64,000 nucleotides of DNA from Actinomadura sp. J1-007 (lineage in GTDB: Bacteria > Actinomycetota > Actinomycetes > Streptosporangiales > Streptosporangiaceae), in assembly GCF_009793335.1 (NCBI RefSeq), contig NZ_WING01000001.1, positions 7,192,001-7,256,000 of the forward strand. Reading direction: 5' to 3'. This document shows positions 1-64,000 of the stretch, piece after piece. Below the pieces are notes generated by a model that had not been told where the DNA came from, searched no databases, and saw nothing but the letters and a program-made list of their open reading frames with translations. The translations under genes and the position numbers were made by a program. Positions within the stretch are counted from its first letter, which is position 1; the number at the start of each line of letters is the position of its first letter.

Positions 1-70
1 CGTCGGTGCATGGAGGCTCCCTTGCGTGGGCGTGTCCGTATGCGGGGGGTGGGCACGCTCATGCAAGCAA

Positions 71-113
71 GCTGTTCCTATTATGTCAATGATGGTTCAT
101 ATATAGGAACAGC
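71..113. promoter_or_regulatory. Long inverted repeat with TGTTCC half-sites
   Basis: Arms GCTGTTCCTA (71-80) and TAGGAACAGC (104-113) are a perfect 10-bp inverted repeat with a 23-nt spacer. Each arm carries the TGTTCC half-site that recurs at 235-249, 2399-2413 and 11511-11525. It may be a pair of binding sites for the IclR protein encoded at 716, perhaps serving a divergent gene left of the window. The rest of 1-337 shows no credible gene. Confidence 0.5.
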
Positions 114-234
114 GAGCCCGGACGGTTCGCGCGGGCGCTCGCACAGCCGCCGACGGAGACCAGGAAGAGGGGGCGACACCTCAGGCCCGGTGTCCCGTGG
201 AGTGCCCACGATCAGGACACGTACGCGAGGGGTG

Positions 235-249
235 TTCCAATTAGCGGAA
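235..249. promoter_or_regulatory. Candidate IclR operator TTCC-N7-GGAA
   Basis: TTCC (235-238), seven bases, GGAA (246-249), about 90 bases upstream of the first gene. The same architecture stands before the liv operon (2399-2413) and, with one mismatch, before the minus-strand catabolic operon (11511-11525). IclR proteins commonly bind such short inverted repeats; assignment to the neighbouring regulator is inference. Confidence 0.5.
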
Positions 250-337
250 AGCTGTTACAAAGGTAGCCGTAGCGGCGTTGCCGTCTCCGAGACGTCGTTA
301 CGTCCTTCGAAACAAGCTGAGAGATCGGGAGGATCAG

Positions 338-682
338 ATGATCTACCTCGTGTACCGGATGGGGCTGACCGAGCGGGCCCGTCGGAACATGAAAGAGTTC
401 TGGGCCTGGCTGGAGGAGCGGGAGAGCTGGTTCTACCGCGATCTGCCGATGGTGCGGGAGGTGCGCTGGTACTACAGCGTGATCGGCGAGGTCTACACGC
501 TGGAGAACTGGGCCGCCTTCGAGGACGAGGCGGCGTGGGGCGCCTACCGCGCCGCCCTGTCGGGGCTCAAGGCCGACGATGGGTGGGAGGAGCAGCGGGT
601 GTCCCAAGATGAGTGGTGGAATTTCGTCGATACCCGCATCGTGACCGATCCGCCGGTCAGCGTCGGCCTGCGCCGCACCTGA
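338..682 (+). CDS. Small protein, possible dimeric alpha/beta-barrel fold
   Basis: A 114-residue protein beginning MIYLVYRMGL. I chose ATG 338 because GGGAGG lies 5-10 bases upstream; a longer frame from 278 has no ribosome site. It is rich in Trp and Tyr, with an N-terminal beta strand, a long charged helix and a second strand, as in small dimeric ferredoxin-like (ABM/NIPSNAP-type) proteins, but I recognise no family motif. It lies 33 bases before the iclR-type gene and downstream of a candidate operator, so it is probably co-transcribed with the regulator. A role in the same catabolic pathway is a guess. Confidence 0.7.
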   Translation: MIYLVYRMGLTERARRNMKEFWAWLEERESWFYRDLPMVREVRWYYSVIGEVYTLENWAAFEDEAAWGAYRAALSGLKADDGWEEQRVSQDEWWNFVDTRIVTDPPVSVGLRRT

Positions 683-715
683 TCGGAGCAGGACCGACCC
701 TGGAGGAGGACCGAG

Positions 716-1519
716 ATGCCGCAGGCGACACAGCGCGCGTCGACCGGGCAGACCGCGGCCACCGTGGAGCGAGCCGCGGACGTGCTCGTGCTGTTCACCG
801 AGACCGACCAGTCCACCCTCGGCGTCACCGAGATCGCCGACGAGCTGGGCCTGTCCAAGCCGGCGGTGCACCGGATCCTCGCCTCACTGCGCAGCCGCGG
901 CCTGATCGAGCTGGACCAGCAGAGCCGCCGCTACTCGCTGGGGCTCACCTCCATGCGGCTCGGCCTGGCCTACCTGGACCGGATCGACGTCCGCAAGCTG
1001 GCGGGCCCGGAACTGGCCGCGCTGTCACGGCGCACCCAGGAGACGGCCACCCTGTCGATCCGTACCGGCGACCACCGGGCCTACGTGGACCAGGTCACCC
1101 CGCCGCGGGAGGTGATCATGTCGGTGTCGCTCGGAGTGCCTTACCCCCTGCACGCCGGCGGGTCCTCCAAGGCCTTCCTGGCCTTCCTCCCCCAGGAGGA
1201 GGTCGATGCCTACCTCACTCGTGAGCTGCGGCGGCTGACCGAGCGCACGGTCACCGACGCCGACGCGCTGCGCGCGGAACTCCGCGAGATCCGGGCCCGC
1301 GGCTACGCCAAGTCCTTCGCCGAACGCCAGCAAGGCGCCGCTTCCGTCGCAGCGCCGGTCTTCGACCACCACGGTCTGCCGTCCGCCGTCATCAGCGTCT
1401 GTGGTCCCCTCGAACGTTTCCGGCAAGAGGCCGACGGGTGCGCCACCACGCTGCTGGAGAGCGCCGACCGGCTCTCGGCTCGGCTGGGCCATCTGTCCCC
1501 GGCCCAGAAAGGGAGATGA
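716..1519 (+). CDS. IclR-family transcriptional regulator
   Basis: A 267-residue protein with the classical IclR layout: an N-terminal winged helix (about residues 17-80, including GVTEIADELGLSKPAVHRIL) and a C-terminal effector domain with the family patterns PLHAGGSSKAFLAF and AAPVFDHHG...ISVCGP. GGAGGA stands 8 bases before the ATG. IclR proteins usually sense a small aromatic or carboxylic metabolite and act on nearby catabolic or transport genes. TTCC-N7-GGAA sites flank this gene and precede the liv operon and the 11.5-8.1 kb operon, suggesting it controls uptake and breakdown of one compound. A hairpin terminator follows. Confidence 0.93.
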   Translation: MPQATQRASTGQTAATVERAADVLVLFTETDQSTLGVTEIADELGLSKPAVHRILASLRSRGLIELDQQSRRYSLGLTSMRLGLAYLDRIDVRKLAGPELAALSRRTQETATLSIRTGDHRAYVDQVTPPREVIMSVSLGVPYPLHAGGSSKAFLAFLPQEEVDAYLTRELRRLTERTVTDADALRAELREIRARGYAKSFAERQQGAASVAAPVFDHHGLPSAVISVCGPLERFRQEADGCATTLLESADRLSARLGHLSPAQKGR

Positions 1520-1550
1520 CGGCCGGAGCGGTGGACTCCTCCTGACGCGC

Positions 1551-1579
1551 CACGGCGAGATCGCACCGATCTCGCCGTG
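1551..1579 (+). terminator. Hairpin terminator after the IclR gene
   Basis: A perfect 13-bp stem, CACGGCGAGATCG pairing with CGATCTCGCCGTG, closes on a CAC loop, 31 bases after the regulator's stop codon. There is no U tract, which is normal for high-GC actinobacterial terminators. Confidence 0.7.
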
Positions 1580-2346
1580 GCCGCGCGGGTGTCCACACCC
1601 GCGCCACCATCACCGCCGAGCGCACCGGCGCCCGACGTCAGCTCCCTGATCCCGACCTGGGCTGACGATCGAGGGTACGAGCGGCTCGCCAGAGGCGAAC
1701 GAGTTTCCGCGCGCTACTGCCCGGCGTGTACGTGCCGACTCTGGCCGTCTTCGCAACGGGCACGGACAAGTCCCTCATCGTCGCGGTCACGGTCCTCGCC
1801 ACCGCGAACCTGTCACCGGCCACCGCGAACCTGCCGCCGACCGCCGCGCCGAACTATCGCGTTCTGCTCGCCGCCCCGCGCGGCCTGGCCGCGCTCTGCA
1901 CGCGACGGTGTTCGCCGCCGCCGGTCGGCCCCGTGCCCGCGGACCGGGGCGAGGGGGCGCTGACGCTGAGCCCCGGCGGCTTCCCCCTGGCGGCGGTGCT
2001 GCGCGTCCCGTCGGGCAGGATGCCGGCGGCGGATGGCAGGCGTGCTTTGTCGCGGTCTTCGCGGTCCTCGACCGGTTCAATGTTCCCGCGTGCTGGCTTC
2101 ACCATGACGCTTTACTGGGGCCGCGGTCGGGCCGACCTCACCGGGCCAATGCCGTTGACCCCGCCGGTCTGCTCATCGGCCTCGGATCTGCGGGCCCCCG
2201 CGGCAACTCTTTCAACACCTCGGTCACGTATCCGGGGCACGGCGACCCGAGCGTCCGCCATGACTCGGCGACCTGACTCCGGCCTGTCACCGGCCGCCCG
2301 GCGTGGGCTTCCGCCTCCCCGACAACGGCCGGGAACGAAAACATCG
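1580..2346. other. Non-coding stretch without a recognisable gene
   Basis: About 770 bases between the terminator and the liv promoter. Several frames stay open because of high GC, but none has a ribosome site, a sensible composition or a family signature. It may contain a decayed gene; I cannot name one. Confidence 0.5.
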
Positions 2347-2352
2347 GACCTA

Positions 2353-2381
2353 TTGACACACCTCAGGGACCTGCGTAGCTT
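2353..2381 (+). promoter_or_regulatory. Sigma-70-type promoter of the liv operon
   Basis: TTGACA (2353-2358), a 17-base spacer, then TAGCTT (2376-2381), which has the key T, A and final T of a -10 box. The TTCC-N7-GGAA operator begins 18 bases downstream, where a bound protein would block transcription. Confidence 0.6.
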
Positions 2382-2398
2382 GCTCGCACGGAACAGCA

Positions 2399-2413
2399 TT
2401 CCGATTCTAGGAA
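2399..2413. promoter_or_regulatory. Candidate IclR operator TTCC-N7-GGAA
   Basis: TTCC (2399-2402), GATTCTA, GGAA (2410-2413), between the -10 box and the ribosome site of the binding-protein gene. The architecture equals that at 235-249. Confidence 0.55.
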
Positions 2414-2446
2414 CAAGCGTCGGTGAGTCTTTCTCTGGAGGCGCAG

Positions 2447-3640
2447 GTGCGCAGAACCCCCCTCACGACCGCCGCCTGCACGGCGGCGCTGATGCTGGCC
2501 GCGAGCGGCTGCGCGGGCAAGGAGAGCCGCGGCAAGCCGGAAATCAAGATCGGTCTGATCTCGCCCATGAGCGGCCCGTTCGCCGTCCTCGGCATCTCTC
2601 AGCAGCACTCACTCCAGGTGGAGATCGACCGGGTGAACGCGGCGGGAGGCGTCGACGGCGCGAAACTGCGGCTGGTCGTCCGCGACTCGGCGCTCGATCC
2701 GGGCAAGGCCGTCCAGGCCACCAACGAACTCGCCGGCGACGACCGGGTCGAGCTCGTCGTCGGCCCCTCGCTGACCGCCTTCTACGAGGCGGCCAAGAGC
2801 ACGCTGGAGAGGAGCAAGAAGCTCAACTGCCAGCCGGCCGTCGCGACCGGTACCTTCAACGGCCTGCGGTACGGTTTCCGCTCGCAGGACCAGGCCGAGC
2901 TCGACCTGCGAAAGATGCTGACCCTTCTCAGGAAGCAGGGCGTCAAGTCCTTCGGCCTGGTCTACGAGGGCGACGACACCGGCAAGAACACCGACGCGGT
3001 GCTGAAGAAGGCGGCGGGCGCCTACGGGATGCGGTACCTGGGCTTCCAGGCCACCCGGCCCGACGACCAGAGCCACAAGGTGTACGTCGAGAAGCTCAAG
3101 AAGGCCGATGCGCTCTTCGTCTCCAGCAACATCGGCGGCGCCAAGACCATGGCCGCGGCGGCCGAGATCGGCTACAAGGGCAAGTTGTCCGGCACGAGCT
3201 CCGGAATGCAGAACATCGCGTTCGTTGAAGCCGCCGGGGACTACGCCAAGGGCGCGTTGTTCCCGGCTCCGAACTACGAGTACCCGCTGCGCACGGACCG
3301 CGCCCGGTGGAAGCCGGGCTACCGCGCGCATATCGAAGCCATCGAGAGAAAGTACGGCAAGAACACCGGCCCCAAGACCGGCGCCACCTCCCCCAAGGGC
3401 ACCGCGATCGCCGCCGACTGCGTCTTCGCCTTCGCGCAGGCCGCCGCCAAAGCCGGCGGCACCGACCCCGGCAAGCTGGCGGCCGCGATGGAGACCCTGG
3501 ACCTGAAGGCCGACCAGACGCCTTCGGGCAACGCCATCAAGCCGGGGACCGCGCACGAGTTCTACGGCATCGAAGAACTGCACGTCTACCAGTGGAACAA
3601 GGACGCGCGGGGCTGGTACACCACGGAGATCCCCACATGA
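2447..3640 (+). CDS. Liv-type ABC importer substrate-binding lipoprotein
   Basis: A 397-residue periplasmic-binding protein (Peripla_BP_6 type). I chose GTG 2447, not 2423: GGAGG ends 5 bases upstream and the result is a clean lipoprotein signal, with an Arg-Arg start, a hydrophobic stretch and the lipobox LAASGC. The mature part starts KIGLISPMSGPFAVLG, the typical first strand and ligand loop, and GTSSGMQN resembles the second-domain hinge. It captures a small ligand outside the membrane for the permeases that follow; the family handles branched-chain amino acids, amides, urea and aromatic acids, so the ligand is open. The stop overlaps the next start (ATGA). Confidence 0.92.
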   Translation: MRRTPLTTAACTAALMLAASGCAGKESRGKPEIKIGLISPMSGPFAVLGISQQHSLQVEIDRVNAAGGVDGAKLRLVVRDSALDPGKAVQATNELAGDDRVELVVGPSLTAFYEAAKSTLERSKKLNCQPAVATGTFNGLRYGFRSQDQAELDLRKMLTLLRKQGVKSFGLVYEGDDTGKNTDAVLKKAAGAYGMRYLGFQATRPDDQSHKVYVEKLKKADALFVSSNIGGAKTMAAAAEIGYKGKLSGTSSGMQNIAFVEAAGDYAKGALFPAPNYEYPLRTDRARWKPGYRAHIEAIERKYGKNTGPKTGATSPKGTAIAADCVFAFAQAAAKAGGTDPGKLAAAMETLDLKADQTPSGNAIKPGTAHEFYGIEELHVYQWNKDARGWYTTEIPT

Positions 3641-4506
3641 GCGCGCAGGTGTGGATCGACGGGCTGTTCTCGGGCGCCGTCTACGCGCTGGTGGCGCTCG
3701 GCCTGGCGATCGTCTTCCAGCCCACCCGGGTGATGAACTTCGCCCAGGGCGAGGCGCTGGTCCTCGGCGCCGCGATCGGCTACCAGCTCATCGCACTCTG
3801 GAAATGGGGCTGGGTCGCCGCCCTGCTGGTCACGCTCCTGCTGGGTGCCCTGCTGGGCGTGCTCACCGAGCGGATGATCATGCTTCCGGTGAAGCTGTCC
3901 GGCTCCCGGTTCGCCTGGATCGTGGCGACCCTCGCGGCCGCCATGATCTTCCAGTCGCTGTTCACCCTGCGGTACCACGACACCGACGCGCTGCGTCCCC
4001 GGCCGGTCCTCGCCGGCGGCTTCGAAGTGCTGGGGGAGCGGATCGGCTGGCAGCAGCTGCTCACGGTGGGCGTCGCGCTCGCCGTCGTGGCGGGGTACGA
4101 CCTGTTCCTCGGCCGGTCGGTGTACGGCCGGGCCATCCGGGCCGCCTCGCACAGCAGCGACACCGCCGTCATCCTGGGCATTCCGGTGCAGCGCATCATC
4201 GTGCTCAGCTTCGCCATCGCCACCGTGATCACCGCGCTCGCCGGGGTGCTGGCGGCGCCGGTGCTGTTCGTCGGCCCCGCCTCCGGGCTGCTGTTCACCA
4301 TCAAGGGGTTCACCGCGGCGATCATCGGCGGGGTCGGGTCGCCGCGGGGCGCGCTGGCCGGCGGCCTCATCGTGGGGCTGCTGGACGCGGTGGTCCGCAA
4401 CCTGGTCAGCGCCACCGCGGGCAACTTCGTGGCCTTCGCGCTGCTCGCGCTGATCCTGGTCGCCTTCCCATCCGGACTGTTCGGCAAGCCGATGGCGGCG
4501 CACTGA
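3637..4506 (+). CDS. livH: Liv-type ABC importer permease (LivH family)
   Basis: A 289-residue membrane protein with about eight hydrophobic segments, beginning MSAQVWIDGLFSGAVYAL, the typical LivH start, with TRVMNFAQGE near residue 30 and the cytoplasmic coupling region GRAIRAASHSSDTAVILGI. The ending GGVGSPRGALAGGLIVGL is also family-typical. It forms the channel with the following LivM-like permease. Its ATG overlaps the stop of the binding-protein gene, so the two are translationally coupled. Confidence 0.93.
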   Translation: MSAQVWIDGLFSGAVYALVALGLAIVFQPTRVMNFAQGEALVLGAAIGYQLIALWKWGWVAALLVTLLLGALLGVLTERMIMLPVKLSGSRFAWIVATLAAAMIFQSLFTLRYHDTDALRPRPVLAGGFEVLGERIGWQQLLTVGVALAVVAGYDLFLGRSVYGRAIRAASHSSDTAVILGIPVQRIIVLSFAIATVITALAGVLAAPVLFVGPASGLLFTIKGFTAAIIGGVGSPRGALAGGLIVGLLDAVVRNLVSATAGNFVAFALLALILVAFPSGLFGKPMAAH

Positions 4507-4521
4507 GATGGAGTCGCACTG

Positions 4522-5832
4522 ATGGACACGATCACCCGGCGGCTGCCCGCCGTGCTCACCGCGGTCGCGCTGGCGGTCCTGCTCGCCTGGCCGTCGATCA
4601 CCGGCTTCTACAGCTACAACGACGGCTACTACAACGGCATCGTCGCCTCGGCCTGCATCAGCGCCGTGCTCACCATCTCCCTCAACCTGGCCATGGGGTA
4701 CGGGGGGATGCTGTCGATGATGCACACCGGCCTGCAACTGCTCGGCGGCTACGGCGCGGGCCACCTCGTGGTCAAGGCGGGCGCGCCCTGGTACGCGGGC
4801 ATCGCCGCGGGCGTCGCCCTCGGCGCCGTCCTGTCGGCGGCCGTCCTGCTGATCAGCCTGCGCGCCACCTACCTGTACTTCGGAATGATCACGCTGGCCG
4901 CCAATCTGATCGTCGTCGAGGGCGGCAAGGAGTGGGAGGACCTGACCGGCGGCCTCAACGGCATCGTCGGCATCGCCCCGGGCGGCCTGTCCAAGACCGC
5001 CTTCTACTATGTGGTGCTCGCGTTCCTGGTCCTCACCTACATCGTGCAGCGCAACCTGGTGCGCAGCGGCGTGGGGCGCGCCGCCATGGCAGTGCGGGAG
5101 AGCCCGGACGCCGCGGCGGCGATGGGCATCCGCCCCGCCACCACCAAGGCGCTGGTGTTCTCCATAGCCGGTGGCCTGGCGGGTCTGGCAGGGGCGCTGT
5201 ACGCGCTCCAGCTCGGTTTCATCAATCCCGACGTCGGTCTGCTCGACAACGGCCTGGTCTTCTTCGTCGGCCTGTTCGTCGGCGGCATCGGCACGCTGGC
5301 GGGCCCGATCCTGGGCGTCGCTCTGATCGCCCTGCTCGTCGAGCTCATCAAGGACCACGCCCGCTACACCACCCTCATCCTCGGCGTCGCCCTGCTGGCC
5401 GCCATGATGGTGATCCCGCGCGGAGTCGTCGGCACCTGGGGGGCCAGCCGGTTCGGACGCAGGCCCGACCGCGAGGACACCGACCCGGCCGGCGGGCTGC
5501 CCGACTCGGTGCTGCCGCCGCCCCCGCCCGGCGATGTCCGGCCCTCGAAGGGCGCGGTCTGGTCAAGCACTTCGGCGGCGTCAAGGCCGTGGACGGCGTC
5601 GACATCAGCGTCGGCTCCGGAACCGTCCACGGCATCATCGGCCCGAACGGCTCGGGGAAGTCCACCACCGTCTCCTGCCTCACCCGGTTCCATCAGGTGG
5701 ACGACGGGGAGGTGCTGGTCTTCGGCGAGACGGCCGCCCGCCACCCTTGGGCGGTCCCGTCGCAGGGCGTCATCCGCGTCTTCCAGATCCCGCACCTGTT
5801 CGAACAGCAGTCGGTCTTGGACAACGTGCTGA
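4522..5832 (+). CDS. livM: Liv-type ABC importer permease (LivM family), apparent 5' part of a livM-livG fusion
   Basis: Residues 1 to about 310 form a LivM permease with about nine membrane segments and the markers NLAMGYGGMLSMMHTG, TGGLNGIVGI and AMGIRPATTKALVFSIAGG. After a Pro-rich linker near 5510-5535 the frame enters Ser/Ala/Arg-rich sequence that is only a shadow of the ATPase reading frame. The biologically sensible reading shifts by one base there and continues as LivG, as in actinobacteria whose LivM and LivG are fused. The permease part is sound; everything after about residue 335 in this frame is spurious. Confidence 0.85.
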   Translation: MDTITRRLPAVLTAVALAVLLAWPSITGFYSYNDGYYNGIVASACISAVLTISLNLAMGYGGMLSMMHTGLQLLGGYGAGHLVVKAGAPWYAGIAAGVALGAVLSAAVLLISLRATYLYFGMITLAANLIVVEGGKEWEDLTGGLNGIVGIAPGGLSKTAFYYVVLAFLVLTYIVQRNLVRSGVGRAAMAVRESPDAAAAMGIRPATTKALVFSIAGGLAGLAGALYALQLGFINPDVGLLDNGLVFFVGLFVGGIGTLAGPILGVALIALLVELIKDHARYTTLILGVALLAAMMVIPRGVVGTWGASRFGRRPDREDTDPAGGLPDSVLPPPPPGDVRPSKGAVWSSTSAASRPWTASTSASAPEPSTASSARTARGSPPPSPASPGSIRWTTGRCWSSARRPPATLGRSRRRASSASSRSRTCSNSSRSWTTC

Positions 5833-6314
5833 CGGGCAGGAGACGCCGCGAGAGCTACGGCTGGCTCGCCGCGGTCCTGCGCCTGCCGGCCTACCGGCGA
5901 CAGGACCGCGCTGGACGGGCGGAGGGCCGTGCTCTCCTGGAGTTCGCCGGGCTGGCGGGTCGTGCCGACCGCCTGGCCGGCTCGCTCTCCCACGGCCAGA
6001 AACGGCTGCTCGAAGTGGTCCGCGCCGCGGCCTCCGGCCCGCGCGTGCTGATCCTCGACGAACCGGCCACCGGCCTGACCCGAACCGAGATCGCCGCCCT
6101 GGCCCGCCTCTGCCGAGGTTTCCGGGACGCGGGCCTCGCCGTCGTCCTCATCGAGCACAACGTGGAGTTCGTGATGGACGTCTGCGACCAGATCACCGTC
6201 ATCGACAGCGGCACGGTCATCGCCTCCGGCGCACCCGACCACGTCCGCGGCCATCCCGCCGTCCTGGAGGCCTACCTCGGCCGTCCCGATCTCGTGGAGG
6301 AGGCGACCCCGTGA
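5538..6314 (+). CDS. livG: Liv-type ABC importer ATP-binding domain (LivG family), frame-disrupted from livM
   Basis: About 258 residues with all ATPase motifs: Walker A GPNGSGKST, signature SLSHGQKR, Walker B VLILDEP and switch His in IEHN. The frame has no credible start: upstream of GLVKHFGGVKAVDG there is no ATG or GTG, and GTG 5589 would delete the first strand and lacks a ribosome site. Adding one base between about 5521 and 5545 (a CCCCC run lies at 5521-5525) joins it to LivM as one protein. It energises import and shares its end with livF (GTGA overlap). Either a sequencing deletion, a real mutation, or -1 frameshifting. Confidence 0.85.
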   Translation, partial: PALEGRGLVKHFGGVKAVDGVDISVGSGTVHGIIGPNGSGKSTTVSCLTRFHQVDDGEVLVFGETAARHPWAVPSQGVIRVFQIPHLFEQQSVLDNVLTGRRRRESYGWLAAVLRLPAYRRQDRAGRAEGRALLEFAGLAGRADRLAGSLSHGQKRLLEVVRAAASGPRVLILDEPATGLTRTEIAALARLCRGFRDAGLAVVLIEHNVEFVMDVCDQITVIDSGTVIASGAPDHVRGHPAVLEAYLGRPDLVEEATP

Positions 6315-7042
6315 GCGCACTGCTCGAACTGGCCGGGCTGCACGCCGGCTACGGCGGCGTGCGCGCCCTTCGCGGCATCGACGTCACCGTGGCCGAGGGC
6401 GAGTTCGTCGTCCTGCTGGGGCCCAACGGCGCCGGCAAGACCACGACCCTGCGCGCCCTGTCCGGCCTGGTCCGCCCCACCGCGGGAAAGGTCCTTCTCG
6501 CGGGGCGCGACATCACCCGCGTCCCCGGCCACCGCCGCACGGCACTCGGCATCGGCCACGTCCCCGAAGGGCGTCAGATCTTCCCGGACCACACCGTCCT
6601 GGAGAACCTCCAGCTCGGCGCGTTCCCCCTGCGCCGCGACCGGGCCCGGTCCCGCAGGCTCCTCAAGGAGGTTCTCGACCTGTTCCCGCGGCTCGACGAA
6701 CGCCGCGGCCAGTCCGCCGGCACCCTGTCCGGCGGCGAGGCGCAGATGCTGGCGGTCGGCCGCGCCCTGATGAGCGAGCCGAAGCTCCTGGTCCTGGACG
6801 AACCCTCCCTGGGGCTGGCCCCCCTCAAGGTCGCCGAGCTGTTCGCCTATCTCAAACGCCTGCGCGTCGAACACGGCCTGTCGGTGCTCCTGGTCGAGCA
6901 GCTCGCGATGACCGCCCTCAAGCTCGCCGATCGTGCCTATGTCCTCGAACGAGGCACGGTCGCTCTGTGCGGCACCGCCGAAGCGGTCGCCGCCGACCCC
7001 GCCGTCCAGTCCGTCTACCTGGGGGCCGAACCCGTCCCCTGA
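6311..7042 (+). CDS. livF: Liv-type ABC importer ATP-binding protein (LivF family)
   Basis: A 243-residue ATPase. Motifs: Walker A GPNGAGKTTT, GHVPEGRQIFPDHTVLENL (LivF-typical Q-loop region), signature TLSGGEAQML, Walker B LLVLDEPSLGLAP and switch HGLSVLLVEQ. GTG 6311 overlaps the livG stop and GGAGG precedes it. LivF pairs with LivG to hydrolyse ATP. It is the last gene of the operon; a 22-bp palindrome follows 27 bases later. Confidence 0.95.
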   Translation: MSALLELAGLHAGYGGVRALRGIDVTVAEGEFVVLLGPNGAGKTTTLRALSGLVRPTAGKVLLAGRDITRVPGHRRTALGIGHVPEGRQIFPDHTVLENLQLGAFPLRRDRARSRRLLKEVLDLFPRLDERRGQSAGTLSGGEAQMLAVGRALMSEPKLLVLDEPSLGLAPLKVAELFAYLKRLRVEHGLSVLLVEQLAMTALKLADRAYVLERGTVALCGTAEAVAADPAVQSVYLGAEPVP

Positions 7043-7069
7043 CCGCCGGGCCGGCGCGGGCCGCCCCAC

Positions 7070-7091
7070 CGGCGGCCGGCGCCGGCCGCCG
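7070..7091 (+). terminator. Palindromic hairpin after livF
   Basis: Arms CGGCGGCCGGC and GCCGGCCGCCG form a perfect 22-bp palindrome shortly after the livF stop. It probably ends the liv transcript, folding with a few unpaired bases at the tip. Confidence 0.5.
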
Positions 7092-7245
7092 CGGGCTTGC
7101 CGGTAGGCGACCGCCTCGACCGACCCCACCTAGGCGACAACTCTCCATATGGCAATGGGCCGCCCGCGAGCTGAGGTCGGCCAGCGTGCGCGCGCCGTCA
7201 ACGGGCGGGGAATGGAAAGTCTGATGTTTACCGTACGATGCCCGC

Positions 7246-7980
7246 GTGAGCGCTACCCGAGCAGACAAGGGACGGGTCACCGTGCCGGCTTATGCCGAAC
7301 TCGCCGACGACCTGCGCCGCCGGATCGTGCTGGGGGAGTACCGGCCAGGTGACCGCCTGCCGATCGAGTCGGAGCTGTGCGCTCACTACGGCGTCAGCCG
7401 CAGCACCTTGCGCGAGGCGCTGCGGCTGCTGGCCAGCCAGCATCTGGTCACCACGGCCCGCGGCGTGGCGGGCGGAACGTTCGTCGAACATCCGAGCCCC
7501 GACCAGATCAGCGACTATCTGCAGACCGGCCTGAGCCTGCTGGCGGTCGACACCCAGGTCAGCGTCGACCAGCTTCTGGAGATCAGAGAGCTGCTGGAAG
7601 TCCCGGCGGCGGGGCTGGCGGCGTTGCGGCGCGGTGAGGAGGACTTGGCCGCGCTGCGTGGCGCGCTGTTCGATCCGGCGGTGGTCGACCCGGCCGAGAG
7701 CTACGAACCTCACCGCCATTTCCACACGGCCCTGCTGAACGCCGCGGGCAACCCGCTGCTCGGAGTGGTCACCGAGCCGGTGTTCCGGGTGCTGAACGAG
7801 AGGTTCCTGAGCGAGCACGCGCCACCGCGGTTCTGGCACCGGGTGGACACCGACCACCGGAAGATCCTGCGGTACGTCGAGGCCGGCGACGACCGAGGCG
7901 CCCGCGCCGCCGCGCGCGCCCACCTGAAGCACCTTCGATCCACCTACCTCGGCATCGACCGCGGTTCGCACCACGCCTGA
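7246..7980 (+). CDS. GntR-family (FadR-type) transcriptional regulator
   Basis: A 244-residue protein: N-terminal winged helix (AYAELADDLRRRIVLG, then GVSRSTLREALRLLASQ) and an all-helical FCD ligand domain with the metal-binding pattern EPHRHFHTALLNAAGN and a later DTDHRKIL. GTG 7246 gives the usual length. The upstream region contains GTCTGATGTTTA (7219-7230), which recurs inverted at 11572-11584 before the thiolase remnant, a candidate operator. It converges on the 8.1-11.5 kb operon and may respond to an organic acid from that pathway; which genes it controls is uncertain. Confidence 0.9.
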   Translation: MSATRADKGRVTVPAYAELADDLRRRIVLGEYRPGDRLPIESELCAHYGVSRSTLREALRLLASQHLVTTARGVAGGTFVEHPSPDQISDYLQTGLSLLAVDTQVSVDQLLEIRELLEVPAAGLAALRRGEEDLAALRGALFDPAVVDPAESYEPHRHFHTALLNAAGNPLLGVVTEPVFRVLNERFLSEHAPPRFWHRVDTDHRKILRYVEAGDDRGARAAARAHLKHLRSTYLGIDRGSHHA

Positions 7981-8108
7981 CCGTCGTCCAGAACGGCCGT
8001 CCTTGCCGGCCTGCTCCGCCGCCGCACGGCGCGGATCGGCGGCCGGGCCGCGTCATCGGAGCCGCATCATCGCCCCGCGCCGCTCGCGAACCGTACGGCT
8101 GTGCGGAG

Positions 8109-8147
8109 CGGGCACGCCCGCCGGCGGAACGGCCGCGGGCGTGCCCG
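8109..8147. terminator. Bidirectional terminator hairpin
   Basis: Perfect 13-bp arms CGGGCACGCCCGC (8109-8121) and GCGGGCGTGCCCG (8135-8147) with a 13-base loop, between two converging genes. Confidence 0.7.
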
Positions 8148-8150
8148 GAC

Positions 8151-8602
8151 TCAGGCGACGCGCTTCTCGTTGATGAGGGTGCGCTGGACGCAGATTCCCT
8201 CCTTGATCCACTGCCAGACGCGGCTGCGCGCCATGCCGTCGTCGCTCAGCACGATCAGCTCGAACAGTTGCAGGTCGGTCCCCTCGGCCTGGTAGATCCA
8301 GTGCAGGTAGATGGCGCGTTCGTCCAGTTCCCAGGTCTCGCCCTTGATCCGTTCGGTGTCGAACCCCATCCGGCCGTCTCCGAGATAGCGGCCGGGGAAC
8401 CGGTGGACCTCGCTCCGGCCGTCGGCCCAGGTGTAGCGGTTGACCTGGTAGTAGTCGTGCGAGCCGTCGTCGGGGAACGAGCAGGTCAGGTGCGAGTCGT
8501 GGTGATCGAGGATCTTTCCCGCGGGTCCACCACGGTGTACGTGCCCTGCCATTCGCCGGCGTGCCGGGCCAGCAGCGGCATGTCCGCGCGGATACTGCCC
8601 AT
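8151..8602 (-). pseudogene. Lipocalin-like DUF3598-type protein, one frameshift
   Basis: Two overlapping frames make one protein. The start MGSIRADMPLLARHAGEWQG (ATG 8602, preceded by GGAAGGA) is read to about 8522; a one-base shift then gives KILDHHDSHLTCSFPDDG onward to the stop at 8151. The joined product of about 150 residues has the single-barrel look of DUF3598/lipocalin-like proteins. These are found in catabolic operons but have no agreed reaction. It ends the operon, 11 bases after the aldehyde dehydrogenase. The break lies next to a GGG and could be an assembly deletion. Confidence 0.7.
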
Positions 8603-8613
8603 GACGGTCCTTC

Positions 8614-10037
8614 CTACTGGTGCCACCACGGGTCGGGACCGGTGGCACGGTTGACGAGGTACGACCTGCGGCGCACGAAGCGTCGCAGGGAGGCCGGGCC
8701 CATGCGGGAGCCACCGAGCCCGGACGACTTGAAGGAGTTCTTCTCGCCCTCTTGGACCATGGCGGTGAGCGCGGCGTCGTTGACGCTGATCGCGCCGGCC
8801 TCCAGCCTGGCCGCGACGGCCATCGCCGCGTCCTCGGTGGGACCGAACACCGCCGCCGACAGACCGTAGGCGCTGTCGTTGGCCAGCCGCACGGCCTCGT
8901 CGGCGTCGGCGACCGGCATCACCGGCAAGATGGGACCGAAGGTCTCCTGGGTGAGCACCGCCATCGAGTGGTCGACGCCGGTCAGTACCGTCGGCCGGCA
9001 CCAGTGCCCGCCGTCCAGCCGTTCGACGGTGCCACCGCATCGGGCGACCGCCCCCTTGGCGTAGGCGTCGGCGAGCTGCTCCTCGATCACCGCCGCCTGC
9101 GCCGGATCGATCAGCGGCCCGAGGCCGGGGTCCTCCGGCCGCGGCCGGGCCAGGCCGACCCGGGCGGCCTTGGCGGTGAGCGACTCCACGAACGCGTCGT
9201 AGGCGGGCTGTTCGACGTAGACGCGTTCGATCGACAGGCAGGACTGTCCAGCGTTGGCGGTGCCGCCCCACAGGACGGCCGAGCTCGCCCGCTCCAGATC
9301 CGCTCCGGCGAGGACGATCGCCGGGTCCTTACCGCCCAGTTCCAGGAAGGCGGGGACGAAGGCGCGGGCGGCGGCCTCACCCACCCGGCGGCCGGTCGGC
9401 ACACTGCCGGTGAACGCGACCAGGTCCGACAGGCCGACCAGGTCGGCGCCGACGTCGCCGGCGCCCTCCACGACCGCCAGCACGGCCGCCAGCTCGGGCA
9501 CCCGCGCGACCGTTCGCATCAGCGGCCCGATGAATCGCGGCGTCACCTCGCTCGGCTTGACCAGTGCCGCGCAGCCCGCCGTCAGAGCGGGGATCGCGTC
9601 GATGAGGCCGAGCAGCAGCGGGAAGTTCCAAGGGCTGATCACCGCGACCAGCGGGTACGGGACATGGTCGCCGCCGATCACCAGGCCGGGCGGCCCGGCG
9701 GGCGTCCCCGGCACGGGCGCGAGCAGGTCGGGTCCGAGCCGGGCCCAGCGGTCGATCATGCCGAGGACCAGGTCGACCTCCAGCTCCGACTCCGCGCGGC
9801 GCCCGGTGTCGGCGACCAGGGCGTCGATCAGGCCGCCGCGCTCGGCGGTCAGCGCCCCCGCCAGCGGAGCAGCACCTCGGCCCGGCCCCGCGGCCCAGCC
9901 GCGGCCCATGCGCCCTGTCCCGCCCGCAGGCGCTGGGCCAAGGCGCGCAACTCGCCGGGCGAGGGCGGCTCCAGCGGCCGTTCCGGGGCGCCGTTGCGGG
10001 GCTTGTGGATCCAGGGAGCCGCATACACGTCGGTCAC
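8614..10037 (-). pseudogene. Aldehyde dehydrogenase, one frameshift near the N-terminus
   Basis: NAD(P)-dependent aldehyde dehydrogenase of about 474 residues. The main frame carries the proline motif SPWNFPLL, FTGSVPTG in the cofactor site, LELGGKDPAIV with the general-base Glu, and NAGQSCLSIERV with the catalytic Cys. The first 60 residues (MTDVYAAPWIHKPRNG, ATG 10037) are in another frame, and one base added at a GGGGG run near 9855 joins them as LLRWRGALTAERGG. Without repair the protein is truncated. It likely oxidises an aldehyde to the acid in the same pathway as the nitrilase-fold enzyme, whose stop it overlaps by 4 bases. Confidence 0.85.
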
Positions 10038-11071
10038 CGGATCACCCCGGCCTCACGCAGCCGGGCGAGGGAGTCGCGCTGGCGCCGGACGAACCACGCG
10101 CGGTCCGGGACGACACCGTCGAGTCCGTTCGGCCGCTCCACCTCGTGGCGCGCGTACTCCTCGGCCCACAGGGCGGGCTTGGTACGCGACAGCAGGTTGC
10201 CCATACCCGGTCGTGCGCGGTGGCGGCGCAGCGCCGCCAGGTCCAGCTCGGCGGTCGCCACCACGCTCTCGCCCTGCGCCGCCTCGGCGAGCACCCGGCC
10301 TTCGAAGTCGACGACCTTGGAACCGCCGGAGGTCGAATCGCGCGGGATCGCGATGCCGTCCAGACCACCGCTGTTGGCCGACACGACGTAGGCCAGGTTC
10401 TCCGTCGCGCGGGCACGCCGGGCGATCTCCTTGGGCAGCAGCGCCGGACTGCTCGCCTCCGAGGTCGAGTGACAGAACACCTCCGCACCGCGCAGCGCCA
10501 GCACACGGGCCAGTTCGGGATAGAGGATCTCCTCGGACGCCACGCACGCGAGCATGCCGAGCTCGGTCCGGGCCACGGGGAGCACGCCGTCGATCCCGTA
10601 GACGTCCAGGTAGGCGTCCCATACGTCGTACGGGCTCGGGGAGTACATCGAGTGCAGCCGCCGGTAGCGCAGCACCGTCTCACCGCGCGGGTCGATGATG
10701 AAGGAGGACTGGAAGTACAGCGCCGGGAAGTGCGGGTCGCTCTCGTAGGCGTTCCCGGACAGGAAGATCCCGAGGTCGGCGGCTATGGCGGCGAGCGCCT
10801 CGTACTCCGGGCCGTCCGGGGCCAGGGCAGCGGTCTCCCGCCACAGCGCGACCGACTCGCCCATGGGGAAGCCGGTCAGGAAGTACTCGGGGAGCACCAC
10901 GAGCCGCAGATCCGGGCCGACCCAGCCGCGGGCGGCGGTCACCTGGGCGCGCACCCGGCCGATCGCCGTCATCATGGCGGCCCTCGCGTCTTCGGGTGGC
11001 AGACCGTTCACCGCGCGGGTCTCACTCTGCAACGCGAGGGCCCTGTAGGCGGGGGACGCGTCGTCCGTCAT
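10034..11071 (-). CDS. Nitrilase-superfamily amidohydrolase
   Basis: A 345-residue carbon-nitrogen hydrolase. The catalytic Glu lies in VVLPEYFLTG and the candidate nucleophile Cys in GMLACVASEEILYP. The Lys expected between them is not obvious: the region reads LRYRRLHSMYSPSPYDVWDAY, with Arg where most relatives have Lys. The enzyme presumably splits an amide, carbamoyl or nitrile bond in the cytoplasm, with substrate unknown. Its start overlaps the stop of the NTF2-like gene and its end overlaps the aldehyde dehydrogenase start, so all four genes are one operon. Confidence 0.85.
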   Translation of the reverse strand: MTDDASPAYRALALQSETRAVNGLPPEDARAAMMTAIGRVRAQVTAARGWVGPDLRLVVLPEYFLTGFPMGESVALWRETAALAPDGPEYEALAAIAADLGIFLSGNAYESDPHFPALYFQSSFIIDPRGETVLRYRRLHSMYSPSPYDVWDAYLDVYGIDGVLPVARTELGMLACVASEEILYPELARVLALRGAEVFCHSTSEASSPALLPKEIARRARATENLAYVVSANSGGLDGIAIPRDSTSGGSKVVDFEGRVLAEAAQGESVVATAELDLAALRRHRARPGMGNLLSRTKPALWAEEYARHEVERPNGLDGVVPDRAWFVRRQRDSLARLREAGVIR

Positions 11072-11484
11072 CTCCCCTCCTCAACGATCCAGCCGTCGGC
11101 CGCGTACGGATCGGGCGCGGGCTGGGAGCCGTGTTCGTGCACGACGCGCCAGCCGTCCTCGGCGCGGTCGAGCATCCAGGTGAGCCGGAGCCGGACCGTA
11201 CCGCGGGCGGTCCGCAGCCGGAGGATGCCGTTGACGCAGGCCAGTTCCGTGCCGGTCCGCACGTGGGGCCCGTCCTCCCAGGCCACCCCGGTCAGCCCGA
11301 TGGGCGACCGGACGTAGGCTCGCCAGCCATCGGCCACCTTCGCGTGCCCTTCGGTCAGCCAGCGCGGTCCCTCGGGATACACCCGCAGATCCGGGCTGTC
11401 GCGGTAGCAGGCCACCAGCTCCTCGGCCCGGCGTGCCGCGGCGGCACGGCACAGGGCCTCCACGACGGTGAGCGGGCTGTCCAT
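11068..11484 (-). CDS. SnoaL/NTF2-like small protein
   Basis: A 138-residue protein starting MDSPLTVVEALCRAAAAR. ATG 11484 has GGGGGA just upstream, whereas the longer frame to 11541 would run through the promoter. The pattern is that of a cone-shaped NTF2-like barrel: an N-terminal helix pair with YRDSPDLRVYPEG, then strands RLRTARGTVRLRLTWML and a C-terminal DGWRVVHEHGS strand, as in nuclear-transport-factor-like enzymes and ligand-binding proteins. Function unknown; as first gene of a catabolic operon it may bind or isomerise an intermediate. Confidence 0.8.
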   Translation of the reverse strand: MDSPLTVVEALCRAAAARRAEELVACYRDSPDLRVYPEGPRWLTEGHAKVADGWRAYVRSPIGLTGVAWEDGPHVRTGTELACVNGILRLRTARGTVRLRLTWMLDRAEDGWRVVHEHGSQPAPDPYAADGWIVEEGR

Positions 11485-11510
11485 GGTCCCCCTAGAAACT
11501 CGGAACGCTG

Positions 11511-11525
11511 TTACGTAAAATGGAA
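11511..11525. promoter_or_regulatory. Candidate IclR operator TTAC-N7-GGAA
   Basis: TTAC (11511-11514), seven bases, GGAA (11522-11525), 27 bases before the NTF2-like gene start on the minus strand. On that strand it reads TGTTCCATTTTACG, close to TGTTCCAATTAGCG at 234-247. It links this operon to the liv operon. Confidence 0.45.
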
Positions 11526-11571
11526 CATACAGTGATCCCAAGGTCCGGCACCAGGGGAGGGCCGTGACGCA

Positions 11572-11616
11572 TAAAACATCAGACCTTTAGCGTGAGCGAG
11601 GTTGAAGTCTGACTTC
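11572..11616. repeat. Cluster of short inverted repeats before the thiolase remnant
   Basis: TAAAACATCAGAC (11572-11584) is the reverse complement of GTCTGATGTTTTA and matches GTCTGATGTTTA before the GntR gene (7219-7230). GAAGTC-T-GACTTC (11604-11616) is a perfect 6-bp palindrome around one base. Probably an old promoter/operator left in front of dead genes. Confidence 0.4.
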
Positions 11617-11620
11617 TCAC

Positions 11621-12386
11621 ATGTACGTGGCGCGCGCCGTGCAGGCCATCGACGCCGGGCAGTGCGCCACCGTCGTCATCTCCTGCGGCTCGAACCAGCG
11701 TTCCGCGCACTCCCGCTCGTCGGGCGGCGTGCTGGAGTCCCACACTCCAGAGGCGCGGTTCGAGACGCCCTATGGGTCCCTGTTCCCGGCCTCCTTCCAC
11801 GCGTCGGCCGCGCGACGCTACCTGCCCGCCTACCGGGCCACGGCCGAACAGCGCGCCGAGGTCGCGGCCCATGAACGGGCCCTGCTCAACCCCAAGGCGT
11901 ACCGGTACGGCGCCCGGCCCCTTGACGGCCCGGGACGTCCGCGCCGCCCCGATGATCTCCTCCCCGCTGATCGCCGCCGACTGCTGCCTGGCCACCGACG
12001 GCGGCGGCGCGATCGTCCTGACCTCGCTCGAACGCGCCCGCGATCTGCCCCGCCCGCCCGCGGTCGTCCTCGGGTACGGCGAATCCACCACCAACACGTC
12101 CATGACCAGTGCCTCCGATCTGCTGCGTCCGGGCTCTCCCGATTCGGGACGTCGTGCGTTCGCGATGGCGGCGCTGCGGCCGGGCGACGTGGACGTGGCT
12201 CAGTTGTACGACTCGTTCACCGTCACGGTGCTGCTCACCCTCGAAGGGCTCGGCTTCCGCGCCCCGGGGGCGGCCGCCTCTTTCATCGGCGACGGCCGCA
12301 TCCGCCCCGGCGGCGACTTCGCGCTGAACACCTCCGGGGGAGGGCTGCCCTCCCATGCGACCGTCCTGCTGGGAGCGGACCGATGA
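11621..12386 (+). pseudogene. Thiolase (SCP-x type) remnant
   Basis: Recognisable thiolase text in two frames: MYVARAVQAIDAGQCATVVI with SLFPASFHASAARRYL up to about 11920, then, after one extra base in a C run near 11920, LTARDVRAAPMISSPLIAAD, DVDVAQLYDSFTVTVLL and LNTSGGGLPSHATVLLGADR to the stop. The N-terminal part and the C-terminal catalytic end are missing. Relatives act on acyl-CoA side chains together with DUF35 partners, and a DUF35 fragment follows directly. I judge this non-functional. Confidence 0.8.
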
Positions 12387-12627
12387 CCTACGAGGTCCCG
12401 ACCGACGAGGTCACCGCGCCCTGGTGGGACGCCACCCGCGAGAAGCGCATGACCGTGCAGCGCCGCCTGGAGTGGGGGCACCGCCAGCACTGTCCGCGCG
12501 CGCTGTGCACCGGCTGCGGCGGCGCGGAACTGGATTCCGCCGAGGTCTCGGGCACCGGCACAGTCGACTCGTGCACCGTCGTCCGCCGCCCGACGGCCGC
12601 CACCTGCCCGTCCTCACCAAGGAGTGA
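12383..12627 (+). pseudogene. DUF35 / zinc-ribbon OB-fold protein fragment
   Basis: MTYEVPTDEVTAPWWDATRE followed by QHCPRALCTGCGG and GTGTVDSCTVV is the N-terminal rubredoxin-like and early OB part of a DUF35 protein, the usual partner of SCP-x-type thiolases. The first Cys pair of the zinc ribbon is gone (RRLEWGHRQH replaces CxxCG), and most of the OB fold is missing; frames break near 12595. Its ATG overlaps the thiolase remnant's stop, preserving the old operon spacing. Confidence 0.7.
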
Positions 12628-12630
12628 ACG

Positions 12631-12815
12631 ATCGAATTCGCATTCAACGACGAGCAACGGATGCTGACCGCACCTGAGGAGTACGGCGGCCCGGCCGTCG
12701 ACATGGTCGCCATCGTCTTCGAGGAGCTGTGATGAGCCTCGGAGAGGGGACCAACGACATCATGCGGACCGTCATCGCGAGAGCACTGACCTCCGGCCGA
12801 GGGGCGATCAGATGA
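12631..12815 (+). pseudogene. Acyl-CoA dehydrogenase remnant (three fused pieces)
   Basis: Three short stretches of one enzyme are spliced together: IEFAFNDEQRMLT (extreme N-terminus, start codon lost), PEEYGGPAVDMVAIVFEEL (first-domain loop) and, after a TGATG stop-start, GEGTNDIMRTVIARAL (C-terminal helix). Some 300 intervening residues are absent. The preserved order shows repeated internal deletion, not random similarity. The final TGA overlaps the ATG of the following CitE-like gene. Confidence 0.75.
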
Positions 12816-13648
12816 GATCCGCCCTGTACGTCCCTGGGGACGCGCCCGGCAAGCTCGCCAAGGCCCCACGGCATGACGCCGATGAGCTGATCATCGATCT
12901 GGAGGACGCCGTCCCTCTCGTCCGCAAGGACGACGCGCGGCACGTCGTCGCCTCCTGGCTGCGGGAGCGCGGCACCGGCGGCGGACCCCGCCTGTGGGTA
13001 CGGATCAATCCGGGACGGCTGGGGGAGGCGGACGTCCGTGCGGTCGCCCTCCCCGGCCTGACCGGGTTGTGCGTGGCCAAGGCCGAGAACGTGAGCGAGC
13101 TGGCCGCTCTGGACGAGCTGCTCGACGACCTTGAGAAGGAGCGCGGGCTGGAACGGCTCGGCGTCGTCCCGCTGTTGGAGTCGGCCGCCGCGATCCTGGC
13201 CGCGCCGTCCCTGGCCCGCGCCCCCCGCGTCGTTCGGCTCCAGATGGGCGAGGCCGACTTGCGAGCCGACCTCGGTGTAGAGCCCGGGCCCGATGGACGC
13301 GAGCTGCTGTTCGCCCGATCCCAGGTCGTGATGGCCAGTGCCGCCGCGCGCATCGAAGCGCCGATCGCTCCCGTCAGCACCGACTTTCGTGACCTGGATT
13401 CGCTTCGCGCGTCGACGCTGGCCCTCAAACGGCTCGGCTTCCAGGGGCGTGCCTGCATTCACCCGGATCAGCTGCCCGTGGTCAACGCGGTCTTCACCCC
13501 GTCCGCGCAGGAGGTGGCCCGCGCCCGCGACCTGGTCGAACGCTACGACGCGGCCATCGCGGCCGGCACCGGAGTCTGCCTCGACGAACGCGGCCGCCTG
13601 GTGGACGAAGCCGTCGTCCGTTCGGCCCGCCGCCTGCTGGCCATCTAA
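12812..13648 (+). CDS. CitE-like HpcH/HpaI-family lyase
   Basis: A 278-residue TIM-barrel protein of the citrate-lyase-beta type: start MRSALYVPGDAPGKLAKA, acidic motif ELIIDLEDAVP, LWVRINPG, a Glu in the VVPLLES strand, LQMGEADL for magnesium, and the closing RACIHPDQLPVVNAVF. Free-standing members cleave or form (3S)-malyl- or citramalyl-CoA-type thioesters. It is the only intact gene of the old acyl-CoA operon before it. The ATGA overlap with the dehydrogenase remnant indicates it once was the fourth gene. Confidence 0.85.
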   Translation: MRSALYVPGDAPGKLAKAPRHDADELIIDLEDAVPLVRKDDARHVVASWLRERGTGGGPRLWVRINPGRLGEADVRAVALPGLTGLCVAKAENVSELAALDELLDDLEKERGLERLGVVPLLESAAAILAAPSLARAPRVVRLQMGEADLRADLGVEPGPDGRELLFARSQVVMASAAARIEAPIAPVSTDFRDLDSLRASTLALKRLGFQGRACIHPDQLPVVNAVFTPSAQEVARARDLVERYDAAIAAGTGVCLDERGRLVDEAVVRSARRLLAI

Positions 13649-13791
13649 GACATGTCCCCATAGATGTGGGGAGGCGCGCGGTAGGGATCTGAGCGCGAGA
13701 GGAGCCCCACGGTGGCCAGGGCCCGACACCGCCTTCAACGGCGAAGCACGGTCGTGCCGTGTGACCAGTACGGGCCTTAGCGCTCGGGGCG

Positions 13792-14310
13792 TTGGCGTGG
13801 GGAATCGCCGGCCAGCACCTAGACGAGGCAGTCACCCATGACGATGAACGCGACACGGCCAGATGCTGGGCCGTGGTGTGCCCGCTGTCCTGGCCCATCG
13901 CCGAGGACCAGGTCCAGCGGGCGACGAGGGAGTTGACCTGGGTTGAGCACAGGCTGGCGGCGGCAGTGATGGCGGTGCCCGGACCCGGGGCGGTCGCGGA
14001 CGATGGAACCGATCCGCATGTGGGCGCGGCGATGGAGACCGTTGCTGCGGCGAGATGGCTGCTGCTGGCCCGAGGCGCGTCGCAGGAGTCGGTGGCGGAA
14101 CTGCATCTGGCACGACAGCGTCCTCGACATCCACCCCCGCCCACCCCAGGTCGAACGACTCTGCATAGGCGATCCGGTGACGTGTACTTCATGACGCCTT
14201 CGTCGCCGGTGGGTAGAACGCCATGTTCCTGGGATCAGCGCGCGGCGCGCCCACCGACCGGCACACCCGAAGTCCCGCTGACCTGGCCTAACTCAAACTC
14301 TTGTTCCTGA
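13792..14310 (+). CDS. Hypothetical ORF of doubtful status
   Basis: A frame of 172 codons whose middle part (about 13870-14120, including WVEHRLAAAVMAVPGPG and METVAAARWLLLARGAS) looks like helical coding sequence with high GC3, but the ends do not. There is no ribosome site at TTG 13792 and no family I recognise. It may be the remainder of a longer gene. The rest of 13649-14485 shows nothing but the motif at 14413. Confidence 0.25.
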   Translation: MAWGIAGQHLDEAVTHDDERDTARCWAVVCPLSWPIAEDQVQRATRELTWVEHRLAAAVMAVPGPGAVADDGTDPHVGAAMETVAAARWLLLARGASQESVAELHLARQRPRHPPPPTPGRTTLHRRSGDVYFMTPSSPVGRTPCSWDQRAARPPTGTPEVPLTWPNSNSCS

Positions 14311-14412
14311 TTGCACGAGTCTGACCGGCACGCCCGATACGGGGCGCGACGCCCTGGCCGCCTTGTGCGCGACGCTCGTGCTGGTCCCATGGGGACGGGC
14401 CAGCCACTTGCC

Positions 14413-14423
14413 AACTTCTCTTA
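14413..14423. promoter_or_regulatory. Sugar-locus operator motif, copy 1
   Basis: AACTTCTCTTA, 63 bases before the RraA-like start. The same 11-mer or a one-base variant stands at 19426, 27742 and 27928, once before each transcription unit of this locus. Candidate site for the FadR-type regulator at 26886-27665. Confidence 0.55.
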
Positions 14424-14485
14424 TATCCAGTTAGGTTGGCGGCTACCGCACAGAGTGGATGCGGATGACGCGAGGGAGTCCGACC

Positions 14486-15175
14486 TTGGCAACCGACGCT
14501 CCGGCCTTCGATGGGAGGTCGGCCTCCGAGCCCGAGCTCTTCGCCCTCCTCCGGGAGCGGCTCCATACCCCGGTCGTCGGCGACATCCTCGACACGCTCG
14601 GGCTCATGCATCAGTTCCTGCCGCCGGAGATCCACGGCATTCGAGCCGGGGTGAAGGTCGTCGGGCGGGCGATGCCCGTGGTCATCGCTGATGTGAGCGG
14701 CCCGCAGAGTCGCCCGTTCGGTCGGCTGACCGAGGCCCTCGACCAGCTCGAGCCCGGCGAGGTCTACGTCGCGCAGAACGGCACCGTCCCGACCGCGGCC
14801 TGGGGAGAGATCCTGACGGTCACCGCGCGCGGCCACGGAGCCGCGGGTGCTGTGATCGACGGTTATCACCGCGACACCCGTGCCTTGCTCGCGCAGGATT
14901 GGCCGGTCTTCAGTCGGGGCGGCTTCGCGCAGGATGCCGGCGTTCGCAAGGTCGTGGTCGATTACCGCGTCCCCATAGAGATCGGCGGCGTACGTACGGC
15001 GCCGGGTGATCTTGTCTTCGGGGACGAAGACGGAGTCGTGGTGGTGCCGACGCACGTCGAGCAGGAGGTCATCGAGCGGGCGATCGAGAAGGTCTCGACG
15101 GAGGGCTTCGTTCGTCAGGCGATCGAGCAGGGCATGTCGTCGACGGATGCGTTCGCGCGTTTCGGCGTGCTGTAG
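14486..15175 (+). CDS. RraA-family aldolase-like protein
   Basis: A 229-residue protein of the RraA/HMG-aldolase family: TPVVGDILDTLGLMHQ near the start, GRAMPVVIADV, then the active-site loop AAWGEILTVTARGHGAAGAV, IDGYHRDT and DLVFGDEDGVVVVP. These enzymes use a divalent metal to cleave 4-hydroxy-4-methyl-2-oxoglutarate or similar 2-oxo acids; some are sugar-acid enzymes. I chose TTG 14486: GAGGGAG sits seven bases upstream, while ATG 14459 and 14465 have none. First gene of a four-gene run ending with GH3. Confidence 0.85.
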   Translation: MATDAPAFDGRSASEPELFALLRERLHTPVVGDILDTLGLMHQFLPPEIHGIRAGVKVVGRAMPVVIADVSGPQSRPFGRLTEALDQLEPGEVYVAQNGTVPTAAWGEILTVTARGHGAAGAVIDGYHRDTRALLAQDWPVFSRGGFAQDAGVRKVVVDYRVPIEIGGVRTAPGDLVFGDEDGVVVVPTHVEQEVIERAIEKVSTEGFVRQAIEQGMSSTDAFARFGVL

Positions 15176-15213
15176 AGCGTCCCCAGACCAATCCGAATTG
15201 TCGAGGAAGTGCC

Positions 15214-16455
15214 GTGAGTGTGATCAAGAGTGTGTCGACCGCGGTGGTCGCGGCGAACTTCGACTGGACGATCGTCCGGGTCGAGACCGTGGATGGCCAG
15301 GTCGGCTGGGGTGAGTCCTTCTTCGCTCCTGGCCTCACCAGCATCATCGGTGCCATGGCGCCCCTCATGGTGGGGGAGGAGGCGCGCAACATCGACGCCA
15401 TCGTCGCGCGCCTGCGGGCCGCGGCCTCGGGTGCGGGCTCGGTGGGCGGCATCATCCACAACGCGCTGTCCGGCATCGACGCGGCGCTATGGGACCTGAA
15501 CGCCCGCGCGCTCGGCGTGCCCCTGTGGCAGATGCTCGGCGGTCGCTTTCATGAGTCGGTTCGGGTCTACGCCGACTGCCACAGCGGCGGGGGCCTGATG
15601 AGTCTGGGGCCGATGCTGGACATCCGTCCGGTGCCGTGGCAGGACGACCAGGCGGTCGCGGACGGCGTGGTGGGCAGGAGCCTGTTCGACCCGGACGCCG
15701 AGACCGGCGAGATCGACCTCGACCTGCTCGCCGACCGTGCCCGGCGGGCGGTCCGCCAGGGGTTCGACGCGCTGAAGTTCGACCTGGACGTGCCGGGTCT
15801 CGTGCCGACCCGGGCCGGTTCGAGAAGCATGCCGGTCGGGGCGGAGCGCCTGGCGCGGGAGATGGTCGAGGCGATCTCGAACGCGGCCGGGCCGGAGGTC
15901 GAGCTCGCTTTCGACCTGCATTGGCGCTACGACATGGCATCGGCGGCCCGGCTGGCCCGAGCCCTCGAAGGCTTCCCGATCCTCTGGCTTGAGGATCCAC
16001 TGCCGCCGGAGAACGTCGCCGGCCTCATCTCGCTCGCGCGGACGACCTCCACTCCGCTCGGCGGGGGCGAGAACCTGATCGGTCACCGCGGATTCGCGCC
16101 GCTGCTGGAGACGGGCGCGCTGGCCGTCGTGACGCCGGATCTGGGCAAGGTCGGCGGTGTGTCCGAGGCCCGGCGGATCGCCGCCTCCGCCGCGGAGCGC
16201 GGCCTGGCCGTCGCGCCGCACAACATCGCCGGGCCGATCGGCACCGCGTTCGCCGCACAGGTCGCGGCGACCTGGCCGAACCTGCTGGCCCTGGAGTTCC
16301 ACGCGCAGGACGTGCCGTTCTTCGACGAGATGGTGGGCGGCGAGCTCATCGTCGGCGGCCGCATCGTCATGTCGGATCGGCCGGGGATCGGCGTCGAGCC
16401 GGATCTCGCCGTGCTGCGGCGGTGGGCGAAGCCGGGCGAGGAGTTCTTCGCATGA
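15214..16455 (+). CDS. Enolase-superfamily sugar-acid dehydratase (mandelate-racemase group)
   Basis: A 413-residue enzyme. The N-terminal capping domain contains GWGESFFAPG, and GIDAALWDLNARALGVPLWQ starts the barrel. Catalytic features: KFDLD at the second strand (general-base Lys), metal ligands Asp in AFDLHW, Glu in LWLEDPLP and Glu in GGGENL, and the opposite-face His in VAPHNIAGP. This pattern fits acid-sugar dehydratases that abstract a proton alpha to a carboxylate and remove water, giving 2-keto-3-deoxy acids, which suits the KDG-type kinase and KDPG aldolase nearby. GTG start with GAGGAAG. The stop overlaps the next ATG. Confidence 0.9.
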   Translation: MSVIKSVSTAVVAANFDWTIVRVETVDGQVGWGESFFAPGLTSIIGAMAPLMVGEEARNIDAIVARLRAAASGAGSVGGIIHNALSGIDAALWDLNARALGVPLWQMLGGRFHESVRVYADCHSGGGLMSLGPMLDIRPVPWQDDQAVADGVVGRSLFDPDAETGEIDLDLLADRARRAVRQGFDALKFDLDVPGLVPTRAGSRSMPVGAERLAREMVEAISNAAGPEVELAFDLHWRYDMASAARLARALEGFPILWLEDPLPPENVAGLISLARTTSTPLGGGENLIGHRGFAPLLETGALAVVTPDLGKVGGVSEARRIAASAAERGLAVAPHNIAGPIGTAFAAQVAATWPNLLALEFHAQDVPFFDEMVGGELIVGGRIVMSDRPGIGVEPDLAVLRRWAKPGEEFFA

Positions 16456-17189
16456 GCACCACCGGAAGCCTGTCCAGCCGCACCGCGCTGGTGACCGGCG
16501 GCGCCCGCGGGATCGGGGCCGCCATCGCGGATGCGCTGGCCGCGGCCGGGGCGTCGGTCACCGTGCTGGACCTGGCGCCGGAGCCGGCGGCGGATCTGCC
16601 GTACCGGTACATCGGAGCGGACCTGTCCACCGGGGACGCGCCCGCGTCCATCGCCGAGCGGCTGGGGGAGGAGCCGCTCGACATCCTCGTCAACAACGCC
16701 GGCTATGAGGTCGAGGAGGACTCGCTCGAGCTGAGCCTGGCGGACTGGGACCGCACCCTGACCGTGAACCTGCTGGCGCCGGTACGCCTGATCGGTGCCT
16801 TGCGGAAGAACCTCACCGCGCGCCCCGGCGCCGCGGTGGTCAACGTGACGTCGATCCACGAGCGCGTGCCCTATCCCCGGCACCTCTCCTACAGCGTGTC
16901 CAAAGCGGGATTGTCGATGGCGACGAAGGTGCTCGCCATCGAGCTGGCCCCGCGTGGCATTCGGGTCAATGCGGTCGCTCCCGGGGTCATCCGAACCTCG
17001 ATGAACGAGCACACGATCGCCGCCGTCGGCGAAGAGTCGTTCCAGCGTGCTGTACCGACCGGCACGATCGGCGTGCCCGGCGACGTCGCGGGCGCGGTGG
17101 CCTTCCTCGCCTCCGACGCGGCTCGCTACATCACCGGCACGACGCTCTACGTCGATGGCGCCTACAGCGAGAACATCGTCCGTTACTGA
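16452..17189 (+). CDS. Short-chain dehydrogenase/reductase
   Basis: A 245-residue Rossmann enzyme: cofactor motif TGGARGIGAAIA, VNNAGYEVEE, the catalytic Ser in NVTSIHERVP and the YSVSK pair, closing with GTTLYVDGAYSE. ATG 16452 overlaps the dehydratase stop; the 30-base longer frame would run inside that gene. DLAPE after the second strand has an acidic residue where NAD-preferring enzymes do. It probably oxidises a sugar or sugar acid to feed the dehydratase. Confidence 0.92.
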   Translation: MSTTGSLSSRTALVTGGARGIGAAIADALAAAGASVTVLDLAPEPAADLPYRYIGADLSTGDAPASIAERLGEEPLDILVNNAGYEVEEDSLELSLADWDRTLTVNLLAPVRLIGALRKNLTARPGAAVVNVTSIHERVPYPRHLSYSVSKAGLSMATKVLAIELAPRGIRVNAVAPGVIRTSMNEHTIAAVGEESFQRAVPTGTIGVPGDVAGAVAFLASDAARYITGTTLYVDGAYSENIVRY

Positions 17190-17222
17190 GCCGGCACCCG
17201 ACATCGAGAGTGAGGCGCCACC

Positions 17223-19379
17223 GTGCCTTTCGACCAGCATGACCAACGGGCCGCCGTCCTGGTCGCGCAGATGACCATCGACGAGAAGATCCAGCTCGTC
17301 ACCGGCTACATGGGCATTCCCATCGGCGCGGACGGCCCCGAGACCGACGACCCGATGTTCAGGCTCACTCCCGAGACCACGCCGCCGCCCGGCGCGGTCG
17401 GCAGCGATGGGTTCGTTCCCGGCATCGCGCGTCTGGGCATCCCCGATCTCCAGCTCGCCGGCGCCGGTGTGGGCATCACGTCTCTGGTCGAACGCCCGGG
17501 CGGTGAGAACGTGGTCTTCCCGTCCTCCGTCGCCCAGACCGCGACCTGGAGCGAGCCGCTCGTCCGGGAGTTCGGCCGGCGGCTCGGAGCCGAGGCGCGA
17601 GCCCAGGGCATCAACGTCGTGCTCGCCGGTGCCACGAACCTGTCGATCGAGCCGCGGTCGGGGCGCAACTTCGAGTTTCGCGGCGAGGACCCCATCCTGG
17701 CCGGCGCCATGGTGCGCGAGGAGTTGCTCGGCACCCAGGACAGCGGGGTCGTGGCCTCCGTCAAGCACTTCGCGGCGAACTTCCAGGAGACCGGCCGGTT
17801 CGTCGTCAACTCGGTCGTCGACGAGCGGTCCCTGCGCGAAGGCGAACTGCTGGCCTTCGAGGTGGCGCTCACCGACGGCGATGTGGGCGCCGTCATGACC
17901 TCGTACAACCGGGTCAACGGGGTTTACAGCTCCGAGAACCACTACCTGCTGAGCGAGGTGCTGAAGCAGGAGTGGGGCTTCCGCGGGTGGGTGATGTCCG
18001 ACTGGGGCGCCGTGCACAGCACGGTCCCCTCCGCACTGGCCGGTCTCGACCAGGAGTTCCCACTCGCGCACTGGTTCGGCCGGGCACTCAAGGATGCCGT
18101 CGAGCGCGGCGAGGTTCCCCTTGAGCGCCTGGACGACATGAACCGGCGCATCCTCCGGTCCCTGATCGCCGTCGGGGTACTCGACCGGGACGCCTCGGAC
18201 AAGCCCGCATCCGCGAGGCAGGACAACCTCGACACGGCTCAGCGGATCGCTGAGGAGGGCATCGTCCTGCTCAAGAACGGTGGCGTGCTGCCGCTCTCCG
18301 GCGCCGTCTCCAGCGTCGTGGTCATCGGTGCGCATGCGGATGTCGCGGTTCCGTCGGGCGGCGGATCCGCCGCCGTCCGGCCGATCGGTGGCAACCCGGT
18401 GAAGGCCGCGCCCGGGGCGATGCCGCAGTACTGGGTGCCGTCCTCGCCGCTGGAGGCGCTCCGCCGGGAGCTGCCCGGCGCCGAGATCACCTGGTTCGAC
18501 GGCTCGGACGCCGAGGCCGCGGCGAGCGCGTCGCAGCACGCCGACGTCGCCGTCGTGTTCGCCGCGCAACTGACGACCGAACACCTCGACGTACCCGACC
18601 TGGGTCTCGCCGACGGGCAGGAGGAGCTCATCGCGGCCGTCGCGGCCGCGGCGCCGCGTGTCGTGGTGGTCCTGGAGACCGGCGGCGCCGTGACCATGCC
18701 GTGGCTCGACGACGTCGAGGCGGTCGTCGCCGCGTGGTACCCCGGACATCGTGGGGGCGATGCCATCGCCCGCATCCTCACGGGCCGCGTCAACCCCTCG
18801 GGAAAGACTCCGCTGACGTTCCCGCGCAGTGAGGACGATCTGCCCCACCGGACGGTCTTCCCGCCGCCCCCGCAGCCGGACCGGCGCGGGCCGGTCGAGC
18901 TGTCCCTGGTCAACCTGCTCAAGGAACAGCAGGGCGAGTACTTCGACGCGGTCTACGACGAGGGACTGCTACTGGGCTACAAGTGGTACGACGCCGGCGA
19001 CCGGCCGGTGGCCTTCCCCTTCGGCCACGGACTCTCGTACACCGATTACGAGTACGGCGCCGTCGACGCGCAGTGGACACCCGAAGGCGCCCGCGTCACC
19101 GTCAGCGTGCGCAACGCCGGAGCCGTGGACGGCAAGGAGACCGTGCAGGTGTACGCGACGCTGCCCGAGACCGCGGCGGCGCCCCGGCGTCTCGTCGGCT
19201 GGGCGAAGGTCGAACTCCGGTCGGGAGAGACCAGGACGGTGACCATCGATGTGGCGGCGAAGTACCTGTCGGTGTGGTCGGTGACGGACAAGGTCTGGTC
19301 GTTGCCCACTGGGACCTTCACGGTCGAGGCGGCGGCGTCGTCGCGGGACTCCCGTGCGACGGTGCGGCTGCGTCGCTGA
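17223..19379 (+). CDS. Family GH3 glycoside hydrolase (beta-glycosidase)
   Basis: A 718-residue enzyme with no signal peptide, so it acts on imported oligosaccharides. Domains in order: the (beta/alpha)8 barrel with LSIEPRSGRNFEFRGEDP, VVASVKHFAANFQE and the nucleophile Asp in GWVMSDWGAVHS; the alpha/beta sandwich from about residue 340 (GIVLLKNGGVLPL); a C-terminal Fn3-like domain (FPFGHGLSYTDYEY onward). GH3 members remove terminal beta-glucose, xylose or arabinose with retention. It is the last gene of the RraA-dehydratase-SDR unit; the RNA end is not obvious. Confidence 0.93.
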   Translation: MPFDQHDQRAAVLVAQMTIDEKIQLVTGYMGIPIGADGPETDDPMFRLTPETTPPPGAVGSDGFVPGIARLGIPDLQLAGAGVGITSLVERPGGENVVFPSSVAQTATWSEPLVREFGRRLGAEARAQGINVVLAGATNLSIEPRSGRNFEFRGEDPILAGAMVREELLGTQDSGVVASVKHFAANFQETGRFVVNSVVDERSLREGELLAFEVALTDGDVGAVMTSYNRVNGVYSSENHYLLSEVLKQEWGFRGWVMSDWGAVHSTVPSALAGLDQEFPLAHWFGRALKDAVERGEVPLERLDDMNRRILRSLIAVGVLDRDASDKPASARQDNLDTAQRIAEEGIVLLKNGGVLPLSGAVSSVVVIGAHADVAVPSGGGSAAVRPIGGNPVKAAPGAMPQYWVPSSPLEALRRELPGAEITWFDGSDAEAAASASQHADVAVVFAAQLTTEHLDVPDLGLADGQEELIAAVAAAAPRVVVVLETGGAVTMPWLDDVEAVVAAWYPGHRGGDAIARILTGRVNPSGKTPLTFPRSEDDLPHRTVFPPPPQPDRRGPVELSLVNLLKEQQGEYFDAVYDEGLLLGYKWYDAGDRPVAFPFGHGLSYTDYEYGAVDAQWTPEGARVTVSVRNAGAVDGKETVQVYATLPETAAAPRRLVGWAKVELRSGETRTVTIDVAAKYLSVWSVTDKVWSLPTGTFTVEAAASSRDSRATVRLRR

Positions 19380-19425
19380 TCCCTCACGTGCCGGCGGGCG
19401 TCTTTCCACGTCCAAGCAGCTTATC

Positions 19426-19436
19426 AACTTCTATTA
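19426..19436. promoter_or_regulatory. Sugar-locus operator motif, copy 2
   Basis: AACTTCTATTA, one base different from the other copies, in the 169-base gap before the ABC permease gene. It lies inside a larger inverted repeat, TATCA (19422-19426) and TGATA (19442-19446). Confidence 0.55.
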
Positions 19437-19548
19437 CTAGCTGATATCATCCGGCCGTAGTGCCAGATGGGATGTTCCTGGAGGTCTCCGTGAAGGTTGC
19501 CCACGACGCGGCCCTGCCCGGCTCGGTCCCGCGACCCGGCGCTGCCGC

Positions 19549-20490
19549 ATGATCGCCTACACGGCGAAGCGGGTCGGCTCGGCCGTCCTGTTGGTCTTCG
19601 TCGTCTCGCTGCTGTCGTTCCTGCTGTCCCGGCTCGTGCCGGGCGACCCGGCGCGCACGATTCTGGGGGTCTCCGCGACCGCCCAGCAGGTGGCGGACAA
19701 GCGCGCCGAACTCGGGCTCGACGAGAACGTGCTCGTCGCGTACGCGCGTTGGCTGGGCCACGCGGCGACCGGCAGCCTCGGCTCGTCCTGGTTCACCGGC
19801 CAGGACGTGGCGTCCTCGATCGCGAGCCGGCTGCCGGTCACACTGTCCATCGCGCTGGTGGCCACGGTGGTCGCGGGTGTCATCGGCACAGCTCTCGGCC
19901 TGCTGGCCGCCGTTCGGCGCGGCTTCGCCGACCGGCTCCTGCAACCGCTCTCGATCGGCGGTTTCGCGATCCCCAACTTCATCGTCGCGATCGTGCTCCT
20001 GGGGGTCTTCGCCGTCCGTCTGAGGGCGCTGCCGGCCACCGGCTACACCGATCTCACGGTGGATCCGACCCGGTGGGCTCGGTCGATCACCCTGCCCGTC
20101 GCGGCGCTCGCCGTGGGCGCGATCGCCGCGGTGGCCCAGCAGATGCGCAACGCCGCGGTCTTCGTCCTTCAGCAGGACTACGTCCGGTCGCTGCGCGGGC
20201 GCGGTCTGCGCGGCAGCACCGTCTACCTCAAGCACGTGCTGCGCAATTCCGCTCCGGTGGCGTTGACCGTGCTGTCGTTGCAGTTCATCAGCCTGCTCAG
20301 CGGCGCCGTCATCATCGAGAACATGTTCGCGCTGCCGGGCATGGCCGCCTTGACGGTCAGCGCGTCGACGCAGCGCGACGAGCCGGTGATCCAGGGCGCG
20401 GTCGTGACCGTCGTCGTGGTCGTCGTCCTCGTGAACCTGCTCATCGACCTCGCCTCGGCGTGGCTCAACCCGAAGGTGCGCGCATCATGA
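19549..20490 (+). CDS. Peptide/oligosaccharide-type ABC importer permease (DppB family)
   Basis: A 313-residue membrane protein starting MIAYTAKRVGSAVLLVF, with the DppB opening FLLSRLVPGDPA, about six membrane segments, and the coupling helix RNAAVFVLQQDYVRSLRGRG. Partner of the fused permease-ATPase encoded next, with which it overlaps (ATGA). Such importers move peptides or, in loci rich in glycosidases, oligosaccharides and sugar acids. An operator-type motif lies upstream. Confidence 0.93.
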   Translation: MIAYTAKRVGSAVLLVFVVSLLSFLLSRLVPGDPARTILGVSATAQQVADKRAELGLDENVLVAYARWLGHAATGSLGSSWFTGQDVASSIASRLPVTLSIALVATVVAGVIGTALGLLAAVRRGFADRLLQPLSIGGFAIPNFIVAIVLLGVFAVRLRALPATGYTDLTVDPTRWARSITLPVAALAVGAIAAVAQQMRNAAVFVLQQDYVRSLRGRGLRGSTVYLKHVLRNSAPVALTVLSLQFISLLSGAVIIENMFALPGMAALTVSASTQRDEPVIQGAVVTVVVVVVLVNLLIDLASAWLNPKVRAS

Positions 20491-23042
20491 GCGAGGTCGT
20501 CGATCCCACCGCGGCAGCGCCGCGACCGCGTTCGGGCGCATGGCGGCGGCTGCTGCGAAGCCCGGGGATGCTCGTCCCGGCCGCGGTGCTCACGCTCATG
20601 ATCATCGCCTGTTTCGCCGCGCCGCTGCTCGGCCTCAGGTCGCCGAACGCGACCGACCCCCTGCACTCGCTGGCCGGACCGACCGCTGAGCACCTGCTCG
20701 GCACGGACTCCTCCGGGCGTGACGTACTGAGCCGGCTGCTGCACGGCGGCCAGGCGACCCTGCTGGCCGGGTTGATCGCCACCGCGGTCGCCCTGGTTCT
20801 GGGCCTGCCGCTCGGCCTCGTCGCCGGCTATTACGGCGGATGGATCGACCGGGCGCTGAACTGGGTTTCCAGCCTTGTGCAGGCGTTGCCGGCGATCGTC
20901 GCGCTGCTCGCGGTGGCCGCCGCCATCGGCTCCAGCCCGTACGCCATCATGGCCGTGTTCGGCGTGCTGCTGCTGCCCGCGGTGTTCCGGCCGGTCCGCG
21001 CCGCGGTGATCGACGTCCGGCGCGAGCTGTACATCGACGCGGCCAAGGTCGCCGGGATCAGCGACACCTCGATCATCGGCCGCCACATCCTCGCCGTCGT
21101 GTTCCCGGTGGCCCTCATCCAGACCGGGTTCATCTTCGGTGTCGCTCTCATCGTGCAGGCCGGCCTGGAGTTCATCGGTGTCGGCGATGCGACGGCGGCG
21201 AGCTGGGGCTCCATGCTCCAGGACGGCTTCAGCACCATCTACGGCAACTCCTTCCTCGTCGTCCCGCCCGCGGTCGCCGTCGCACTGACGGTGCTGTGCC
21301 CGATGCTCATGGCCTCGGTCGGCCGTGACCTGGCGAGCGAGAGCTCCACACCCTCGCGCCGCGCCCGCCGGCGCGTGCCGGCGCCGGGATCCGATGCCCC
21401 GCGAGGACTGCTCGACGTCCGCGACCTGGGCATCACGTACCGTGCCGACGGCAAGGACGCCAAGGTCGTGGAGCACATCGACTTCTTCGTCCGCGAAGGC
21501 GAGATCCTCGGGCTGGTCGGCGAGTCGGGCTCGGGCAAGACCCAGTCGGTGCTCGGCGTTCTCGGGCTGCTGTCCACCGGGGGCGCCGTCACGAACGGGA
21601 CCGTGCTCTTCGACGGCCGGGACCTCACCGCGCTGTCGCCCAAGGAGCTGAACCGCCTGCGGGGCAGGGCGATCGGCTACATCCCGCAGGAGCCGATGTC
21701 CAACCTCGATCCGAGTTTCACCATCGGTTCGCAGCTCATCGAGCCGATGCGGCAGCACCTGCGGCTGTCCCGCGCAGAGGCCAAACGCCAGGCGCTCGAA
21801 CTGCTGACCCGGGTCGGCATCACCGACCCCGAACGGACGTTCCGCAGCCACCCGCACGAGATCTCGGGCGGCATGGCCCAGCGCGTGCTCATCGCCGCCG
21901 CCGTCTCGTGCGAGCCGCGCCTCATCGTCGCCGACGAGCCGACGACGGCCCTGGACGTGACGGTGCAGGCCGAGGTGCTCGATCTGCTGCGCTCGCTGGT
22001 CGCCGAACGAGGGCTGGCCACCGTGCTGGTCACCCACGACCTGGGCGTGGTGGCCGACATCTGCGACCGCGTGGCCGTCCTGCGCGACGGCCACGTGGTG
22101 GAGGACGCCGACGTCCAGCACCTGTTCACCCAGCCGCGGGACCCGTACACGATCGCTCTGCTCGACGCGATGCCCTCGCGCCTCCCGCCGCGCGAGGTCG
22201 GCCGGCAGCAGATCGGCGAGGTCGTGCTGGAGGTCGAGCGCCTCCAGGTGAGCTACCCGGGCCCGCGCGGCGCGGCGTTCGTCGCACTGGACGACGTCAG
22301 CCTGGACGTCCGCCAGGGCGAGACGCTGGGGCTGGTGGGCGAGTCAGGCTCCGGCAAGTCGACGCTCGGGCGGGCGATCCTGGGCCTGGCCCGGGTGACG
22401 TCCGGCGACATCCGCTGGGACGGCCGCAGTATCGCGAACCTCTCGGGGACCGCGCGGCGCGAGCTCAGCGCCGACATCCAGGTCGTGTTCCAGGATCCGT
22501 TCAGCTCGCTGAACCCGGCCATGTCCGTCGAGGACATTCTCGTCGAGCCGCTGCTCAGCGACCCCGCACTGACGCGCGCGCAGGCATTGCAGCGGGTTCG
22601 CCGACTGCTCGATGAGGTGCATCTGCCCAAGGACGCCGGCCGGCGCCGGGCACGGGAGTTCTCCGGTGGCCAGCGTCAGCGGATCGCGATCGCGCGGGCG
22701 CTCTGCCGGGCGCCCCGGCTGATCATTTGCGACGAGCCGGTGAGCGCGCTGGACCTCTCGACCCAGGCGCGCGTGCTGGAACTGTTCAACGAGCTGCAGG
22801 ACCGGACCGGGGTCGCCTACCTGTTCATCTCGCACGACCTCGACGTCGTGCGGCACATCGCGGACCGGACGGCGGTGATCCGGCACGGCCGCCTGGTCGA
22901 GCTCGGCGCGAGCGAGAAGATCGCCACCGACCCCGCCGATCCGTACACGCGGGCGCTGGCGGAGGCCGCACCGCTGCCGGACCCCGTACTCCAGGCGGAG
23001 CGCCGCAAAAGGCGCCTGGAATCGCCAACGGCGTCACTGTGA
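20487..23042 (+). CDS. Three-domain ABC importer protein: DppC permease fused to DppD and DppF ATPases
   Basis: One uninterrupted 851-residue frame. Residues 1-285 are a DppC permease (LLGTDSSGRDVLSRLLHGG, coupling region RELYIDAAKVAGI). Residues about 305-575 are the first ATPase: Walker A GESGSGKT, signature ISGGMAQR, Walker B VADEPTTALD. Residues about 585-845 are the second: GESGSGKST, FSGGQRQR, IICDEPVSALD. Separate genes are the rule; DppD-DppF fusions are known, but adding the permease means the importer needs only this chain plus DppB and a binding protein. The latter is most likely that at 27996. Confidence 0.92.
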   Translation: MSEVVDPTAAAPRPRSGAWRRLLRSPGMLVPAAVLTLMIIACFAAPLLGLRSPNATDPLHSLAGPTAEHLLGTDSSGRDVLSRLLHGGQATLLAGLIATAVALVLGLPLGLVAGYYGGWIDRALNWVSSLVQALPAIVALLAVAAAIGSSPYAIMAVFGVLLLPAVFRPVRAAVIDVRRELYIDAAKVAGISDTSIIGRHILAVVFPVALIQTGFIFGVALIVQAGLEFIGVGDATAASWGSMLQDGFSTIYGNSFLVVPPAVAVALTVLCPMLMASVGRDLASESSTPSRRARRRVPAPGSDAPRGLLDVRDLGITYRADGKDAKVVEHIDFFVREGEILGLVGESGSGKTQSVLGVLGLLSTGGAVTNGTVLFDGRDLTALSPKELNRLRGRAIGYIPQEPMSNLDPSFTIGSQLIEPMRQHLRLSRAEAKRQALELLTRVGITDPERTFRSHPHEISGGMAQRVLIAAAVSCEPRLIVADEPTTALDVTVQAEVLDLLRSLVAERGLATVLVTHDLGVVADICDRVAVLRDGHVVEDADVQHLFTQPRDPYTIALLDAMPSRLPPREVGRQQIGEVVLEVERLQVSYPGPRGAAFVALDDVSLDVRQGETLGLVGESGSGKSTLGRAILGLARVTSGDIRWDGRSIANLSGTARRELSADIQVVFQDPFSSLNPAMSVEDILVEPLLSDPALTRAQALQRVRRLLDEVHLPKDAGRRRAREFSGGQRQRIAIARALCRAPRLIICDEPVSALDLSTQARVLELFNELQDRTGVAYLFISHDLDVVRHIADRTAVIRHGRLVELGASEKIATDPADPYTRALAEAAPLPDPVLQAERRKRRLESPTASL

Positions 23043-23074
23043 CGCGCACCTTCGACCAGCCTGAGGAGACACCC

Positions 23075-24637
23075 GTGACGACTGGAACCGTGAGCGTGAC
23101 CGAGCGCACGCTCGGCACGATCTCACCCTTCATGTTCGGCGGCATGATCGAGCATTTCGGCCGCACCGTGTACCCCGGGGTGTGGGACGTCCAGCGGGAC
23201 GAGGCCCGCGCCGACACCCGAGACGCCGTGACCCGGATGGGCGTACGCCTGCTGCGGTATCCCGGCGGCTGTTTCTCCAGCGACTACCACTGGCGCGACG
23301 GTGTCGGGCCGCGCCATGAGCGGCCGACGGTCACGGAGACCTTTTGGACCGGCCTGCCGCAACGGATGCAGCGCTTCGGGGCGGACTCCCGACTGGCGTC
23401 GGGCGCGGAGGCCCTCGGCCGGCTGGTCGGCCCGGCCGAGACCAACGCGTTCGGCACCGACGAGTTCCTGCGGTACTGCCTCGACGTCGACGCCGAACCG
23501 TTCCTCGTGGTCAACATCGGTACCGGGACGCCCGAGGAGGCCGCCGACTGGGTGCGGTACTGCAATGTCGACCGCGAGTCGCCCCGCACGGTCACCTGGT
23601 GGTCCATCGGCAATGAGACCTGGGGTTCCCACGAGTACGGGCACGACACGCCTGCCGCCTACGGCGAGCGCGTCGCCGAGTTCGCCCGGGCCATGCGCCT
23701 CGTCGACCCGGCCATCAAACTCGTGGCGGTCGGACTCCCCGTCTCGGGCGAGACAGAGATCATGGGATCCGATGAGGAGGGGCTGGGCCTGACGACGTAC
23801 AGGGCCCGAGACTGGAACAGCGGTGTCCTCAAGGCCTGCGGCGACGTCATCGACCTGCTGTCCGTGCACTGGTACTTCCCGGGCATGATCGGGCGGCCCC
23901 TCGACGACGAGAACGACCTGCTGCGGCTCAACACCTCGCCCGACCAGCTCGCGGACATCCTGCGCGACACGGCCGCCTTCAACGACGAGATGGTTCCCGG
24001 GCGCGCCATCGGCCTGTCGCTGGACGAGTGGAACCGCATGGTCCAGTTCGACGACCACCTGGGCACGAACCACCCGCTGGGCAACGCGGCGTTCTTCGCG
24101 GGCTGCTACAACGCGCTGCTGGCCAACGCCGAACGGACGCCGATCGCCGTCATCAGCCATCTCGTCAACTGCCTCGCGCCCATCCAGACCGACGACGACC
24201 GAGTGTTCGGCACGGTCGCCTTCCTGGTCGCGCAGCTGTACGAGGCGCACGCACGCGGCACGTCGCTCGCCGTCGATGTCGAGTCGGCCGTGATCGACGT
24301 CCCGCCGCTGGACCGGCTCGCCCCGCACGCCATGACCCACGGCGACCTGAGCAGCCCGCGCCGGGCCCCGGCGCTCAGCGCGTCAGCGACACGTCACGGC
24401 GACGCGATGAGCGTGTTCCTGGTCAACCGCGGCGTCGCGGAGGCGGCCGAGGTGTCCGTGCTCGGCCTCGCCGACGGCGAGGCGATCGTGCGCTGGGTCG
24501 ACGGACCGGATCTGTGGGCGGTGAACACCCTCGACGCTCCGGAGACCCTCACCGTGCGGGAGCGACGGGTGACGGTCGCCCGGGGCCGGGCCGTGGTGAC
24601 GGTGCCGCCGTGCGGCGTCGCGGTGGTGACCCGATGA
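23075..24637 (+). CDS. GH51-type alpha-L-arabinofuranosidase
   Basis: A 520-residue cytoplasmic enzyme. It starts with the family layout ISPFMFGGMIEHFGRTVYPG, then LLRYPGGCFSSDYHWRDGVG; the acid/base Glu is in WWSIGNETWG and the nucleophile Glu in GLSLDEWN. The C-terminal part is a beta sandwich (from about residue 410). GH51 enzymes release L-arabinofuranose from arabinan or arabinoxylan fragments. GTG 23075 has GAGGAGA upstream. It follows the importer by 32 bases and overlaps the next gene. Confidence 0.92.
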   Translation: MTTGTVSVTERTLGTISPFMFGGMIEHFGRTVYPGVWDVQRDEARADTRDAVTRMGVRLLRYPGGCFSSDYHWRDGVGPRHERPTVTETFWTGLPQRMQRFGADSRLASGAEALGRLVGPAETNAFGTDEFLRYCLDVDAEPFLVVNIGTGTPEEAADWVRYCNVDRESPRTVTWWSIGNETWGSHEYGHDTPAAYGERVAEFARAMRLVDPAIKLVAVGLPVSGETEIMGSDEEGLGLTTYRARDWNSGVLKACGDVIDLLSVHWYFPGMIGRPLDDENDLLRLNTSPDQLADILRDTAAFNDEMVPGRAIGLSLDEWNRMVQFDDHLGTNHPLGNAAFFAGCYNALLANAERTPIAVISHLVNCLAPIQTDDDRVFGTVAFLVAQLYEAHARGTSLAVDVESAVIDVPPLDRLAPHAMTHGDLSSPRRAPALSASATRHGDAMSVFLVNRGVAEAAEVSVLGLADGEAIVRWVDGPDLWAVNTLDAPETLTVRERRVTVARGRAVVTVPPCGVAVVTR

Positions 24638-25491
24638 CCATGATCGAGCCGATCGTCCACGGTGCGCGGCTCGTCGGCGACATCCTCGCCTCGGCGCCGG
24701 AACCCGGTTCCGCGTCGCTGTGGCGACTCGGCCAATCGGGCCTGGTCGTCCGCCTCCCCGGCGCGACGCTGGCGATCGACCCGTACCTGAGCAACCACGG
24801 CGAGGCGGTACTCGGGCCGCCCTTCGACCATCGCCGGCTGACCCGCGCGCCGCTCGACCCGGCCGAGATCGACTTCCTCGACGCGGTCCTGGTCAGCCAC
24901 GACCATCTCGACCACCTCGACGTGCCGACGATCCGGACGCTGGCCCGGACCAACCCCGGCGCACGCATCGTCGGCCCGGCCGCCTGCGGGAAGGCCTTCG
25001 AAGACCTCGGCTGGCGCGCCGAGCAGGTGGTCGTGCTCGGCGACGGGTCCCGCACCGAGTTCGACGATTGGTACGTCGAAGGCTACGCGGTCCCGCACGA
25101 GGAGTTCGATGAGGCGGACGGCTCGGCCCGGTATCTCGGATTCGTGGTCGGCGACGCGCGCGTCCGGCTCGCCCACCTCGGCGACAGCCTGGCCCACGCC
25201 CGCGTCGCACGGACGCTCGCCGACAAGGCGGTCGATCTGATCGCCCTGCCGATCAACGGGCGCGACGAGGAGCGCCGACTCATGGGGTTCGCCGGCAACA
25301 TGACGGCGCGCGAGGCGGTGCGGCTGGCGGTCGAGGCCGGGCGCCCGCTGGCCCTGCCGATGCACTACGACATGTTCGCGCAGAACGTCGAGCCGGACGC
25401 GCTTGCGACATTCGAGGCCGCGGCCGCGGCCGCCGCCCTGCCGTACCGGGTCGCCGCCGCCGGCGAGCGGGTGGACTGGGGGTCCCGGTGA
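24634..25491 (+). CDS. Metallo-beta-lactamase-fold lactonase-like protein (UlaG type)
   Basis: A 285-residue hydrolase. Metal motif SHDHLDHLDV in the HxHxDH position, a downstream His in YAVPHEE, LAHLGDSLAHA for the bridging Asp, and a final His in LPMHYDMF. The order and spacing resemble UlaG, the L-ascorbate-6-phosphate lactonase, so opening of a sugar lactone is plausible in this locus. The exact substrate is inferred from context only. Overlaps both neighbours by 4 bases. Confidence 0.85.
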   Translation: MTMIEPIVHGARLVGDILASAPEPGSASLWRLGQSGLVVRLPGATLAIDPYLSNHGEAVLGPPFDHRRLTRAPLDPAEIDFLDAVLVSHDHLDHLDVPTIRTLARTNPGARIVGPAACGKAFEDLGWRAEQVVVLGDGSRTEFDDWYVEGYAVPHEEFDEADGSARYLGFVVGDARVRLAHLGDSLAHARVARTLADKAVDLIALPINGRDEERRLMGFAGNMTAREAVRLAVEAGRPLALPMHYDMFAQNVEPDALATFEAAAAAAALPYRVAAAGERVDWGSR

Positions 25492-25958
25492 TCGTTTTCG
25501 AGCGGATCGTCCAGGAACGGATGCTCCCCGCCGTCACCCCGACCCATGCTGAGGACGCGCCGCCAGCGGCCGGTGCGCTCCGGGCGGGCGGCATCGGCGC
25601 TATCGAGATCACGCTCCGCACCCGCGCGGGCATCCCCGCCATCGAACGGGTCACAGCGGACACCGACATCCTCGTTGGCGCTGGGACCGTGCGGACGGTG
25701 CGGGACATCGAGCCGGTCGCCCGCGCAGGCGCCGCGTTCACCGTCGCTCCCGGCCTCGACGACGACGTGCTGCGGGCGGCCGCCAATCGGGGCAGCCCGA
25801 CCCTCCCGGGCATCGCGGCGGCGACGGGGGCGCAGCGCGCGATGCGAGCGGGCGGTTGGAGGCTGCCATGGTCGGCCGTCGAGGCACGTGATCACGCGGC
25901 CATCGAAACGCCGGCCCGCGAGGCGTCTCAACGCCTGCGGGCGGAAGCCGCGACATGA
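25488..25958 (+). CDS. KDPG/KHG aldolase with an internal deletion removing the Schiff-base lysine
   Basis: The N-terminal half is normal for this class I aldolase: MLPAVTPTHAEDAPPAAGAL, GIGAIEITLRT with the catalytic Glu, ILVGAGTV and AAFTVAPGLDDDVL, then PGIAAATGAQRAMRAG. The text then jumps straight to WRLPWSAVEARDHAAIE, the normal C-terminal helix. About 50-60 residues holding the FFPA strand, the Lys and the phosphate-binding GGI loop are missing, so the product is 156 residues against about 205-215. The frame is kept and both ends still overlap the neighbours. I expect no aldolase activity. Confidence 0.85.
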   Translation: MIVFERIVQERMLPAVTPTHAEDAPPAAGALRAGGIGAIEITLRTRAGIPAIERVTADTDILVGAGTVRTVRDIEPVARAGAAFTVAPGLDDDVLRAAANRGSPTLPGIAAATGAQRAMRAGGWRLPWSAVEARDHAAIETPAREASQRLRAEAAT

Positions 25959-26896
25959 CCGTGGTCGCCGTGGGGGAGTCCCTCGGCCTGCTTCGGGCCG
26001 AGGAGAGCGGCTCGCTCGCGACCGTCGACCGGCTTCGCCTGACCTTCGGCGGCGCCGAGTCGAACGTCGCCATCGGGGTGTCCCGGCTCGGCGGATCCGC
26101 GCGCTGGATCGGACGGGTCGGCCGGGACGTCATCGGTGACCGCATCGTGCGGGAGCTCCGCGCCGAAGGCGTCGAGGTCCACGCGGGGATCGACGCCGAC
26201 CGCCCGACCGCCCTCATGCTGAAGGAATCACCGGTGCCGGCAATGTCACGCGTGCTGTACTACCGCGGGGACAGCGCCGGCAGCCGACTCGGTCCCGCGG
26301 ACATCCCCGCCGGCCTCGTCCAGGCGAACGACGTCCTGCACGTCTCGGGCATTACGGCGAGCCTTTCCGCGTCGGCGGAGAAGGCCGTGCACCACGCGAT
26401 CGACATCGCACGTGCGAACGACGCGCTGGTCTCCTTCGATGTCAACCACCGCGCGACGCTCCGCCGTCACCGCGCGGCCGCGGACATCTACCGCGAGGTC
26501 GCGCAGCGCGCCGACATCATCTTCGCCGGACTGGACGAGGCGTCGCTCCTCACCGGCGCCGCGGCGACCGCCGAGGCCACCGCCCGGGAGCTCGGGCGAA
26601 TCGGGGCCGGCCAGATCGTCGTGAAGCTCGGCGCGGACGGCTGCCTGGCGCTCGAAGGAGGCGAACTCCACGCCCGCAGTGCCGTTCCCGTCGATCCCGT
26701 CGACACAGTGGGCGCCGGTGACGCGTTCGTCGCCGGCTACCTGGCCGAACTCCAACTCGGCGGTTCCATGGACGCTCGGCTGGCGACCGCGGTGACCGCG
26801 GGCGCCTTCGCCTGCCTCAGCACCGGCGACTGGGAAGGGCTGCCGCGCCGAGGGGACCTGGACCTGCTCGGCGCGGTGGACCCGGTCATGCGGTGA
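25955..26896 (+). CDS. PfkB-family kinase, probably 2-keto-3-deoxygluconate kinase
   Basis: A 313-residue ribokinase-fold enzyme: GESLGLLRAEESG and the sugar-binding FGGAESNVAIGVSRLGG near the start, FDVNHR in the middle, and the catalytic signature DTVGAGDAFVAGYLAE with the base Asp. The pairing with an aldolase and an acid-sugar dehydratase argues for phosphorylation of 2-keto-3-deoxygluconate or -galactonate by ATP. The last 11 bases overlap the convergent regulator gene. Confidence 0.88.
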   Translation: MTVVAVGESLGLLRAEESGSLATVDRLRLTFGGAESNVAIGVSRLGGSARWIGRVGRDVIGDRIVRELRAEGVEVHAGIDADRPTALMLKESPVPAMSRVLYYRGDSAGSRLGPADIPAGLVQANDVLHVSGITASLSASAEKAVHHAIDIARANDALVSFDVNHRATLRRHRAAADIYREVAQRADIIFAGLDEASLLTGAAATAEATARELGRIGAGQIVVKLGADGCLALEGGELHARSAVPVDPVDTVGAGDAFVAGYLAELQLGGSMDARLATAVTAGAFACLSTGDWEGLPRRGDLDLLGAVDPVMR

Positions 26897-27665
26897 CGTC
26901 GCTCGTCGCCTGATCCGGTGCGTCCGGCGGGAAGCCGGCGGTGCCCGCCACCTCGTGGTCGCCGTCGCAGATCGACTCCTCGAGGCCGAGCCGGGCCTGT
27001 TCGAGGTGGACGGCCATCGCGGTGGCCGCGGCGTTCTCGTCCGCGGCCTCGATGGCGGTCAGGATCACCCGGTGCGCATCGATGATCGCCTCGACCCGGC
27101 CGCCGGCGTTGACCCATCCATTCCACACCCGGCGGCGAAGCCGCCGCAGCAGGGGCTCCAGCGACTCGAGCGTGAGCTCGCAGAGGTCGTTGCCGGCCGC
27201 TTGCGAGACGGCCGCGTGGAAGGCGACGTCCGCCTCGTGCAGGTGCTCGGCGTCGCGGACCGACCTCAGCGCGTCCAGCGCCTCGTGCAGGGAGGCGAGG
27301 TGTTCGGGCGTGTGGTTGCGCGCGGCGAGCCGGGCGTTGCCGACCTCCACGATCTCGCGGAACTGCTGTAGCTGCTCGTCGTCGACGGAGGTGCCGAGGA
27401 TGCGGAGTGCGAACAGCCTCGACATGTGGGTCGAGTCCGGCGTCGAGACCGTGCTCTCCCGGCCCTGGTGGCGCTTGAGCAACCCGATGGCCGACAGGCC
27501 CGCGACCGCTTCACGGACCACCGGCACGCTCACGTTGAGCATCTCCGCCAGTTCCCCGGTGCCCGGCATCTGATCGCCATCGCGCAGGTTGCGCTCCTGG
27601 ATCAGCTGGATGATCGCCTCAGTCGCCTGGTCGGTGAGCGATGTGCGCTTGATGGATGCCGGCAT
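26886..27665 (-). CDS. FadR-type GntR regulator of the sugar locus
   Basis: A 259-residue protein: winged helix (TDQATEAIIQLIQE, then NVSVPVVREAVAGLSAIGLL) and an FCD domain with DVAFHAAVSQAAGND and a DAHRVIL metal site. Such regulators often sense sugar-acid intermediates such as KDPG or gluconate. The shared ACTTCTCTTA motif lies 77 bases before its own start (27742) and before the three other transcription units here, so autoregulation and control of the whole locus are likely. Converges on the kinase. Confidence 0.92.
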   Translation of the reverse strand: MPASIKRTSLTDQATEAIIQLIQERNLRDGDQMPGTGELAEMLNVSVPVVREAVAGLSAIGLLKRHQGRESTVSTPDSTHMSRLFALRILGTSVDDEQLQQFREIVEVGNARLAARNHTPEHLASLHEALDALRSVRDAEHLHEADVAFHAAVSQAAGNDLCELTLESLEPLLRRLRRRVWNGWVNAGGRVEAIIDAHRVILTAIEAADENAAATAMAVHLEQARLGLEESICDGDHEVAGTAGFPPDAPDQATSDVTA

Positions 27666-27741
27666 CTCTCAGCTCCACTCCCTGGCGACGGTACCGGGCC
27701 CGCGGTCCGGGCCCCCGGCACGATCGCGCCTCCTTCTTACA

Positions 27742-27752
27742 AACTTCTCTTA
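27742..27752. promoter_or_regulatory. Sugar-locus operator motif, copy 3
   Basis: AACTTCTCTTA in the divergent gap, nearest to the regulator gene. On the minus strand it reads TAAGAGAAGTT and a second GTAAGA follows (GTAAGA-GAAGTTT-GTAAGA), a possible double site. Confidence 0.55.
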
Positions 27753-27915
27753 CATTAACAGAGAGACCGAGCAAGGAAGTAAGCGTGCCGCTCCGCACGC
27801 GACGGCTCCCGGACGGGCGTCCCGCGGTGCGACGCCGGGTCTGAAGGACGCGAGCAAGGCCGAAGGCACGATCACCGCACGATCCAGTGGCCGGCGGGCC
27901 CACACCGCTCTTTCC

Positions 27916-27945
27916 TTGACACATATCTACTTCTCTTATTAGATG
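27916..27945 (+). promoter_or_regulatory. Promoter with sugar-locus motif, copy 4
   Basis: TTGACA (27916-27921) and a weak -10 such as TAGATG (27940-27945, 18-base spacer). TACTTCTCTTA (27928-27938) fills the spacer, and ATCTA/TAGAT arms surround it. A bound regulator would cover the promoter of the binding-protein gene. The rest of 27666-27995 shows no gene. Confidence 0.55.
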
Positions 27946-27995
27946 ATGAGAACTCGGTGCGGTGGAGCCCGGGACGGAGAGAGGCCTCCCATCAG

Positions 27996-29513
27996 ATGAA
28001 ACGCACATGTGCTGCCGGCTTGTCGGCCCTGCTGTTGGCTGTGACCCTCGCTGGCTGCTCCAGCGGCGCCCAGGACTCGTCGGAGGCCAGGCAGACCCTG
28101 ACTCTCGGCGCGATCGTCGACGTCGCGTCGTTCGATCCGTCGCAGTCGGACGTCGGCCACTTCATGCAGTACCTGCAGCCGGCGTACGACACGCTGATCA
28201 AGATCGACTCGCACAACGAGCTCCAGCCGATGCTGGCGACGAAGTGGACCTACACCGACGCCGCCAGGACGAAGCTGAAGCTCACCCTCCGCGGTGACGT
28301 CAAGTTCTCCGACGGCACTGCCATGGACGCGGAGGCCGTCGCCAAGAGCCTGAAGAGGTTCAAGGCGGCGAACGGGCCGCGATCCTCCGCGCTGCAGAAC
28401 GTCACATCCGTCACGGCACCGGACAAGACCACGGTCGACCTCACCCTCGCGTCGCCGGACCCGGCGCTGGTGCACAATCTCGGCCTCGTGGCCGGCATGA
28501 TCACGAACCCGGCGGCAGCCGCGACCGGCCTGAAGAGCACGCCGGCCGGCACCGGACCGTATGTGCTCGACACGAAGAAGACGAGCCGCGGCAACGCCTA
28601 CGCGTTCGTCCGGAACCAGCACTACTACAACGCGGCGGCGTTCCCGTTCAATGAGATCGATATCCGGGTGATGACCGACGCGACCGCACGGTTGAACGCC
28701 GTCAAGACCGGAGAGGCCGATGGCGCGGTCGCGCTCGCGTCGCAGGCGAGGACGGCCAAGGGGTCGGGCCTGAACGTGCTGTCCAGCCCCGGAGACTGGC
28801 AGGGCCTTTTCCTGAATGACCGGAACGGCAAGACCGTCAAGGCGATGTCGGACGTCCGGGTCCGGCAGGCGATCAGCCATGCGATCGACGGCGACGCCAT
28901 TCTCAAGTCGTACGCGTTCGGGCAGGGGACGTCCTCGACGCAGATCTTCTACCCTGGCACCGCCGCCTACGACAACTCCCTGAACTCCAGATACCCGTAC
29001 GATCCGGCGAAGGCCAAGCAACTGCTGGCCGAAGCCGGGTACGCCGGGGGATTCACGCTGACCATGCCGTCCATGACCGCGCTCTTCGCCAGCGTCTACC
29101 CGATCATTCAGGAGGAGCTCGGGGCGGTCGGCATCAAGGTGGTCTACAAGAGCCAGCCGGCATCGGCCGGCCTGACGCCTTACCTGTCCGAAGAATTCCC
29201 CGCCTACCTGTTCAGCTGGGGCTCCTCGGACAACTGGCTCGACGCCAACCTCCTGCTCGCCCGGAACGGCGCCTGGAACCCGTTCCACGCGAGCGACACC
29301 ACCATCGAGTCCCTCATGAAGCGGATCGCCGCGGCGAGCGGCCCCGCGCAGGATGCGCTGTACAAGCAGCTGTCCGGGTACGTCGTCGGCCAAGCCTGGT
29401 TCGTGCCGTTCTACGTAGCCGACAACATCTATATGGCGAGCACATCGGTCAAGGTCGTCGCGCAGCCGGAACAGGTTGTGCCGTCGATCTACAACTACTC
29501 ACCGGCTTCCTGA
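27996..29513 (+). CDS. Family 5 ABC substrate-binding lipoprotein
   Basis: A 505-residue extracellular binding protein. The signal ends in a lipobox (LAGCSS) after MKRTCAAGLSALLLAVT. Mature-part markers: LQPMLATKW, VKFSDGTAMDAEAVAKSLKR, STPAGTGPYVL, DVRVRQAISHAID and YDPAKAKQLLAEAGY. It most likely delivers ligand to the DppB/DppCDF importer at 19.5-23.0 kb, because it has its own copy of the locus motif and no other family 5 binding protein is present. In this context the ligand should be an oligosaccharide or sugar acid. Confidence 0.92.
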   Translation: MKRTCAAGLSALLLAVTLAGCSSGAQDSSEARQTLTLGAIVDVASFDPSQSDVGHFMQYLQPAYDTLIKIDSHNELQPMLATKWTYTDAARTKLKLTLRGDVKFSDGTAMDAEAVAKSLKRFKAANGPRSSALQNVTSVTAPDKTTVDLTLASPDPALVHNLGLVAGMITNPAAAATGLKSTPAGTGPYVLDTKKTSRGNAYAFVRNQHYYNAAAFPFNEIDIRVMTDATARLNAVKTGEADGAVALASQARTAKGSGLNVLSSPGDWQGLFLNDRNGKTVKAMSDVRVRQAISHAIDGDAILKSYAFGQGTSSTQIFYPGTAAYDNSLNSRYPYDPAKAKQLLAEAGYAGGFTLTMPSMTALFASVYPIIQEELGAVGIKVVYKSQPASAGLTPYLSEEFPAYLFSWGSSDNWLDANLLLARNGAWNPFHASDTTIESLMKRIAAASGPAQDALYKQLSGYVVGQAWFVPFYVADNIYMASTSVKVVAQPEQVVPSIYNYSPAS

Positions 29514-29529
29514 AGGAAGGGTGCGTTCG

Positions 29530-29766
29530 ATGAACGCTGCGGTGACCGGCACCGATCAGGAACCGCTCGATCGCGTGGTCGAGTTCGACCGGCGGTGTGG
29601 GGTGCACGGTATGGGCGCCTTCCGCCGTGCGGCCGGGGAGCACCTCACCTGCGCGTGGCCACCGGCGCACCCGGCACGGTCCACGGAGGACCGCTGGCGG
29701 CTACCTAGCTCGTCGTGTTGCCGCCTTCTCCCACAGCGTGAAGCGCAAAGCGCAGCGAGGACGTGA
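29530..29766 (+). CDS. Short ORF, probable gene fragment
   Basis: ATG 29530 has GAAGGAAGGG upstream, and the first 60 residues (including LDRVVEFDRRCGVHGMGAFR) look like coding sequence, but the frame ends inside the convergent hydrolase gene after 78 residues. I do not recognise the family. It is probably the truncated start of a gene that once followed the binding protein. Confidence 0.35.
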   Translation: MNAAVTGTDQEPLDRVVEFDRRCGVHGMGAFRRAAGEHLTCAWPPAHPARSTEDRWRLPSSSCCRLLPQREAQSAART

Positions 29767-30574
29767 AGATGGCCTCGAACTCGTTGTCGGAGATGCCGTG
29801 CCAGCCGTGGTCAGCGGAGGGGACGAGGTGCAGATCGACCGGCGCGCCCGCTTCACGCAGCCGGGCCGCGAGCGCCTGCGAGTGCGTACGAGGAACGAGG
29901 CTGTCGTTCTCACCGTGGACCAGGAGGAAGGGCGGCGCATCGCGGTGGGCGTGCGCGACGGGGGACGCTTCGCGCGCCTTCCCGGGATCGGCCGTGGGAT
30001 CGGCACCGAGCAGAAGCGACTCCGGCGGTCCGGGCGACAGGGCCAGGTCGGCGGGCCCGTACCAGATGACGGCGGCGGCGAGGCAGGGCTCGGCCGAGGT
30101 GAGGGCCAGGAGCGAGGCCAGGTGGCCGCCCGCCGACTCGCCCCACGCGACGACGCGCCGGACGTCGATGCCGAGCTCGCCGGAGCGCAGCACCAGCCAG
30201 TGCAGCGCGGTCCGCACGTCGTCGAGTTGGGCGGGGAAGACCGCCTCGCCGCTCAGCCGGTAGTCGACGCAGGCCACCGCGAGACCGGCGGCGGCGATCC
30301 GCGCGAACGGGCCCGGCGACCACTGGCGGGTGCGCGGGCCCATGTCGTCGCGGCGGCCGCGCCGCCAGGCACCGCCGTGCAGGAAGAGCACGAGCGGGGC
30401 GTGGCCGCCCTCGGGGAGCCACAGGTCCAGTTCCAGCGGGCGGGCGCCCTCGATCTCGGCGTACGGCACCCCGCGCATGACGCGCACGCCCGGCGGGACG
30501 GGAGCCGGGAGGGGCGCGACGTCGGGGTGCGGGGCGACGATGAGGTCCTGGAGGGCGCTCATCGCGTCCGCCAC
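29705..30574 (-). CDS. Alpha/beta hydrolase (esterase/lipase family)
   Basis: A 289-residue cytoplasmic hydrolase: oxyanion motif LFLHGGAWRRG, nucleophile Ser in VAWGESAGGHLASL, acid in LLVHGENDSLVP and His in SADHGWHG. This is the BD-FAE/HSL-like family that deacylates carbohydrate or small-molecule esters. Its start lies inside the end of the cupin gene (16-base overlap), so they form one unit divergent from the MarR gene. Confidence 0.9.
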   Translation of the reverse strand: MADAMSALQDLIVAPHPDVAPLPAPVPPGVRVMRGVPYAEIEGARPLELDLWLPEGGHAPLVLFLHGGAWRRGRRDDMGPRTRQWSPGPFARIAAAGLAVACVDYRLSGEAVFPAQLDDVRTALHWLVLRSGELGIDVRRVVAWGESAGGHLASLLALTSAEPCLAAAVIWYGPADLALSPGPPESLLLGADPTADPGKAREASPVAHAHRDAPPFLLVHGENDSLVPRTHSQALAARLREAGAPVDLHLVPSADHGWHGISDNEFEAIFTSSLRFALHAVGEGGNTTS

Positions 30575-31116
30575 TGGTGATCGAGCAGGAACGCCACGTC
30601 GAAGCGCTGCGGCACGGTGCCGAACTTCTCCGGGGCCGGGACGTGCGGCCGCTGCGGAAGGCCGAGCTCCTCGGTGGGCGTGCCGAGGTTCTCGAAGAAC
30701 CGCTCGAACGTTCCGCCCGGCCCTGCGGCTACGCCCACGATCTGGCTGTGGTGCCGCTCGATGCGGTAGGAGTGCGGACAGTTCTTGGGGACGAAGCCAA
30801 AGTCCCCGGTCGTCAGCAGCTTTTCGTACTGGCGGCCCTCGATGTCCTCGACGAACAGCCGCACCGCCCCCGCGGTGATGAAGAAGACCTCGTAGGTGTC
30901 CGGATGTGAATGCGCCGGGATGAGGTCGCCCTTCGGACCCTCACAGGTGAAGAAGTTGAAGGTGTTCTCGGTCTGCTCGCCCCCCGCGTAGACGGTGAAC
31001 AGGTCGCCGAACAGATGGGCGCGGTCCCCCATGCCCTTCTCGATGAAGTACGGCGTGCCCGGAGCCGGGGGGATCTGCGAGCGGGACCGGTAGGGGGTGG
31101 CGAACTCCATGGTCAT
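30559..31116 (-). CDS. Cupin-domain protein (quercetin-dioxygenase-like)
   Basis: A 185-residue cupin. I chose ATG 31116 (start MTMEFATPYRSRSQ), with GGAGAAG just upstream; the longer frame to 31281 would cross the operator. The first metal motif is visible in PAHSHPDTYEVFF (two His and Glu), with the second in NCPHSYRIE. Such proteins oxidise flavonols or related rings, or bind metal without known activity. It is paired with an esterase and faces a MarR gene across a perfect palindrome. Confidence 0.88.
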   Translation of the reverse strand: MTMEFATPYRSRSQIPPAPGTPYFIEKGMGDRAHLFGDLFTVYAGGEQTENTFNFFTCEGPKGDLIPAHSHPDTYEVFFITAGAVRLFVEDIEGRQYEKLLTTGDFGFVPKNCPHSYRIERHHSQIVGVAAGPGGTFERFFENLGTPTEELGLPQRPHVPAPEKFGTVPQRFDVAFLLDHQWRTR

Positions 31117-31143
31117 GGCTTCTCCAGGAGGGGCGGAACCAGA

Positions 31144-31164
31144 AACGTCAGGATACCTGACGTT
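31144..31164. promoter_or_regulatory. Perfect palindrome, candidate MarR operator
   Basis: AACGTCAGG (31144-31152), ATA, CCTGACGTT (31156-31164): 9-bp arms without mismatch, centred in the 149-base gap between the divergent cupin and MarR genes. MarR proteins typically bind such 18-21 bp repeats between the gene pairs they control. Confidence 0.75.
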
Positions 31165-31265
31165 CAGGGCTCCAGGACGCCGTCCGCGCGGAAATAGGAT
31201 GGCCTGGCCGTACGTCTCCGACCGGGCCGCGGCGGACATGCTCGACACACGCTCACCGAGGAGCC

Positions 31266-31721
31266 ATGACCGAGACCGCATCGAACCTGCCCCGGCTGCT
31301 CGGCGAGGCCAAGCGCTGGTTCGACGACGCGCTCTTCACCGGCATGGAGGCCGCGGGCGAACGTCCGGTGACCGTCGCCCAAGCCGCCGTCTTCTCCGTT
31401 CTGCCCGCCGAGGGCTGCACGATCTCCGAGATCGCCCGCCGGATCGGCGTCAGGCGGCAGACCGTCCACCAGGCCGTGCACGGCTTGATCGGCATGGGAC
31501 TGCTGGAGCAGATTCCCGACCCGGCCTCCGCGCGCAACCGCCTGGTCCGTACGACGGCGGAGGGCGCCCGTGTCCACCGCAGGGCGCAGGCCACGCTCAC
31601 CGTCATCGAGGACGTCCTCGCTCAACGGATCGGCGCCGCCTCCACCGGGGAACTGCGACGCCTCCTCTCACTGCCTTGGGGTGAGCCACCACGCGTGCAG
31701 GTGCCCCCCGGCGACACATGA
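31266..31721 (+). CDS. MarR-family transcriptional regulator
   Basis: A 151-residue dimeric winged-helix regulator: TVAQAAVFSVLPAEGCTISE, recognition helix IARRIGVRRQTVHQAVHGL, wing with DPASARNRLVRTTAEG. ATG 31266 follows GAGGAGCC. It probably represses the cupin-hydrolase operon and itself through the palindrome at 31144-31164, being released by a phenolic or similar ligand. Confidence 0.9.
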   Translation: MTETASNLPRLLGEAKRWFDDALFTGMEAAGERPVTVAQAAVFSVLPAEGCTISEIARRIGVRRQTVHQAVHGLIGMGLLEQIPDPASARNRLVRTTAEGARVHRRAQATLTVIEDVLAQRIGAASTGELRRLLSLPWGEPPRVQVPPGDT

Positions 31722-31754
31722 GCCGCAAACCGTTCTTGCCTCTCCAGACGCCAT

Positions 31755-32040
31755 AAGCGTGGCCGCTGTCCGAGCCGGGCGATGTTCGCGCGGGAACTGT
31801 GGACGACGACTGGGATGGCCGCCAGCGCGTCACGGCGGTCAAGGAAGGGCAGCGCGCCCTCGGTGAGCCCTCCAGCGGCCAGGGACGCGCATGCCGACCT
31901 CAAAGAGCCGCAGACCGATCCGGTAGCGCAGGACGTCGGTGCGTTCCAGGCCGCCCCATTCGACCAGTTCGGTCACGAGCCGGTGCGCAGTCGAGCGCGC
32001 CAGCCCGGTGCGGCGGCACAGTGCGGCCGGGGCCGGCGGT
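31755..32040 (-). pseudogene. IclR-type regulator remnant
   Basis: The minus strand contains AALCRRTGLARSTAHRLVTE and LRYRIGLRLFEVGMRVP, the recognition helix and linker of an IclR protein, and in another frame LTEGALPFLDRRDALA, the start of the effector domain. No start, no full domain and a frame break: a dead fragment of about 95 codons. The rest of 31722-32267 shows nothing further. Confidence 0.65.
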
Positions 32041-32267
32041 TCTGAGTGCCCAGCAGGACGGGCCGGCAGGACCGGGATGTCGCCGGAGTGTTTCTTGTCC
32101 AGGTCCGTGGTCGACACGATCCGCCGAGGCGCGACGCCGCCCGCGACTGACACGAAACGGCCAATCGCTTGCTTGGGATGAGACGGGGGTCTAGACAGTA
32201 GTCCTAGAGGGTTCGGGACGGTCGGCGGGCCGTGCGGACCGAAGCGGTGGACGAGAAGGGACCGCGC

Positions 32268-32624
32268 ATGGACCCCCGGCAGGCGCTCTCCACCACGCGG
32301 GCGATGCGCCGGGCGCGGCCCGGCCCGATCCCGCTGGAGGCGCGGGAACGGATACTGGACGCCGCGATCCGGGCGTCCACCGGCGGCAACGCGCAGCACG
32401 ACCCGGCCGGCGGTTCGGGCTTCCCCGCGGTGAAAAGCGTCATGCCCGCCGCTCGCACCCAAGGCGGGAGAGGTTCCCTGACCAGCGTATTCGGGGCCTT
32501 CCGTGGGGAGGAGACGCGGGAGTTCCTCGCCGTGCCCGGCGAGGAGGGCTGGGGGAAAGCCTGCCGCGAGTCGTTCGGCTATCCCGTGGATCGGTGCGGA
32601 AGCGCTGGAAGGAGTGACCCTTGA
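32268..32624 (+). pseudogene. Nitroreductase remnant with internal deletion
   Basis: The N-terminal motif TTRAMRRARPGPIPLEARER with ILDAAIRASTGGNAQ is typical of FMN-dependent nitroreductases, and the end (SVFGAFRGEETREFLAVPG, then FGYPVDRCG) resembles the C-terminal third. About 90-100 central residues, including most of the FMN site, are replaced by unrelated sequence. The frame stays open to a TGA that overlaps the next gene. Confidence 0.65.
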
Positions 32625-34342
32625 TGAACGATCTGGTGATCAAGAACGCTCGGGTCGTGGACGGCACCGGCGCGGCCCCGTACCACGCCGACGTCGCCGT
32701 CACCGGCGACCGCATCAGCGGGATCGGCCGCGACGTCGGCGCCGGCCGTCGCACGCTCGACGCCGACGGTGCGCTGCTCACCCCCGGTTTCGTTGACATC
32801 CACACCCACTACGACGGGCAGGCCACCTGGGATCCGATCCTGGCCCCGTCGTCGTGGCACGGTGTCACCACGGTGGTCGTGGGCAACTGCGGGGTGGGGT
32901 TCGCCCCGGTCAGGCCCGACCGGCACGAATGGCTGATCGGGCTGATGGAGGGTGTGGAGGACATCCCCGGCAGTGCGCTGGCCGAGGGGATCACCTGGGA
33001 GTGGGAGAGCTTCCCGCAGTTCCTGGACGCGCTGGAACGGATGCCGCGGACCATGGACCTGGGCACGCAGGTTCCGCACGGCGCCGTCCGCGCGTACGTC
33101 ATGGGCGAGCGCGGTGCCCGCAACGAGCCCGCCACCGCCGGCGACATCGCCGCGATGAAAGCGATCGTCAAGCAGGGCGTGGCCGCCGGGGCGCTGGGCT
33201 TCTCCACCTCCCGCACGCTCGCGCACCGGGCCATCGACGGCGAACCGGTGCCCGGCACGTTCGCCGCCGAGGAGGAGCTGTTCGGAATCGGCGAGGCGCT
33301 GCGCGAACTGGGCACCGGGGTGTACGAGATCGCGCCCGTCGGCGCGGCGGGTGAGGACGTCAACGCCCCGCCGGACGAGGTCCGGTGGATGCGGCGGTTG
33401 TCGGAGGCGACCGGCCGGCCGGTGTCGTTCGCGCTGCTCCAGGTGGACGCCGCGCCCGACCTGTGGCGGGAGCTGATGGAGTTGTCGGCCGGCACCGAAG
33501 CACAGATGTTCCCGCAGGTCGCGGCCAGGCCGTTCGGGATGCTGATCGGGCTGGAGACGCTGCACGCGTTCGGCGACCACCCGACGTACGTGTCGGAGTT
33601 GTCGCTGCTGCCGCTGCCGGAACGGGTGGCGCGGATGCGCGATCCCGAGGTCCGGGCGCGGATCCTCGCCGAGCGCCCGGTCGAGGAGGACGTGCTGGCC
33701 GGCATGGTCCGCGGCTACCTGGACCGGCTGTTCCCGCTGGACGGCGACCGTCCCGACTACGAGCCCGCGCCGGACGAGTCGGTGGCGGCGCGTGCGGCGG
33801 CGACCGGCCGCGACCCGCTGGAGATGCTGTACGACCTGCTGCTGGAGGACGACGGCCGCAACCTGATGCTGCTGCCGCTGCTGAACTACTCCGAACGCAG
33901 CCTCGACTCCGTCCGCGAGATGCTCACCCACCCGCGGGCCGTGCTCGGGCTCGGCGACGGTGGCGCGCACTGCGGCTTCATCTGCGACGCCTCGCTGCCC
34001 ACCACCATGCTCAGCCACTGGGCGCGCGACCGGCGGCGCGGCGAGACACTGCCGCTGGAGCACGTCGTGCGGCTGATGACCCGCGACACCGCCCGCCTGT
34101 ACGGGCTGGCCGACAGCGGCGTGATCGCCGAGGGCACGAAGGCCGACCTCAACCTCATCGACTTCGACCGAGTCGCCAACCACCGCCCCGAAATGCTGTA
34201 CGACCTGCCCGCCGGCGGACGGCGGCTGGTGCAGCGCGCCGACGGGTACCTCGCCACGTTCGTCTCGGGCACGCAAACCTTCGCCAACGGCGAACACACC
34301 GGCGAACTCCCAGGCCGCCTCGTGCGAGGAGCACACCGCTGA
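32624..34342 (+). CDS. N-acyl-D-amino-acid deacylase-like amidohydrolase
   Basis: A 572-residue metal-dependent amidohydrolase: start MNDLVIKNARVVDGTGAAPY, metal motif GFVDIHTHYDGQATWDP, VVVGNCGVGFAPVRP (with the metal-ligand Cys typical of D-aminoacylases), LGFSTSRTLAHRA, and near the end LGLGDGGAHCGFICDAS and ARLYGLADSGVIAEGTKADL. These enzymes remove acyl groups from D-amino acids. ATG 32624 is chosen over TTG 32621 because GGAAGGAG is well spaced. Presumed operon partners on both sides are remnants. Confidence 0.9.
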   Translation: MNDLVIKNARVVDGTGAAPYHADVAVTGDRISGIGRDVGAGRRTLDADGALLTPGFVDIHTHYDGQATWDPILAPSSWHGVTTVVVGNCGVGFAPVRPDRHEWLIGLMEGVEDIPGSALAEGITWEWESFPQFLDALERMPRTMDLGTQVPHGAVRAYVMGERGARNEPATAGDIAAMKAIVKQGVAAGALGFSTSRTLAHRAIDGEPVPGTFAAEEELFGIGEALRELGTGVYEIAPVGAAGEDVNAPPDEVRWMRRLSEATGRPVSFALLQVDAAPDLWRELMELSAGTEAQMFPQVAARPFGMLIGLETLHAFGDHPTYVSELSLLPLPERVARMRDPEVRARILAERPVEEDVLAGMVRGYLDRLFPLDGDRPDYEPAPDESVAARAAATGRDPLEMLYDLLLEDDGRNLMLLPLLNYSERSLDSVREMLTHPRAVLGLGDGGAHCGFICDASLPTTMLSHWARDRRRGETLPLEHVVRLMTRDTARLYGLADSGVIAEGTKADLNLIDFDRVANHRPEMLYDLPAGGRRLVQRADGYLATFVSGTQTFANGEHTGELPGRLVRGAHR

Positions 34343-34378
34343 CCCCCACGGTCACCACGTCGGACGTCGGCCCTGCGC

Positions 34379-35308
34379 GTGGAACAGGTCGGCGCCGGAT
34401 CGGAGGCCAAGGGGCTGGGGGAGACCCTCGGCGCGGACTTCGCCCGGGCCGAGTTCATCAGCCTGCCGCTCACCCTGCTGATCATGCTGGTGGTGTTCGG
34501 CGCGGTGATCGCGGCGGGCGTGCCGGAGGTGCTGGCGCTGTCGTCGGGGGCGCGGCGTTCGGGCTGTCGGGATTGGTGTCGCACCTGCTGCCCGCCACCA
34601 GCGCGATCAGCAACGTGATCCTGCTGATGGGCATGGCCGTCGGCATCGACGACTCGCTGTTCTACCTCAAGCGGGAACGCGAGGAGCGGCGCCGTGGCCG
34701 ACCGGAGTGATCGAGATAGCGGCACAGACGTCCGGGCCCACGGTGGTGGTGTCAGGGGTGACGCTGATCATCGCGGTGGCCGGGCTGTACCTGGCCGGGG
34801 AGGCAGCGTTCTCCTCGCTGGCCACCGGGTCGATCATCGTGGTCGCCGTCGCGGTGCTCTCCTCGCTGACAGTGCTGCCCGCGCTGCCGGCCAAGCTGGG
34901 CCGCTGGACCGACCGGCCGAAGGTCCCGGTGCTGTGGCGGCTGACCATGCGGCCCGGCCAGGCGCGGCTGTGGCCGGCGCTGCTGCGTCCCGCGATCGGC
35001 CACCCGGCGGTGACGCTGGCGGTGTCGGCGGGGGACTGCTGCTGCTCGCCGTCCCGGCCCTGGACATGCGGCTCAAGCAGCCCGGCTCGGACGACCTGTC
35101 CCGCGACATCCCGGGCGTGCGGGCGATGGACCGGCCGACCCGGGCGTTCCCCAGCGAGGGCACCGTCCACCAGGTCGCGGTGAGCGCACCGGCCGACCGG
35201 GTCGGCGAGGTCGAGACGGCCCTGGCCGGCCGGGCCCGCCGTACGACCGCGGACCCGCTCTTACGCCTCGACGGTGACCGGCCCGTGCTCGGTGACTGGC
35301 GCGACTAG
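34379..35308 (+). pseudogene. MMPL-type RND transporter remnant with several frameshifts
   Basis: Text of one transporter appears in successive frames: EQVGAGSEAKGLGETLGADF and a membrane helix (to about 34545), then FGLSGLVSHLLPATSAISNV and the RND motif MGMAVGIDDSLFYLKRE (to about 34695), then SGVTLIIAVAGLYLAGEAAF with LSSLTVLPALPAKLG (to about 35030), then PALDMRLKQPGSDDLSRDIP to the stop at 35308. Each step changes frame in the same sense. The N-terminal half and the C-terminus of a roughly 700-residue exporter are missing. Non-functional. Confidence 0.75.
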
Positions 35309-35530
35309 GTTGCCGGGCAACGGCGGGTCCTCATCCGCTGCTCCCGGCCCATGGTCCAGGGGACTCTCAGTCCCTAAACGACGTGAACGGGCAGGGTTCC
35401 CGAACGGGCGTCCGGGGGCAGTGCCTAAGGGCTGACAAGCCGCGTCCGCTTCCTGGCCCTAGCGGCTGGCCAGGATGCTGATCTCGAAGGGTTCCGCCCT
35501 GCCGCACACGAGTTGTGAGACCGGACGTCC

Positions 35531-35589
35531 CAGGCGAACGCGTCCACAGCGGACACGTCCGCGACCATCTCACCAACGATCGTTTTCTG
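35531..35589. repeat. 59-bp direct repeat, left copy
   Basis: Begins CAGGCGAACGCGTCC and ends near GATCGTTTTCTG. It matches 54732-54789 with two substitutions and one single-base gap, in the same orientation, 19.2 kb away. On the minus strand both copies contain an open peptide with TIVGEMVADVS. The surrounding 35309-35761 holds no gene I can support. Confidence 0.8.
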
Positions 35590-35761
35590 GCACCGGGCGG
35601 CAGGCGGGTCGGGTGTCGCCCGGGCAGTTCCCAGTGGGGTCCGGGGGAGTTCCGCCACCTCGGCGGCGGTGGGCGGGGTGCCGTTAACGTCAGAACTTTG
35701 AGCCTTGATAACTCTGTGTAGTCAGTTGGATGCTTAGAGTGGTCAAGGTTTGGGGTTCTTC

Positions 35762-36505
35762 ATGGACGAGGCTGGTGCGGGGAACGCTGCGTCTTGGGCG
35801 GTCGTGCCGTACACATCCAACTGTGAGCACCTGTGCGAGCGGGCCGAACATGTCCTGGTGGGGGTGAGTCCAGGCAACGGCTACTTCAACCGGGAACGGC
35901 TGGCGGGGCTGCTGCGCTGGGCGGGCGCCACGTTCGCCCGGGTCGACGCGATCGTGCCCGATGCGTCACTGGTGCATACCTACCAGGCTCTCGGGCAGTC
36001 TCCGGCGACCGCCTGGAAGAACGCCAGCCGCAAGGCCGGCAAGACGTGCCGGCGGATCGTTCGGGCCTGGGAGCAGATCGGCGTCCCCCAGCACGAGCGA
36101 CGGCTTCACCTGCTGTCGGAGTTCATGGACCATCCCGTCTACGTGCGGCTGCGCGCCCAGGTCGAGAAGGCCATCGGCGCCGACCCTGTCCTGCGGGAGG
36201 CGTTCTTGGAGGCCAGCCGCAGGGTCTTGCAGGCTTACCTGAACCAGGAGCCGACCGATGAGCAGGTCGAGGAGAGCAAGAACTACCTGGCCGCCGAGAT
36301 GCCGCTGTGCCTGGACACCCCCGCGATCCTGGATGTGCCCTCGTCGGTGAACGTCTATCACCAGCGGCTGCCCACGCTGGAGCGGATGTTCACCTCGCCG
36401 CACATGGACGTCTCGCCCCTACAGGGCCACGCCGTGGTGCGGCCGCCGGCCGATAGGCCGGGCGCCGAGGCCGAGAACCCTGCCCAAGGGCGTGACCATG
36501 TCTGA
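35762..36505 (+). CDS. tRNA-dependent cyclodipeptide synthase, NYH subfamily
   Basis: A 247-residue class-Ic synthetase-like enzyme that joins two aminoacyl groups taken from tRNAs into a 2,5-diketopiperazine. Key residues match AlbC in order and spacing: Ser36 in VLVGVSPGNGYF (nucleophile), Asn39, Tyr175 and Glu179 in NYLAAEMP, Tyr199-His200 in VNVYHQRLP. Asn39 plus Tyr199-His200 defines the NYH subfamily. A basic patch (KNASRKAGKTCRRIVR) fits tRNA binding. ATG 35762 or TTG 35750 could start it; neither has a strong ribosome site. Overlaps the P450 gene. The amino acids used cannot be read from sequence. Confidence 0.93.
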   Translation: MDEAGAGNAASWAVVPYTSNCEHLCERAEHVLVGVSPGNGYFNRERLAGLLRWAGATFARVDAIVPDASLVHTYQALGQSPATAWKNASRKAGKTCRRIVRAWEQIGVPQHERRLHLLSEFMDHPVYVRLRAQVEKAIGADPVLREAFLEASRRVLQAYLNQEPTDEQVEESKNYLAAEMPLCLDTPAILDVPSSVNVYHQRLPTLERMFTSPHMDVSPLQGHAVVRPPADRPGAEAENPAQGRDHV

Positions 36506-37819
36506 GACGGTGGCCGGAGCCGAGGCCGGTCTGCCCTTCCCGTTCGGCGACTGGGGCTTCGACCTGGCCCCCCAGTACGCCCGCGTGCGTGCGGCCCGCG
36601 CGCCCGCCTGCCCGGTGCGCACCGTCAACGGCGACCCGGCCTGGCTGATCACGCGCTATGACCTGGCCCGGCGTGTCCTCGCCGATCCGCGGTTGAGCCT
36701 GTCGGCGGCCCTGCGACCCGAGGCGCCACGGCAAGAACCGCTGCCGATACGGCTGCCCGAGGGCACGGGCGACATCGTCACCACGCTCAACAAGGCTGGT
36801 CTGCACCACGTGGTCGCCGACGCGCTCGGGCCGCGAGCGGTGAAACGGCACCAGGAATGGATCAACGAGCAGGCCCGGCACCTGCTCGACGCCCTGGCCG
36901 GTCCGCCCGCCGACCTGCGGGCCGGGCTGGCCCTCCGGCTGCCCTTCGCGCTGACCCGCCGCCTGCTGCTGGGCGACCTGCATCAGGCCGAGCTGGTCCG
37001 GCTCAACCAGTGGGCCGACGCCATCCTGTCGTGGGGACCGGGGCTCAGCCGGTACGCCACCGCGGACCTGGCCGCGGCGCAGGAGCACATCTACCGGTTC
37101 TTCCTGCACCGACTGCCCGACCTCGCGGCCGGGTCCGGCGACCATCTGCTCAAACGGATCGCCGCTCCGGGCGTGCTCGACCAACGCGACCTGGCGGTCT
37201 TCGCCGCCTCGATGTTCCTGGCCGGATACCGCACCTCGGCGAGCTTCCTGGCCGGCGCCCTGGTCACGCTGCTGCGCCATCCCGACGCGCTGCGGGCCGT
37301 CCGCGACGATCCCGCGCTCGTCCCGGCGACCGCGCAGGAACTGCTGCGCTACACCCCGATGGCCACCGGCGGGGTCAAACGCCTGGCCATGCGGGAGGTG
37401 GACCTGGACGGGCTGGTGATCAAGGCCGGCGACCTGGTCCTGGTCTCCCTGGAGGCCGCCAACCACGACCCGGCCGCCTTCCCCGACCCCGACACCTTCA
37501 CCCCCGGCCGCGACGCCTCGGGCCACCTCGGATTCGGACACGGCTCCCACTTCTGCCCGGCAACCGCCTGGCCCGGATGCAGATCGAAGCCGCCGTCGCC
37601 GCGCTGGCCGGCCACTCACCCACCCCGCGTCTGGCCGTCCCCGCCCACGACCTGCCGTGGATGCACGGCGCCGGGTTCCGGACACCGCAGACGATCCCGG
37701 TGACCTGGCCAACCGCGACGAGGCCGAACACCACGGCCCAAAGCCCACCACCCGCAGGCGGGAACCGGCCACCAGACCAGCCACCAGGGCGACCGCGCCC
37801 GAACGGACCGGACAGGTGA
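36498..37819 (+). pseudogene. Cytochrome P450 of the cyclodipeptide cluster, frameshift in the heme loop
   Basis: About 440 residues. The first frame carries the I-helix ASMFLAGYRTSASFL, ExxR as ELLRYTP and LGFGHGSHFCP, then turns to nonsense. One G added in the CCCGG near 37560 restores FGHGSHFCPGNRLARMQIEA, with the heme Cys and the following helix, and reaches a TGA at 37819 that overlaps the GTG of the next gene. That overlap shows the repaired frame is the evolved one. Likely tailors the diketopiperazine ring or side chain. Either an assembly error or a recent mutation; as written, the enzyme would lose the L-helix. Confidence 0.85.
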
Positions 37820-38406
37820 ACACCCTTGACCGCCCACACGCCAGCGACACCACCGCACCCACAAACCAGCCCCCGAGCAGGCCACAGAACCCGGAACAGG
37901 ACGGGCCAGGCCCGCGACCGGCCGAGCTGTTGCGGATCATCCAGACGCGCAGTGTGGTCCGCGAGTACACCGACCAGCCCATCACCGATGCCGACGTCCA
38001 AGCCCTCCTCACCGCCACCGCGGCCGCCCCCACCGCCTCCAACCGGCAGGCGTGGGCGTTCATCGCCGTACGGGAACCGCAGCTGCTGCTGTCGGTCCGC
38101 GCGTTCGCGCCCGGGGTGATCGGAACCCCGGCCCTGCTCCTCATCGCCTGCCTCGACCATTCCCGGTACGCCGACAACGAAGCGCGCCGCCGGGAAGGCC
38201 AGCTCTGCGTGGCCATGGCCGTGCAGAACTTCCTCCTCGCCGCCCACACGCTCGGCCTGGGCGCCTGCCCCGCCTCCAGCTTCCTGCCCGACCCGATCCG
38301 CCTGCTGCTGGACATGCCCGACCATCTCCAACCCGTCCTGCTCGCAGCGGCGGGCCACCCGGCGCACACACCGCACCCCTCCCCCGCCGCGACCTCGACG
38401 AGGTGA
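37816..38406 (+). CDS. Cyclic dipeptide oxidase large subunit (AlbA-like nitroreductase fold)
   Basis: A 196-residue flavoprotein of the nitroreductase family: RSVVREYTDQPITDADVQAL, APTASNRQAWAFIAVRE for FMN binding, and AVQNFLLAAHTLGLGACP. The size, and the position between a cyclodipeptide-synthase/P450 pair and a small partner gene, identify it as the AlbA-type subunit that, with AlbB, introduces C-alpha/C-beta double bonds into cyclodipeptides using oxygen. GTG 37816 overlaps the P450 stop; the Pro-rich N-terminal 35 residues are unusual. Confidence 0.85.
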   Translation: MNTLDRPHASDTTAPTNQPPSRPQNPEQDGPGPRPAELLRIIQTRSVVREYTDQPITDADVQALLTATAAAPTASNRQAWAFIAVREPQLLLSVRAFAPGVIGTPALLLIACLDHSRYADNEARRREGQLCVAMAVQNFLLAAHTLGLGACPASSFLPDPIRLLLDMPDHLQPVLLAAAGHPAHTPHPSPAATSTR

Positions 38407-38412
38407 TCCGCC

Positions 38413-39228
38413 ATGACCGCTACACCTGACCCCACGCGACGGGACACCGAACTCGCCCGACTGGCCGCATACCTCCTGGCCAGCAGCCGCTCACTGCTGG
38501 ACGACCCTCCCGACTACGGCCCCTACCGGCTCATGGACGCGGCACGCCGAACCCTGACCCTGCTAGAAGCCGACGGCCCCGCCAACGCGCACTACACCTC
38601 CGTCCGAACCCGCATCGACGACACCCTGCGCACCAAGACACCGATCGACCCGGCCGCCCTGCTCGACACACTGTGCCTGCACATGGCCCACGGCCTCAAA
38701 GCCGCAAACCCCGACAACCACCCAACGACCACCCCAGCCAACAGCACTCCGCCCAGCCAACAACCCACCGCCCGAACACAACCCTCCCCGACAACCCCCG
38801 CTAGCCGTACCGCCCAGGCCGGGCGATGCGGCAGGCACCCTTCCGGCATGAGCAAGAGCAAGGATCAGGCAACAGCTCCGGCAAAGGCTCGGGCGGCGGC
38901 TCGGGCGGCGGCTCGGGCGGCGTCTCGGGCGGCAACTCGGGCAAGGGCACCCCGATGGACACGCAGGCCGCCAGCCGGATGCAGCCGGCCACCGCCAAGA
39001 ACCCCGACGGCTAGACCGCCCACAGCGGCGCAGCACCATGTGCGCAGTCCGCGGCCGACCGCAGCGCCGGCGACAGCGGACGTTGAACCGGACCGACGCC
39101 GCCGCACCCTGCCGTACGGCCCGGCCGAGACGCGCGTCGCGCGCGCGTGGGCGACTCCAGAAACTTCAGAAAGTCCTGTACGCCTACGCGCGCCGGCGTG
39201 TCCCGAAACTTCCGAAAGACGGGCTTGA
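38413..39228 (+). CDS. Cyclic dipeptide oxidase small subunit (AlbB-like), with suspect long tail
   Basis: Residues 1-97 are the conserved part: ELARLAAYLLASSRSLLDD, YGPYRLMDAARRTLTLLEAD and PAALLDTLCLHMAHGLKAA, a helical protein of AlbB size, starting 6 bases after the AlbA-like gene. From about residue 98 the frame becomes Thr/Pro-rich, then Ala/Arg-rich as it crosses another small gene in the wrong frame. AlbB proteins are near 100 residues; a one-base loss could have removed the true stop, for example the TAG near 38803. The core is credible, the tail is not. Confidence 0.7.
   Translation: MTATPDPTRRDTELARLAAYLLASSRSLLDDPPDYGPYRLMDAARRTLTLLEADGPANAHYTSVRTRIDDTLRTKTPIDPAALLDTLCLHMAHGLKAANPDNHPTTTPANSTPPSQQPTARTQPSPTTPASRTAQAGRCGRHPSGMSKSKDQATAPAKARAAARAAARAASRAATRARAPRWTRRPPAGCSRPPPRTPTARPPTAAQHHVRSPRPTAAPATADVEPDRRRRTLPYGPAETRVARAWATPETSESPVRLRAPACPETSERRA
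38848..39014 (+). pseudogene. Small Gly/Ser-rich protein, one frameshift
   Basis: ATG 38848 starts MSKSKDQ; after one missing base near 38868 the text continues GNSSGKGSGGGSGGGSGG, then DTQAASRMQPATAKNPDG and a stop. The tail motif (ASRxQ, AxAKNP) is seen in small actinobacterial proteins that resemble seed-maturation-type stress proteins. About 54 residues. It overlaps the spurious tail of the AlbB-like frame. Confidence 0.5.
39158..39220. repeat. Pair of 18-bp direct repeats
   Basis: CAGAAACTTCAGAAAGTC (39158-39175) and CCGAAACTTCCGAAAGAC (39203-39220) match at 15 of 18 positions, 45 bases apart. Both are AT-rich against their surroundings. No function is evident. The stretch 39015-39430 contains no gene I can support beyond the AlbB-frame tail. 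Confidence 0.5.
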
Positions 39229-39430
39229 GGTATCGGAGTGGCATGGGGTGGGCGGCGTTCGTCCCGTCCTGTCCCGGTACGCCTGACGGCAGGGGCACGG
39301 CCCGTTCGTCGCGGCGGCCGCGGCGGGCTCAACGCGACGCATCGCTGAAGCGGAGGGGTGCCGCCCGCGCCGTGGTGGTGTCCCCGCGCCGGGCGGGCTG
39401 CGGCCGGTCCGGGCGGTGTGAGGGACCCGG

Positions 39431-40966
39431 CTAGCGCACGCCGGGTGGGGACTTCTCCACTGGGACGGGTGGGATCTTCGCCAGACAGCGGGTGTCACCC
39501 AGGTGGCCGGTGCGGATGAACGCGTGCTGAATCGATGCCACGCATCCGCTGGGTTCCACCTCGGTGATGTGCCCAAGGTTAGGGACTTCCAGCAGCGTGC
39601 CGTGGCGGAACTGCGCGGCGGCCTGCCGTCCCTGCTCGGTGGTGGTGTTGGGGTCGAGGTCTCCGGAGACCACCAGAACGGGGACGTCGGCGAACGGCCC
39701 GCTGGTCCGCTGGACCGGCGGGCGCCGGTCGGGCCAGAGGATGCAGTTGTCGCTGCGCAGCGCTTTGGTCCAGGCGACCTTGCCGAACGGTGTGTAGTCG
39801 GCTTCGGGCAGTGCCGCGCGAGCGGCGGTGTACTGGCGCAACCGCGTCTTAATCGGTGCCGACCGGTCCCATGACCAGCGGTAGTCGTTGCAGGCGACCG
39901 CGTGGCTCTGGCCGTCGTTGTAGTCCTGCTCCCGGACGTCACCGTCGGTTCCACCGCGGTTGCCGCTGATAGGAGTTGCCCTCCGGGCCAGTTCAACCAG
40001 CGTCGTGGAGTCGCCGCGCAGCGCGGCCGACACCATCGCGGGGACGCCTCCGATCTGCGCGGGGATGTTCGAGGCGGCCCGGTAGACCAGCGACGCCAGG
40101 GCGGCGTCGTCGAGTCTCCTGTCCACCCCCTCGGCGGTGTAACCGATGGGGCGCTGACGCAACCGCTGAGACAGACGGGCCAGGTCGGCCAGAACCCGGT
40201 CACCGTCGCAGCGCCCGCCGCTACGGGCGCACAGCAGCCGGACCGACCGGCGCATCGCGCGGGCGTTGGATCGGAACCAGGTGTCGCGGGTCAGCGGGTA
40301 GGCGCCGGAAAGCACCATCGAGCGGACACTGCCCGGGTGGCGCTGGGCGTAGACCGTCATCAGGTACGTGCCGTAGGACATGCCTTGAAGGATCAGCTTG
40401 GGGATGCCCAGCCTGGCCCGGACGGCGTCGATGTCGTCGGCGGTCTCGGCGGAGGTGTACGCGCGGGACCGGTCGCCCAGCGCCCGTCCGCATCGCCCGG
40501 CGTCCTTGAGTAGCTGGGAGTGGGTGGCCGACGGAGCGGTCAGTCCGCAGTCGACGGCGCCGGAGCGGTTGACGCCTCTCGGATCCACCAGCAGGAAGTC
40601 GTGGTCGGCTAGCAGGTCGGCATGCAACTGGGCGAGGCGGGGGGCCAACGCGATGGTCGACGAGCCCGGCCCGCCCGGATTGAAGGCCACCGTACCCGCG
40701 GTGGGCCTGCCGCGGTCGGTGTGCCGGATCAGCACGTACGCCACGGTCGTCGAGCCGAGTTCGGGTCGAGCCCGCACCAGCGACACCCGAATCGTGCCGC
40801 ATTCGGCGTTGGGCACCTGCGTGCAACCCTGCGGGCCGGTCCTAGCGCGAGTCCCCGCCGCGCCATCCGCCGCCGCGCCATCGGGCGCGGCGACGACCAC
40901 GCCCGCCGCCGCCGCGACGGCTGCCGCCGCCGCGAGCGCGCTCCTGATCTTGTGTTCGGCTTTCAC
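39431..40966 (-). CDS. Secreted TAP-type alpha/beta hydrolase (tripeptidyl aminopeptidase family)
   Basis: A 511-residue peptidase. GTG 40966 follows GGAGGGG; the longer frame to 41257 would enter upstream sequence. The signal peptide is Lys-rich then Ala/Val-rich, ending near AAPDGAAADG. Then TVAFNPGGPGSS (oxyanion turn), LLVDPRGVNRSG, nucleophile Ser in LQGMSYGTYL, acid in VVSGDLDPNTT and His in PNLGHITEVEP. These enzymes trim N-terminal peptides outside the cell. Four Cys in the cap could form disulfides. Convergent with the cyclodipeptide cluster and not obviously part of it. Confidence 0.92.
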   Translation of the reverse strand: MKAEHKIRSALAAAAAVAAAAGVVVAAPDGAAADGAAGTRARTGPQGCTQVPNAECGTIRVSLVRARPELGSTTVAYVLIRHTDRGRPTAGTVAFNPGGPGSSTIALAPRLAQLHADLLADHDFLLVDPRGVNRSGAVDCGLTAPSATHSQLLKDAGRCGRALGDRSRAYTSAETADDIDAVRARLGIPKLILQGMSYGTYLMTVYAQRHPGSVRSMVLSGAYPLTRDTWFRSNARAMRRSVRLLCARSGGRCDGDRVLADLARLSQRLRQRPIGYTAEGVDRRLDDAALASLVYRAASNIPAQIGGVPAMVSAALRGDSTTLVELARRATPISGNRGGTDGDVREQDYNDGQSHAVACNDYRWSWDRSAPIKTRLRQYTAARAALPEADYTPFGKVAWTKALRSDNCILWPDRRPPVQRTSGPFADVPVLVVSGDLDPNTTTEQGRQAAAQFRHGTLLEVPNLGHITEVEPSGCVASIQHAFIRTGHLGDTRCLAKIPPVPVEKSPPGVR

Positions 40967-41121
40967 CAGGGTGTCCCCTCCAAAGTGGTCACTCTCTGTT
41001 CGGCCACCCTGGAGGACCGAGCCCGGCGGGGGATCCGGGACACCCCTGAAAGATCCCCCGCACCGATCCAGGACCACGGTCCCAGGAGGTCCTGTACATA
41101 TCCGCAACGACCGCGGCGAGC

Positions 41122-41319
41122 TCAACGGCGCGACCCGGTCGGTCGGGTGATCAGGGCTTGGAGTTGGTCGACGATGCCGGTCGCGGTGACGAACTCTGCG
41201 GCCTGCCGCACCCGCAGGTCGCCGTAGACGACGCGTTCTTCGCGCAGGCCCGTCCATCCGTGATCGCGTGCGCCGCCGGGAACCGGCTGCGGCGCGTGTC
41301 CGGGGTTCGATGCCGTCAC
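41122..41319 (-). CDS. Small hypothetical protein
   Basis: A 65-residue frame starting at GTG 41319, overlapping the preceding gene's stop by GTGA. The centre reads GLREERVVYGDLRVRQAAEF and VTATGIVDQLQALITR, which looks like real coding sequence. Family not recognised. It would be translationally coupled to the 41316-41671 gene. Confidence 0.45.
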   Translation of the reverse strand: MTASNPGHAPQPVPGGARDHGWTGLREERVVYGDLRVRQAAEFVTATGIVDQLQALITRPTGSRR

Positions 41320-41671
41320 GGGCTGCCTCGCAGCAGTGACGCGGCCTGGCCGGGATCGGCGCTGCCGACGAACGGCAGCAGACGGGTCAGGCTGTGCAGG
41401 GTGTCCAGTCCGGCGGCCGAGACGATGACCGTCAGCGGCACGCCCGCCTCGATGGGGCCGATCAGCCAGGCGGCCCGTAGCCGGGCGGCCCGCCGCCGGT
41501 CCGTAGGGCGTGCTCAGCCTGGTCGCCGAGCACCCTTTGCCAAGCATGGCGACAGACCACCAACCAGGCGCGGCGGCCGCGTACCGCCACTATCACCTGG
41601 TCGGCGGCACCGAAAGGGGCATCGATGAACTCGCGGGATTTCAGCCCGCAGCCGAGCCCGAGGGCCGGCAA
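41316..41671 (-). pseudogene. Hypothetical protein with one frameshift
   Basis: TTG 41671 begins LPALGLGCGLKSREFI with FGAADQVIVAVRGRRAWLVV; near 41495 the frame breaks, and a neighbouring frame continues WLIGPIEAGVPLTVIVSAAG, LDTLHSLTRLLPFVGSADPG and a TGA at 41316. Joined, it gives about 118 residues with one hydrophobic stretch. I do not recognise it. The GTGA overlap with the next small gene supports the second frame as genuine. Confidence 0.4.
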
Positions 41672-41694
41672 CGTCTTCAGGCCGTGCCTCAGGT

Positions 41695-41730
41695 CGGCGG
41701 TGGCGGTGGCGGCGGTGGTGGCGGTGGTGG
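41695..41730. repeat. GGCGGT low-complexity run
   Basis: A short tract built from GGCGGT and GGTGGC units just downstream of the MmgE/PrpD stop. Simple-sequence repeat, likely to vary in length by slippage. Confidence 0.6.
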
Positions 41731-41737
41731 GGCGCGG

Positions 41738-43149
41738 TCAGGTGGTGAGGAGGGTGGTGAGGGTGTCGACGTTGGGTAGGTCGGCGAGCTCGTAGGCGCG
41801 TTCGGTGATCTCGTCGGCGCGGGCCGGGGAGACGTGGCGGGTCGCGTTCAGGTGGAACTTGGCCGCCAGTTCCGCGGCCGAGAGGGGCCGGTCGGGGCCG
41901 CCGCGGTTGGCTTCGACCCGTTCCTCCAGGACGGTTCCGTCGCGCAGCCGGACGCGCAGGACGGCCGGGAACCGGTGCGGGAAGATCTGGTCGCAGCGGG
42001 CGTCCGGGACGCAGCGGACCTTCGCGGCGAGCGCCAGCCGCGCGGGGTCGGCGGCGGCCTCGTCGGTGAAGTCCTCGTGGGACACGCCGAGCCCGCCGCC
42101 GCCGAGCAGCGCCGCCGCCACGGTGTACGGCCCGGAGAACGCGGCGTGGTACCCCGACTTCGGTCGGGCCTTGTCCTGGGCGGGTTCGCCTATCGTGCGC
42201 AGGACGGCGGTGGGCGCGCCCAGTTCGAGGTCGTCGATCGCCGTGGGGTCCAAGCCGTTGGCACGCAGCCGCAGCGCGGCGTCGATGCCCGCGTGGGTGA
42301 AGTGGTTGCACGGGTACGGCTTGAAGAAGATCCCGGGCAGCTCCCAGTGCTCGCCGAGCCGGTCGGTGAGCGCGTCCGGGTCGGCCTGATCGCCGCAGAA
42401 CGCCTGGAGCAGCCCGAAACGGCCCTCCAGGACGGTGGGCGGCCCGGTGATCCCGGTCCGTGCCATCCCGGCCGCGGTGACGGCGGCGTGCGCGGCCCAC
42501 CCGCAGTGGACCCGCTTTACGGTGCCGCCGGTGCGGTTGGCCTCCAAGAGGCCCGAGCCCATGCTGGCGGCGATGCCCATCGCGTCCGCGACGCCCGCGG
42601 CGTCCAGGCCGGACAGCATCGCGCACGCGGCGGCCGCGCCGAACGCCCCGCAGATCGCGGTGGCGTGCAGGCCGCGTTCGAAGAACACCGAGTTGCCGAG
42701 ACCGGGGTCGTACCCGGCCATGCCGAGCCGCACGGCGATCTCGACCCCCGCGCCGATCGCGTCGAGCAGCGCCGCGCCGGACGCGCCCTGAGCCTCGGCG
42801 GCGGCGAGCGCGGCGGGCACGACGGACGCCGACGGGTGCAGCACCGATGGCAGGTGCGTGTCGTCGAAGTCGAGGGAGTGCGCGAGCGTCCCGTTCAGGA
42901 GCGCGGCGCTCGGCTCGGGAGCCGGAGGCCGGTGCCGATCGCGGTGGCCCGGTCGGCGCCGCCCCACTCGCGGACCAGCACGCCGATGGCCCGCGCGGGC
43001 GGTTCACCGGTCGCGGCGAGACTGTTGCCGAGCACGTCGAGGACCCGGCGGGCGGCGTCCGCGCGCAGCTCGGCGGGTAGGCCGCGGACGCGGACGCCGT
43101 CCGCGAAGGCCGCGAGCCGCTGGACCGGGGTCGCGGGCGGGCGGGTCAC
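41738..43149 (-). pseudogene. MmgE/PrpD-family protein, one frameshift
   Basis: About 470 residues. The start (GTG 43149, TRPPATPVQRLAAFADGVRV) runs to about 42915; after a one-base loss the text continues PEPSAALLNGTLAHSLDFDD, THLPSVLHPSASVVPAAL, CGWAAHAAVTAAGMA and FKPYPCNHFTHAGIDAALRL to the stop. The DFDDTH and YPCN motifs are those of 2-methylcitrate-dehydratase-like enzymes, a family also used in degradation of iminodisuccinate and other acids. Overlaps the cyclase gene (GTGA). Intact if one base is restored. Confidence 0.85.
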
Positions 43150-43990
43150 GCGCTCACCGCCGCGAGGGGGCGGACGGGCGAGCCGGTGCCGCCCCTGATC
43201 CGCAGCGGCGCGAGGACGAACACGAACTCGTGCAGCCCCGCCTCCGCGAGCGCCTCCAGGTCGAGGTGCTCGATGATGAAGATCCCCGCCTCGACCAGCA
43301 GGACGCGGTGCACGGGCAGGACGGCGTGTCCGGCGCCCGCGGGGATCTGCTCGTAGGCCGTCGTGTCGGCGCCGGTCGCGCTGATCCGGCGGTCGGCGAG
43401 CCATCGGGCGGCATCGGCGGTCACGCCCGGGACGCCGGTCTCCGTGCCGAGGTAGGCGGCCGGGTCGTGGAAGTTGCGCGACCAGCCGGTCCGGACCAGC
43501 GCGACGTCGCCCTCGCGGGGTTCGGCGCCCCGCGCGCCGCCGCCTCTTCCAGGTCCTCCACCGTGACGCCGTACCCGGGCGGGAGGGTGCCGGCGCCGTG
43601 CGCGGCGGCGACGTCCAGCAGGACGCCGCGCCGCAGCAGCCCGGGCAGGTGCTCGGCGCCGTGGCTGGTGAACGTCCCGCCGCGCTGGGCCTCGGCGGCG
43701 CCGATCCCGCCGTGCAGCTTCCCGTCGTGGCTGACGTGGGAGAGGGCGTCGATGTGCGTTCCGACGTGCCCGCCGGTGACGATGATCTCGTTGGCGGCCG
43801 AACCGCCGTCCGGGCGTTCCATGTCGCCGTGCCGCCGGATCAGCGTCATCCGGAACCCGGGATGGTTGGGCGAGCACGGCATCCCGGTGAAGAACGGGTG
43901 GCCGAGTTCGATCAGCCGGACGCCGCCGGCGACCGCGGCCAGGAGCGGGTCCTCGGCGCGGGTGACGGTGCGTGTTCCCTCGTCGGTCAT
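43146..43990 (-). pseudogene. Cyclase-family metal hydrolase (KynB-like), one frameshift
   Basis: About 280 residues. The first frame has LIELGHPFFTGMPCSPNHPG and the metal motif GGHVGTHIDALSH (HxGTHxDxPxH type), then LLRRGVLLDVAAA. Near 43535 one base is missing, and the other frame continues DVALVRTGWSRNFHDPAAYL, PGVTADAARWLADR and ends VRPLAAVSA. Family members hydrolyse formylkynurenine, ureidoacrylate-type or cyclic imide substrates. Sits between a 55-residue ORF and MmgE/PrpD with 4-base overlaps at each side. Confidence 0.85.
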
Positions 43991-44154
43991 GGATGGTGCC
44001 CTTCCTTGTCGGGCCGGGCGGACGCGGCCTTCATGACGGTGAGCAGGCAGGAGGCCCGCTCGGCCGGGTCGGCCTTGGCGGCGAGCGCCTTGGCGCTGGG
44101 GCCACCCGGCGCGTACGGCCGGCTTCCGCGCTGAAGCGTCCGGTCGGCGGTCAT
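43987..44154 (-). CDS. Small hypothetical protein in the CaiB-cyclase operon
   Basis: 55 residues starting MTADRTLQRGSRPYAPGG. Its ATG overlaps the CaiB stop and its TGA overlaps the cyclase ATG, which supports it as a real coupled gene. No family recognised; it may be a shortened descendant of a larger enzyme. Confidence 0.45.
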   Translation of the reverse strand: MTADRTLQRGSRPYAPGGPSAKALAAKADPAERASCLLTVMKAASARPDKEGHHP

Positions 44155-45336
44155 CGGATCACGCCCTTGGCGCGCAGCGCCTCCAGCTCCGCGTCCCGAT
44201 GCCGTACCGGCCGAGGACCTCGCCGGTGTGCGCACCGAGCGCGGGCCCGGCCGAGGCGATGCGCCCGGGGGTCCGGGAGAGCCGGAACAGCACGTTCTGC
44301 ATCTTGATCGGCCCGAGCTCGTCGTCCTGGACGGTGGTGATCGAGTCGAGCGCACGGAACTGGGGATCGGCCATGACGTCGGCCGCGTCGTAGATCGGTG
44401 CGACGGCGGCCTGCGCGTCCTCGAACGCCTTGACCACCTCGTCGCGGTCGCGTTGAGCGATCCACGAGCCGACGGCCTCGTCCAGCTCGTCGGCGTGCTC
44501 CGCGCGCTGCGAGCCGGTGGCGAACCACGGCTCGTCGATGAACTCGGGCCGTCCGACCAGGCGCATCACCCGTTCGGCGATCGACTGGGCGCTGGTGGAG
44601 ACCGCGACCCAGCTGCCGTCGCGGGTGCGGTAGGTGTTGCGCGGCGCGTTGTTGTGCGAGCGGTTGCCGGTGCGGGCCTGGAGCTCGCCGAGCTGGTCGT
44701 AGGTGATGATCTGCGGGCCGAGCAGGGTCAGGATCGGCTCGATGATGGCCAGATCGATCACCTGCCCCTCGCCGGTCGCCTCCCGGGCGCGCAGCGCGGT
44801 CAGCACGGCGAACGCGGCGGTGAGCGCGGCGATCCCGTCGGCCAGGCCGAACGGCGGCAGGGTCGGCGGCCCGTCCGGCTCGCCGGTGATCGCGGCGAAA
44901 CCGCTCATCGCCTCGGCCAGCGTTCCGAACCCGGGCCGCGCGGCGTACGGCCCGATCTGCCCGAACCCGGTGACCCGCGCCACCACGAGCCGCGGGTTGA
45001 GCTCCCTCAGCTCGTCCGGGCCGAGGCCCCAGCGCTCCAGCGTGCCGGGACGGAAGTTCTCGACCAGCACGTCGGCGTCGGCGACGAGGCGGCGGAAGAT
45101 CTCCTGCCCCTCGGGGAGCCGAGGTAGAGCGTGACGGCCTTCTTGCCGCGGCCGAGCATCTTCCACCACAGCCCGACGCCGTCGCGCTGTGCGCCGTGGC
45201 TGCGCACCGGGTCGCCCTTCGGATGTTCGATCTTGACGACCTCGGCTCCGAAGTCGGCCAGCAGGGTCGCGGCGAGCGGCCCGGCGAACAGCGTGGCCGC
45301 ATCGAGTACCCGGACCCCGGCCAGGGCGTCGGTCAT
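44151..45336 (-). pseudogene. CaiB/BaiF CoA-transferase, two frameshifts
   Basis: About 395 residues. ATG 45336 begins MTDALAGVRVLDAATLFAGP with LLADFGAEVVKIEHPKGDPV; near 45115 the frame moves and continues DVLVENFRPGTLERWGLGPD, RVTGFGQIGPYAARPGFGTL and NNAPRNTYRTRDGSW; near 44200 it moves again to DAELEALRAKGVIR. Both breaks need one added base. Class III transferases exchange CoA between carboxylic acids. First gene of the minus-strand operon; a GTTTC-N7-GAAAC operator lies 44 bases upstream. Confidence 0.87.
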
Positions 45337-45379
45337 GGGACGTACCGCCTTCGCATCAGAACTCTCCCTACTCCGGAAC

Positions 45380-45396
45380 GTTTCGCTGAGAGAAAC
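45380..45396. promoter_or_regulatory. Operator GTTTC-N7-GAAAC, CaiB side
   Basis: GTTTC (45380-45384), GCTGAGA, GAAAC (45392-45396). The reverse complement of the site at 45537 differs by a single base. Probable binding site for the IclR protein at 47322. Confidence 0.7.
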
Positions 45397-45536
45397 GGTT
45401 GCGGACCTCCTGCCTCAGGCTGTGGCCTGGCGGCGGCTTTCAAGTTCGCACTGGATGTTAGCCATCGTCAAGCTCGTCCCCTAGGGATTGACCGGAAAGA
45501 GCGGCCGGTGCCACGATGAGCCATCGACGGCCGAGT

Positions 45537-45553
45537 GTTTCTTTCAGCGAAAC
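45537..45553. promoter_or_regulatory. Operator GTTTC-N7-GAAAC, amidohydrolase side
   Basis: GTTTC, TTTCAGC, GAAAC (45537-45553). Second copy in the same 470-base divergent gap. The remainder of 45337-45807 shows no gene. Confidence 0.7.
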
Positions 45554-45807
45554 GCTAGGCCGATATCTGGGCTTCACTCCGAAGGAGGTCCCCTCCCGCA
45601 CCGTTGCGTCGGCCGCCCAGCGGCTTCCGCGCCGTACGCTCCCTCCTCCGACGGCTCCGTCCCGGGATCGCCGGAGAACTCCACCGCGCGGAGGCCGGAC
45701 GCTCGGCGACGCGCTGCGGATCGGTGCCACGTTCGGTCGTCCGGACACCTACCGAGGCCATGGCGCCGTCGCCGACGCCGCCGCCCCCCACTGATCAGGA
45801 GAACCTC

Positions 45808-47276
45808 ATGGCGACCACCGAGCTACTGCTCACCAACGTCCGCGTCGTCCGCCCCGACGCCCCGCTGGGGCGGAACCCGAACCTCTCGACATCGCCGTCA
45901 ACGACGGCACGATCGCCCGCCTGGCCCCGAACCTGCCGCACGACGAGGCCGCCACGGTGATCGACGGACGCGGGTCGCTGGCCTTCCCCGGCGTCGTGGA
46001 CGCCCACCAGCACTGGGGCATCTACAACGAGCTGCGGACCGACGCCCGCACCGAGAGCCGCGCCAGCGCCCAAGGCGGCGTCACCACCTCACTGACCTAC
46101 ATGCGGACCGGCCAGTACTACCTGAACAAGGGCGGCCCCTACCGGGAGTTCTTCCCCGAGGTGCTCGACGCCGTACAAGGCAACGCCCACGTCGACTACG
46201 CCTTCCACCTCGCGCCGATGACGGCCGAGCACATCGAGGAGATCCCGTTCCTCGTCGAAGAACACGGCGTCACCTCGTTCAAGATCTTCATGTTCTACGG
46301 CGGCCACGGGCTGCACGGCCGCTCCACCAGCCAGAGCGACTTCCTCATGACACCGCCGGACGAGCGGTACGACGTCGCGCACTTCGAGTTCGTCATGCGC
46401 GGCGTGCAGAAGGCCCGCGAGAGGCTCGCCGAGTACGCCCCCCACATCTCGCTGTCGCTGCACTGCGAAACAGCCGAGATCATGACCGCCTACACCCGGA
46501 TGGTCGAACGGGACGGCTCGCTGTCAGGGTTGCGCGCCTACAGCGCGTCCCGCCCGCCGCACTCCGAGGGCCTCGCCGTCACGATCGCGTCGTACCTCGC
46601 CCACGAGACCGGGCTGCCCAACGTCAACCTGCTGCACCTGTCGTCCGAGAAGGCGCTGTCGGCCGCCCTCACCATGGCGACCGCGTTCCCGCACATCGAC
46701 TTTCGTCGCGAGGTCACGATCGGGCACCTGCTCGCCGACGTCGACACCGCGCACGGCCTGGGCGGCAAGGTCAACCCTCCGCTGCGCGACCGCGACGACG
46801 TCGAGGCGCTGTGGCGGCACGTCCTCGCCGGCGACGTCGACTGGGTCGTCAGCGACCACGCCTGCTGCCGGGACGAGATGAAGTTCGGCGCCGACCGCGA
46901 TGACGTCTTCCTCGCCAAGTCGGGGTTCGGCGGCGCGGAGTATCTGCTCCCCGGCCTCGTCGGTGAGGGCACCCGCCGCGGCCTGTCCCTCCAGCGGATC
47001 GCGCAACTCACGTCCTGGAACCCGGCGCGCCGCTACGGCCTGCTCCGCAAGGGCGCCATCGCCGAAGGCTGCGACGCCGACATCGCGCTGGTCGATCCGG
47101 ACGTCTCGTGGACCGTCCGTGCCGCCGACTCCGAGTCGGCCCAGGAGTACACGCCGTTCGAGGGGTTCGAGATGTCGGCCCGGGTGACCGACACGTTCGT
47201 GCGCGGCCACCGGGTGTTCGCCGATGGGAAGGTGACCGCAGAACCTCTCGGCCGCTACATCCGCCGTGGCCGCTGA
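45808..47276 (+). pseudogene. Dihydropyrimidinase/allantoinase-like amidohydrolase, one frameshift
   Basis: About 489 residues. ATG 45808 (after CAGGAG) begins MATTELLLTNVRVVRPDAPL; one base is missing near 45880, after which the other frame reads DIAVNDGTIARLAP and then GSLAFPGVVDAHQHWGIYNE (metal His pair), SFKIFMFYGG (the Lys that is carboxylated in this family), HCETAEIM, LLHLSSEKAL and VVSDHACC (metal Asp). It should open a cyclic amide such as a hydantoin or dihydropyrimidine. Divergent from the CaiB operon across paired operators. Confidence 0.87.
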
Positions 47277-47321
47277 CCGCGGCTTCGTGAGCCGTTCCGC
47301 TCGTTCCCTAGGATCACCAGG

Positions 47322-48116
47322 GTGACCAAGCAGAGCGCCGTGCCGGGTAGGGACGTGGACAGTGTCGGCACCGAGGTGGCCGGGCGCGTCGCCGACGTGC
47401 TGCTGCTGTTCGCCGGAGGCCCCCGCTACCTCGGCGTCAGCGCCATCAGCCGTGAACTCGGGATTTCGAAGGCCGTTGTGTATCGCATCCTGCGGTCGCT
47501 GGTGTCGCGGGGAATGCTGGAGACGGACTCCGGTACGCAGGGTTACCGGCTCGGCCCGGCCGCGGTGGCGCTCGGGGTGAGCGCGCTGCGCGGGTTCGAC
47601 GTCCGCAGTGCCGCTGCGCCGGTGCTGCGGCGGCTGCGTGATGAGACTGGCGAGACCGGTACGTTGTCCGGGCTGGTCGGTGATCAGCGGGTCTATCTCG
47701 ATCAGTTCGAGAGCCCGCAGGAGATCAAGATGACGGTCGAGGTCGGTCGCCGGTTCCCGCTGCACGCGGGCTCGTCCGGGCGGGTCATTTTGGCGTTCTT
47801 GCCGCCCGAGCGCCGCGAGGCCGTGCTCGCCGGGCCGCTCGCCGCGCTGACCGGCGGGACGCTCACCGACGGGGCCGTGCTCCGCGAGCGGCTGGCTGAG
47901 ACGGTCCGCGAGGGGGTCGCGGTGTCGCTCGGTGAGCGGCGCGCCGATGCGGCTTCGGTCGCCGCGCCGTTGTTCGGCCCGGACGGCGAGGTGCACGGTT
48001 CGATCAGCGTGTGCGGGCCTCGCTACCGGTTCACGCCCGAGGCGGTCGAACGGTACCGGGTCCTGGTCAAGGACGCCGCCGAGGAGGTCCGCCGCAACTT
48101 CGCGCCGTCGCCGTAG
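47322..48116 (+). CDS. IclR-family transcriptional regulator
   Basis: A 264-residue protein: winged helix with LGVSAISRELGISKAVVYRI, linker YRLGPAAVALG, and an effector domain with FPLHAGSSGRVILAFLPP and AAPLFGPDGEVHGSISVCGP. It follows the amidohydrolase gene by 45 bases on the same strand and probably binds the two GTTTC-N7-GAAAC sites at 45380 and 45537 to control the divergent CaiB and amidohydrolase units. Confidence 0.93.
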   Translation: MTKQSAVPGRDVDSVGTEVAGRVADVLLLFAGGPRYLGVSAISRELGISKAVVYRILRSLVSRGMLETDSGTQGYRLGPAAVALGVSALRGFDVRSAAAPVLRRLRDETGETGTLSGLVGDQRVYLDQFESPQEIKMTVEVGRRFPLHAGSSGRVILAFLPPERREAVLAGPLAALTGGTLTDGAVLRERLAETVREGVAVSLGERRADAASVAAPLFGPDGEVHGSISVCGPRYRFTPEAVERYRVLVKDAAEEVRRNFAPSP

Positions 48117-48302
48117 CGACTTCATCTACGCCATGGCCCGTGTCTCGGGTGGGGAAGCCCCCGGCAGGCCCCACGGGCGGTGGGCCGCCTCGTCATCCTG
48201 CACGAGCGGGCGCCCTGAGCTAGGGGTGGGTGGACGGGTGGGGGCGTATGCCGGTGGCATCGTCAGAAACCCCGCCGGATGCCGTCCGGAGTATCCGGCG
48301 GC

Positions 48303-48923
48303 TCACCGTTCCAACGCCGCGAGTGCCGTCTCCAGCGAGACGACCTCGGCGTACTTGGCCTGAAGGTCGAACAGGTTGGCCTCGTGCGGGCGCGGATCCC
48401 GGTCGCCGCACGCGTCACGCACCACGAAGGGCACGAACCCGTGTTGCAACGCGTCCACGGCGCTGGCCCGCACGCAGCCGCTGGTGGACAGCCCGCACAG
48501 CAGCACCGTGTCGATCCGCATCGCCGTGAGCGTCGCCGCCAGGCTGGTGCCGGCGAACGCGCTGGCGTACTGCTTGACCACGACGGTCTCGTCCGGAGCG
48601 GGGGAGGGGTCCTCGGTGAAGTCGCCCAGCGGATTTCCCCGTTCGAAGCAGTGCAGCGCGGGGACCTTTCGATAGAAGAGGCCGCCGTCACGCCCGCCCG
48701 GACCGTACTCCACCTTCGTGAACAGCACCGGCGCGCCGTGGGAGCGGGCGGACGTCACCAGCCGTGCCGCCGCCGCGACGGCGCCCTCCACCCCCGCGTA
48801 CAGCGGCGAATCCCTGTCCAGGTAGGCGCGGACGATGTCGATGGCCAACACGGCAGGCCGTTGCCCGAAGGGCAGCGTCCCACCGAAGCCCGCCGCCCGG
48901 TAGTCGGCGTCGAGCGGGTCCAT
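48303..48923 (-). CDS. Isochorismatase-family cysteine hydrolase
   Basis: A 206-residue hydrolase: Asp in PAVLAIDIVRAYLD, Lys in TVVVKQYASAFAGT, and the nucleophile Cys in LLCGLSTSGCVRASAVDALQ with its preceding cis-type turn. The pattern is closest to N-carbamoylsarcosine amidase-like enzymes, which release carbamoyl or amide groups. ATG 48923 shares a base with the CaiB stop, so the genes are coupled. Confidence 0.9.
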   Translation of the reverse strand: MDPLDADYRAAGFGGTLPFGQRPAVLAIDIVRAYLDRDSPLYAGVEGAVAAAARLVTSARSHGAPVLFTKVEYGPGGRDGGLFYRKVPALHCFERGNPLGDFTEDPSPAPDETVVVKQYASAFAGTSLAATLTAMRIDTVLLCGLSTSGCVRASAVDALQHGFVPFVVRDACGDRDPRPHEANLFDLQAKYAEVVSLETALAALER

Positions 48924-50131
48924 CACAGCGTTCCGTCCGAGGCCAGCGAGGCCAGTTCCGACTCGGTCAGCCCGAGCAGCCCCCCATAGATCTCGGCGTT
49001 GTGCTGGCCCAGCTCCGGACCGAGCGAACGCACCTGGCCGGGCGTGTCCGACAGTTTGGGAAACACGTTCTGCATCGGGAAGTCGCCGAACTCCGGGTGC
49101 GCCAGCCGAATGATGGCCTCGCGCGCCTTGAAATGCGGGTCGCTCAGCATGTCCTTCGCGCGGTAGGTCAGCCCGGCGGGGATGCCGTTGTCGTGCATCA
49201 GCTTCAACAGCGGCTCGGCTTGCTGCGGCGCGGTCCAAGCGGCGATCAGCTCGTCGAGTACGCCGGCGTTCGCGCCGCGTGCGCCGTGGGAGGCAAAGCG
49301 CTCGTCGTCCGCCAGCTCGGGGCGGTCCATCAGTTCGGCGAGGCGCCGCCAGATCGTGTCGCGGTTGGCGGCGATGAGGATCGGGCCGTCGAGGGTGGGA
49401 TAGACGTTGCTGGGGGCGACGTTGGGGAGCACCGAACCGGTCCGCTCGCGCTGGTAGCCCGCGATCTCCCACTCGGGGACGAGCGACTCCATCATGGCGA
49501 ACACCGCCTCGTACAGCGCCGAGTCCACGACCTGGCCGCGCCCGGTCCGGTGCCGGGCGTGCAGAGCCACCAGGGTGCCCAGCGCCGCGAACGTGCCCGC
49601 CAACTCGTCGCCCAGCGAGATGCCGGCCCGTGACGGCGGCAGGGCGGGGTCGCCGGTCACGTACCGGATGCCGCCCATCGCCTCGCCGATCGAGCCGAAC
49701 CCGGCGCGCGGCGCGTACGGCCCGTCCTGGCCGTACCCGGTGACACGGGTGATGATCAGCCCGGGGTTGTCCGCCCAGAGCCGCTCAGGCGACAGATCCC
49801 AGCGTTCCAGGGTGCCCGGGCGGAAGTTCTCCACCAGTACGTCGGCGGTCGCGATCAGTCGCCGCGCGAGCGCCTGCCCGGCGGCGGCGCGCAGGTTCAG
49901 CGTCACCGACTTCTTGTTGCGCGCCAGCACCGGCCACCACAGCGACTTGCCGTGCGGCTTCTCCCGGCCCCACTCGCGCATCGGGTCGCCCGCGCCGGGC
50001 GGCTCGACCTTGACGACCTCGGCGCCGAAGTCGCCGAGGAGCTGACCGCAGAACGGGCCGGCCAGCAGCTGGCCCATCTCCACCACGCGCAGGTCGCCCA
50101 AGGGCATGACGTCCGGGGTCGCTTCAGCCAT
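48923..50131 (-). CDS. CaiB/BaiF CoA-transferase
   Basis: An intact 402-residue class III CoA-transferase: LRVVEMGQLLAGPFCGQLLG, DFGAEVVKVEPPGAGDPMRE, NKKSVTLNL, DVLVENFRPGTLERW, and VDSALYEAVFAMMES with the Asp that forms the acyl anhydride. It would activate an acid by CoA transfer, perhaps for the HMG-CoA-lyase-like enzyme encoded divergently. Its start overlaps the regulator's last codons by 8 bases. Confidence 0.92.
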   Translation of the reverse strand: MAEATPDVMPLGDLRVVEMGQLLAGPFCGQLLGDFGAEVVKVEPPGAGDPMREWGREKPHGKSLWWPVLARNKKSVTLNLRAAAGQALARRLIATADVLVENFRPGTLERWDLSPERLWADNPGLIITRVTGYGQDGPYAPRAGFGSIGEAMGGIRYVTGDPALPPSRAGISLGDELAGTFAALGTLVALHARHRTGRGQVVDSALYEAVFAMMESLVPEWEIAGYQRERTGSVLPNVAPSNVYPTLDGPILIAANRDTIWRRLAELMDRPELADDERFASHGARGANAGVLDELIAAWTAPQQAEPLLKLMHDNGIPAGLTYRAKDMLSDPHFKAREAIIRLAHPEFGDFPMQNVFPKLSDTPGQVRSLGPELGQHNAEIYGGLLGLTESELASLASDGTL

Positions 50132-50801
50132 CGATCTTCCTCACTGTCGCTTGCTCTCGTTCACGTGCGCGGACGTCTTCGACCAGGTGGTCGGCGGCGG
50201 CACGGATGTGGGCGCGCATCACGGCCTCGGCCCAGGCGGGATCGCTCGCCGCCAACGCGGCCACCAGCTCGCGGTGATGGTTCATGCTGCGTGCCAGGGC
50301 GGCCTCGTCGTAACGGCGGAAGGTCCCCAGCACCAGCGGGGCGTGCACCACCGAGGTCAGAAGCGCGGGCAGCCGGCGGTTCCCCGACAGCTCGATGACC
50401 TTGCCGTGGAACCGGTCGTTCAACTCCGCCACGGTCTGGAAATCACCCTTGGCGGCGGCCGTCTCCATCGCCGCGCAGCAGGCCGACAGCTCCTCCAGCG
50501 CCTCCGCGGGCACACCGCGCCGCGCGGCGCGGGCGGCGGCATAGGGCTCCATCAGCCCCCGCAACTCGAAGATCTCGACGAGGTCCTCCGCCGTCCAGCG
50601 AACCACCCGCGCGCCTCGGTGGGGGAGCACCTCCACCAGACCGTCGGCGTCCAGCCGTTGCAGAGCCTCGCGCACCGGCGTCCGCGACAGCCCCAGCGTG
50701 CCGGCCAGTTCGGCCTCGCCCAGCCGGGACCCGGCGGTGACGGTCCCGGACAGGATCATCCGGCGCAGCTCGGTGTACGCGACATCGGCAGCCCGTGGCA
50801 C
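50124..50801 (-). CDS. GntR-family (FCD) transcriptional regulator
   Basis: A 225-residue protein: winged helix LRRMILSGTVTAGSRLGEAE, then LGLSRTPVREALQRLDADGL and a wing; an FCD domain with LNDRFHGKVIELSGN and MNHHRELVAAL as metal ligands. It leads the CaiB-isochorismatase operon and faces the HMG-CoA-lyase-like gene. Two TTGCATRCAA palindromes in the gap are its probable operators. Confidence 0.93.
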   Translation of the reverse strand: MPRAADVAYTELRRMILSGTVTAGSRLGEAELAGTLGLSRTPVREALQRLDADGLVEVLPHRGARVVRWTAEDLVEIFELRGLMEPYAAARAARRGVPAEALEELSACCAAMETAAAKGDFQTVAELNDRFHGKVIELSGNRRLPALLTSVVHAPLVLGTFRRYDEAALARSMNHHRELVAALAASDPAWAEAVMRAHIRAAADHLVEDVRAREREQATVRKIDG

Positions 50802-50821
50802 GGTCCCCCCTTAAGCCTGGA

Positions 50822-50831
50822 TTGCATGCAA
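50822..50831. promoter_or_regulatory. GntR operator TTGCATGCAA
   Basis: A perfect 10-bp palindrome 21 bases before the regulator's start on the minus strand. Its near-copy is at 50884. Confidence 0.7.
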
Positions 50832-50883
50832 CATATGGCTTAGTCTCCCCAGAAGACAAGATCTAGGCGAAGGATGGAAGAAA

Positions 50884-50893
50884 TTGCATACAA
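50884..50893. promoter_or_regulatory. GntR operator TTGCATACAA overlapping a start codon
   Basis: One base from TTGCATGCAA. Its first three bases are the TTG start codon of the lyase-like gene, so a bound repressor would also cover the translation start region. Confidence 0.65.
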
Positions 50894-51783
50894 CAGTGGT
50901 GGAGGTCGGCCCGCGGGACGGCCTGCAGAACGAGGAGCGGGTGCTGCCCGCCGACGTCAAGATCGAACTGATCGAGCGCAGCGTCGCCGCCGGGATCACT
51001 CGGATCGAGGCCGTCAGCTTCGTCAATCCCGCGCGTGTCCCGCAGATGGCCGACGCCGAGGAGGTCATGGCCGGAGTGCCGCGCCGTGGCGATGTCTCCT
51101 ACATCGGCCTGGTCCTCAACCGGCGCGGCCTGGACCGTGCCCTGGCGGCAGGGGTGGACGAGGTCAACGCCGTCGTCGTCGCCACCGACACCTTCTGCGT
51201 GCGCAACCAAGGCGTCACCACCGACCAGGCCATGGAAGCCTTCGACGCCATCGCCAAGGCCGCCGCGGATGCCGGGGTGCGCTGTAGCGTGACGATCGCG
51301 GCCGCGTTCGGGTGCCCGTTCGAGGGCGAGACACCGCCCGAGCGCGTCGCCGAGATCGCTCGCCGCGCCCACGCCGCCGGAGCCCACGAAGTCGCGCTGG
51401 CCGACACGATCGGTGTGGGTGTTCCCGGCCAGGTCCGCGACCTGACGCGCCGGGTCCGCGCCGCCGCGCCCGGCACTCCGCTGCGCTTCCATTTCCACAA
51501 CACCCGCAACACCGGCTACGCCAACGCGCTGGCCGCCGTCGCCGAGGGCGTCACCGTCCTGGACGCGGCGACCGGCGGCTTCGGAGGCTGCCCGTTCGCT
51601 CCAGCCGCGACCGGCAACATCGCCACCGAAGACCTGCTGTACGCGCTTCACCGCGAGGGGGGCTCCACCGGGATCGACGCCACCGCCGTCGCCGCCACCG
51701 GAGCCTGGCTCGGCGAGCACCTCGGCAAGCCCGCCCCGGCCCTCCTCGGCCGCGCCGGACCGTTTCCCGGCATCGCGGGATGA
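50884..51783 (+). CDS. HMG-CoA-lyase-like enzyme
   Basis: A 299-residue TIM-barrel lyase of the DRE-TIM family: EVGPRDGLQNEERVLP (catalytic Arg-Asp and Gln), EAVSFVNPARVPQMAD, ADTIGVG, the metal pair in FHFHNTRNTG, and the catalytic Cys in GGFGGCPFAPAATGN. It should cleave a 3-hydroxy-3-methylglutaryl-CoA-type thioester. I accept TTG 50884: GGAAG lies 3-8 bases upstream and MHTTVVEVGPRDG is the usual N-terminus. Confidence 0.9.
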   Translation: MHTTVVEVGPRDGLQNEERVLPADVKIELIERSVAAGITRIEAVSFVNPARVPQMADAEEVMAGVPRRGDVSYIGLVLNRRGLDRALAAGVDEVNAVVVATDTFCVRNQGVTTDQAMEAFDAIAKAAADAGVRCSVTIAAAFGCPFEGETPPERVAEIARRAHAAGAHEVALADTIGVGVPGQVRDLTRRVRAAAPGTPLRFHFHNTRNTGYANALAAVAEGVTVLDAATGGFGGCPFAPAATGNIATEDLLYALHREGGSTGIDATAVAATGAWLGEHLGKPAPALLGRAGPFPGIAG

Positions 51784-51794
51784 ACGTGGCACCC

Positions 51795-51825
51795 GTGGTG
51801 CTCGCGCCGGGGACGCGAGCACCAC
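51795..51825. terminator. Bidirectional terminator hairpin
   Basis: GTGGTGCTCGCG (51795-51806) pairs perfectly with CGCGAGCACCAC (51814-51825) around a 7-base loop, between converging genes. Confidence 0.75.
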
Positions 51826-51838
51826 GAGCGGTGCGGCC

Positions 51839-52582
51839 TCAGTGCTCGCGGAGCAGCGTGCCCGCGCCGGAGACGCGGTCGTCCAAGCCGTGCTCTCGCA
51901 GTGCGCGCCACAGCGTGGCGGCGTTGATGGCGATCACCGGCTTGCCCAGCTCCCGCTCCAGCTCATCGGCCAGCGCCACGAACGACAGGTTCGTTCCGAC
52001 CTGCACGATCGCCTCGACGTCCGGACCGTCCAGTTCCGCGACCACCTTGCGGAGCCGATTCTCGGGAACACGGGCGATGTCCATCGCGGTGGGACACCGC
52101 AATCCCGTGATGGCCGCGACGTCGAAGCCCGCCTCGGTGAAGAAGCGTCCGACCTCGCGGTCGGCGACCGGCTGATAGGGGGAGAACACCGAGATCCGGC
52201 GGCAGTCCAGGTGCCGCAACGCCGCCCGGCAAGAGCCGGCGCCCGTCGTCACCTCCAGGCCCGTGCGCTCGCGCAACCGGCGCTCGAAGGCCGCGTTGCC
52301 CTCGACTCCGCCCCAGAACGTCTCGGCGGACATCCCCATCACCAGCCGTTCGGGCTCGGCGGTCAGCACGTCCCGGACCGCGTTGTCGATCGACGCCCGG
52401 ATCTGGCCGAGCAGCGCCTCGAACCCGGCGTCGTCGGCGATGGCCGGGTCCGGGATGTACATCGACCCGGCGCGGTAGGCGACACCGGGCACGCCGGCCT
52501 TCCAGTAGTCGTGTTCGACCACGGTGTTGGTGCTCGGCACCACGACGCCGAAGACGGCGCGGGGGCCGACGGCGTTGGTCAT
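51839..52582 (-). CDS. Maleate isomerase / arylmalonate decarboxylase-type protein
   Basis: A 247-residue Asp/Glu-racemase-superfamily protein: FGVVVPSTNTVVEHDYW at the start (substrate loop), LVMGMSAETFWGG in the first Cys region (with Ser-Ala where many maleate isomerases carry the first nucleophile), RRISVFSPYQPVADREVG, IVQVGTNLSFVALADELE and GKPVIAINAATLWRALRE. The second catalytic Cys of racemases is not evident (QVGTNL), so decarboxylase- or isomerase-type chemistry is uncertain. Overlaps the TetR gene end by 4 bases. Confidence 0.85.
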   Translation of the reverse strand: MTNAVGPRAVFGVVVPSTNTVVEHDYWKAGVPGVAYRAGSMYIPDPAIADDAGFEALLGQIRASIDNAVRDVLTAEPERLVMGMSAETFWGGVEGNAAFERRLRERTGLEVTTGAGSCRAALRHLDCRRISVFSPYQPVADREVGRFFTEAGFDVAAITGLRCPTAMDIARVPENRLRKVVAELDGPDVEAIVQVGTNLSFVALADELERELGKPVIAINAATLWRALREHGLDDRVSGAGTLLREH

Positions 52583-53139
52583 GTCAACTCCAGTTCGGCG
52601 AGGAGGGCGTCCACGGTTCGGTGCGCTCGAACGCGCGGGACGGGCAGGTTCAGCAGCAGCGAGTCGACCAGCAGCGGAGCGGTGATCGCGGAGACCCACT
52701 CGGTGAGCCGTGCCTCGTCGAGACCTGCCGAGCGCAGCACGGTCTCGAACGGGGTCATCAGGTCGCGGACGTACCGGCACCTGAGGTCCACGATCGAGGC
52801 GTCCCAGGAAGCGGCGACGATCAGAGCCTGGAGCACGCCGCCGACCGGTTTGCCCGCCAGCCGGTCGCACAACAGGTCGACCTGGGTGTGCAGATCGCGG
52901 GCGAGGTCGCCGGTCGGCGGCGGGGACCGCACCGGAGCGACTTCGATGATCGCCTCCAGCACGTGGCGGGCGGTCGGCCAGTGACGGTAGATCGTCGAGC
53001 GGGCCACACCGGTCTCGGCGTGCAAGCGCTGCGGCACCAGCGCTGCGGCGCCCTCGGTGAGCAGTAGTTCCAGTGCGGTGGTCAGGACTGTCGCCTCGGT
53101 GTCCGAGGAGGGGCCTGCCGGGCGTCCGGGTCGGTTCAC
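52579..53139 (-). CDS. TetR-family transcriptional regulator
   Basis: A 186-residue protein beginning NRPGRPAGPSSDTEATVLTT; the helix-turn-helix is LHAETGVARSTIYRHWPTA. The ligand domain is helical with LCDRLAGKPVGGVLQALIVA. GTG 53139 is the only start that keeps normal length; upstream codons run into the operator and promoter of the divergent bicupin gene. The palindrome ACAATA-CA-TATTGT lies 9 bases upstream. Confidence 0.88.
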   Translation of the reverse strand: MNRPGRPAGPSSDTEATVLTTALELLLTEGAAALVPQRLHAETGVARSTIYRHWPTARHVLEAIIEVAPVRSPPPTGDLARDLHTQVDLLCDRLAGKPVGGVLQALIVAASWDASIVDLRCRYVRDLMTPFETVLRSAGLDEARLTEWVSAITAPLLVDSLLLNLPVPRVRAHRTVDALLAELELT

Positions 53140-53147
53140 GGAGATTA

Positions 53148-53161
53148 ACAATACATATTGT
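53148..53161. promoter_or_regulatory. Candidate TetR operator ACAATA-CA-TATTGT
   Basis: Perfect 6-bp arms in the 76-base gap between the divergent TetR and bicupin genes; AT-rich in a GC-rich genome. Confidence 0.7.
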
Positions 53162-53184
53162 CTCGGGAACCGGTAAGCGCTACA

Positions 53185-53197
53185 TTCCGTATCGGAA
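53185..53197. promoter_or_regulatory. Second palindrome TTCCG-TAT-CGGAA
   Basis: Perfect 5-bp arms 19 bases before the bicupin start. Could be a second regulator site; not the same sequence as the neighbouring TetR site. Confidence 0.5.
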
Positions 53198-53215
53198 ACC
53201 TTCGAGAGGGGCATC

Positions 53216-54109
53216 ATGCGACCGCACGTGGAGATCGTGGACGAACGGGACCTGATCTGGCATCTCGCCGAGTTCGACCATGCCGACGGCACCGCCGAGC
53301 AGCGCAACCTCAGCTACGACGAGGAGGACGGCTCGGCTTCATTGAAGGTCCGGTTCACCTCCGACTGGACCCGCCCCGCCGGCGTGCACCAGGCCGAGAC
53401 CGAGTGGTACGTCCTGTCCGGGCAGGTCACCATCGGCGACACCGTCCTGGGGACCGGGGGCTATTGGATGGCCCCCGCCGGAGTGTGGACGCCGCCGCTC
53501 TCGGTCGCCGCCGGCACCGAGATCCTGCTCTTCCGCGAGTACGGGGACTGGCACTTCGACCTCGCCGACGGCGACCGGTCAGGCGTCCGTCCCGACCAGC
53601 GACTGGTCGTGCTCGACTCGGCCCAGATGCCCTGGATCGACGTCAAGGACGGCAGCCCGATGCGGTTCGACCTGGGCGGCACACCGGTCCCCGGCCTCTA
53701 CATCAAACTGCTGCACCGCGACGAGAAGACCGGCTTCTACACCCGGCTCATCAAGGCCAAGCCCGGCTGGCGTGAGGTGCCCCTGGCCCACCACCCCTGC
53801 TCGGAGGAGTCCTACTGCCTGGAGGGCAAGTTCGAGTACAACTTCGGGAAGATGTGGCCGGGCACGTACTTCTGGCGGCCGGCACTGGTCCGGCACGGTG
53901 ATTTCACCGCCGACGCCGAACTCGGCTGCACCTGGATCATCCGCTCCGATGCCGACCTGGTCGACTGGTACACCGACAACGCCCGCATCGTCATGGAGGG
54001 AGAGGCGACCAACTGGGGACCGGAGTTCCCGAACACCGCGGCCCCCCGCCCCCTGGAGCCGGTCCGCTCCCGGAGCATCGGCCGCTGGGAGAACCCGTCC
54101 TACCAGTGA
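53216..54109 (+). CDS. Two-domain cupin (DUF4437-type)
   Basis: A 297-residue protein of two similar beta barrels. The first holds AGVHQAETEWYVLSGQVTIG, the second LAHHPCSEESYCLEGKFEYN, each giving a His/Glu metal site. The pattern resembles DUF4437 bicupins. Enzymes of this shape include dioxygenases and decarboxylases; the substrate is unknown. ATG 53216 follows GAGAGGGG. Probably repressed by the divergent TetR protein; a strong terminator follows. Confidence 0.85.
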   Translation: MRPHVEIVDERDLIWHLAEFDHADGTAEQRNLSYDEEDGSASLKVRFTSDWTRPAGVHQAETEWYVLSGQVTIGDTVLGTGGYWMAPAGVWTPPLSVAAGTEILLFREYGDWHFDLADGDRSGVRPDQRLVVLDSAQMPWIDVKDGSPMRFDLGGTPVPGLYIKLLHRDEKTGFYTRLIKAKPGWREVPLAHHPCSEESYCLEGKFEYNFGKMWPGTYFWRPALVRHGDFTADAELGCTWIIRSDADLVDWYTDNARIVMEGEATNWGPEFPNTAAPRPLEPVRSRSIGRWENPSYQ

Positions 54110-54172
54110 GTCCCTGGGGATGGACGAGCCGTGCCGTCCTGGCCCCATCGTGCCCGGCACGGCGTCGTCCAC

Positions 54173-54202
54173 GGCTCAGGGCGGGACCGCCCGCCCTGAG
54201 CC
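54173..54202 (+). terminator. Strong hairpin terminator after the bicupin gene
   Basis: GGCTCAGGGCGGG (54173-54185), loop ACCG, CCCGCCCTGAGCC (54190-54202): a perfect 13-bp stem 64 bases past the stop. Confidence 0.8.
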
Positions 54203-54543
54203 CAAACGACCCGCCGAGCTCGGGGCACCCCTAGGAAGCGACGCGCAGCCTATCCCGGGCTGTGCGACGACCGGCACCAGGCCGACGAGCCGCGCGGTGG
54301 CCACCTTCCACCGGACGCCCGCGATGAGGCGCGGTTCGGCGGCGTCACGGAGAATGTCCCCACGCCTCCGCCGGACCGCGCCAGGCCCAGCCCGATCACA
54401 ACGGCTTTGCACTAAGCACCGACGGTGTCGAACCGGCTCATCGGCTGCCGTGAGTGCGGACGGAGACGAACGAGCGGGTCCGTGCTCTGCGCGACTGGTT
54501 GCGGCGCGCCCGTTCCCGGGCCTCTTCCTCAGAACCGGGACGG

Positions 54544-54745
54544 TCAGCTGGGGGACGCAATGTAGGACATCCGCAGGTAGGCGCAGACGATGTTTACGCT
54601 GGTCTGCCGGTGCCGCGAATTGTCATTGGCGAGACGTTCCAAGGTGTACAGCGCGGTCAACCTGACCGGAGCCCTGTCGGAGGCGAGTCGCTCGGCGGCG
54701 GCGTTGTACAGCTCGGTGATCCGCCGTTCGGCAGGCGAACGCGTC
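54544..54745 (-). pseudogene. Pentapeptide-family protein fragment
   Basis: The minus strand reads ITELYNAAAERLASDRAPVR, LTALYTLERLANDNSRHRQT and VNIVCAYLRMSYIASPS before a stop. This is the helical region (AVEQLGSDxxxVRLGALYALERLA...AYLR type) that precedes the pentapeptide repeats of a common actinobacterial membrane protein family. The N-terminal membrane part and the repeats are both absent. Elsewhere in 54203-55070 I see only the repeat and the inverted repeat listed separately. Confidence 0.6.
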
Positions 54746-54789
54746 CCCAGTGGACACGTCCGCGACCATCTCACCAACGATCGTTTCTG
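54732..54789. repeat. 58-bp direct repeat, right copy
   Basis: Second copy of the element at 35531-35589, same orientation. It overlaps the start of the pentapeptide-family fragment on the minus strand. Confidence 0.8.
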
Positions 54790-54936
54790 AGACTGCGGCC
54801 AGACCGTTCGGTCGGCGGGTGGTCGTGCAGTCCGTGCCGCTCCCCGCGAGATGCCCGTCTCCGCAGGCCAGCCCCATGTCCGTTGCCCCTACAGGGGTTG
54901 ACGTTCAGAGTCCCGCTTCGCTTAAGGTAAGCAGAT

Positions 54937-54953
54937 GACTACTCAAAGTAGTC
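54937..54953. promoter_or_regulatory. Inverted repeat GACTACT-CAA-AGTAGTC
   Basis: Perfect 7-bp arms, 118 bases before the secreted-protein gene. Candidate regulator site; no regulator gene is adjacent. Confidence 0.45.
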
Positions 54954-55070
54954 GATCTGTGGGGGTGTCGTGGCCGTCACCAGCCGTTCGAACAAGGACA
55001 TCGCCCATCGGCGATCGTCCCCTGGCCCGCACAGACCACGACATCCCGCCTTACCAGGAGGAGATCCTCG

Positions 55071-55508
55071 ATGAAGAAGGTCATCCGGAAAGCGGTGTTG
55101 CTCGCCGCCGTCGTCGGGTCCGTGTCTTCGCCCGCCGTGCAGCCGGCGTCCGCGACCACGCCCGCAGCAGCCCCGGTATCGACCCAAGCGAACAACAAAA
55201 GGTGCGCGGGGACAGCCGTCGCCCCTGCGGGCTCGAACTGGCGCGAGGGCGTGGCGAACAATGCCGTGTTGGGCAGTCCCCGTTACCAGCTGGTCTACGA
55301 CCTGACACTTCAAAGCTCAGGGGCCGCGCAGGTCCAGGTCATGGGGTTCAATGCCCGAGGGAAGTTCTGGGCCGGTGTGCCCCTGATGTCTCCCGATAGT
55401 CCCCATCGAGTGGTACGTGTCGCATGGGGCAACAACGCCGCCAATCCCCGGATCCGGGTCAAGCCCGCCTTCGCGCAAGTCGGAGCCACTGTGACGTTCA
55501 GGTGCTGA
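55071..55508 (+). CDS. Small secreted protein of unknown function
   Basis: 145 residues. AGGAGGAG lies 9 bases before the ATG. The signal peptide is clear: MKKVIRKAVLLAAVVGS, a hydrophobic core and a cleavage-like QPASA end. The mature part contains YQLVYDLTLQSSGAAQVQVM, probably beta strands, and two Cys (one at the extreme C-terminus) that may pair. No family recognised. Stands alone with its own upstream inverted repeat. Confidence 0.8.
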   Translation: MKKVIRKAVLLAAVVGSVSSPAVQPASATTPAAAPVSTQANNKRCAGTAVAPAGSNWREGVANNAVLGSPRYQLVYDLTLQSSGAAQVQVMGFNARGKFWAGVPLMSPDSPHRVVRVAWGNNAANPRIRVKPAFAQVGATVTFRC

Positions 55509-55715
55509 GTACTCCAGCACGGACCTGATTTCGCCGATCGCGGCCCGACTGCGAAGTCGTATGCACCATCCCACCCGGTCACGAGCCGCAAGAGGCGAAC
55601 TCAACGACGCGGGGCAGGCGCGAGTGAGGCAGAAGCCGGAGACTTCGGGATCTGAGCCGGTTAGGTTCGGGTCATGGAGTGGTAGCAGGCGGCGCTGTGG
55701 GGGCTGGCCGGCGGC

Positions 55716-56078
55716 GTGTGCGTGGAGGCGTTGGAGTTGTACGCCCACATCCGGTCGCGCCGTCGGTGGAGTTGGCGCCGCCCGATCCCGCAGGGCATGG
55801 CGGCGTTCTGGGTGTCGGTGCTGATCCGGGTCGGGGTCGGCGGCGTGGTCGTTGCGGCGATGGCCCGCGACGGGCAGGTCGCTGGTGCGGTGGCGGCGTT
55901 CGGGCTGGGGGTGGCGGCCCCGTTGGTCATCGAGAAGCTGGCCCGGCTGGTCCCGCTGAACCTGGATGTGCAGGCCGCGCTGGAGCCGCCGCCGGACCTG
56001 GCTGCCGAACCCGCTCCCAGCGGTCAGGGCGGGCAAGCTGGGCAGGCGGCTACGGGAGGGGGCGGCAATGCGCCGTAG
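55716..56078 (+). CDS. Small membrane protein
   Basis: 120 residues from GTG 55716. Two membrane segments: FWVSVLIRVGVGGVVVAAMA and GAVAAFGLGVAAPLVIEKLA. The sequence just upstream in the same frame (AALWGLAGGV) looks like part of an N-terminal helix, preceded by ATG GAG TGG then TAG at 55685-55687, so the start region may be damaged. The C-terminus is Pro/Gly-rich. Overlaps the following gene by 11 bases. Confidence 0.65.
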   Translation: MCVEALELYAHIRSRRRWSWRRPIPQGMAAFWVSVLIRVGVGGVVVAAMARDGQVAGAVAAFGLGVAAPLVIEKLARLVPLNLDVQAALEPPPDLAAEPAPSGQGGQAGQAATGGGGNAP

Positions 56079-56976
56079 CACAGCGGCCGGTGGGCTGGTG
56101 GCCGCACTGGCTCGTGCGCCCGAACCGCTGCGCTCCTCGCCGCGCGGCGTCCGGGTCGACAGCATCTTCGGCAGGTTGGTCGCGGCGCTGGCCCGGCATC
56201 CGGCGGTTCCCCGTCCTGTCGCGCCGGCTGCGCCCGCGACCGATTCGGACGAGCGCGATGGCGGCCAGACCGGCGCGGTCGGGGGTGCCGCCTCTCCAAC
56301 CCCGACGGTGAACGAGCCGGCGGTTCGGGCGGGCGGGGAAGCGGAGCCGCGCAGGCCCGGTCCCGAGGCGCTCGGGCGTACGTTGCTGTCGTTCGTCGAA
56401 GAGATGAAGGGGTTCATCACCTATGGGGTGGACGATCCGCGCGCGGGCGAGACGGCCGGGGACCGTGAGCCGTTCTCGTTCCGCCTCACGATCACCGCGG
56501 ACGACGCGGCGCGCTTCCTGACCGAGCCCGAGCACACCGCGCGGGCCGAGGGGTGGATCGAGGCCGCGGGCTGCGGGGGCCGGCGTCCCGTCCAGCGGGG
56601 CTGGTTCAACCTGTTCGCGCCCGCGGGCGGTCAGGACCGGCGGGTGATGAAGTACCGCCTGCACTTCACCGACGGCGCGGGCCGCCCCCGCACCCTGTCC
56701 GGACAGAAGAACGTGCTGCACGGCCCGCCGACCCGGATCTGGCCCGACACCTCCACCCTCTACGTCCGCCTGTACGAGGGACACCTCACCGAGGACCAGG
56801 AACCGGGAGCCGCCGTCACCGGCGCCGGAGTCCTGCACATCCAGCTCACCGACTTCGCCCGCCAGCTCACCACCTTCCGCACCGTGGGCCCGGACGGCGC
56901 GGGCACCCTACTGGAGTTCGGCCGCTTCTTCGCCGGCGAACTCTGGGACACCTACACCGAGCAATCCGACGAATGA
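56068..56976 (+). CDS. Protein resembling the extra domain of GMC-type sterol oxidases
   Basis: 302 residues. After a variable Ala/Pro-rich first 100 residues comes LLSFVEEMKGFITYGVDDPR, then FSFRLTITADDAARFLTEPE, KYRLHFTDGAGRPRTLSGQK, RIWPDTSTLYVRLYEGHL and VLHIQLTDFARQLTTFRTVG, ending FGRFFAGELWDTY. I recall this block as a C-terminal domain of some actinobacterial GMC (cholesterol-oxidase-like) proteins; here it stands alone without the flavin domain. Role unknown. Coupled to the small membrane protein before it. Confidence 0.6.
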   Translation: MRRSTAAGGLVAALARAPEPLRSSPRGVRVDSIFGRLVAALARHPAVPRPVAPAAPATDSDERDGGQTGAVGGAASPTPTVNEPAVRAGGEAEPRRPGPEALGRTLLSFVEEMKGFITYGVDDPRAGETAGDREPFSFRLTITADDAARFLTEPEHTARAEGWIEAAGCGGRRPVQRGWFNLFAPAGGQDRRVMKYRLHFTDGAGRPRTLSGQKNVLHGPPTRIWPDTSTLYVRLYEGHLTEDQEPGAAVTGAGVLHIQLTDFARQLTTFRTVGPDGAGTLLEFGRFFAGELWDTYTEQSDE

Positions 56977-57190
56977 CGGGCAACCAAGGAAGCGGCGAGC
57001 CGGCTACGGGGACCGATTCCCGGCGTCCGCCACAGCGGCCCGCGGTGAGCTCGCCGAGACGCATCACGACATCACCCCGTCCCGGTCCCGGTGGGCGCGT
57101 CGGGCGGCGGAACGGGTCCGTGCGACGGTCCGGCGCGGCGGACTGTTGACCCGGCAGCCGTCACGGAACACGTCACAGAACGGGAGCGTC

Positions 57191-57400
57191 ATGACCGGGA
57201 TCGATCCGGCCGCGACCGCCCGCGCGGCGCTGCGCCGTCTTCGCGAACAGGCCACCGCGTTGCCCTCCGACGGCGGGCCGTGCGTGCGGACCCTCCCCGG
57301 CCGGGCCGACGCCGCGGTGCGGGTCGTCGCCGGCGCGCTGGAGGTCGTTCCCGCCCTGGCCGCCGCCGTCCGCCGCGAGCGGGACCTGGAGTGCTCCTAA
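57191..57400 (+). CDS. Small hypothetical protein
   Basis: 69 residues starting MTGIDPAATARAALRRLREQ at ATG 57191, which has GGGAG eight bases upstream. Helical and Ala/Arg-rich; no family recognised. Confidence 0.5.
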   Translation: MTGIDPAATARAALRRLREQATALPSDGGPCVRTLPGRADAAVRVVAGALEVVPALAAAVRRERDLECS

Positions 57401-57616
57401 GACGGCTCTAGACGGCCCTGACCGGTTGAGAGCCTGATTTTGAACCCATCCGCTCAGGGGAACGGGAGTTCGGCCGAGAACAGCTAGGGCGCGTCTCCTA
57501 TTTGCCTGGTGAGGCTTGCGGCATCCTGGCTGAGTGGGTTCTTCGCGTTACCGGGCCCTGGCCGGCAAGCATCGGCGGGACCTGCCGTCTGAGCCGGTGA
57601 TCGGCCCTTCGAGCCG

Positions 57617-58561
57617 ATGAACCAGGGCACCCATCCTGAAGAGCTGCCGGTCGAGGTCTTGGACGACGTGGCCAACGTGGTCGGGGCAGAAGTCGCTCTT
57701 CTCAGTCGCCTATCCGGAGGCGTCAATGGGGGTGCCATGCGCGTCCGGTTGGGCGGAAGGGCGAATGCAGTGCTCAAAGCAGTGCCCCGGGCCCATCCCA
57801 ACCAATTGGACGAGACGTTGCGGGCCCAGAGAATCGTCGAGCACATGCGTAGGCGTGGCTATCCCACCCCGGCCTGGCTCGGAGTGGGGGCCACGGCCAC
57901 TCATGTGTGGCATCTGATGGACTTCGTTGACGCGGCTCCCGCGCCAGGGCTGTCCCCGTCCCTCGTTGAGCAGCTGATGGAGATCATCGAACTCCAGGCC
58001 GGCCAAGCCTCCGAGCCCTACGACCACTGGTCGTACGCCTGGCGGATCGCCACCGGTCAGGAATCGGCTGTCGCCGGGCCGGATGTCAACGAGACGCCCG
58101 AGCAGTCGCGTCTCCGCCAGTCCATCGCCAGGCTCCCGGGGTACTCCTGCGCGGTGTCGGCCTTGGTCGAGCGCCTGCGGCTGGTGTGTGCCGACGTCCC
58201 ACCACCACGAGAGGCACCTGACATGGTCCATGCCGATCTCTCGACCCCCAGCAATGTCCTGGTCCGTGACGGAGCGGTGGTGGCGGTCGTGGATATCGGG
58301 AACGCGGGTAGCGGCACGCGGGCGACCGATCTCACCACCCTCGTGTGGTACGCCTTCCGGGATCCGCTGTTGGACGGTGTCCGAAGGCGGCTGTGGACGA
58401 GAATCCTCGACCTGGTCGGCTGGGAAGGGGCGGCGGTGCTCGCAGCGACACAGATCCTCCACGTGCTCGAGATCCCCATCCGCCACGGGCGCCACGATGT
58501 CGTTCCAGGGGTGGTCAAGCGCGGCCATCGCGCCCTCGACGAGCTGAACGCGCTTCGCTAG
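57617..58561 (+). CDS. Aminoglycoside-phosphotransferase-fold kinase
   Basis: A 314-residue protein of the APH/choline-kinase fold: Gly-rich loop LLSRLSGGVNGGAMRV, Lys in AVLKAVPRA, the Brenner motif DMVHADLSTPSNVL with catalytic Asp and metal Asn, and VAVVDIGNAGSGTRATDLT in place of the DFG segment. It phosphorylates a small hydroxyl compound or antibiotic; the substrate cannot be inferred. ATG 57617 gives the natural length. No obvious operon partners. Confidence 0.87.
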   Translation: MNQGTHPEELPVEVLDDVANVVGAEVALLSRLSGGVNGGAMRVRLGGRANAVLKAVPRAHPNQLDETLRAQRIVEHMRRRGYPTPAWLGVGATATHVWHLMDFVDAAPAPGLSPSLVEQLMEIIELQAGQASEPYDHWSYAWRIATGQESAVAGPDVNETPEQSRLRQSIARLPGYSCAVSALVERLRLVCADVPPPREAPDMVHADLSTPSNVLVRDGAVVAVVDIGNAGSGTRATDLTTLVWYAFRDPLLDGVRRRLWTRILDLVGWEGAAVLAATQILHVLEIPIRHGRHDVVPGVVKRGHRALDELNALR

Positions 58562-58980
58562 GGCATGTCTCCTCAACGCGTAGCCGGGTGATGCAGACCG
58601 ACAGCATGACGGCGGTGCGGTAGGCGATCTGTAGCGGGTGCAGATGGTTCCCAGGGAGGGCGAGTCAACCGGCGGCACCCGCTGAGACGCGTCGGGATGG
58701 TGACGCTGCGTGGGTGGTTTGAGATGGTCGAGGTGTGGAGTGGCGGACGCCCAGGTTGTGCGGGGGAGGCCCTCGTCCAAGGTGAGGTTGCCGGTGCCGA
58801 CGGCGCTTTCCAGCCAGTCGGCGGTCGCCCTCACCTTCGCGATTTGCTGGAGAACCGGAGTCGGCGACCAAGGGGTCCACCATGCCGCGGGTGAGCGTCC
58901 GCACCGTCTCGGTCCTGAGCCCGGCCGCCGTTGAGGCGGCCAGGCCAGGTCATCGTCGCGCCGCTCCACCACCGTGCCCA

Positions 58981-59219
58981 TCACCGCGTTCGCGACGTCG
59001 GTCCCCCGCCGTCCCGGTCGGACGCGGCGGTCGCGGATGCGGCTTGGGCGACGGACTCGCCGTGGTCGATGGCGCCGCCGGGCAGTGCCCAGCTGCCGTT
59101 GTCGGCGCGCCGGATCACCAGCAGGGCGTGGTCGTTGGTCACGGCGAGGTTCACCGAGGGAACGAGGCTGGTGGCTGCGGGGGCGTTGGGTCGTCGAAGT
59201 CGATCCGCTGCACGGTCAC
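58981..59219 (-). pseudogene. Nudix hydrolase remnant
   Basis: GTG 59219 begins TVQRIDFDDP; a one-base loss follows, and then NAPAATSLVPSVNLAVTNDH with LLVIRRADNGSWALPGGAID and HGESVAQAA, the strand and first half of a Nudix box. The catalytic REUxEE part is lost in a second break near 59040. Minus-strand frames down to about 58680 look partly coding (LQQIAKVRATADWLESAVGT) but I cannot assign them, and 58562-58980 has no intact gene. Confidence 0.65.
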
Positions 59220-59419
59220 TCCGATCGGGATCGAAGGCTTCAAGCGGGTGGTCCTGCGTGGCCTCCGTCCGGGTACAGGTGGGTCCTCTAGGGCGGGTGG
59301 CGAGCGGTTCACCAGTCTGGCGAATTCGTCGCGAGCTCACCCTTGGTGCGAACAAACGTTCGATCTAGGGGGGCTGTGTCGTGTTGCTACATCAGCTCAT
59401 CGCGACCATGACCGCGTCT

Positions 59420-59622
59420 TCCGGGCGTCCAACCCGGCTCAGTGGACCGCCGAGCGGGCCTCTGGGGACGTATCGGGTCCGTCGGTTACGGCCGTGTGGG
59501 TGACGGGCGAGCATCGGCTGTACCGGCTGGCGTTGGGCAAGGCGGGCGGAGACGATCGGCTTGTCGCCGAGGTGGAGACCGCGGACGGCTGCGCTTGGCG
59601 GCTGCGGAGGGTCTGGCGGTGA
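59420..59622 (+). CDS. Small hypothetical protein, start uncertain
   Basis: The frame ending at 59622 contains VFRASNPAQWTAERASGDVS, VTAVWVTGEHRLYRLALGKA and VAEVETADGCAWRLRRVWR, which looks like a real C-terminus. No convincing start in frame exists nearby; GTG 59380 in a neighbouring frame suggests another one-base break. Function unknown. Confidence 0.35.
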
Positions 59623-59672
59623 CCGGTCTTGCTTACTCGCCGGGCCGGGCCCGGTGACGTACGGTCGCAGGC

Positions 59673-59966
59673 ATGGCCGAGGTATGGATCCGCATCCACC
59701 CCAAGACGATCGTCCGCACGGACGAGATCACCACGATCAGCGTGCGTGCCGAGCAGGCGACGATCGCGCTGCGCGGCGTGAAGGACCCCCTCCCGCTGCT
59801 CACCCCCGGACCGGGCGAGCCGCAGCTTCCGCGCGGGTTCGAGGCCGAGGTCCTCGCAGCGATCGGCGGAGCCCAGGCCAACGACGCCCGCGTGGTTCTG
59901 CTCGCCCCGCAGATCCACCCCGATGGCTCTCGATGGGTGTTCGCCACCGAGCAGGCCCTCCCCTAG
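59673..59966 (+). CDS. Small hypothetical protein
   Basis: 97 residues: MAEVWIRIHPKTIVRTDEIT, then strands TISVRAEQATIALRGVK, and PRGFEAEVLAAIGGAQANDA followed by ARVVLLAPQI. Good codon bias and a mixed alpha/beta pattern suggest a real gene. No family recognised. The following 59967-60659 contains only the direct repeats below and a broken frame with an internal TAG (near 60526) that ends at 60634. Confidence 0.55.
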   Translation: MAEVWIRIHPKTIVRTDEITTISVRAEQATIALRGVKDPLPLLTPGPGEPQLPRGFEAEVLAAIGGAQANDARVVLLAPQIHPDGSRWVFATEQALP

Positions 59967-60094
59967 ACGCGGCGGAGCGCTGGCACCCGGTACGGGCGAT
60001 CGTGGACGCACAGGGCCCGCAGATGTCTCCCAGCGGGCCCGCGCTCTTGGCAGTCGGCCGGATGCAGCCGGCCGTGCCCGGTGCGCGCTTGCCC

Positions 60095-60436
60095 TTTTTC
60101 GGATTCCACCCGCGATCAAGGCTTTCAAGACATACCCACCAGGTCTTTCACCTGGCCAGGAAGCAAGTATGTTCCAGATACAAAGCTCAGCGCTACGACG
60201 TGGCCTCTTACTGACGAACGTGGACGCACTTTTACAGTCTTGGGCGCCCCGAGGCGAAACTCGGCAGAGTGGTCGACGGTTCGGCTCGCGGGGTGCCAGA
60301 TGGCAGTTGTGGGGTGGCGTGGCGAAGGGAGCATGGACCAATCGAGGTCGTTTTCCGGCGCTCACGGGCATGCAGGCCCGCACGGCGCGCAGACGTTCCT
60401 CGAATGCAGTTCTTCGGATTCCATCCGCGAGCGAGG
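60095..60436. repeat. Imperfect 27-bp direct repeats
   Basis: Copies at 60095-60121 and 60410-60436 share TCGGATTCCA and most neighbouring bases (23 of 27). Both encode GFHPR in one frame, so they may mark an old tandem duplication of coding sequence now decayed. Confidence 0.45.
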
Positions 60437-60659
60437 AGCGCCCGTGCACCTGAAGATCAGCGTTACCGGCTGCGGTCCGCAGTTGGCCGCTGCCCTGTCG
60501 CCCCTGGGGACGGCCTCCACCGTCTAGTACGTCGCCGCCGTGGACGGTGCGCCCGCCGACACCGCCCTCCCCGGCGCCCTGCTCGCCCAGACCCTCGCCG
60601 ACCGCGCCCCGAGCAAACGAGGCGAGCGCGCATGAGCGAAAGCAGCGGGAGCGCGCCCC

Positions 60660-60890
60660 ATGCTTTCTGTCTCCCAATATGCTGCAGGTTCACCTGGAAA
60701 CTTTGGGGTTCCCCAGGCTTCCCCCGTACGAATTGAATTCCTTGCCTGGCTGGGTGAGGAGAAGAGCCCACGAGCAACCGCCTCCTGGCGGGCATCCATC
60801 GTGGAAGTCGTGGCATTTTTCAACAAAATCACCGCGCTCATGGGGGAGAAGGAAAGGGCCGCCACAACAAAGCTGCTCATCCGGATCTGA
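60660..60890 (+). CDS. Small ORF of atypical composition
   Basis: 76 residues: MLSVSQYAAGSPGNFGVPQA, then VRIEFLAWLGEEKSPRATAS and VEVVAFFNKITALMGEKERA. The DNA is visibly lower in GC than its surroundings, with codons such as AAA, TTT and ATT that are rare here. It ends in a charged helix. Possibly acquired or a remnant of an element; no family recognised. Confidence 0.35.
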   Translation: MLSVSQYAAGSPGNFGVPQASPVRIEFLAWLGEEKSPRATASWRASIVEVVAFFNKITALMGEKERAATTKLLIRI

Positions 60891-61021
60891 AGAAACTCTA
60901 CGCGGGGTTGAAGGTGGCACAGCTCCGGCCTGAGCGGGGCGATCGTCTTCTTTCTCGGCGGTGCGTGGTCGGCAGCGGTGAGGGCATCCCGCCGCTCCGG
61001 AATGCTTCCGTCCTGCGCGCG

Positions 61022-61362
61022 ATGCCCGGGGCGATCGAGGACGCGGCCAGGGAGGAGTTCAAGCCCGATCGGGCGGTGGAGTTGCGGGAGCTGCTGCGCG
61101 AATACTGGCAGTGGGTGGGGAGTTCGGCTCGCGGCGGGTGGCGGCGGCCTCGGGCGGGGCGTTCAGCCACGCCACCGCGGCCTAGCTGATCGCCGCCGAC
61201 CCGAGGGTGCCGCTGAAGCTGGAGTACGTGGCCGGGTTGGTCCGCGGCTGCGGCGGCGGCGAGGCCGACCGGCGGGCGTGGGTGACCGCCGTGCGCAGTA
61301 TCCGGCACGCCGCCCGCGCGCCCCGACTGAAGATCGTCGGCGAGCGGCCGGCGAGCTGGTAG
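61022..61362 (+). pseudogene. XRE/HTH-type protein remnant with frameshift and internal stop
   Basis: ATG 61022 starts MPGAIEDAAREEFKPDRAVE with LRELLREYWQWVGSSAR; one base is then missing, and the next frame gives VAAASGGAFSHATAA, a TAG at 61183-61185, and LIAADPRVPLKLEYVAGLVR, GCGGGEADRRAWVTAVRSIR to the stop. The pattern is an actinobacterial helix-turn-helix N-terminal domain. Two independent lesions make a pseudogene likely. Confidence 0.65.
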
Positions 61363-61368
61363 CGCCGC

Positions 61369-61527
61369 GACGGAGCCGGCCTCGGTCATGGCGCCGACGG
61401 CCACGGCCAGGACGTCGTTGTCGCCGTGGCGCAGGCGAAGCACCGGTCGGGGAACGCGGCGACGAACGGGGCCGGCCCGGTCGGGTGCAGCATCGCCGCG
61501 GTGAGCGCCACGACGTCGCGACGGCGG
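61369..61527 (-). pseudogene. 1-deoxyxylulose-5-phosphate synthase fragment
   Basis: The minus strand reads DVVALTAAMLHPTGPAPFVA with FPDRCF, the start of the transketolase-like central domain, and, after a deletion and frame change, NDVLAVAVGAMTEAG, which belongs to the C-terminal domain. More than 100 residues between them are missing. A clear fossil, lying head-on to the XRE remnant. Confidence 0.55.
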
Positions 61528-61672
61528 TGGGCGAAGCACCGCCTGCAAAATCAATCGCTTGCAGGGCCCTGATCAGGGCGGAACTGACCGATCAATGCCC
61601 CTGCAATGCCCCGCGGCGAGCGGCGCCGCTGTTGTCAGCGGTGCCGTTGGAACGGCGTCGGCCGGGACTCGA

Positions 61673-62305
61673 TCACGGCAGGTAGGGGATGGCGAGGGTG
61701 GCGCCGACCTTGGTGGAGTGGTCGATGATCTGCTGGGCGTCGGCGGGGACGGCGCCGGCGTGCCAGGCCGTGATCAGTTCGACGAAGCCGCCGATGCCCA
61801 TCAGCACGCTCATCCGCAGCGCGTCCTCGTCGACGTCCGGCCGGAAGTAGGGGCGGCCCGCGACGATCAGCAGGTCGGTGAAGGTGCGCAGGGTGTCGCG
61901 GCGGCGCCGCTCCAGGGCGTCGCTGCCGGCGTGCTCGCCGAAGGCGATGCGGGCGCGGCTCGGGTCGGCGGTCAGCTGGCGGACGAACGCCTCGATCGCG
62001 GCGCGCAGTTGCGCGACCGGCTCCTTCGGCGCCCGCTCGATCGCGTCCAGGAGCAGCGCGACGGTCTCGTCCCGCAGCTGGTCCCAGGCGGCGACGAGCA
62101 GGGCGTCGCGGTCGGCGAAGTTCTCGTAGAAGTAGCGGTCGGTGAGCTGGGCGCGGGCGCACACGCCGCGCATCGTGACGGCGGCCCAGCCCTGTTCCCC
62201 CCAGATCTCCAGGGCCGCGCCGAGCAGCCGGCGGCGGCGTTCGGCCCGGCGCTCCTCGGCGCTGCGCCCCCCGTACATGCGTGTCCTGGATCTCACCCTG
62301 CCCAT
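61673..62305 (-). CDS. TetR-family transcriptional regulator
   Basis: About 210 residues from ATG 62305 (ATG 62278 is possible). Helix-turn-helix: MRGVCARAQLTDRYFYENFA; then a helical ligand domain with SVLMGIGGFVELITAWHAGA. Divergent from the lipase-SDR pair, and an inverted repeat lies in the gap, so it probably represses both directions. Confidence 0.9.
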   Translation of the reverse strand: MGRVRSRTRMYGGRSAEERRAERRRRLLGAALEIWGEQGWAAVTMRGVCARAQLTDRYFYENFADRDALLVAAWDQLRDETVALLLDAIERAPKEPVAQLRAAIEAFVRQLTADPSRARIAFGEHAGSDALERRRRDTLRTFTDLLIVAGRPYFRPDVDEDALRMSVLMGIGGFVELITAWHAGAVPADAQQIIDHSTKVGATLAIPYLP

Positions 62306-62311
62306 CTTGAC

Positions 62312-62349
62312 GGCAGATGCCCGCACATCGCTAATTGAGGGCATGTGCC
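62312..62349. promoter_or_regulatory. TetR operator candidate and direct repeat
   Basis: GGCAGATGCCC (62312-62322) and GGGCATGTGCC (62339-62349) are inverted with one mismatch. Immediately after, GTGCCATCAGA occurs twice (62345-62355 and 62364-62374). Confidence 0.55.
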
Positions 62350-63368
62350 ATCAGAGAAGGCAGGTGCCATCAGATTCGGTTCCGCCGGGGCCGTCCGGTC
62401 CGGTCTCGCGGCGGGCCCGCGCGGCGGCCGTGGCGGCGGCGTGCACCGTCCGGCCGCTCACCGCGGTGATCCCGTCCGGCGGGCGCGGCATCGCCCTGTC
62501 GCGCTGGATCGTGGCCCGCGCGCTGGCCCGGTACGGTCCGGCCGTCCCCGGCACCCGCGTCCAGCCGGTGGACGGGCCGGTGCCGGGCGAGTGGGTCCGC
62601 CCGCCGGGGCCGGTCCGCGACGACGCCGCGATCCTGTACCTGCACGGCAGCGCGTACATGCTCGCGTCGGCGCGCACGCACCGGGGCCTGACGTCGCGGC
62701 TGGCGGTGATGACCGGGCTGCCGGTGTTCGCGGTGGACTACCGGCTCGCGCCCGAGCACCGGTTCCCGGCCGCCGCCGACGACGTCCGGGCCGCGTTCGA
62801 CTGGCTGACCGGCCAGGGGTACGGCCCCGGCCGGATCGCCGTCGCGGGGGACTCCGCCGGCGGGCACCTGGCCGTCGACCTGGCCCTTCAGCTGTGCCGG
62901 GACGGGCGTCCCGGCCCGGCCGCGATGGCGCTGCTGTCGCCGCTGTGCGACCTGTCGCTCGGGCTGGCGCGCGAGCGCGAGCGGACGCGCCGCGACCCGA
63001 TGATCCCGGCGGCGCGGGCGGCGCGGCTCGTCCGGCACTACATCCGCGACGCCGACCCGGCCTCGCCGCGGCTGGCGTTCACCGTCGGGAGCGGCGACCG
63101 GCTGCCGCCGACGCTGATCCAGGCGGGCGGCGCGGAGATGCTCGCCGCCGACGCCGAGCACCTCGCCGCCCTGCTCGGCGCGGCGGGCGGACGCTGCGAG
63201 TTGCAGATCTGGCCCGGCCAGATGCACGTCTTCCAGGCGCTTCCCCGGCTGATCCCGGAGGCCGGGCTCGCGCTCGGCCGCGTCGCGTCGTTCCTGACCG
63301 CCGAACTCGCGCCCCCCACGGAGGCGCTCCGCCCGGAGACGGCCGGCACGGAGGCGATCCCGGCATGA
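62343..63368 (+). CDS. Alpha/beta hydrolase (hormone-sensitive-lipase family)
   Basis: About 341 residues from ATG 62343; a later GTG is possible because the first 30 residues are poorly conserved and overlap the operator. Motifs: AAILYLHGSAYMLAS (an HGSA variant of the HGGG oxyanion motif), VFAVDYRLAPEHRFPAA, nucleophile Ser in VAGDSAGGHLAVDL, and His in GQMHVFQALP. Hydrolyses short esters. Overlaps the SDR start by 4 bases. Confidence 0.9.
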   Translation: MCHQRRQVPSDSVPPGPSGPVSRRARAAAVAAACTVRPLTAVIPSGGRGIALSRWIVARALARYGPAVPGTRVQPVDGPVPGEWVRPPGPVRDDAAILYLHGSAYMLASARTHRGLTSRLAVMTGLPVFAVDYRLAPEHRFPAAADDVRAAFDWLTGQGYGPGRIAVAGDSAGGHLAVDLALQLCRDGRPGPAAMALLSPLCDLSLGLARERERTRRDPMIPAARAARLVRHYIRDADPASPRLAFTVGSGDRLPPTLIQAGGAEMLAADAEHLAALLGAAGGRCELQIWPGQMHVFQALPRLIPEAGLALGRVASFLTAELAPPTEALRPETAGTEAIPA

Positions 63369-64000
63369 AGCGGACCGAGAACGCGGCGGCCGTGGTGACC
63401 GGCGCGGGCGGCGGCATCGGACGGGCCTTCGCGCTGGAACTGGCCCGGCGCGGCGGACGCGTCGTCTGCGCCGACATCGACCTCGACGCGGCGCGCGCGA
63501 CCGCCGCGCTCATCGGCGCGGACGCGCTGCCCGTCCGCTGCGACGTCGCCGAGGAGCGGCAGGTCCGCGAACTGGCCGCGACCGCCGGATCGTGGTTGGA
63601 CGGCCCCGTCGACCTCGTCGTCAACAACGCGGGGATCGGCGCGGGCGGGCGCACCGTCGGCGAGATCCCGCTGCGGGACTGGCGCCGCACCCTCGACGTG
63701 AACCTGTGGGGCGTGGTGCACGGCTGCCATGTCTTCGTCCCGGACCTCATCGAGCAGGGGCACGGCGGCGTCATCAACACCTGCTCGGCCGCGAGCTTCG
63801 CTGCGGCCCCGCTGATGGGCCCCTACAACGTGAGCAAGGCGGCCGTCCTCGCGCTGTCGGAGACCCTCGCGGCGGAGCTGGCCGGGACGGGCGTCGCCGT
63901 CACCGCGCTGTGCCCGACGTTCGTGCGGACGGGCATCGCCGGCGGCCCGCTCATCGAGGCCCGCGCGGCGAAGCTGGCGGCCACCGCGATGCGCTGGACG
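63365..64000 (+). CDS. Short-chain dehydrogenase, 3' end beyond the window
   Basis: 212 codons before the window ends, with no stop. Motifs: AVVTGAGGGIGRAFALELAR, CADIDLDAARAT, LVVNNAGIGAGG, Ser in INTCSAASF, YNVSK, and CPTFVRTGI. The Asp after the second strand points to NAD preference. Coupled to the lipase gene through ATGA, so it may oxidise the alcohol that enzyme releases. Confidence 0.9.
   Translation, partial: MKRTENAAAVVTGAGGGIGRAFALELARRGGRVVCADIDLDAARATAALIGADALPVRCDVAEERQVRELAATAGSWLDGPVDLVVNNAGIGAGGRTVGEIPLRDWRRTLDVNLWGVVHGCHVFVPDLIEQGHGGVINTCSAASFAAAPLMGPYNVSKAAVLALSETLAAELAGTGVAVTALCPTFVRTGIAGGPLIEARAAKLAATAMRWT

Follow-up and report, generated by a model that had tools for sequence, protein, structure and literature searches.

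A conserved pair of predicted IclR operators brackets back-to-back promoter-like elements between a CaiB operon and an amidohydrolase-iclR unit in Actinomadura

For the group-1 operators of the IclR family, the part of PMC8222616 consulted for this work gives the consensus GKTYCRYW3-4RYGRAMC and states that members of the family form tetramers. Two 17-mers that recall this consensus were located in a 64,000-nucleotide stretch of the genome of Actinomadura sp. J1-007 (the whole stretch is called the window below), at 45380-45396 and 45537-45553, and both match GTTTC-N7-GAAAC exactly. Measured against the consensus in that part of the source, both arms of both sites agree with GKTYC and GRAMC, whereas the inner RY-W3-4-RY is fitted by each site on one side only, with G or C in the centre. 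The features of the locus are as follows.

41738..43284, minus strand: MmgE/PrpD family gene (PF03972, PF19305), frameshifted in the assembly
43146..43990, minus strand: putative cyclase gene (PF04199), frameshifted in the assembly
44151..45336, minus strand: CaiB-type CoA-transferase family III gene (PF02515), leading gene of the left operon, frameshifted in the assembly
45380..45396, no strand assigned: left predicted operator, GTTTCGCTGAGAGAAAC, CaiB-proximal, a match to the pattern, with a site at this place in 9 of 9 aligned gaps
45442..45471, minus strand: predicted promoter towards CaiB, read from the sequence, with TTGACG (45471-45466), an 18-nt spacer ending in TGC, and GAACTT (45447-45442)
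45488..45517, plus strand: predicted promoter towards amidohydrolase-iclR, read from the sequence, with TTGACC (45488-45493), an 18-nt spacer ending in TGC, and CACGAT (45512-45517)
45537..45553, no strand assigned: right predicted operator, GTTTCTTTCAGCGAAAC, on the amidohydrolase side, a match to the pattern, with a site at this place in 9 of 9 aligned gaps
45808..47276, plus strand: cyclic amidohydrolase gene, allantoinase/hydantoinase-like (PF01979), N-terminus in another frame
47322..48116, plus strand: IclR-family regulator gene (above the cut-offs of PF09339 and PF01614), whose product is the proposed ligand of both operators

The two sites, 157 bp apart, fall between the start of the CaiB-type gene (45336, minus strand) and that of the amidohydrolase gene (ATG 45808, plus strand). 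One base differs between the 17-mers when one of them is inverted, and the inverted repeat of the pair extends to 18 nt at 94%. The original prediction had described two 17-mers as nearly reverse complements with one mismatch, placed in one divergent gap between a CaiB operon and an amidohydrolase-IclR unit; the first point is borne out by the sites themselves and the second by the gene starts. A strict sigma-70 consensus scan found no promoter, and both promoter-like elements of the gap are non-strict matches. Relative to the predicted starts of transcription, the left operator would lie at about +40 to +56 in the CaiB direction and the right operator at about +14 to +30 in the amidohydrolase direction. 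Both operators thus follow the predicted start on their own side, an arrangement in keeping with repression. Some IclR-family regulators are activators, and binding of an activator to these sites was considered on that account; however, such a role is very unlikely, with both operators downstream, not upstream, of promoters that are themselves predicted.

The preferred reading is that the 17-mers are operators of the IclR protein encoded at 47322, that they bracket back-to-back promoters, and that this protein represses both operons and itself. We regard this as very probable from the comparison of genomes, which supports well the assignment of the sites to the second IclR regulator (47322) made in the original prediction, with the sites taken as predicted operators. 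A dimer or tetramer of the protein would occupy the operators just downstream of each promoter and stand in the way of RNA polymerase, blocking or stalling it on both operons. The left promoter would read into CaiB-cyclase-MmgE and the right promoter into amidohydrolase-iclR, and the protein would thereby also keep its own gene repressed (autoregulation). A pathway metabolite would then act as the inducer, releasing the protein and ending repression.

In the window, 3 matches with at most one mismatch were found against 0.45 expected, a number reached in 2 of 100 shuffles. A scan of the whole 10.33-Mb genome, which had been proposed with the original prediction, returned the exact pattern at 5 places, all within C1:7159256-7237553 (78 kb), and the pattern read backwards as a control at 0 places. 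The looser GTTYC-N7-GRAAC occurs at 31 places in this genome versus 9 when reversed, and the exact pattern at 28 places versus 9 reversed in 23 other genomes of the genus. These counts show that the pattern alone is only moderately specific, so that position and conservation carry the argument.

Eight congener loci keep the pair before the orthologous CaiB gene, in gaps that are only 54-63% identical to that of the window, and the pair is therefore found in 9 of 9 aligned gaps (the window and the eight loci). The spacing in the congeners is 155-156 bp in 7 of the 8 loci and 120 bp in the other one. A wider test used a position weight matrix, built from 16 sites of the genus Actinomadura, on the best 80 of 154 confirmed loci with IclR relatives. 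In the 1,511,944 bases of these 80 loci, the matrix gave 171 matches versus 1 for the reversed matrix, with at least one match in 74 of the 80 and a pair spaced 100-220 bp in 55. Some of the Actinomadura loci among the 80 come from training genomes (L059, L063, L069 and L099), and the fair test is therefore given by the 59 loci classed as other genera, where a match is present in 57 and a pair in 39. In three loci of two genomes from other families of the order (G024 and G026), weaker matrix pairs with scores of 14-20 and a spacing of 131-144 bp lie at the start of an IclR relative.

The six loci of the 80 that gave no matrix match are L067, L068, L072, L073, L111 and L132. The contigs of the first five end less than 10 kb upstream of iclR, and L132 (Asanoa) is a true miss, with no match in 20.8 kb. 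Two ortholog loci also lack a site: L047 (G016, on a 10.8-kb contig), which is also without CaiB or amidohydrolase, and L039, the C2 copy in this genome, in the stretch examined. Conservation of the sites along with regulator orthologs, a criterion for group-1 operators, was accordingly found with L047, L039 and L132 as exceptions. Chance was weighed against this record, since short quasi-palindromes do arise, as the 28 versus 9 places in the congeners illustrate. Nevertheless, that chance palindromes explain the window pair is hardly credible given 5 places versus 0 reversed genome-wide, 9 of 9 aligned gaps and 171 matrix matches versus 1 reversed, and the explanation was rejected on the conservation of the sites in place.

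By our reading of the loci, the sites lie ahead of the starts of operons that carry one gene set in several arrangements. The core of this set consists of iclR, amidohydrolase, CaiB, cyclase and MmgE, to which a flavoprotein, a racemase-like protein, a second MmgE and a branched-chain-type ABC transporter are often added. For the transporter binding protein of the relatives, the best match in this genome has only 31% identity, and for their flavoprotein only 35%. In Actinomadura sp. 6K520, a further pair of sites 82 bp apart (L099:13989-14087) was seen next to the cluster, between genes that read as flavoprotein-like and cupin-like.

The promoter-like elements were compared in a set of 33 divergent CaiB-side pairs, made up of the window and 32 loci from five genera. 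In 22 of the 33, the sequence following the pair gave a readable CaiB start; in the other 11, none turned up in the stretch examined and CaiB was deduced from the layout, including L059 and L063, for which CaiB is seen in L040 and L046, whose contigs have the same lengths. CTTGAC and GTCAA (the reverse of TTGAC) both occur between the operators in 33 of 33 pairs, which are not independent because many of the species are close relatives. An alignment of 19 of the CaiB-side pairs shows that the arms and the promoter-like elements are kept, and little else. Near-identity under inversion of the window pair is not special in itself, the sites being quasi-palindromic: across the 33 pairs, the two sites of a pair differ by 1-7 bases when compared inverted and by 2-7 when compared directly, and they are closer inverted in 16 pairs and equal in 5. 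An origin by mirror duplication of one operator was considered and found unsupported, because the two sites of a pair resemble each other, on average, about equally in direct and in inverted comparison (mean mismatches of 4.1 and 3.6, respectively).

A paralogous iclR gene at C1:7179894, about 12 kb before the window, encodes a protein 46% identical to 47322, and has its own pair, GTTTCTTATAAGGAAAC and GTTTCCCGAAGCGAAAC, directly upstream (C1:7179677 and 7179766). The three exact sites outside the window lie in a tract 12-33 kb before it, which also holds this paralogous gene. With two related regulators and like motifs in one region, a regulon cannot be assigned from the exact motif by itself, and the statement in the original prediction that the pair cleanly predicts the regulon was too strong, given that 3 of the 5 exact sites share a tract with the 46% identical IclR. 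Viewed as a locus of its own, the second iclR (L007:13677-14652, C1:7179677-7180652) has a GTTTC-N7-GAAAC pair 89 bp apart and is divergent from a gene that reads as flavin reductase-like. Relatives of the paralogous IclR in G001 and G004 are preceded by pairs about 80 bp apart, in which one of the four sites has one mismatch; no pair with at most one mismatch was found at the further paralog loci L053 and L055-L058. The single exact site at C1:7159256 (L006:9256-9272), with a high score of 27.0, lies before a gene whose sequence suggests an MFS-type transporter, with a Rieske oxygenase-like gene after the transporter-like gene; it possibly belongs to the regulon of either IclR. Another IclR-domain match, at C3:436458, has a GTTCC/GAAAC site about 100 bp ahead of it, at G000:C3:436346-436362.

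The presence of the paralog raises the question of which protein binds the window pair. The window pair has GTTTC/GAAAC in all four arms, as has the paralog's pair, a type seen in 0 of 56 other pairs, and the paralog could share the window sites because both pairs are of this all-T type. A further candidate is an orphan iclR copy in L039 (L039:10178-11111, G000:C2:444178-445111; gene at C2:444299), whose protein is 94% identical and whose DNA is 89% identical over 898 nt; a short remnant of the 3' end of the amidohydrolase gene lies before it, and no matrix match (score of at least 8) lies within 16 kb around it. However, it is unlikely that the paralog or the orphan copy is the main ligand of the window pair, or a further one. 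For the paralog, G005, G006, G009, G015 and G022 keep the pair with no IclR paralog of at least 45% identity among the scored candidates, and in G005, G015 and G022, the one IclR match at E<=1e-30 among these candidates is the ortholog itself. In addition, G001 has both regulators, yet its CaiB pair (L044) is not of the all-T type. The pair travels with orthologs of the 47322 iclR and their partner genes across genera, suggesting that 47322 is the main ligand. An association between recognition-helix residue 54 (H/Y) and the arm letter (T/C) was also tried, with 54 of 55 loci (L096 was dropped, its frame being without the motif). The naive p value of 2e-6 over the 54 loci became p=0.47 within Actinomadura, and this covariation gives no support because the association vanished there.

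The spacing of the sites bears on whether the two operators act together. In 29 of the 33 CaiB-side pairs, across five genera, the spacing is 154-157 bp, while 18 to 67 bp separate the proximal operator from the CaiB start in the 22 readable loci. This near-constancy, together with the tetramers stated for the IclR family in the consulted part of PMC8222616, would agree with DNA looping, in which an IclR tetramer bridges the operators across the divergent promoters and the fixed spacing matters. However, three pairs have a spacing of 120 bp and one pair has 151 bp; where the spacing is 120 bp, the operator next to CaiB sits about 31 bp closer to its own promoter element. The length between the operators may itself be kept by promoter geometry, because both promoter-like elements lie between the sites, and each operator already lies directly downstream of its own element. 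Helical phasing was assessed on 25 lineage-level values (108-157 bp), chosen by hand as one per genus and context and leaving out the window (157), L131 (154), L113 (142), same-genus members and pairs below 100 bp; the Rayleigh test gave p~0.13 at 10.5 bp. Lower values at other periods (p=0.022 at 10.8 and p=0.007 at 11.0) were not used, as they came from scanning seven periods. The looping arrangement put forward in the original prediction thus stands in part, in that the spacing is tight in one set of loci, with no significant phasing over all sets, and looping is a tentative possibility that we hold to be rather doubtful.

A stronger form is an obligate long-range switch, in which IclR bridges about 15 helical turns and 154-157 bp has been selected across five genera while most of the sequence between the sites drifted, and in which the operators of this strain have shifted to all-GTTTC arms, which the paralog may share; we consider this form distinctly improbable. 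If bridging did occur, a tetramer on the two operators would close both divergent promoters at once. The kept spacing offers a natural series for testing the action of IclR over long operator distances.

In the window, CaiB, cyclase, MmgE and amidohydrolase (41738-47276) are each split over two frames by comparison with the intact ortholog, and iclR and five genes at 48.3-52.9 kb have their family matches in single frames. About 99 kb of coding DNA from this genome (the window, L006-L008 and L039) contain 9 frameshift-like events, and about 210 kb from the loci of 11 relatives contain 2; such events are thus about ten times commoner in these stretches of the genome, as counted by a detector that missed two of the four frameshifts seen in the window locus. 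The one housekeeping gene examined, rpoC, is intact in this genome. Given four frameshifted genes, the window locus may be decaying or the assembly may be faulty; because the rate is high across stretches of this genome, a faulty consensus is as likely as decay of the locus.

Taken together with the preferred reading of repression by 47322, the sites link an uncharacterised actinobacterial catabolic gene set of many genera to one regulator and one operator motif. The regulon can be tested via the motif, and the inducer and the pathway by reporter screening. A search of one literature library with the terms used found no description of this regulon.

The protein 47322 belongs to the IclR family, with 48.3 bits for PF09339 (cut-off 22) and 135.3 bits for PF01614 (cut-off 24), and all eight NCBIfam models listed for it score below their cut-offs. 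The best-scoring curated IclR model is BhcR (NF045644), at 153.5 bits far below the cut-off of 350, and PcaR/PcaU/PobR (TIGR02431), also among the best-scoring models, is at 116.2 bits far below 284.75. The AllR/allantoinase loci come to mind because AllR is an IclR-family protein and the amidohydrolase ortholog in L040 scores best with the allantoinase model. However, this intact ortholog reaches 228.7 bits for TIGR03178 against an equivalog cut-off of 357.85, the window IclR scores 75.4 bits with the AllR model, whose cut-off is 406, and the AllR motif of E. coli in the consulted part of PMC8222616 differs from the window sites. Compared with the group-1 operators as presented in that part of the source, the window sites share the arms, the 17-bp quasi-palindrome and the linkage to an IclR gene of a catabolic locus, whereas their inner positions fit the consensus only in part and their separation of 157 bp contrasts with the frequent 18-22 nt tandem spacing given for the family. 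It is well supported that these sites are ordinary IclR group-1-type operators, a familiar sort of control.
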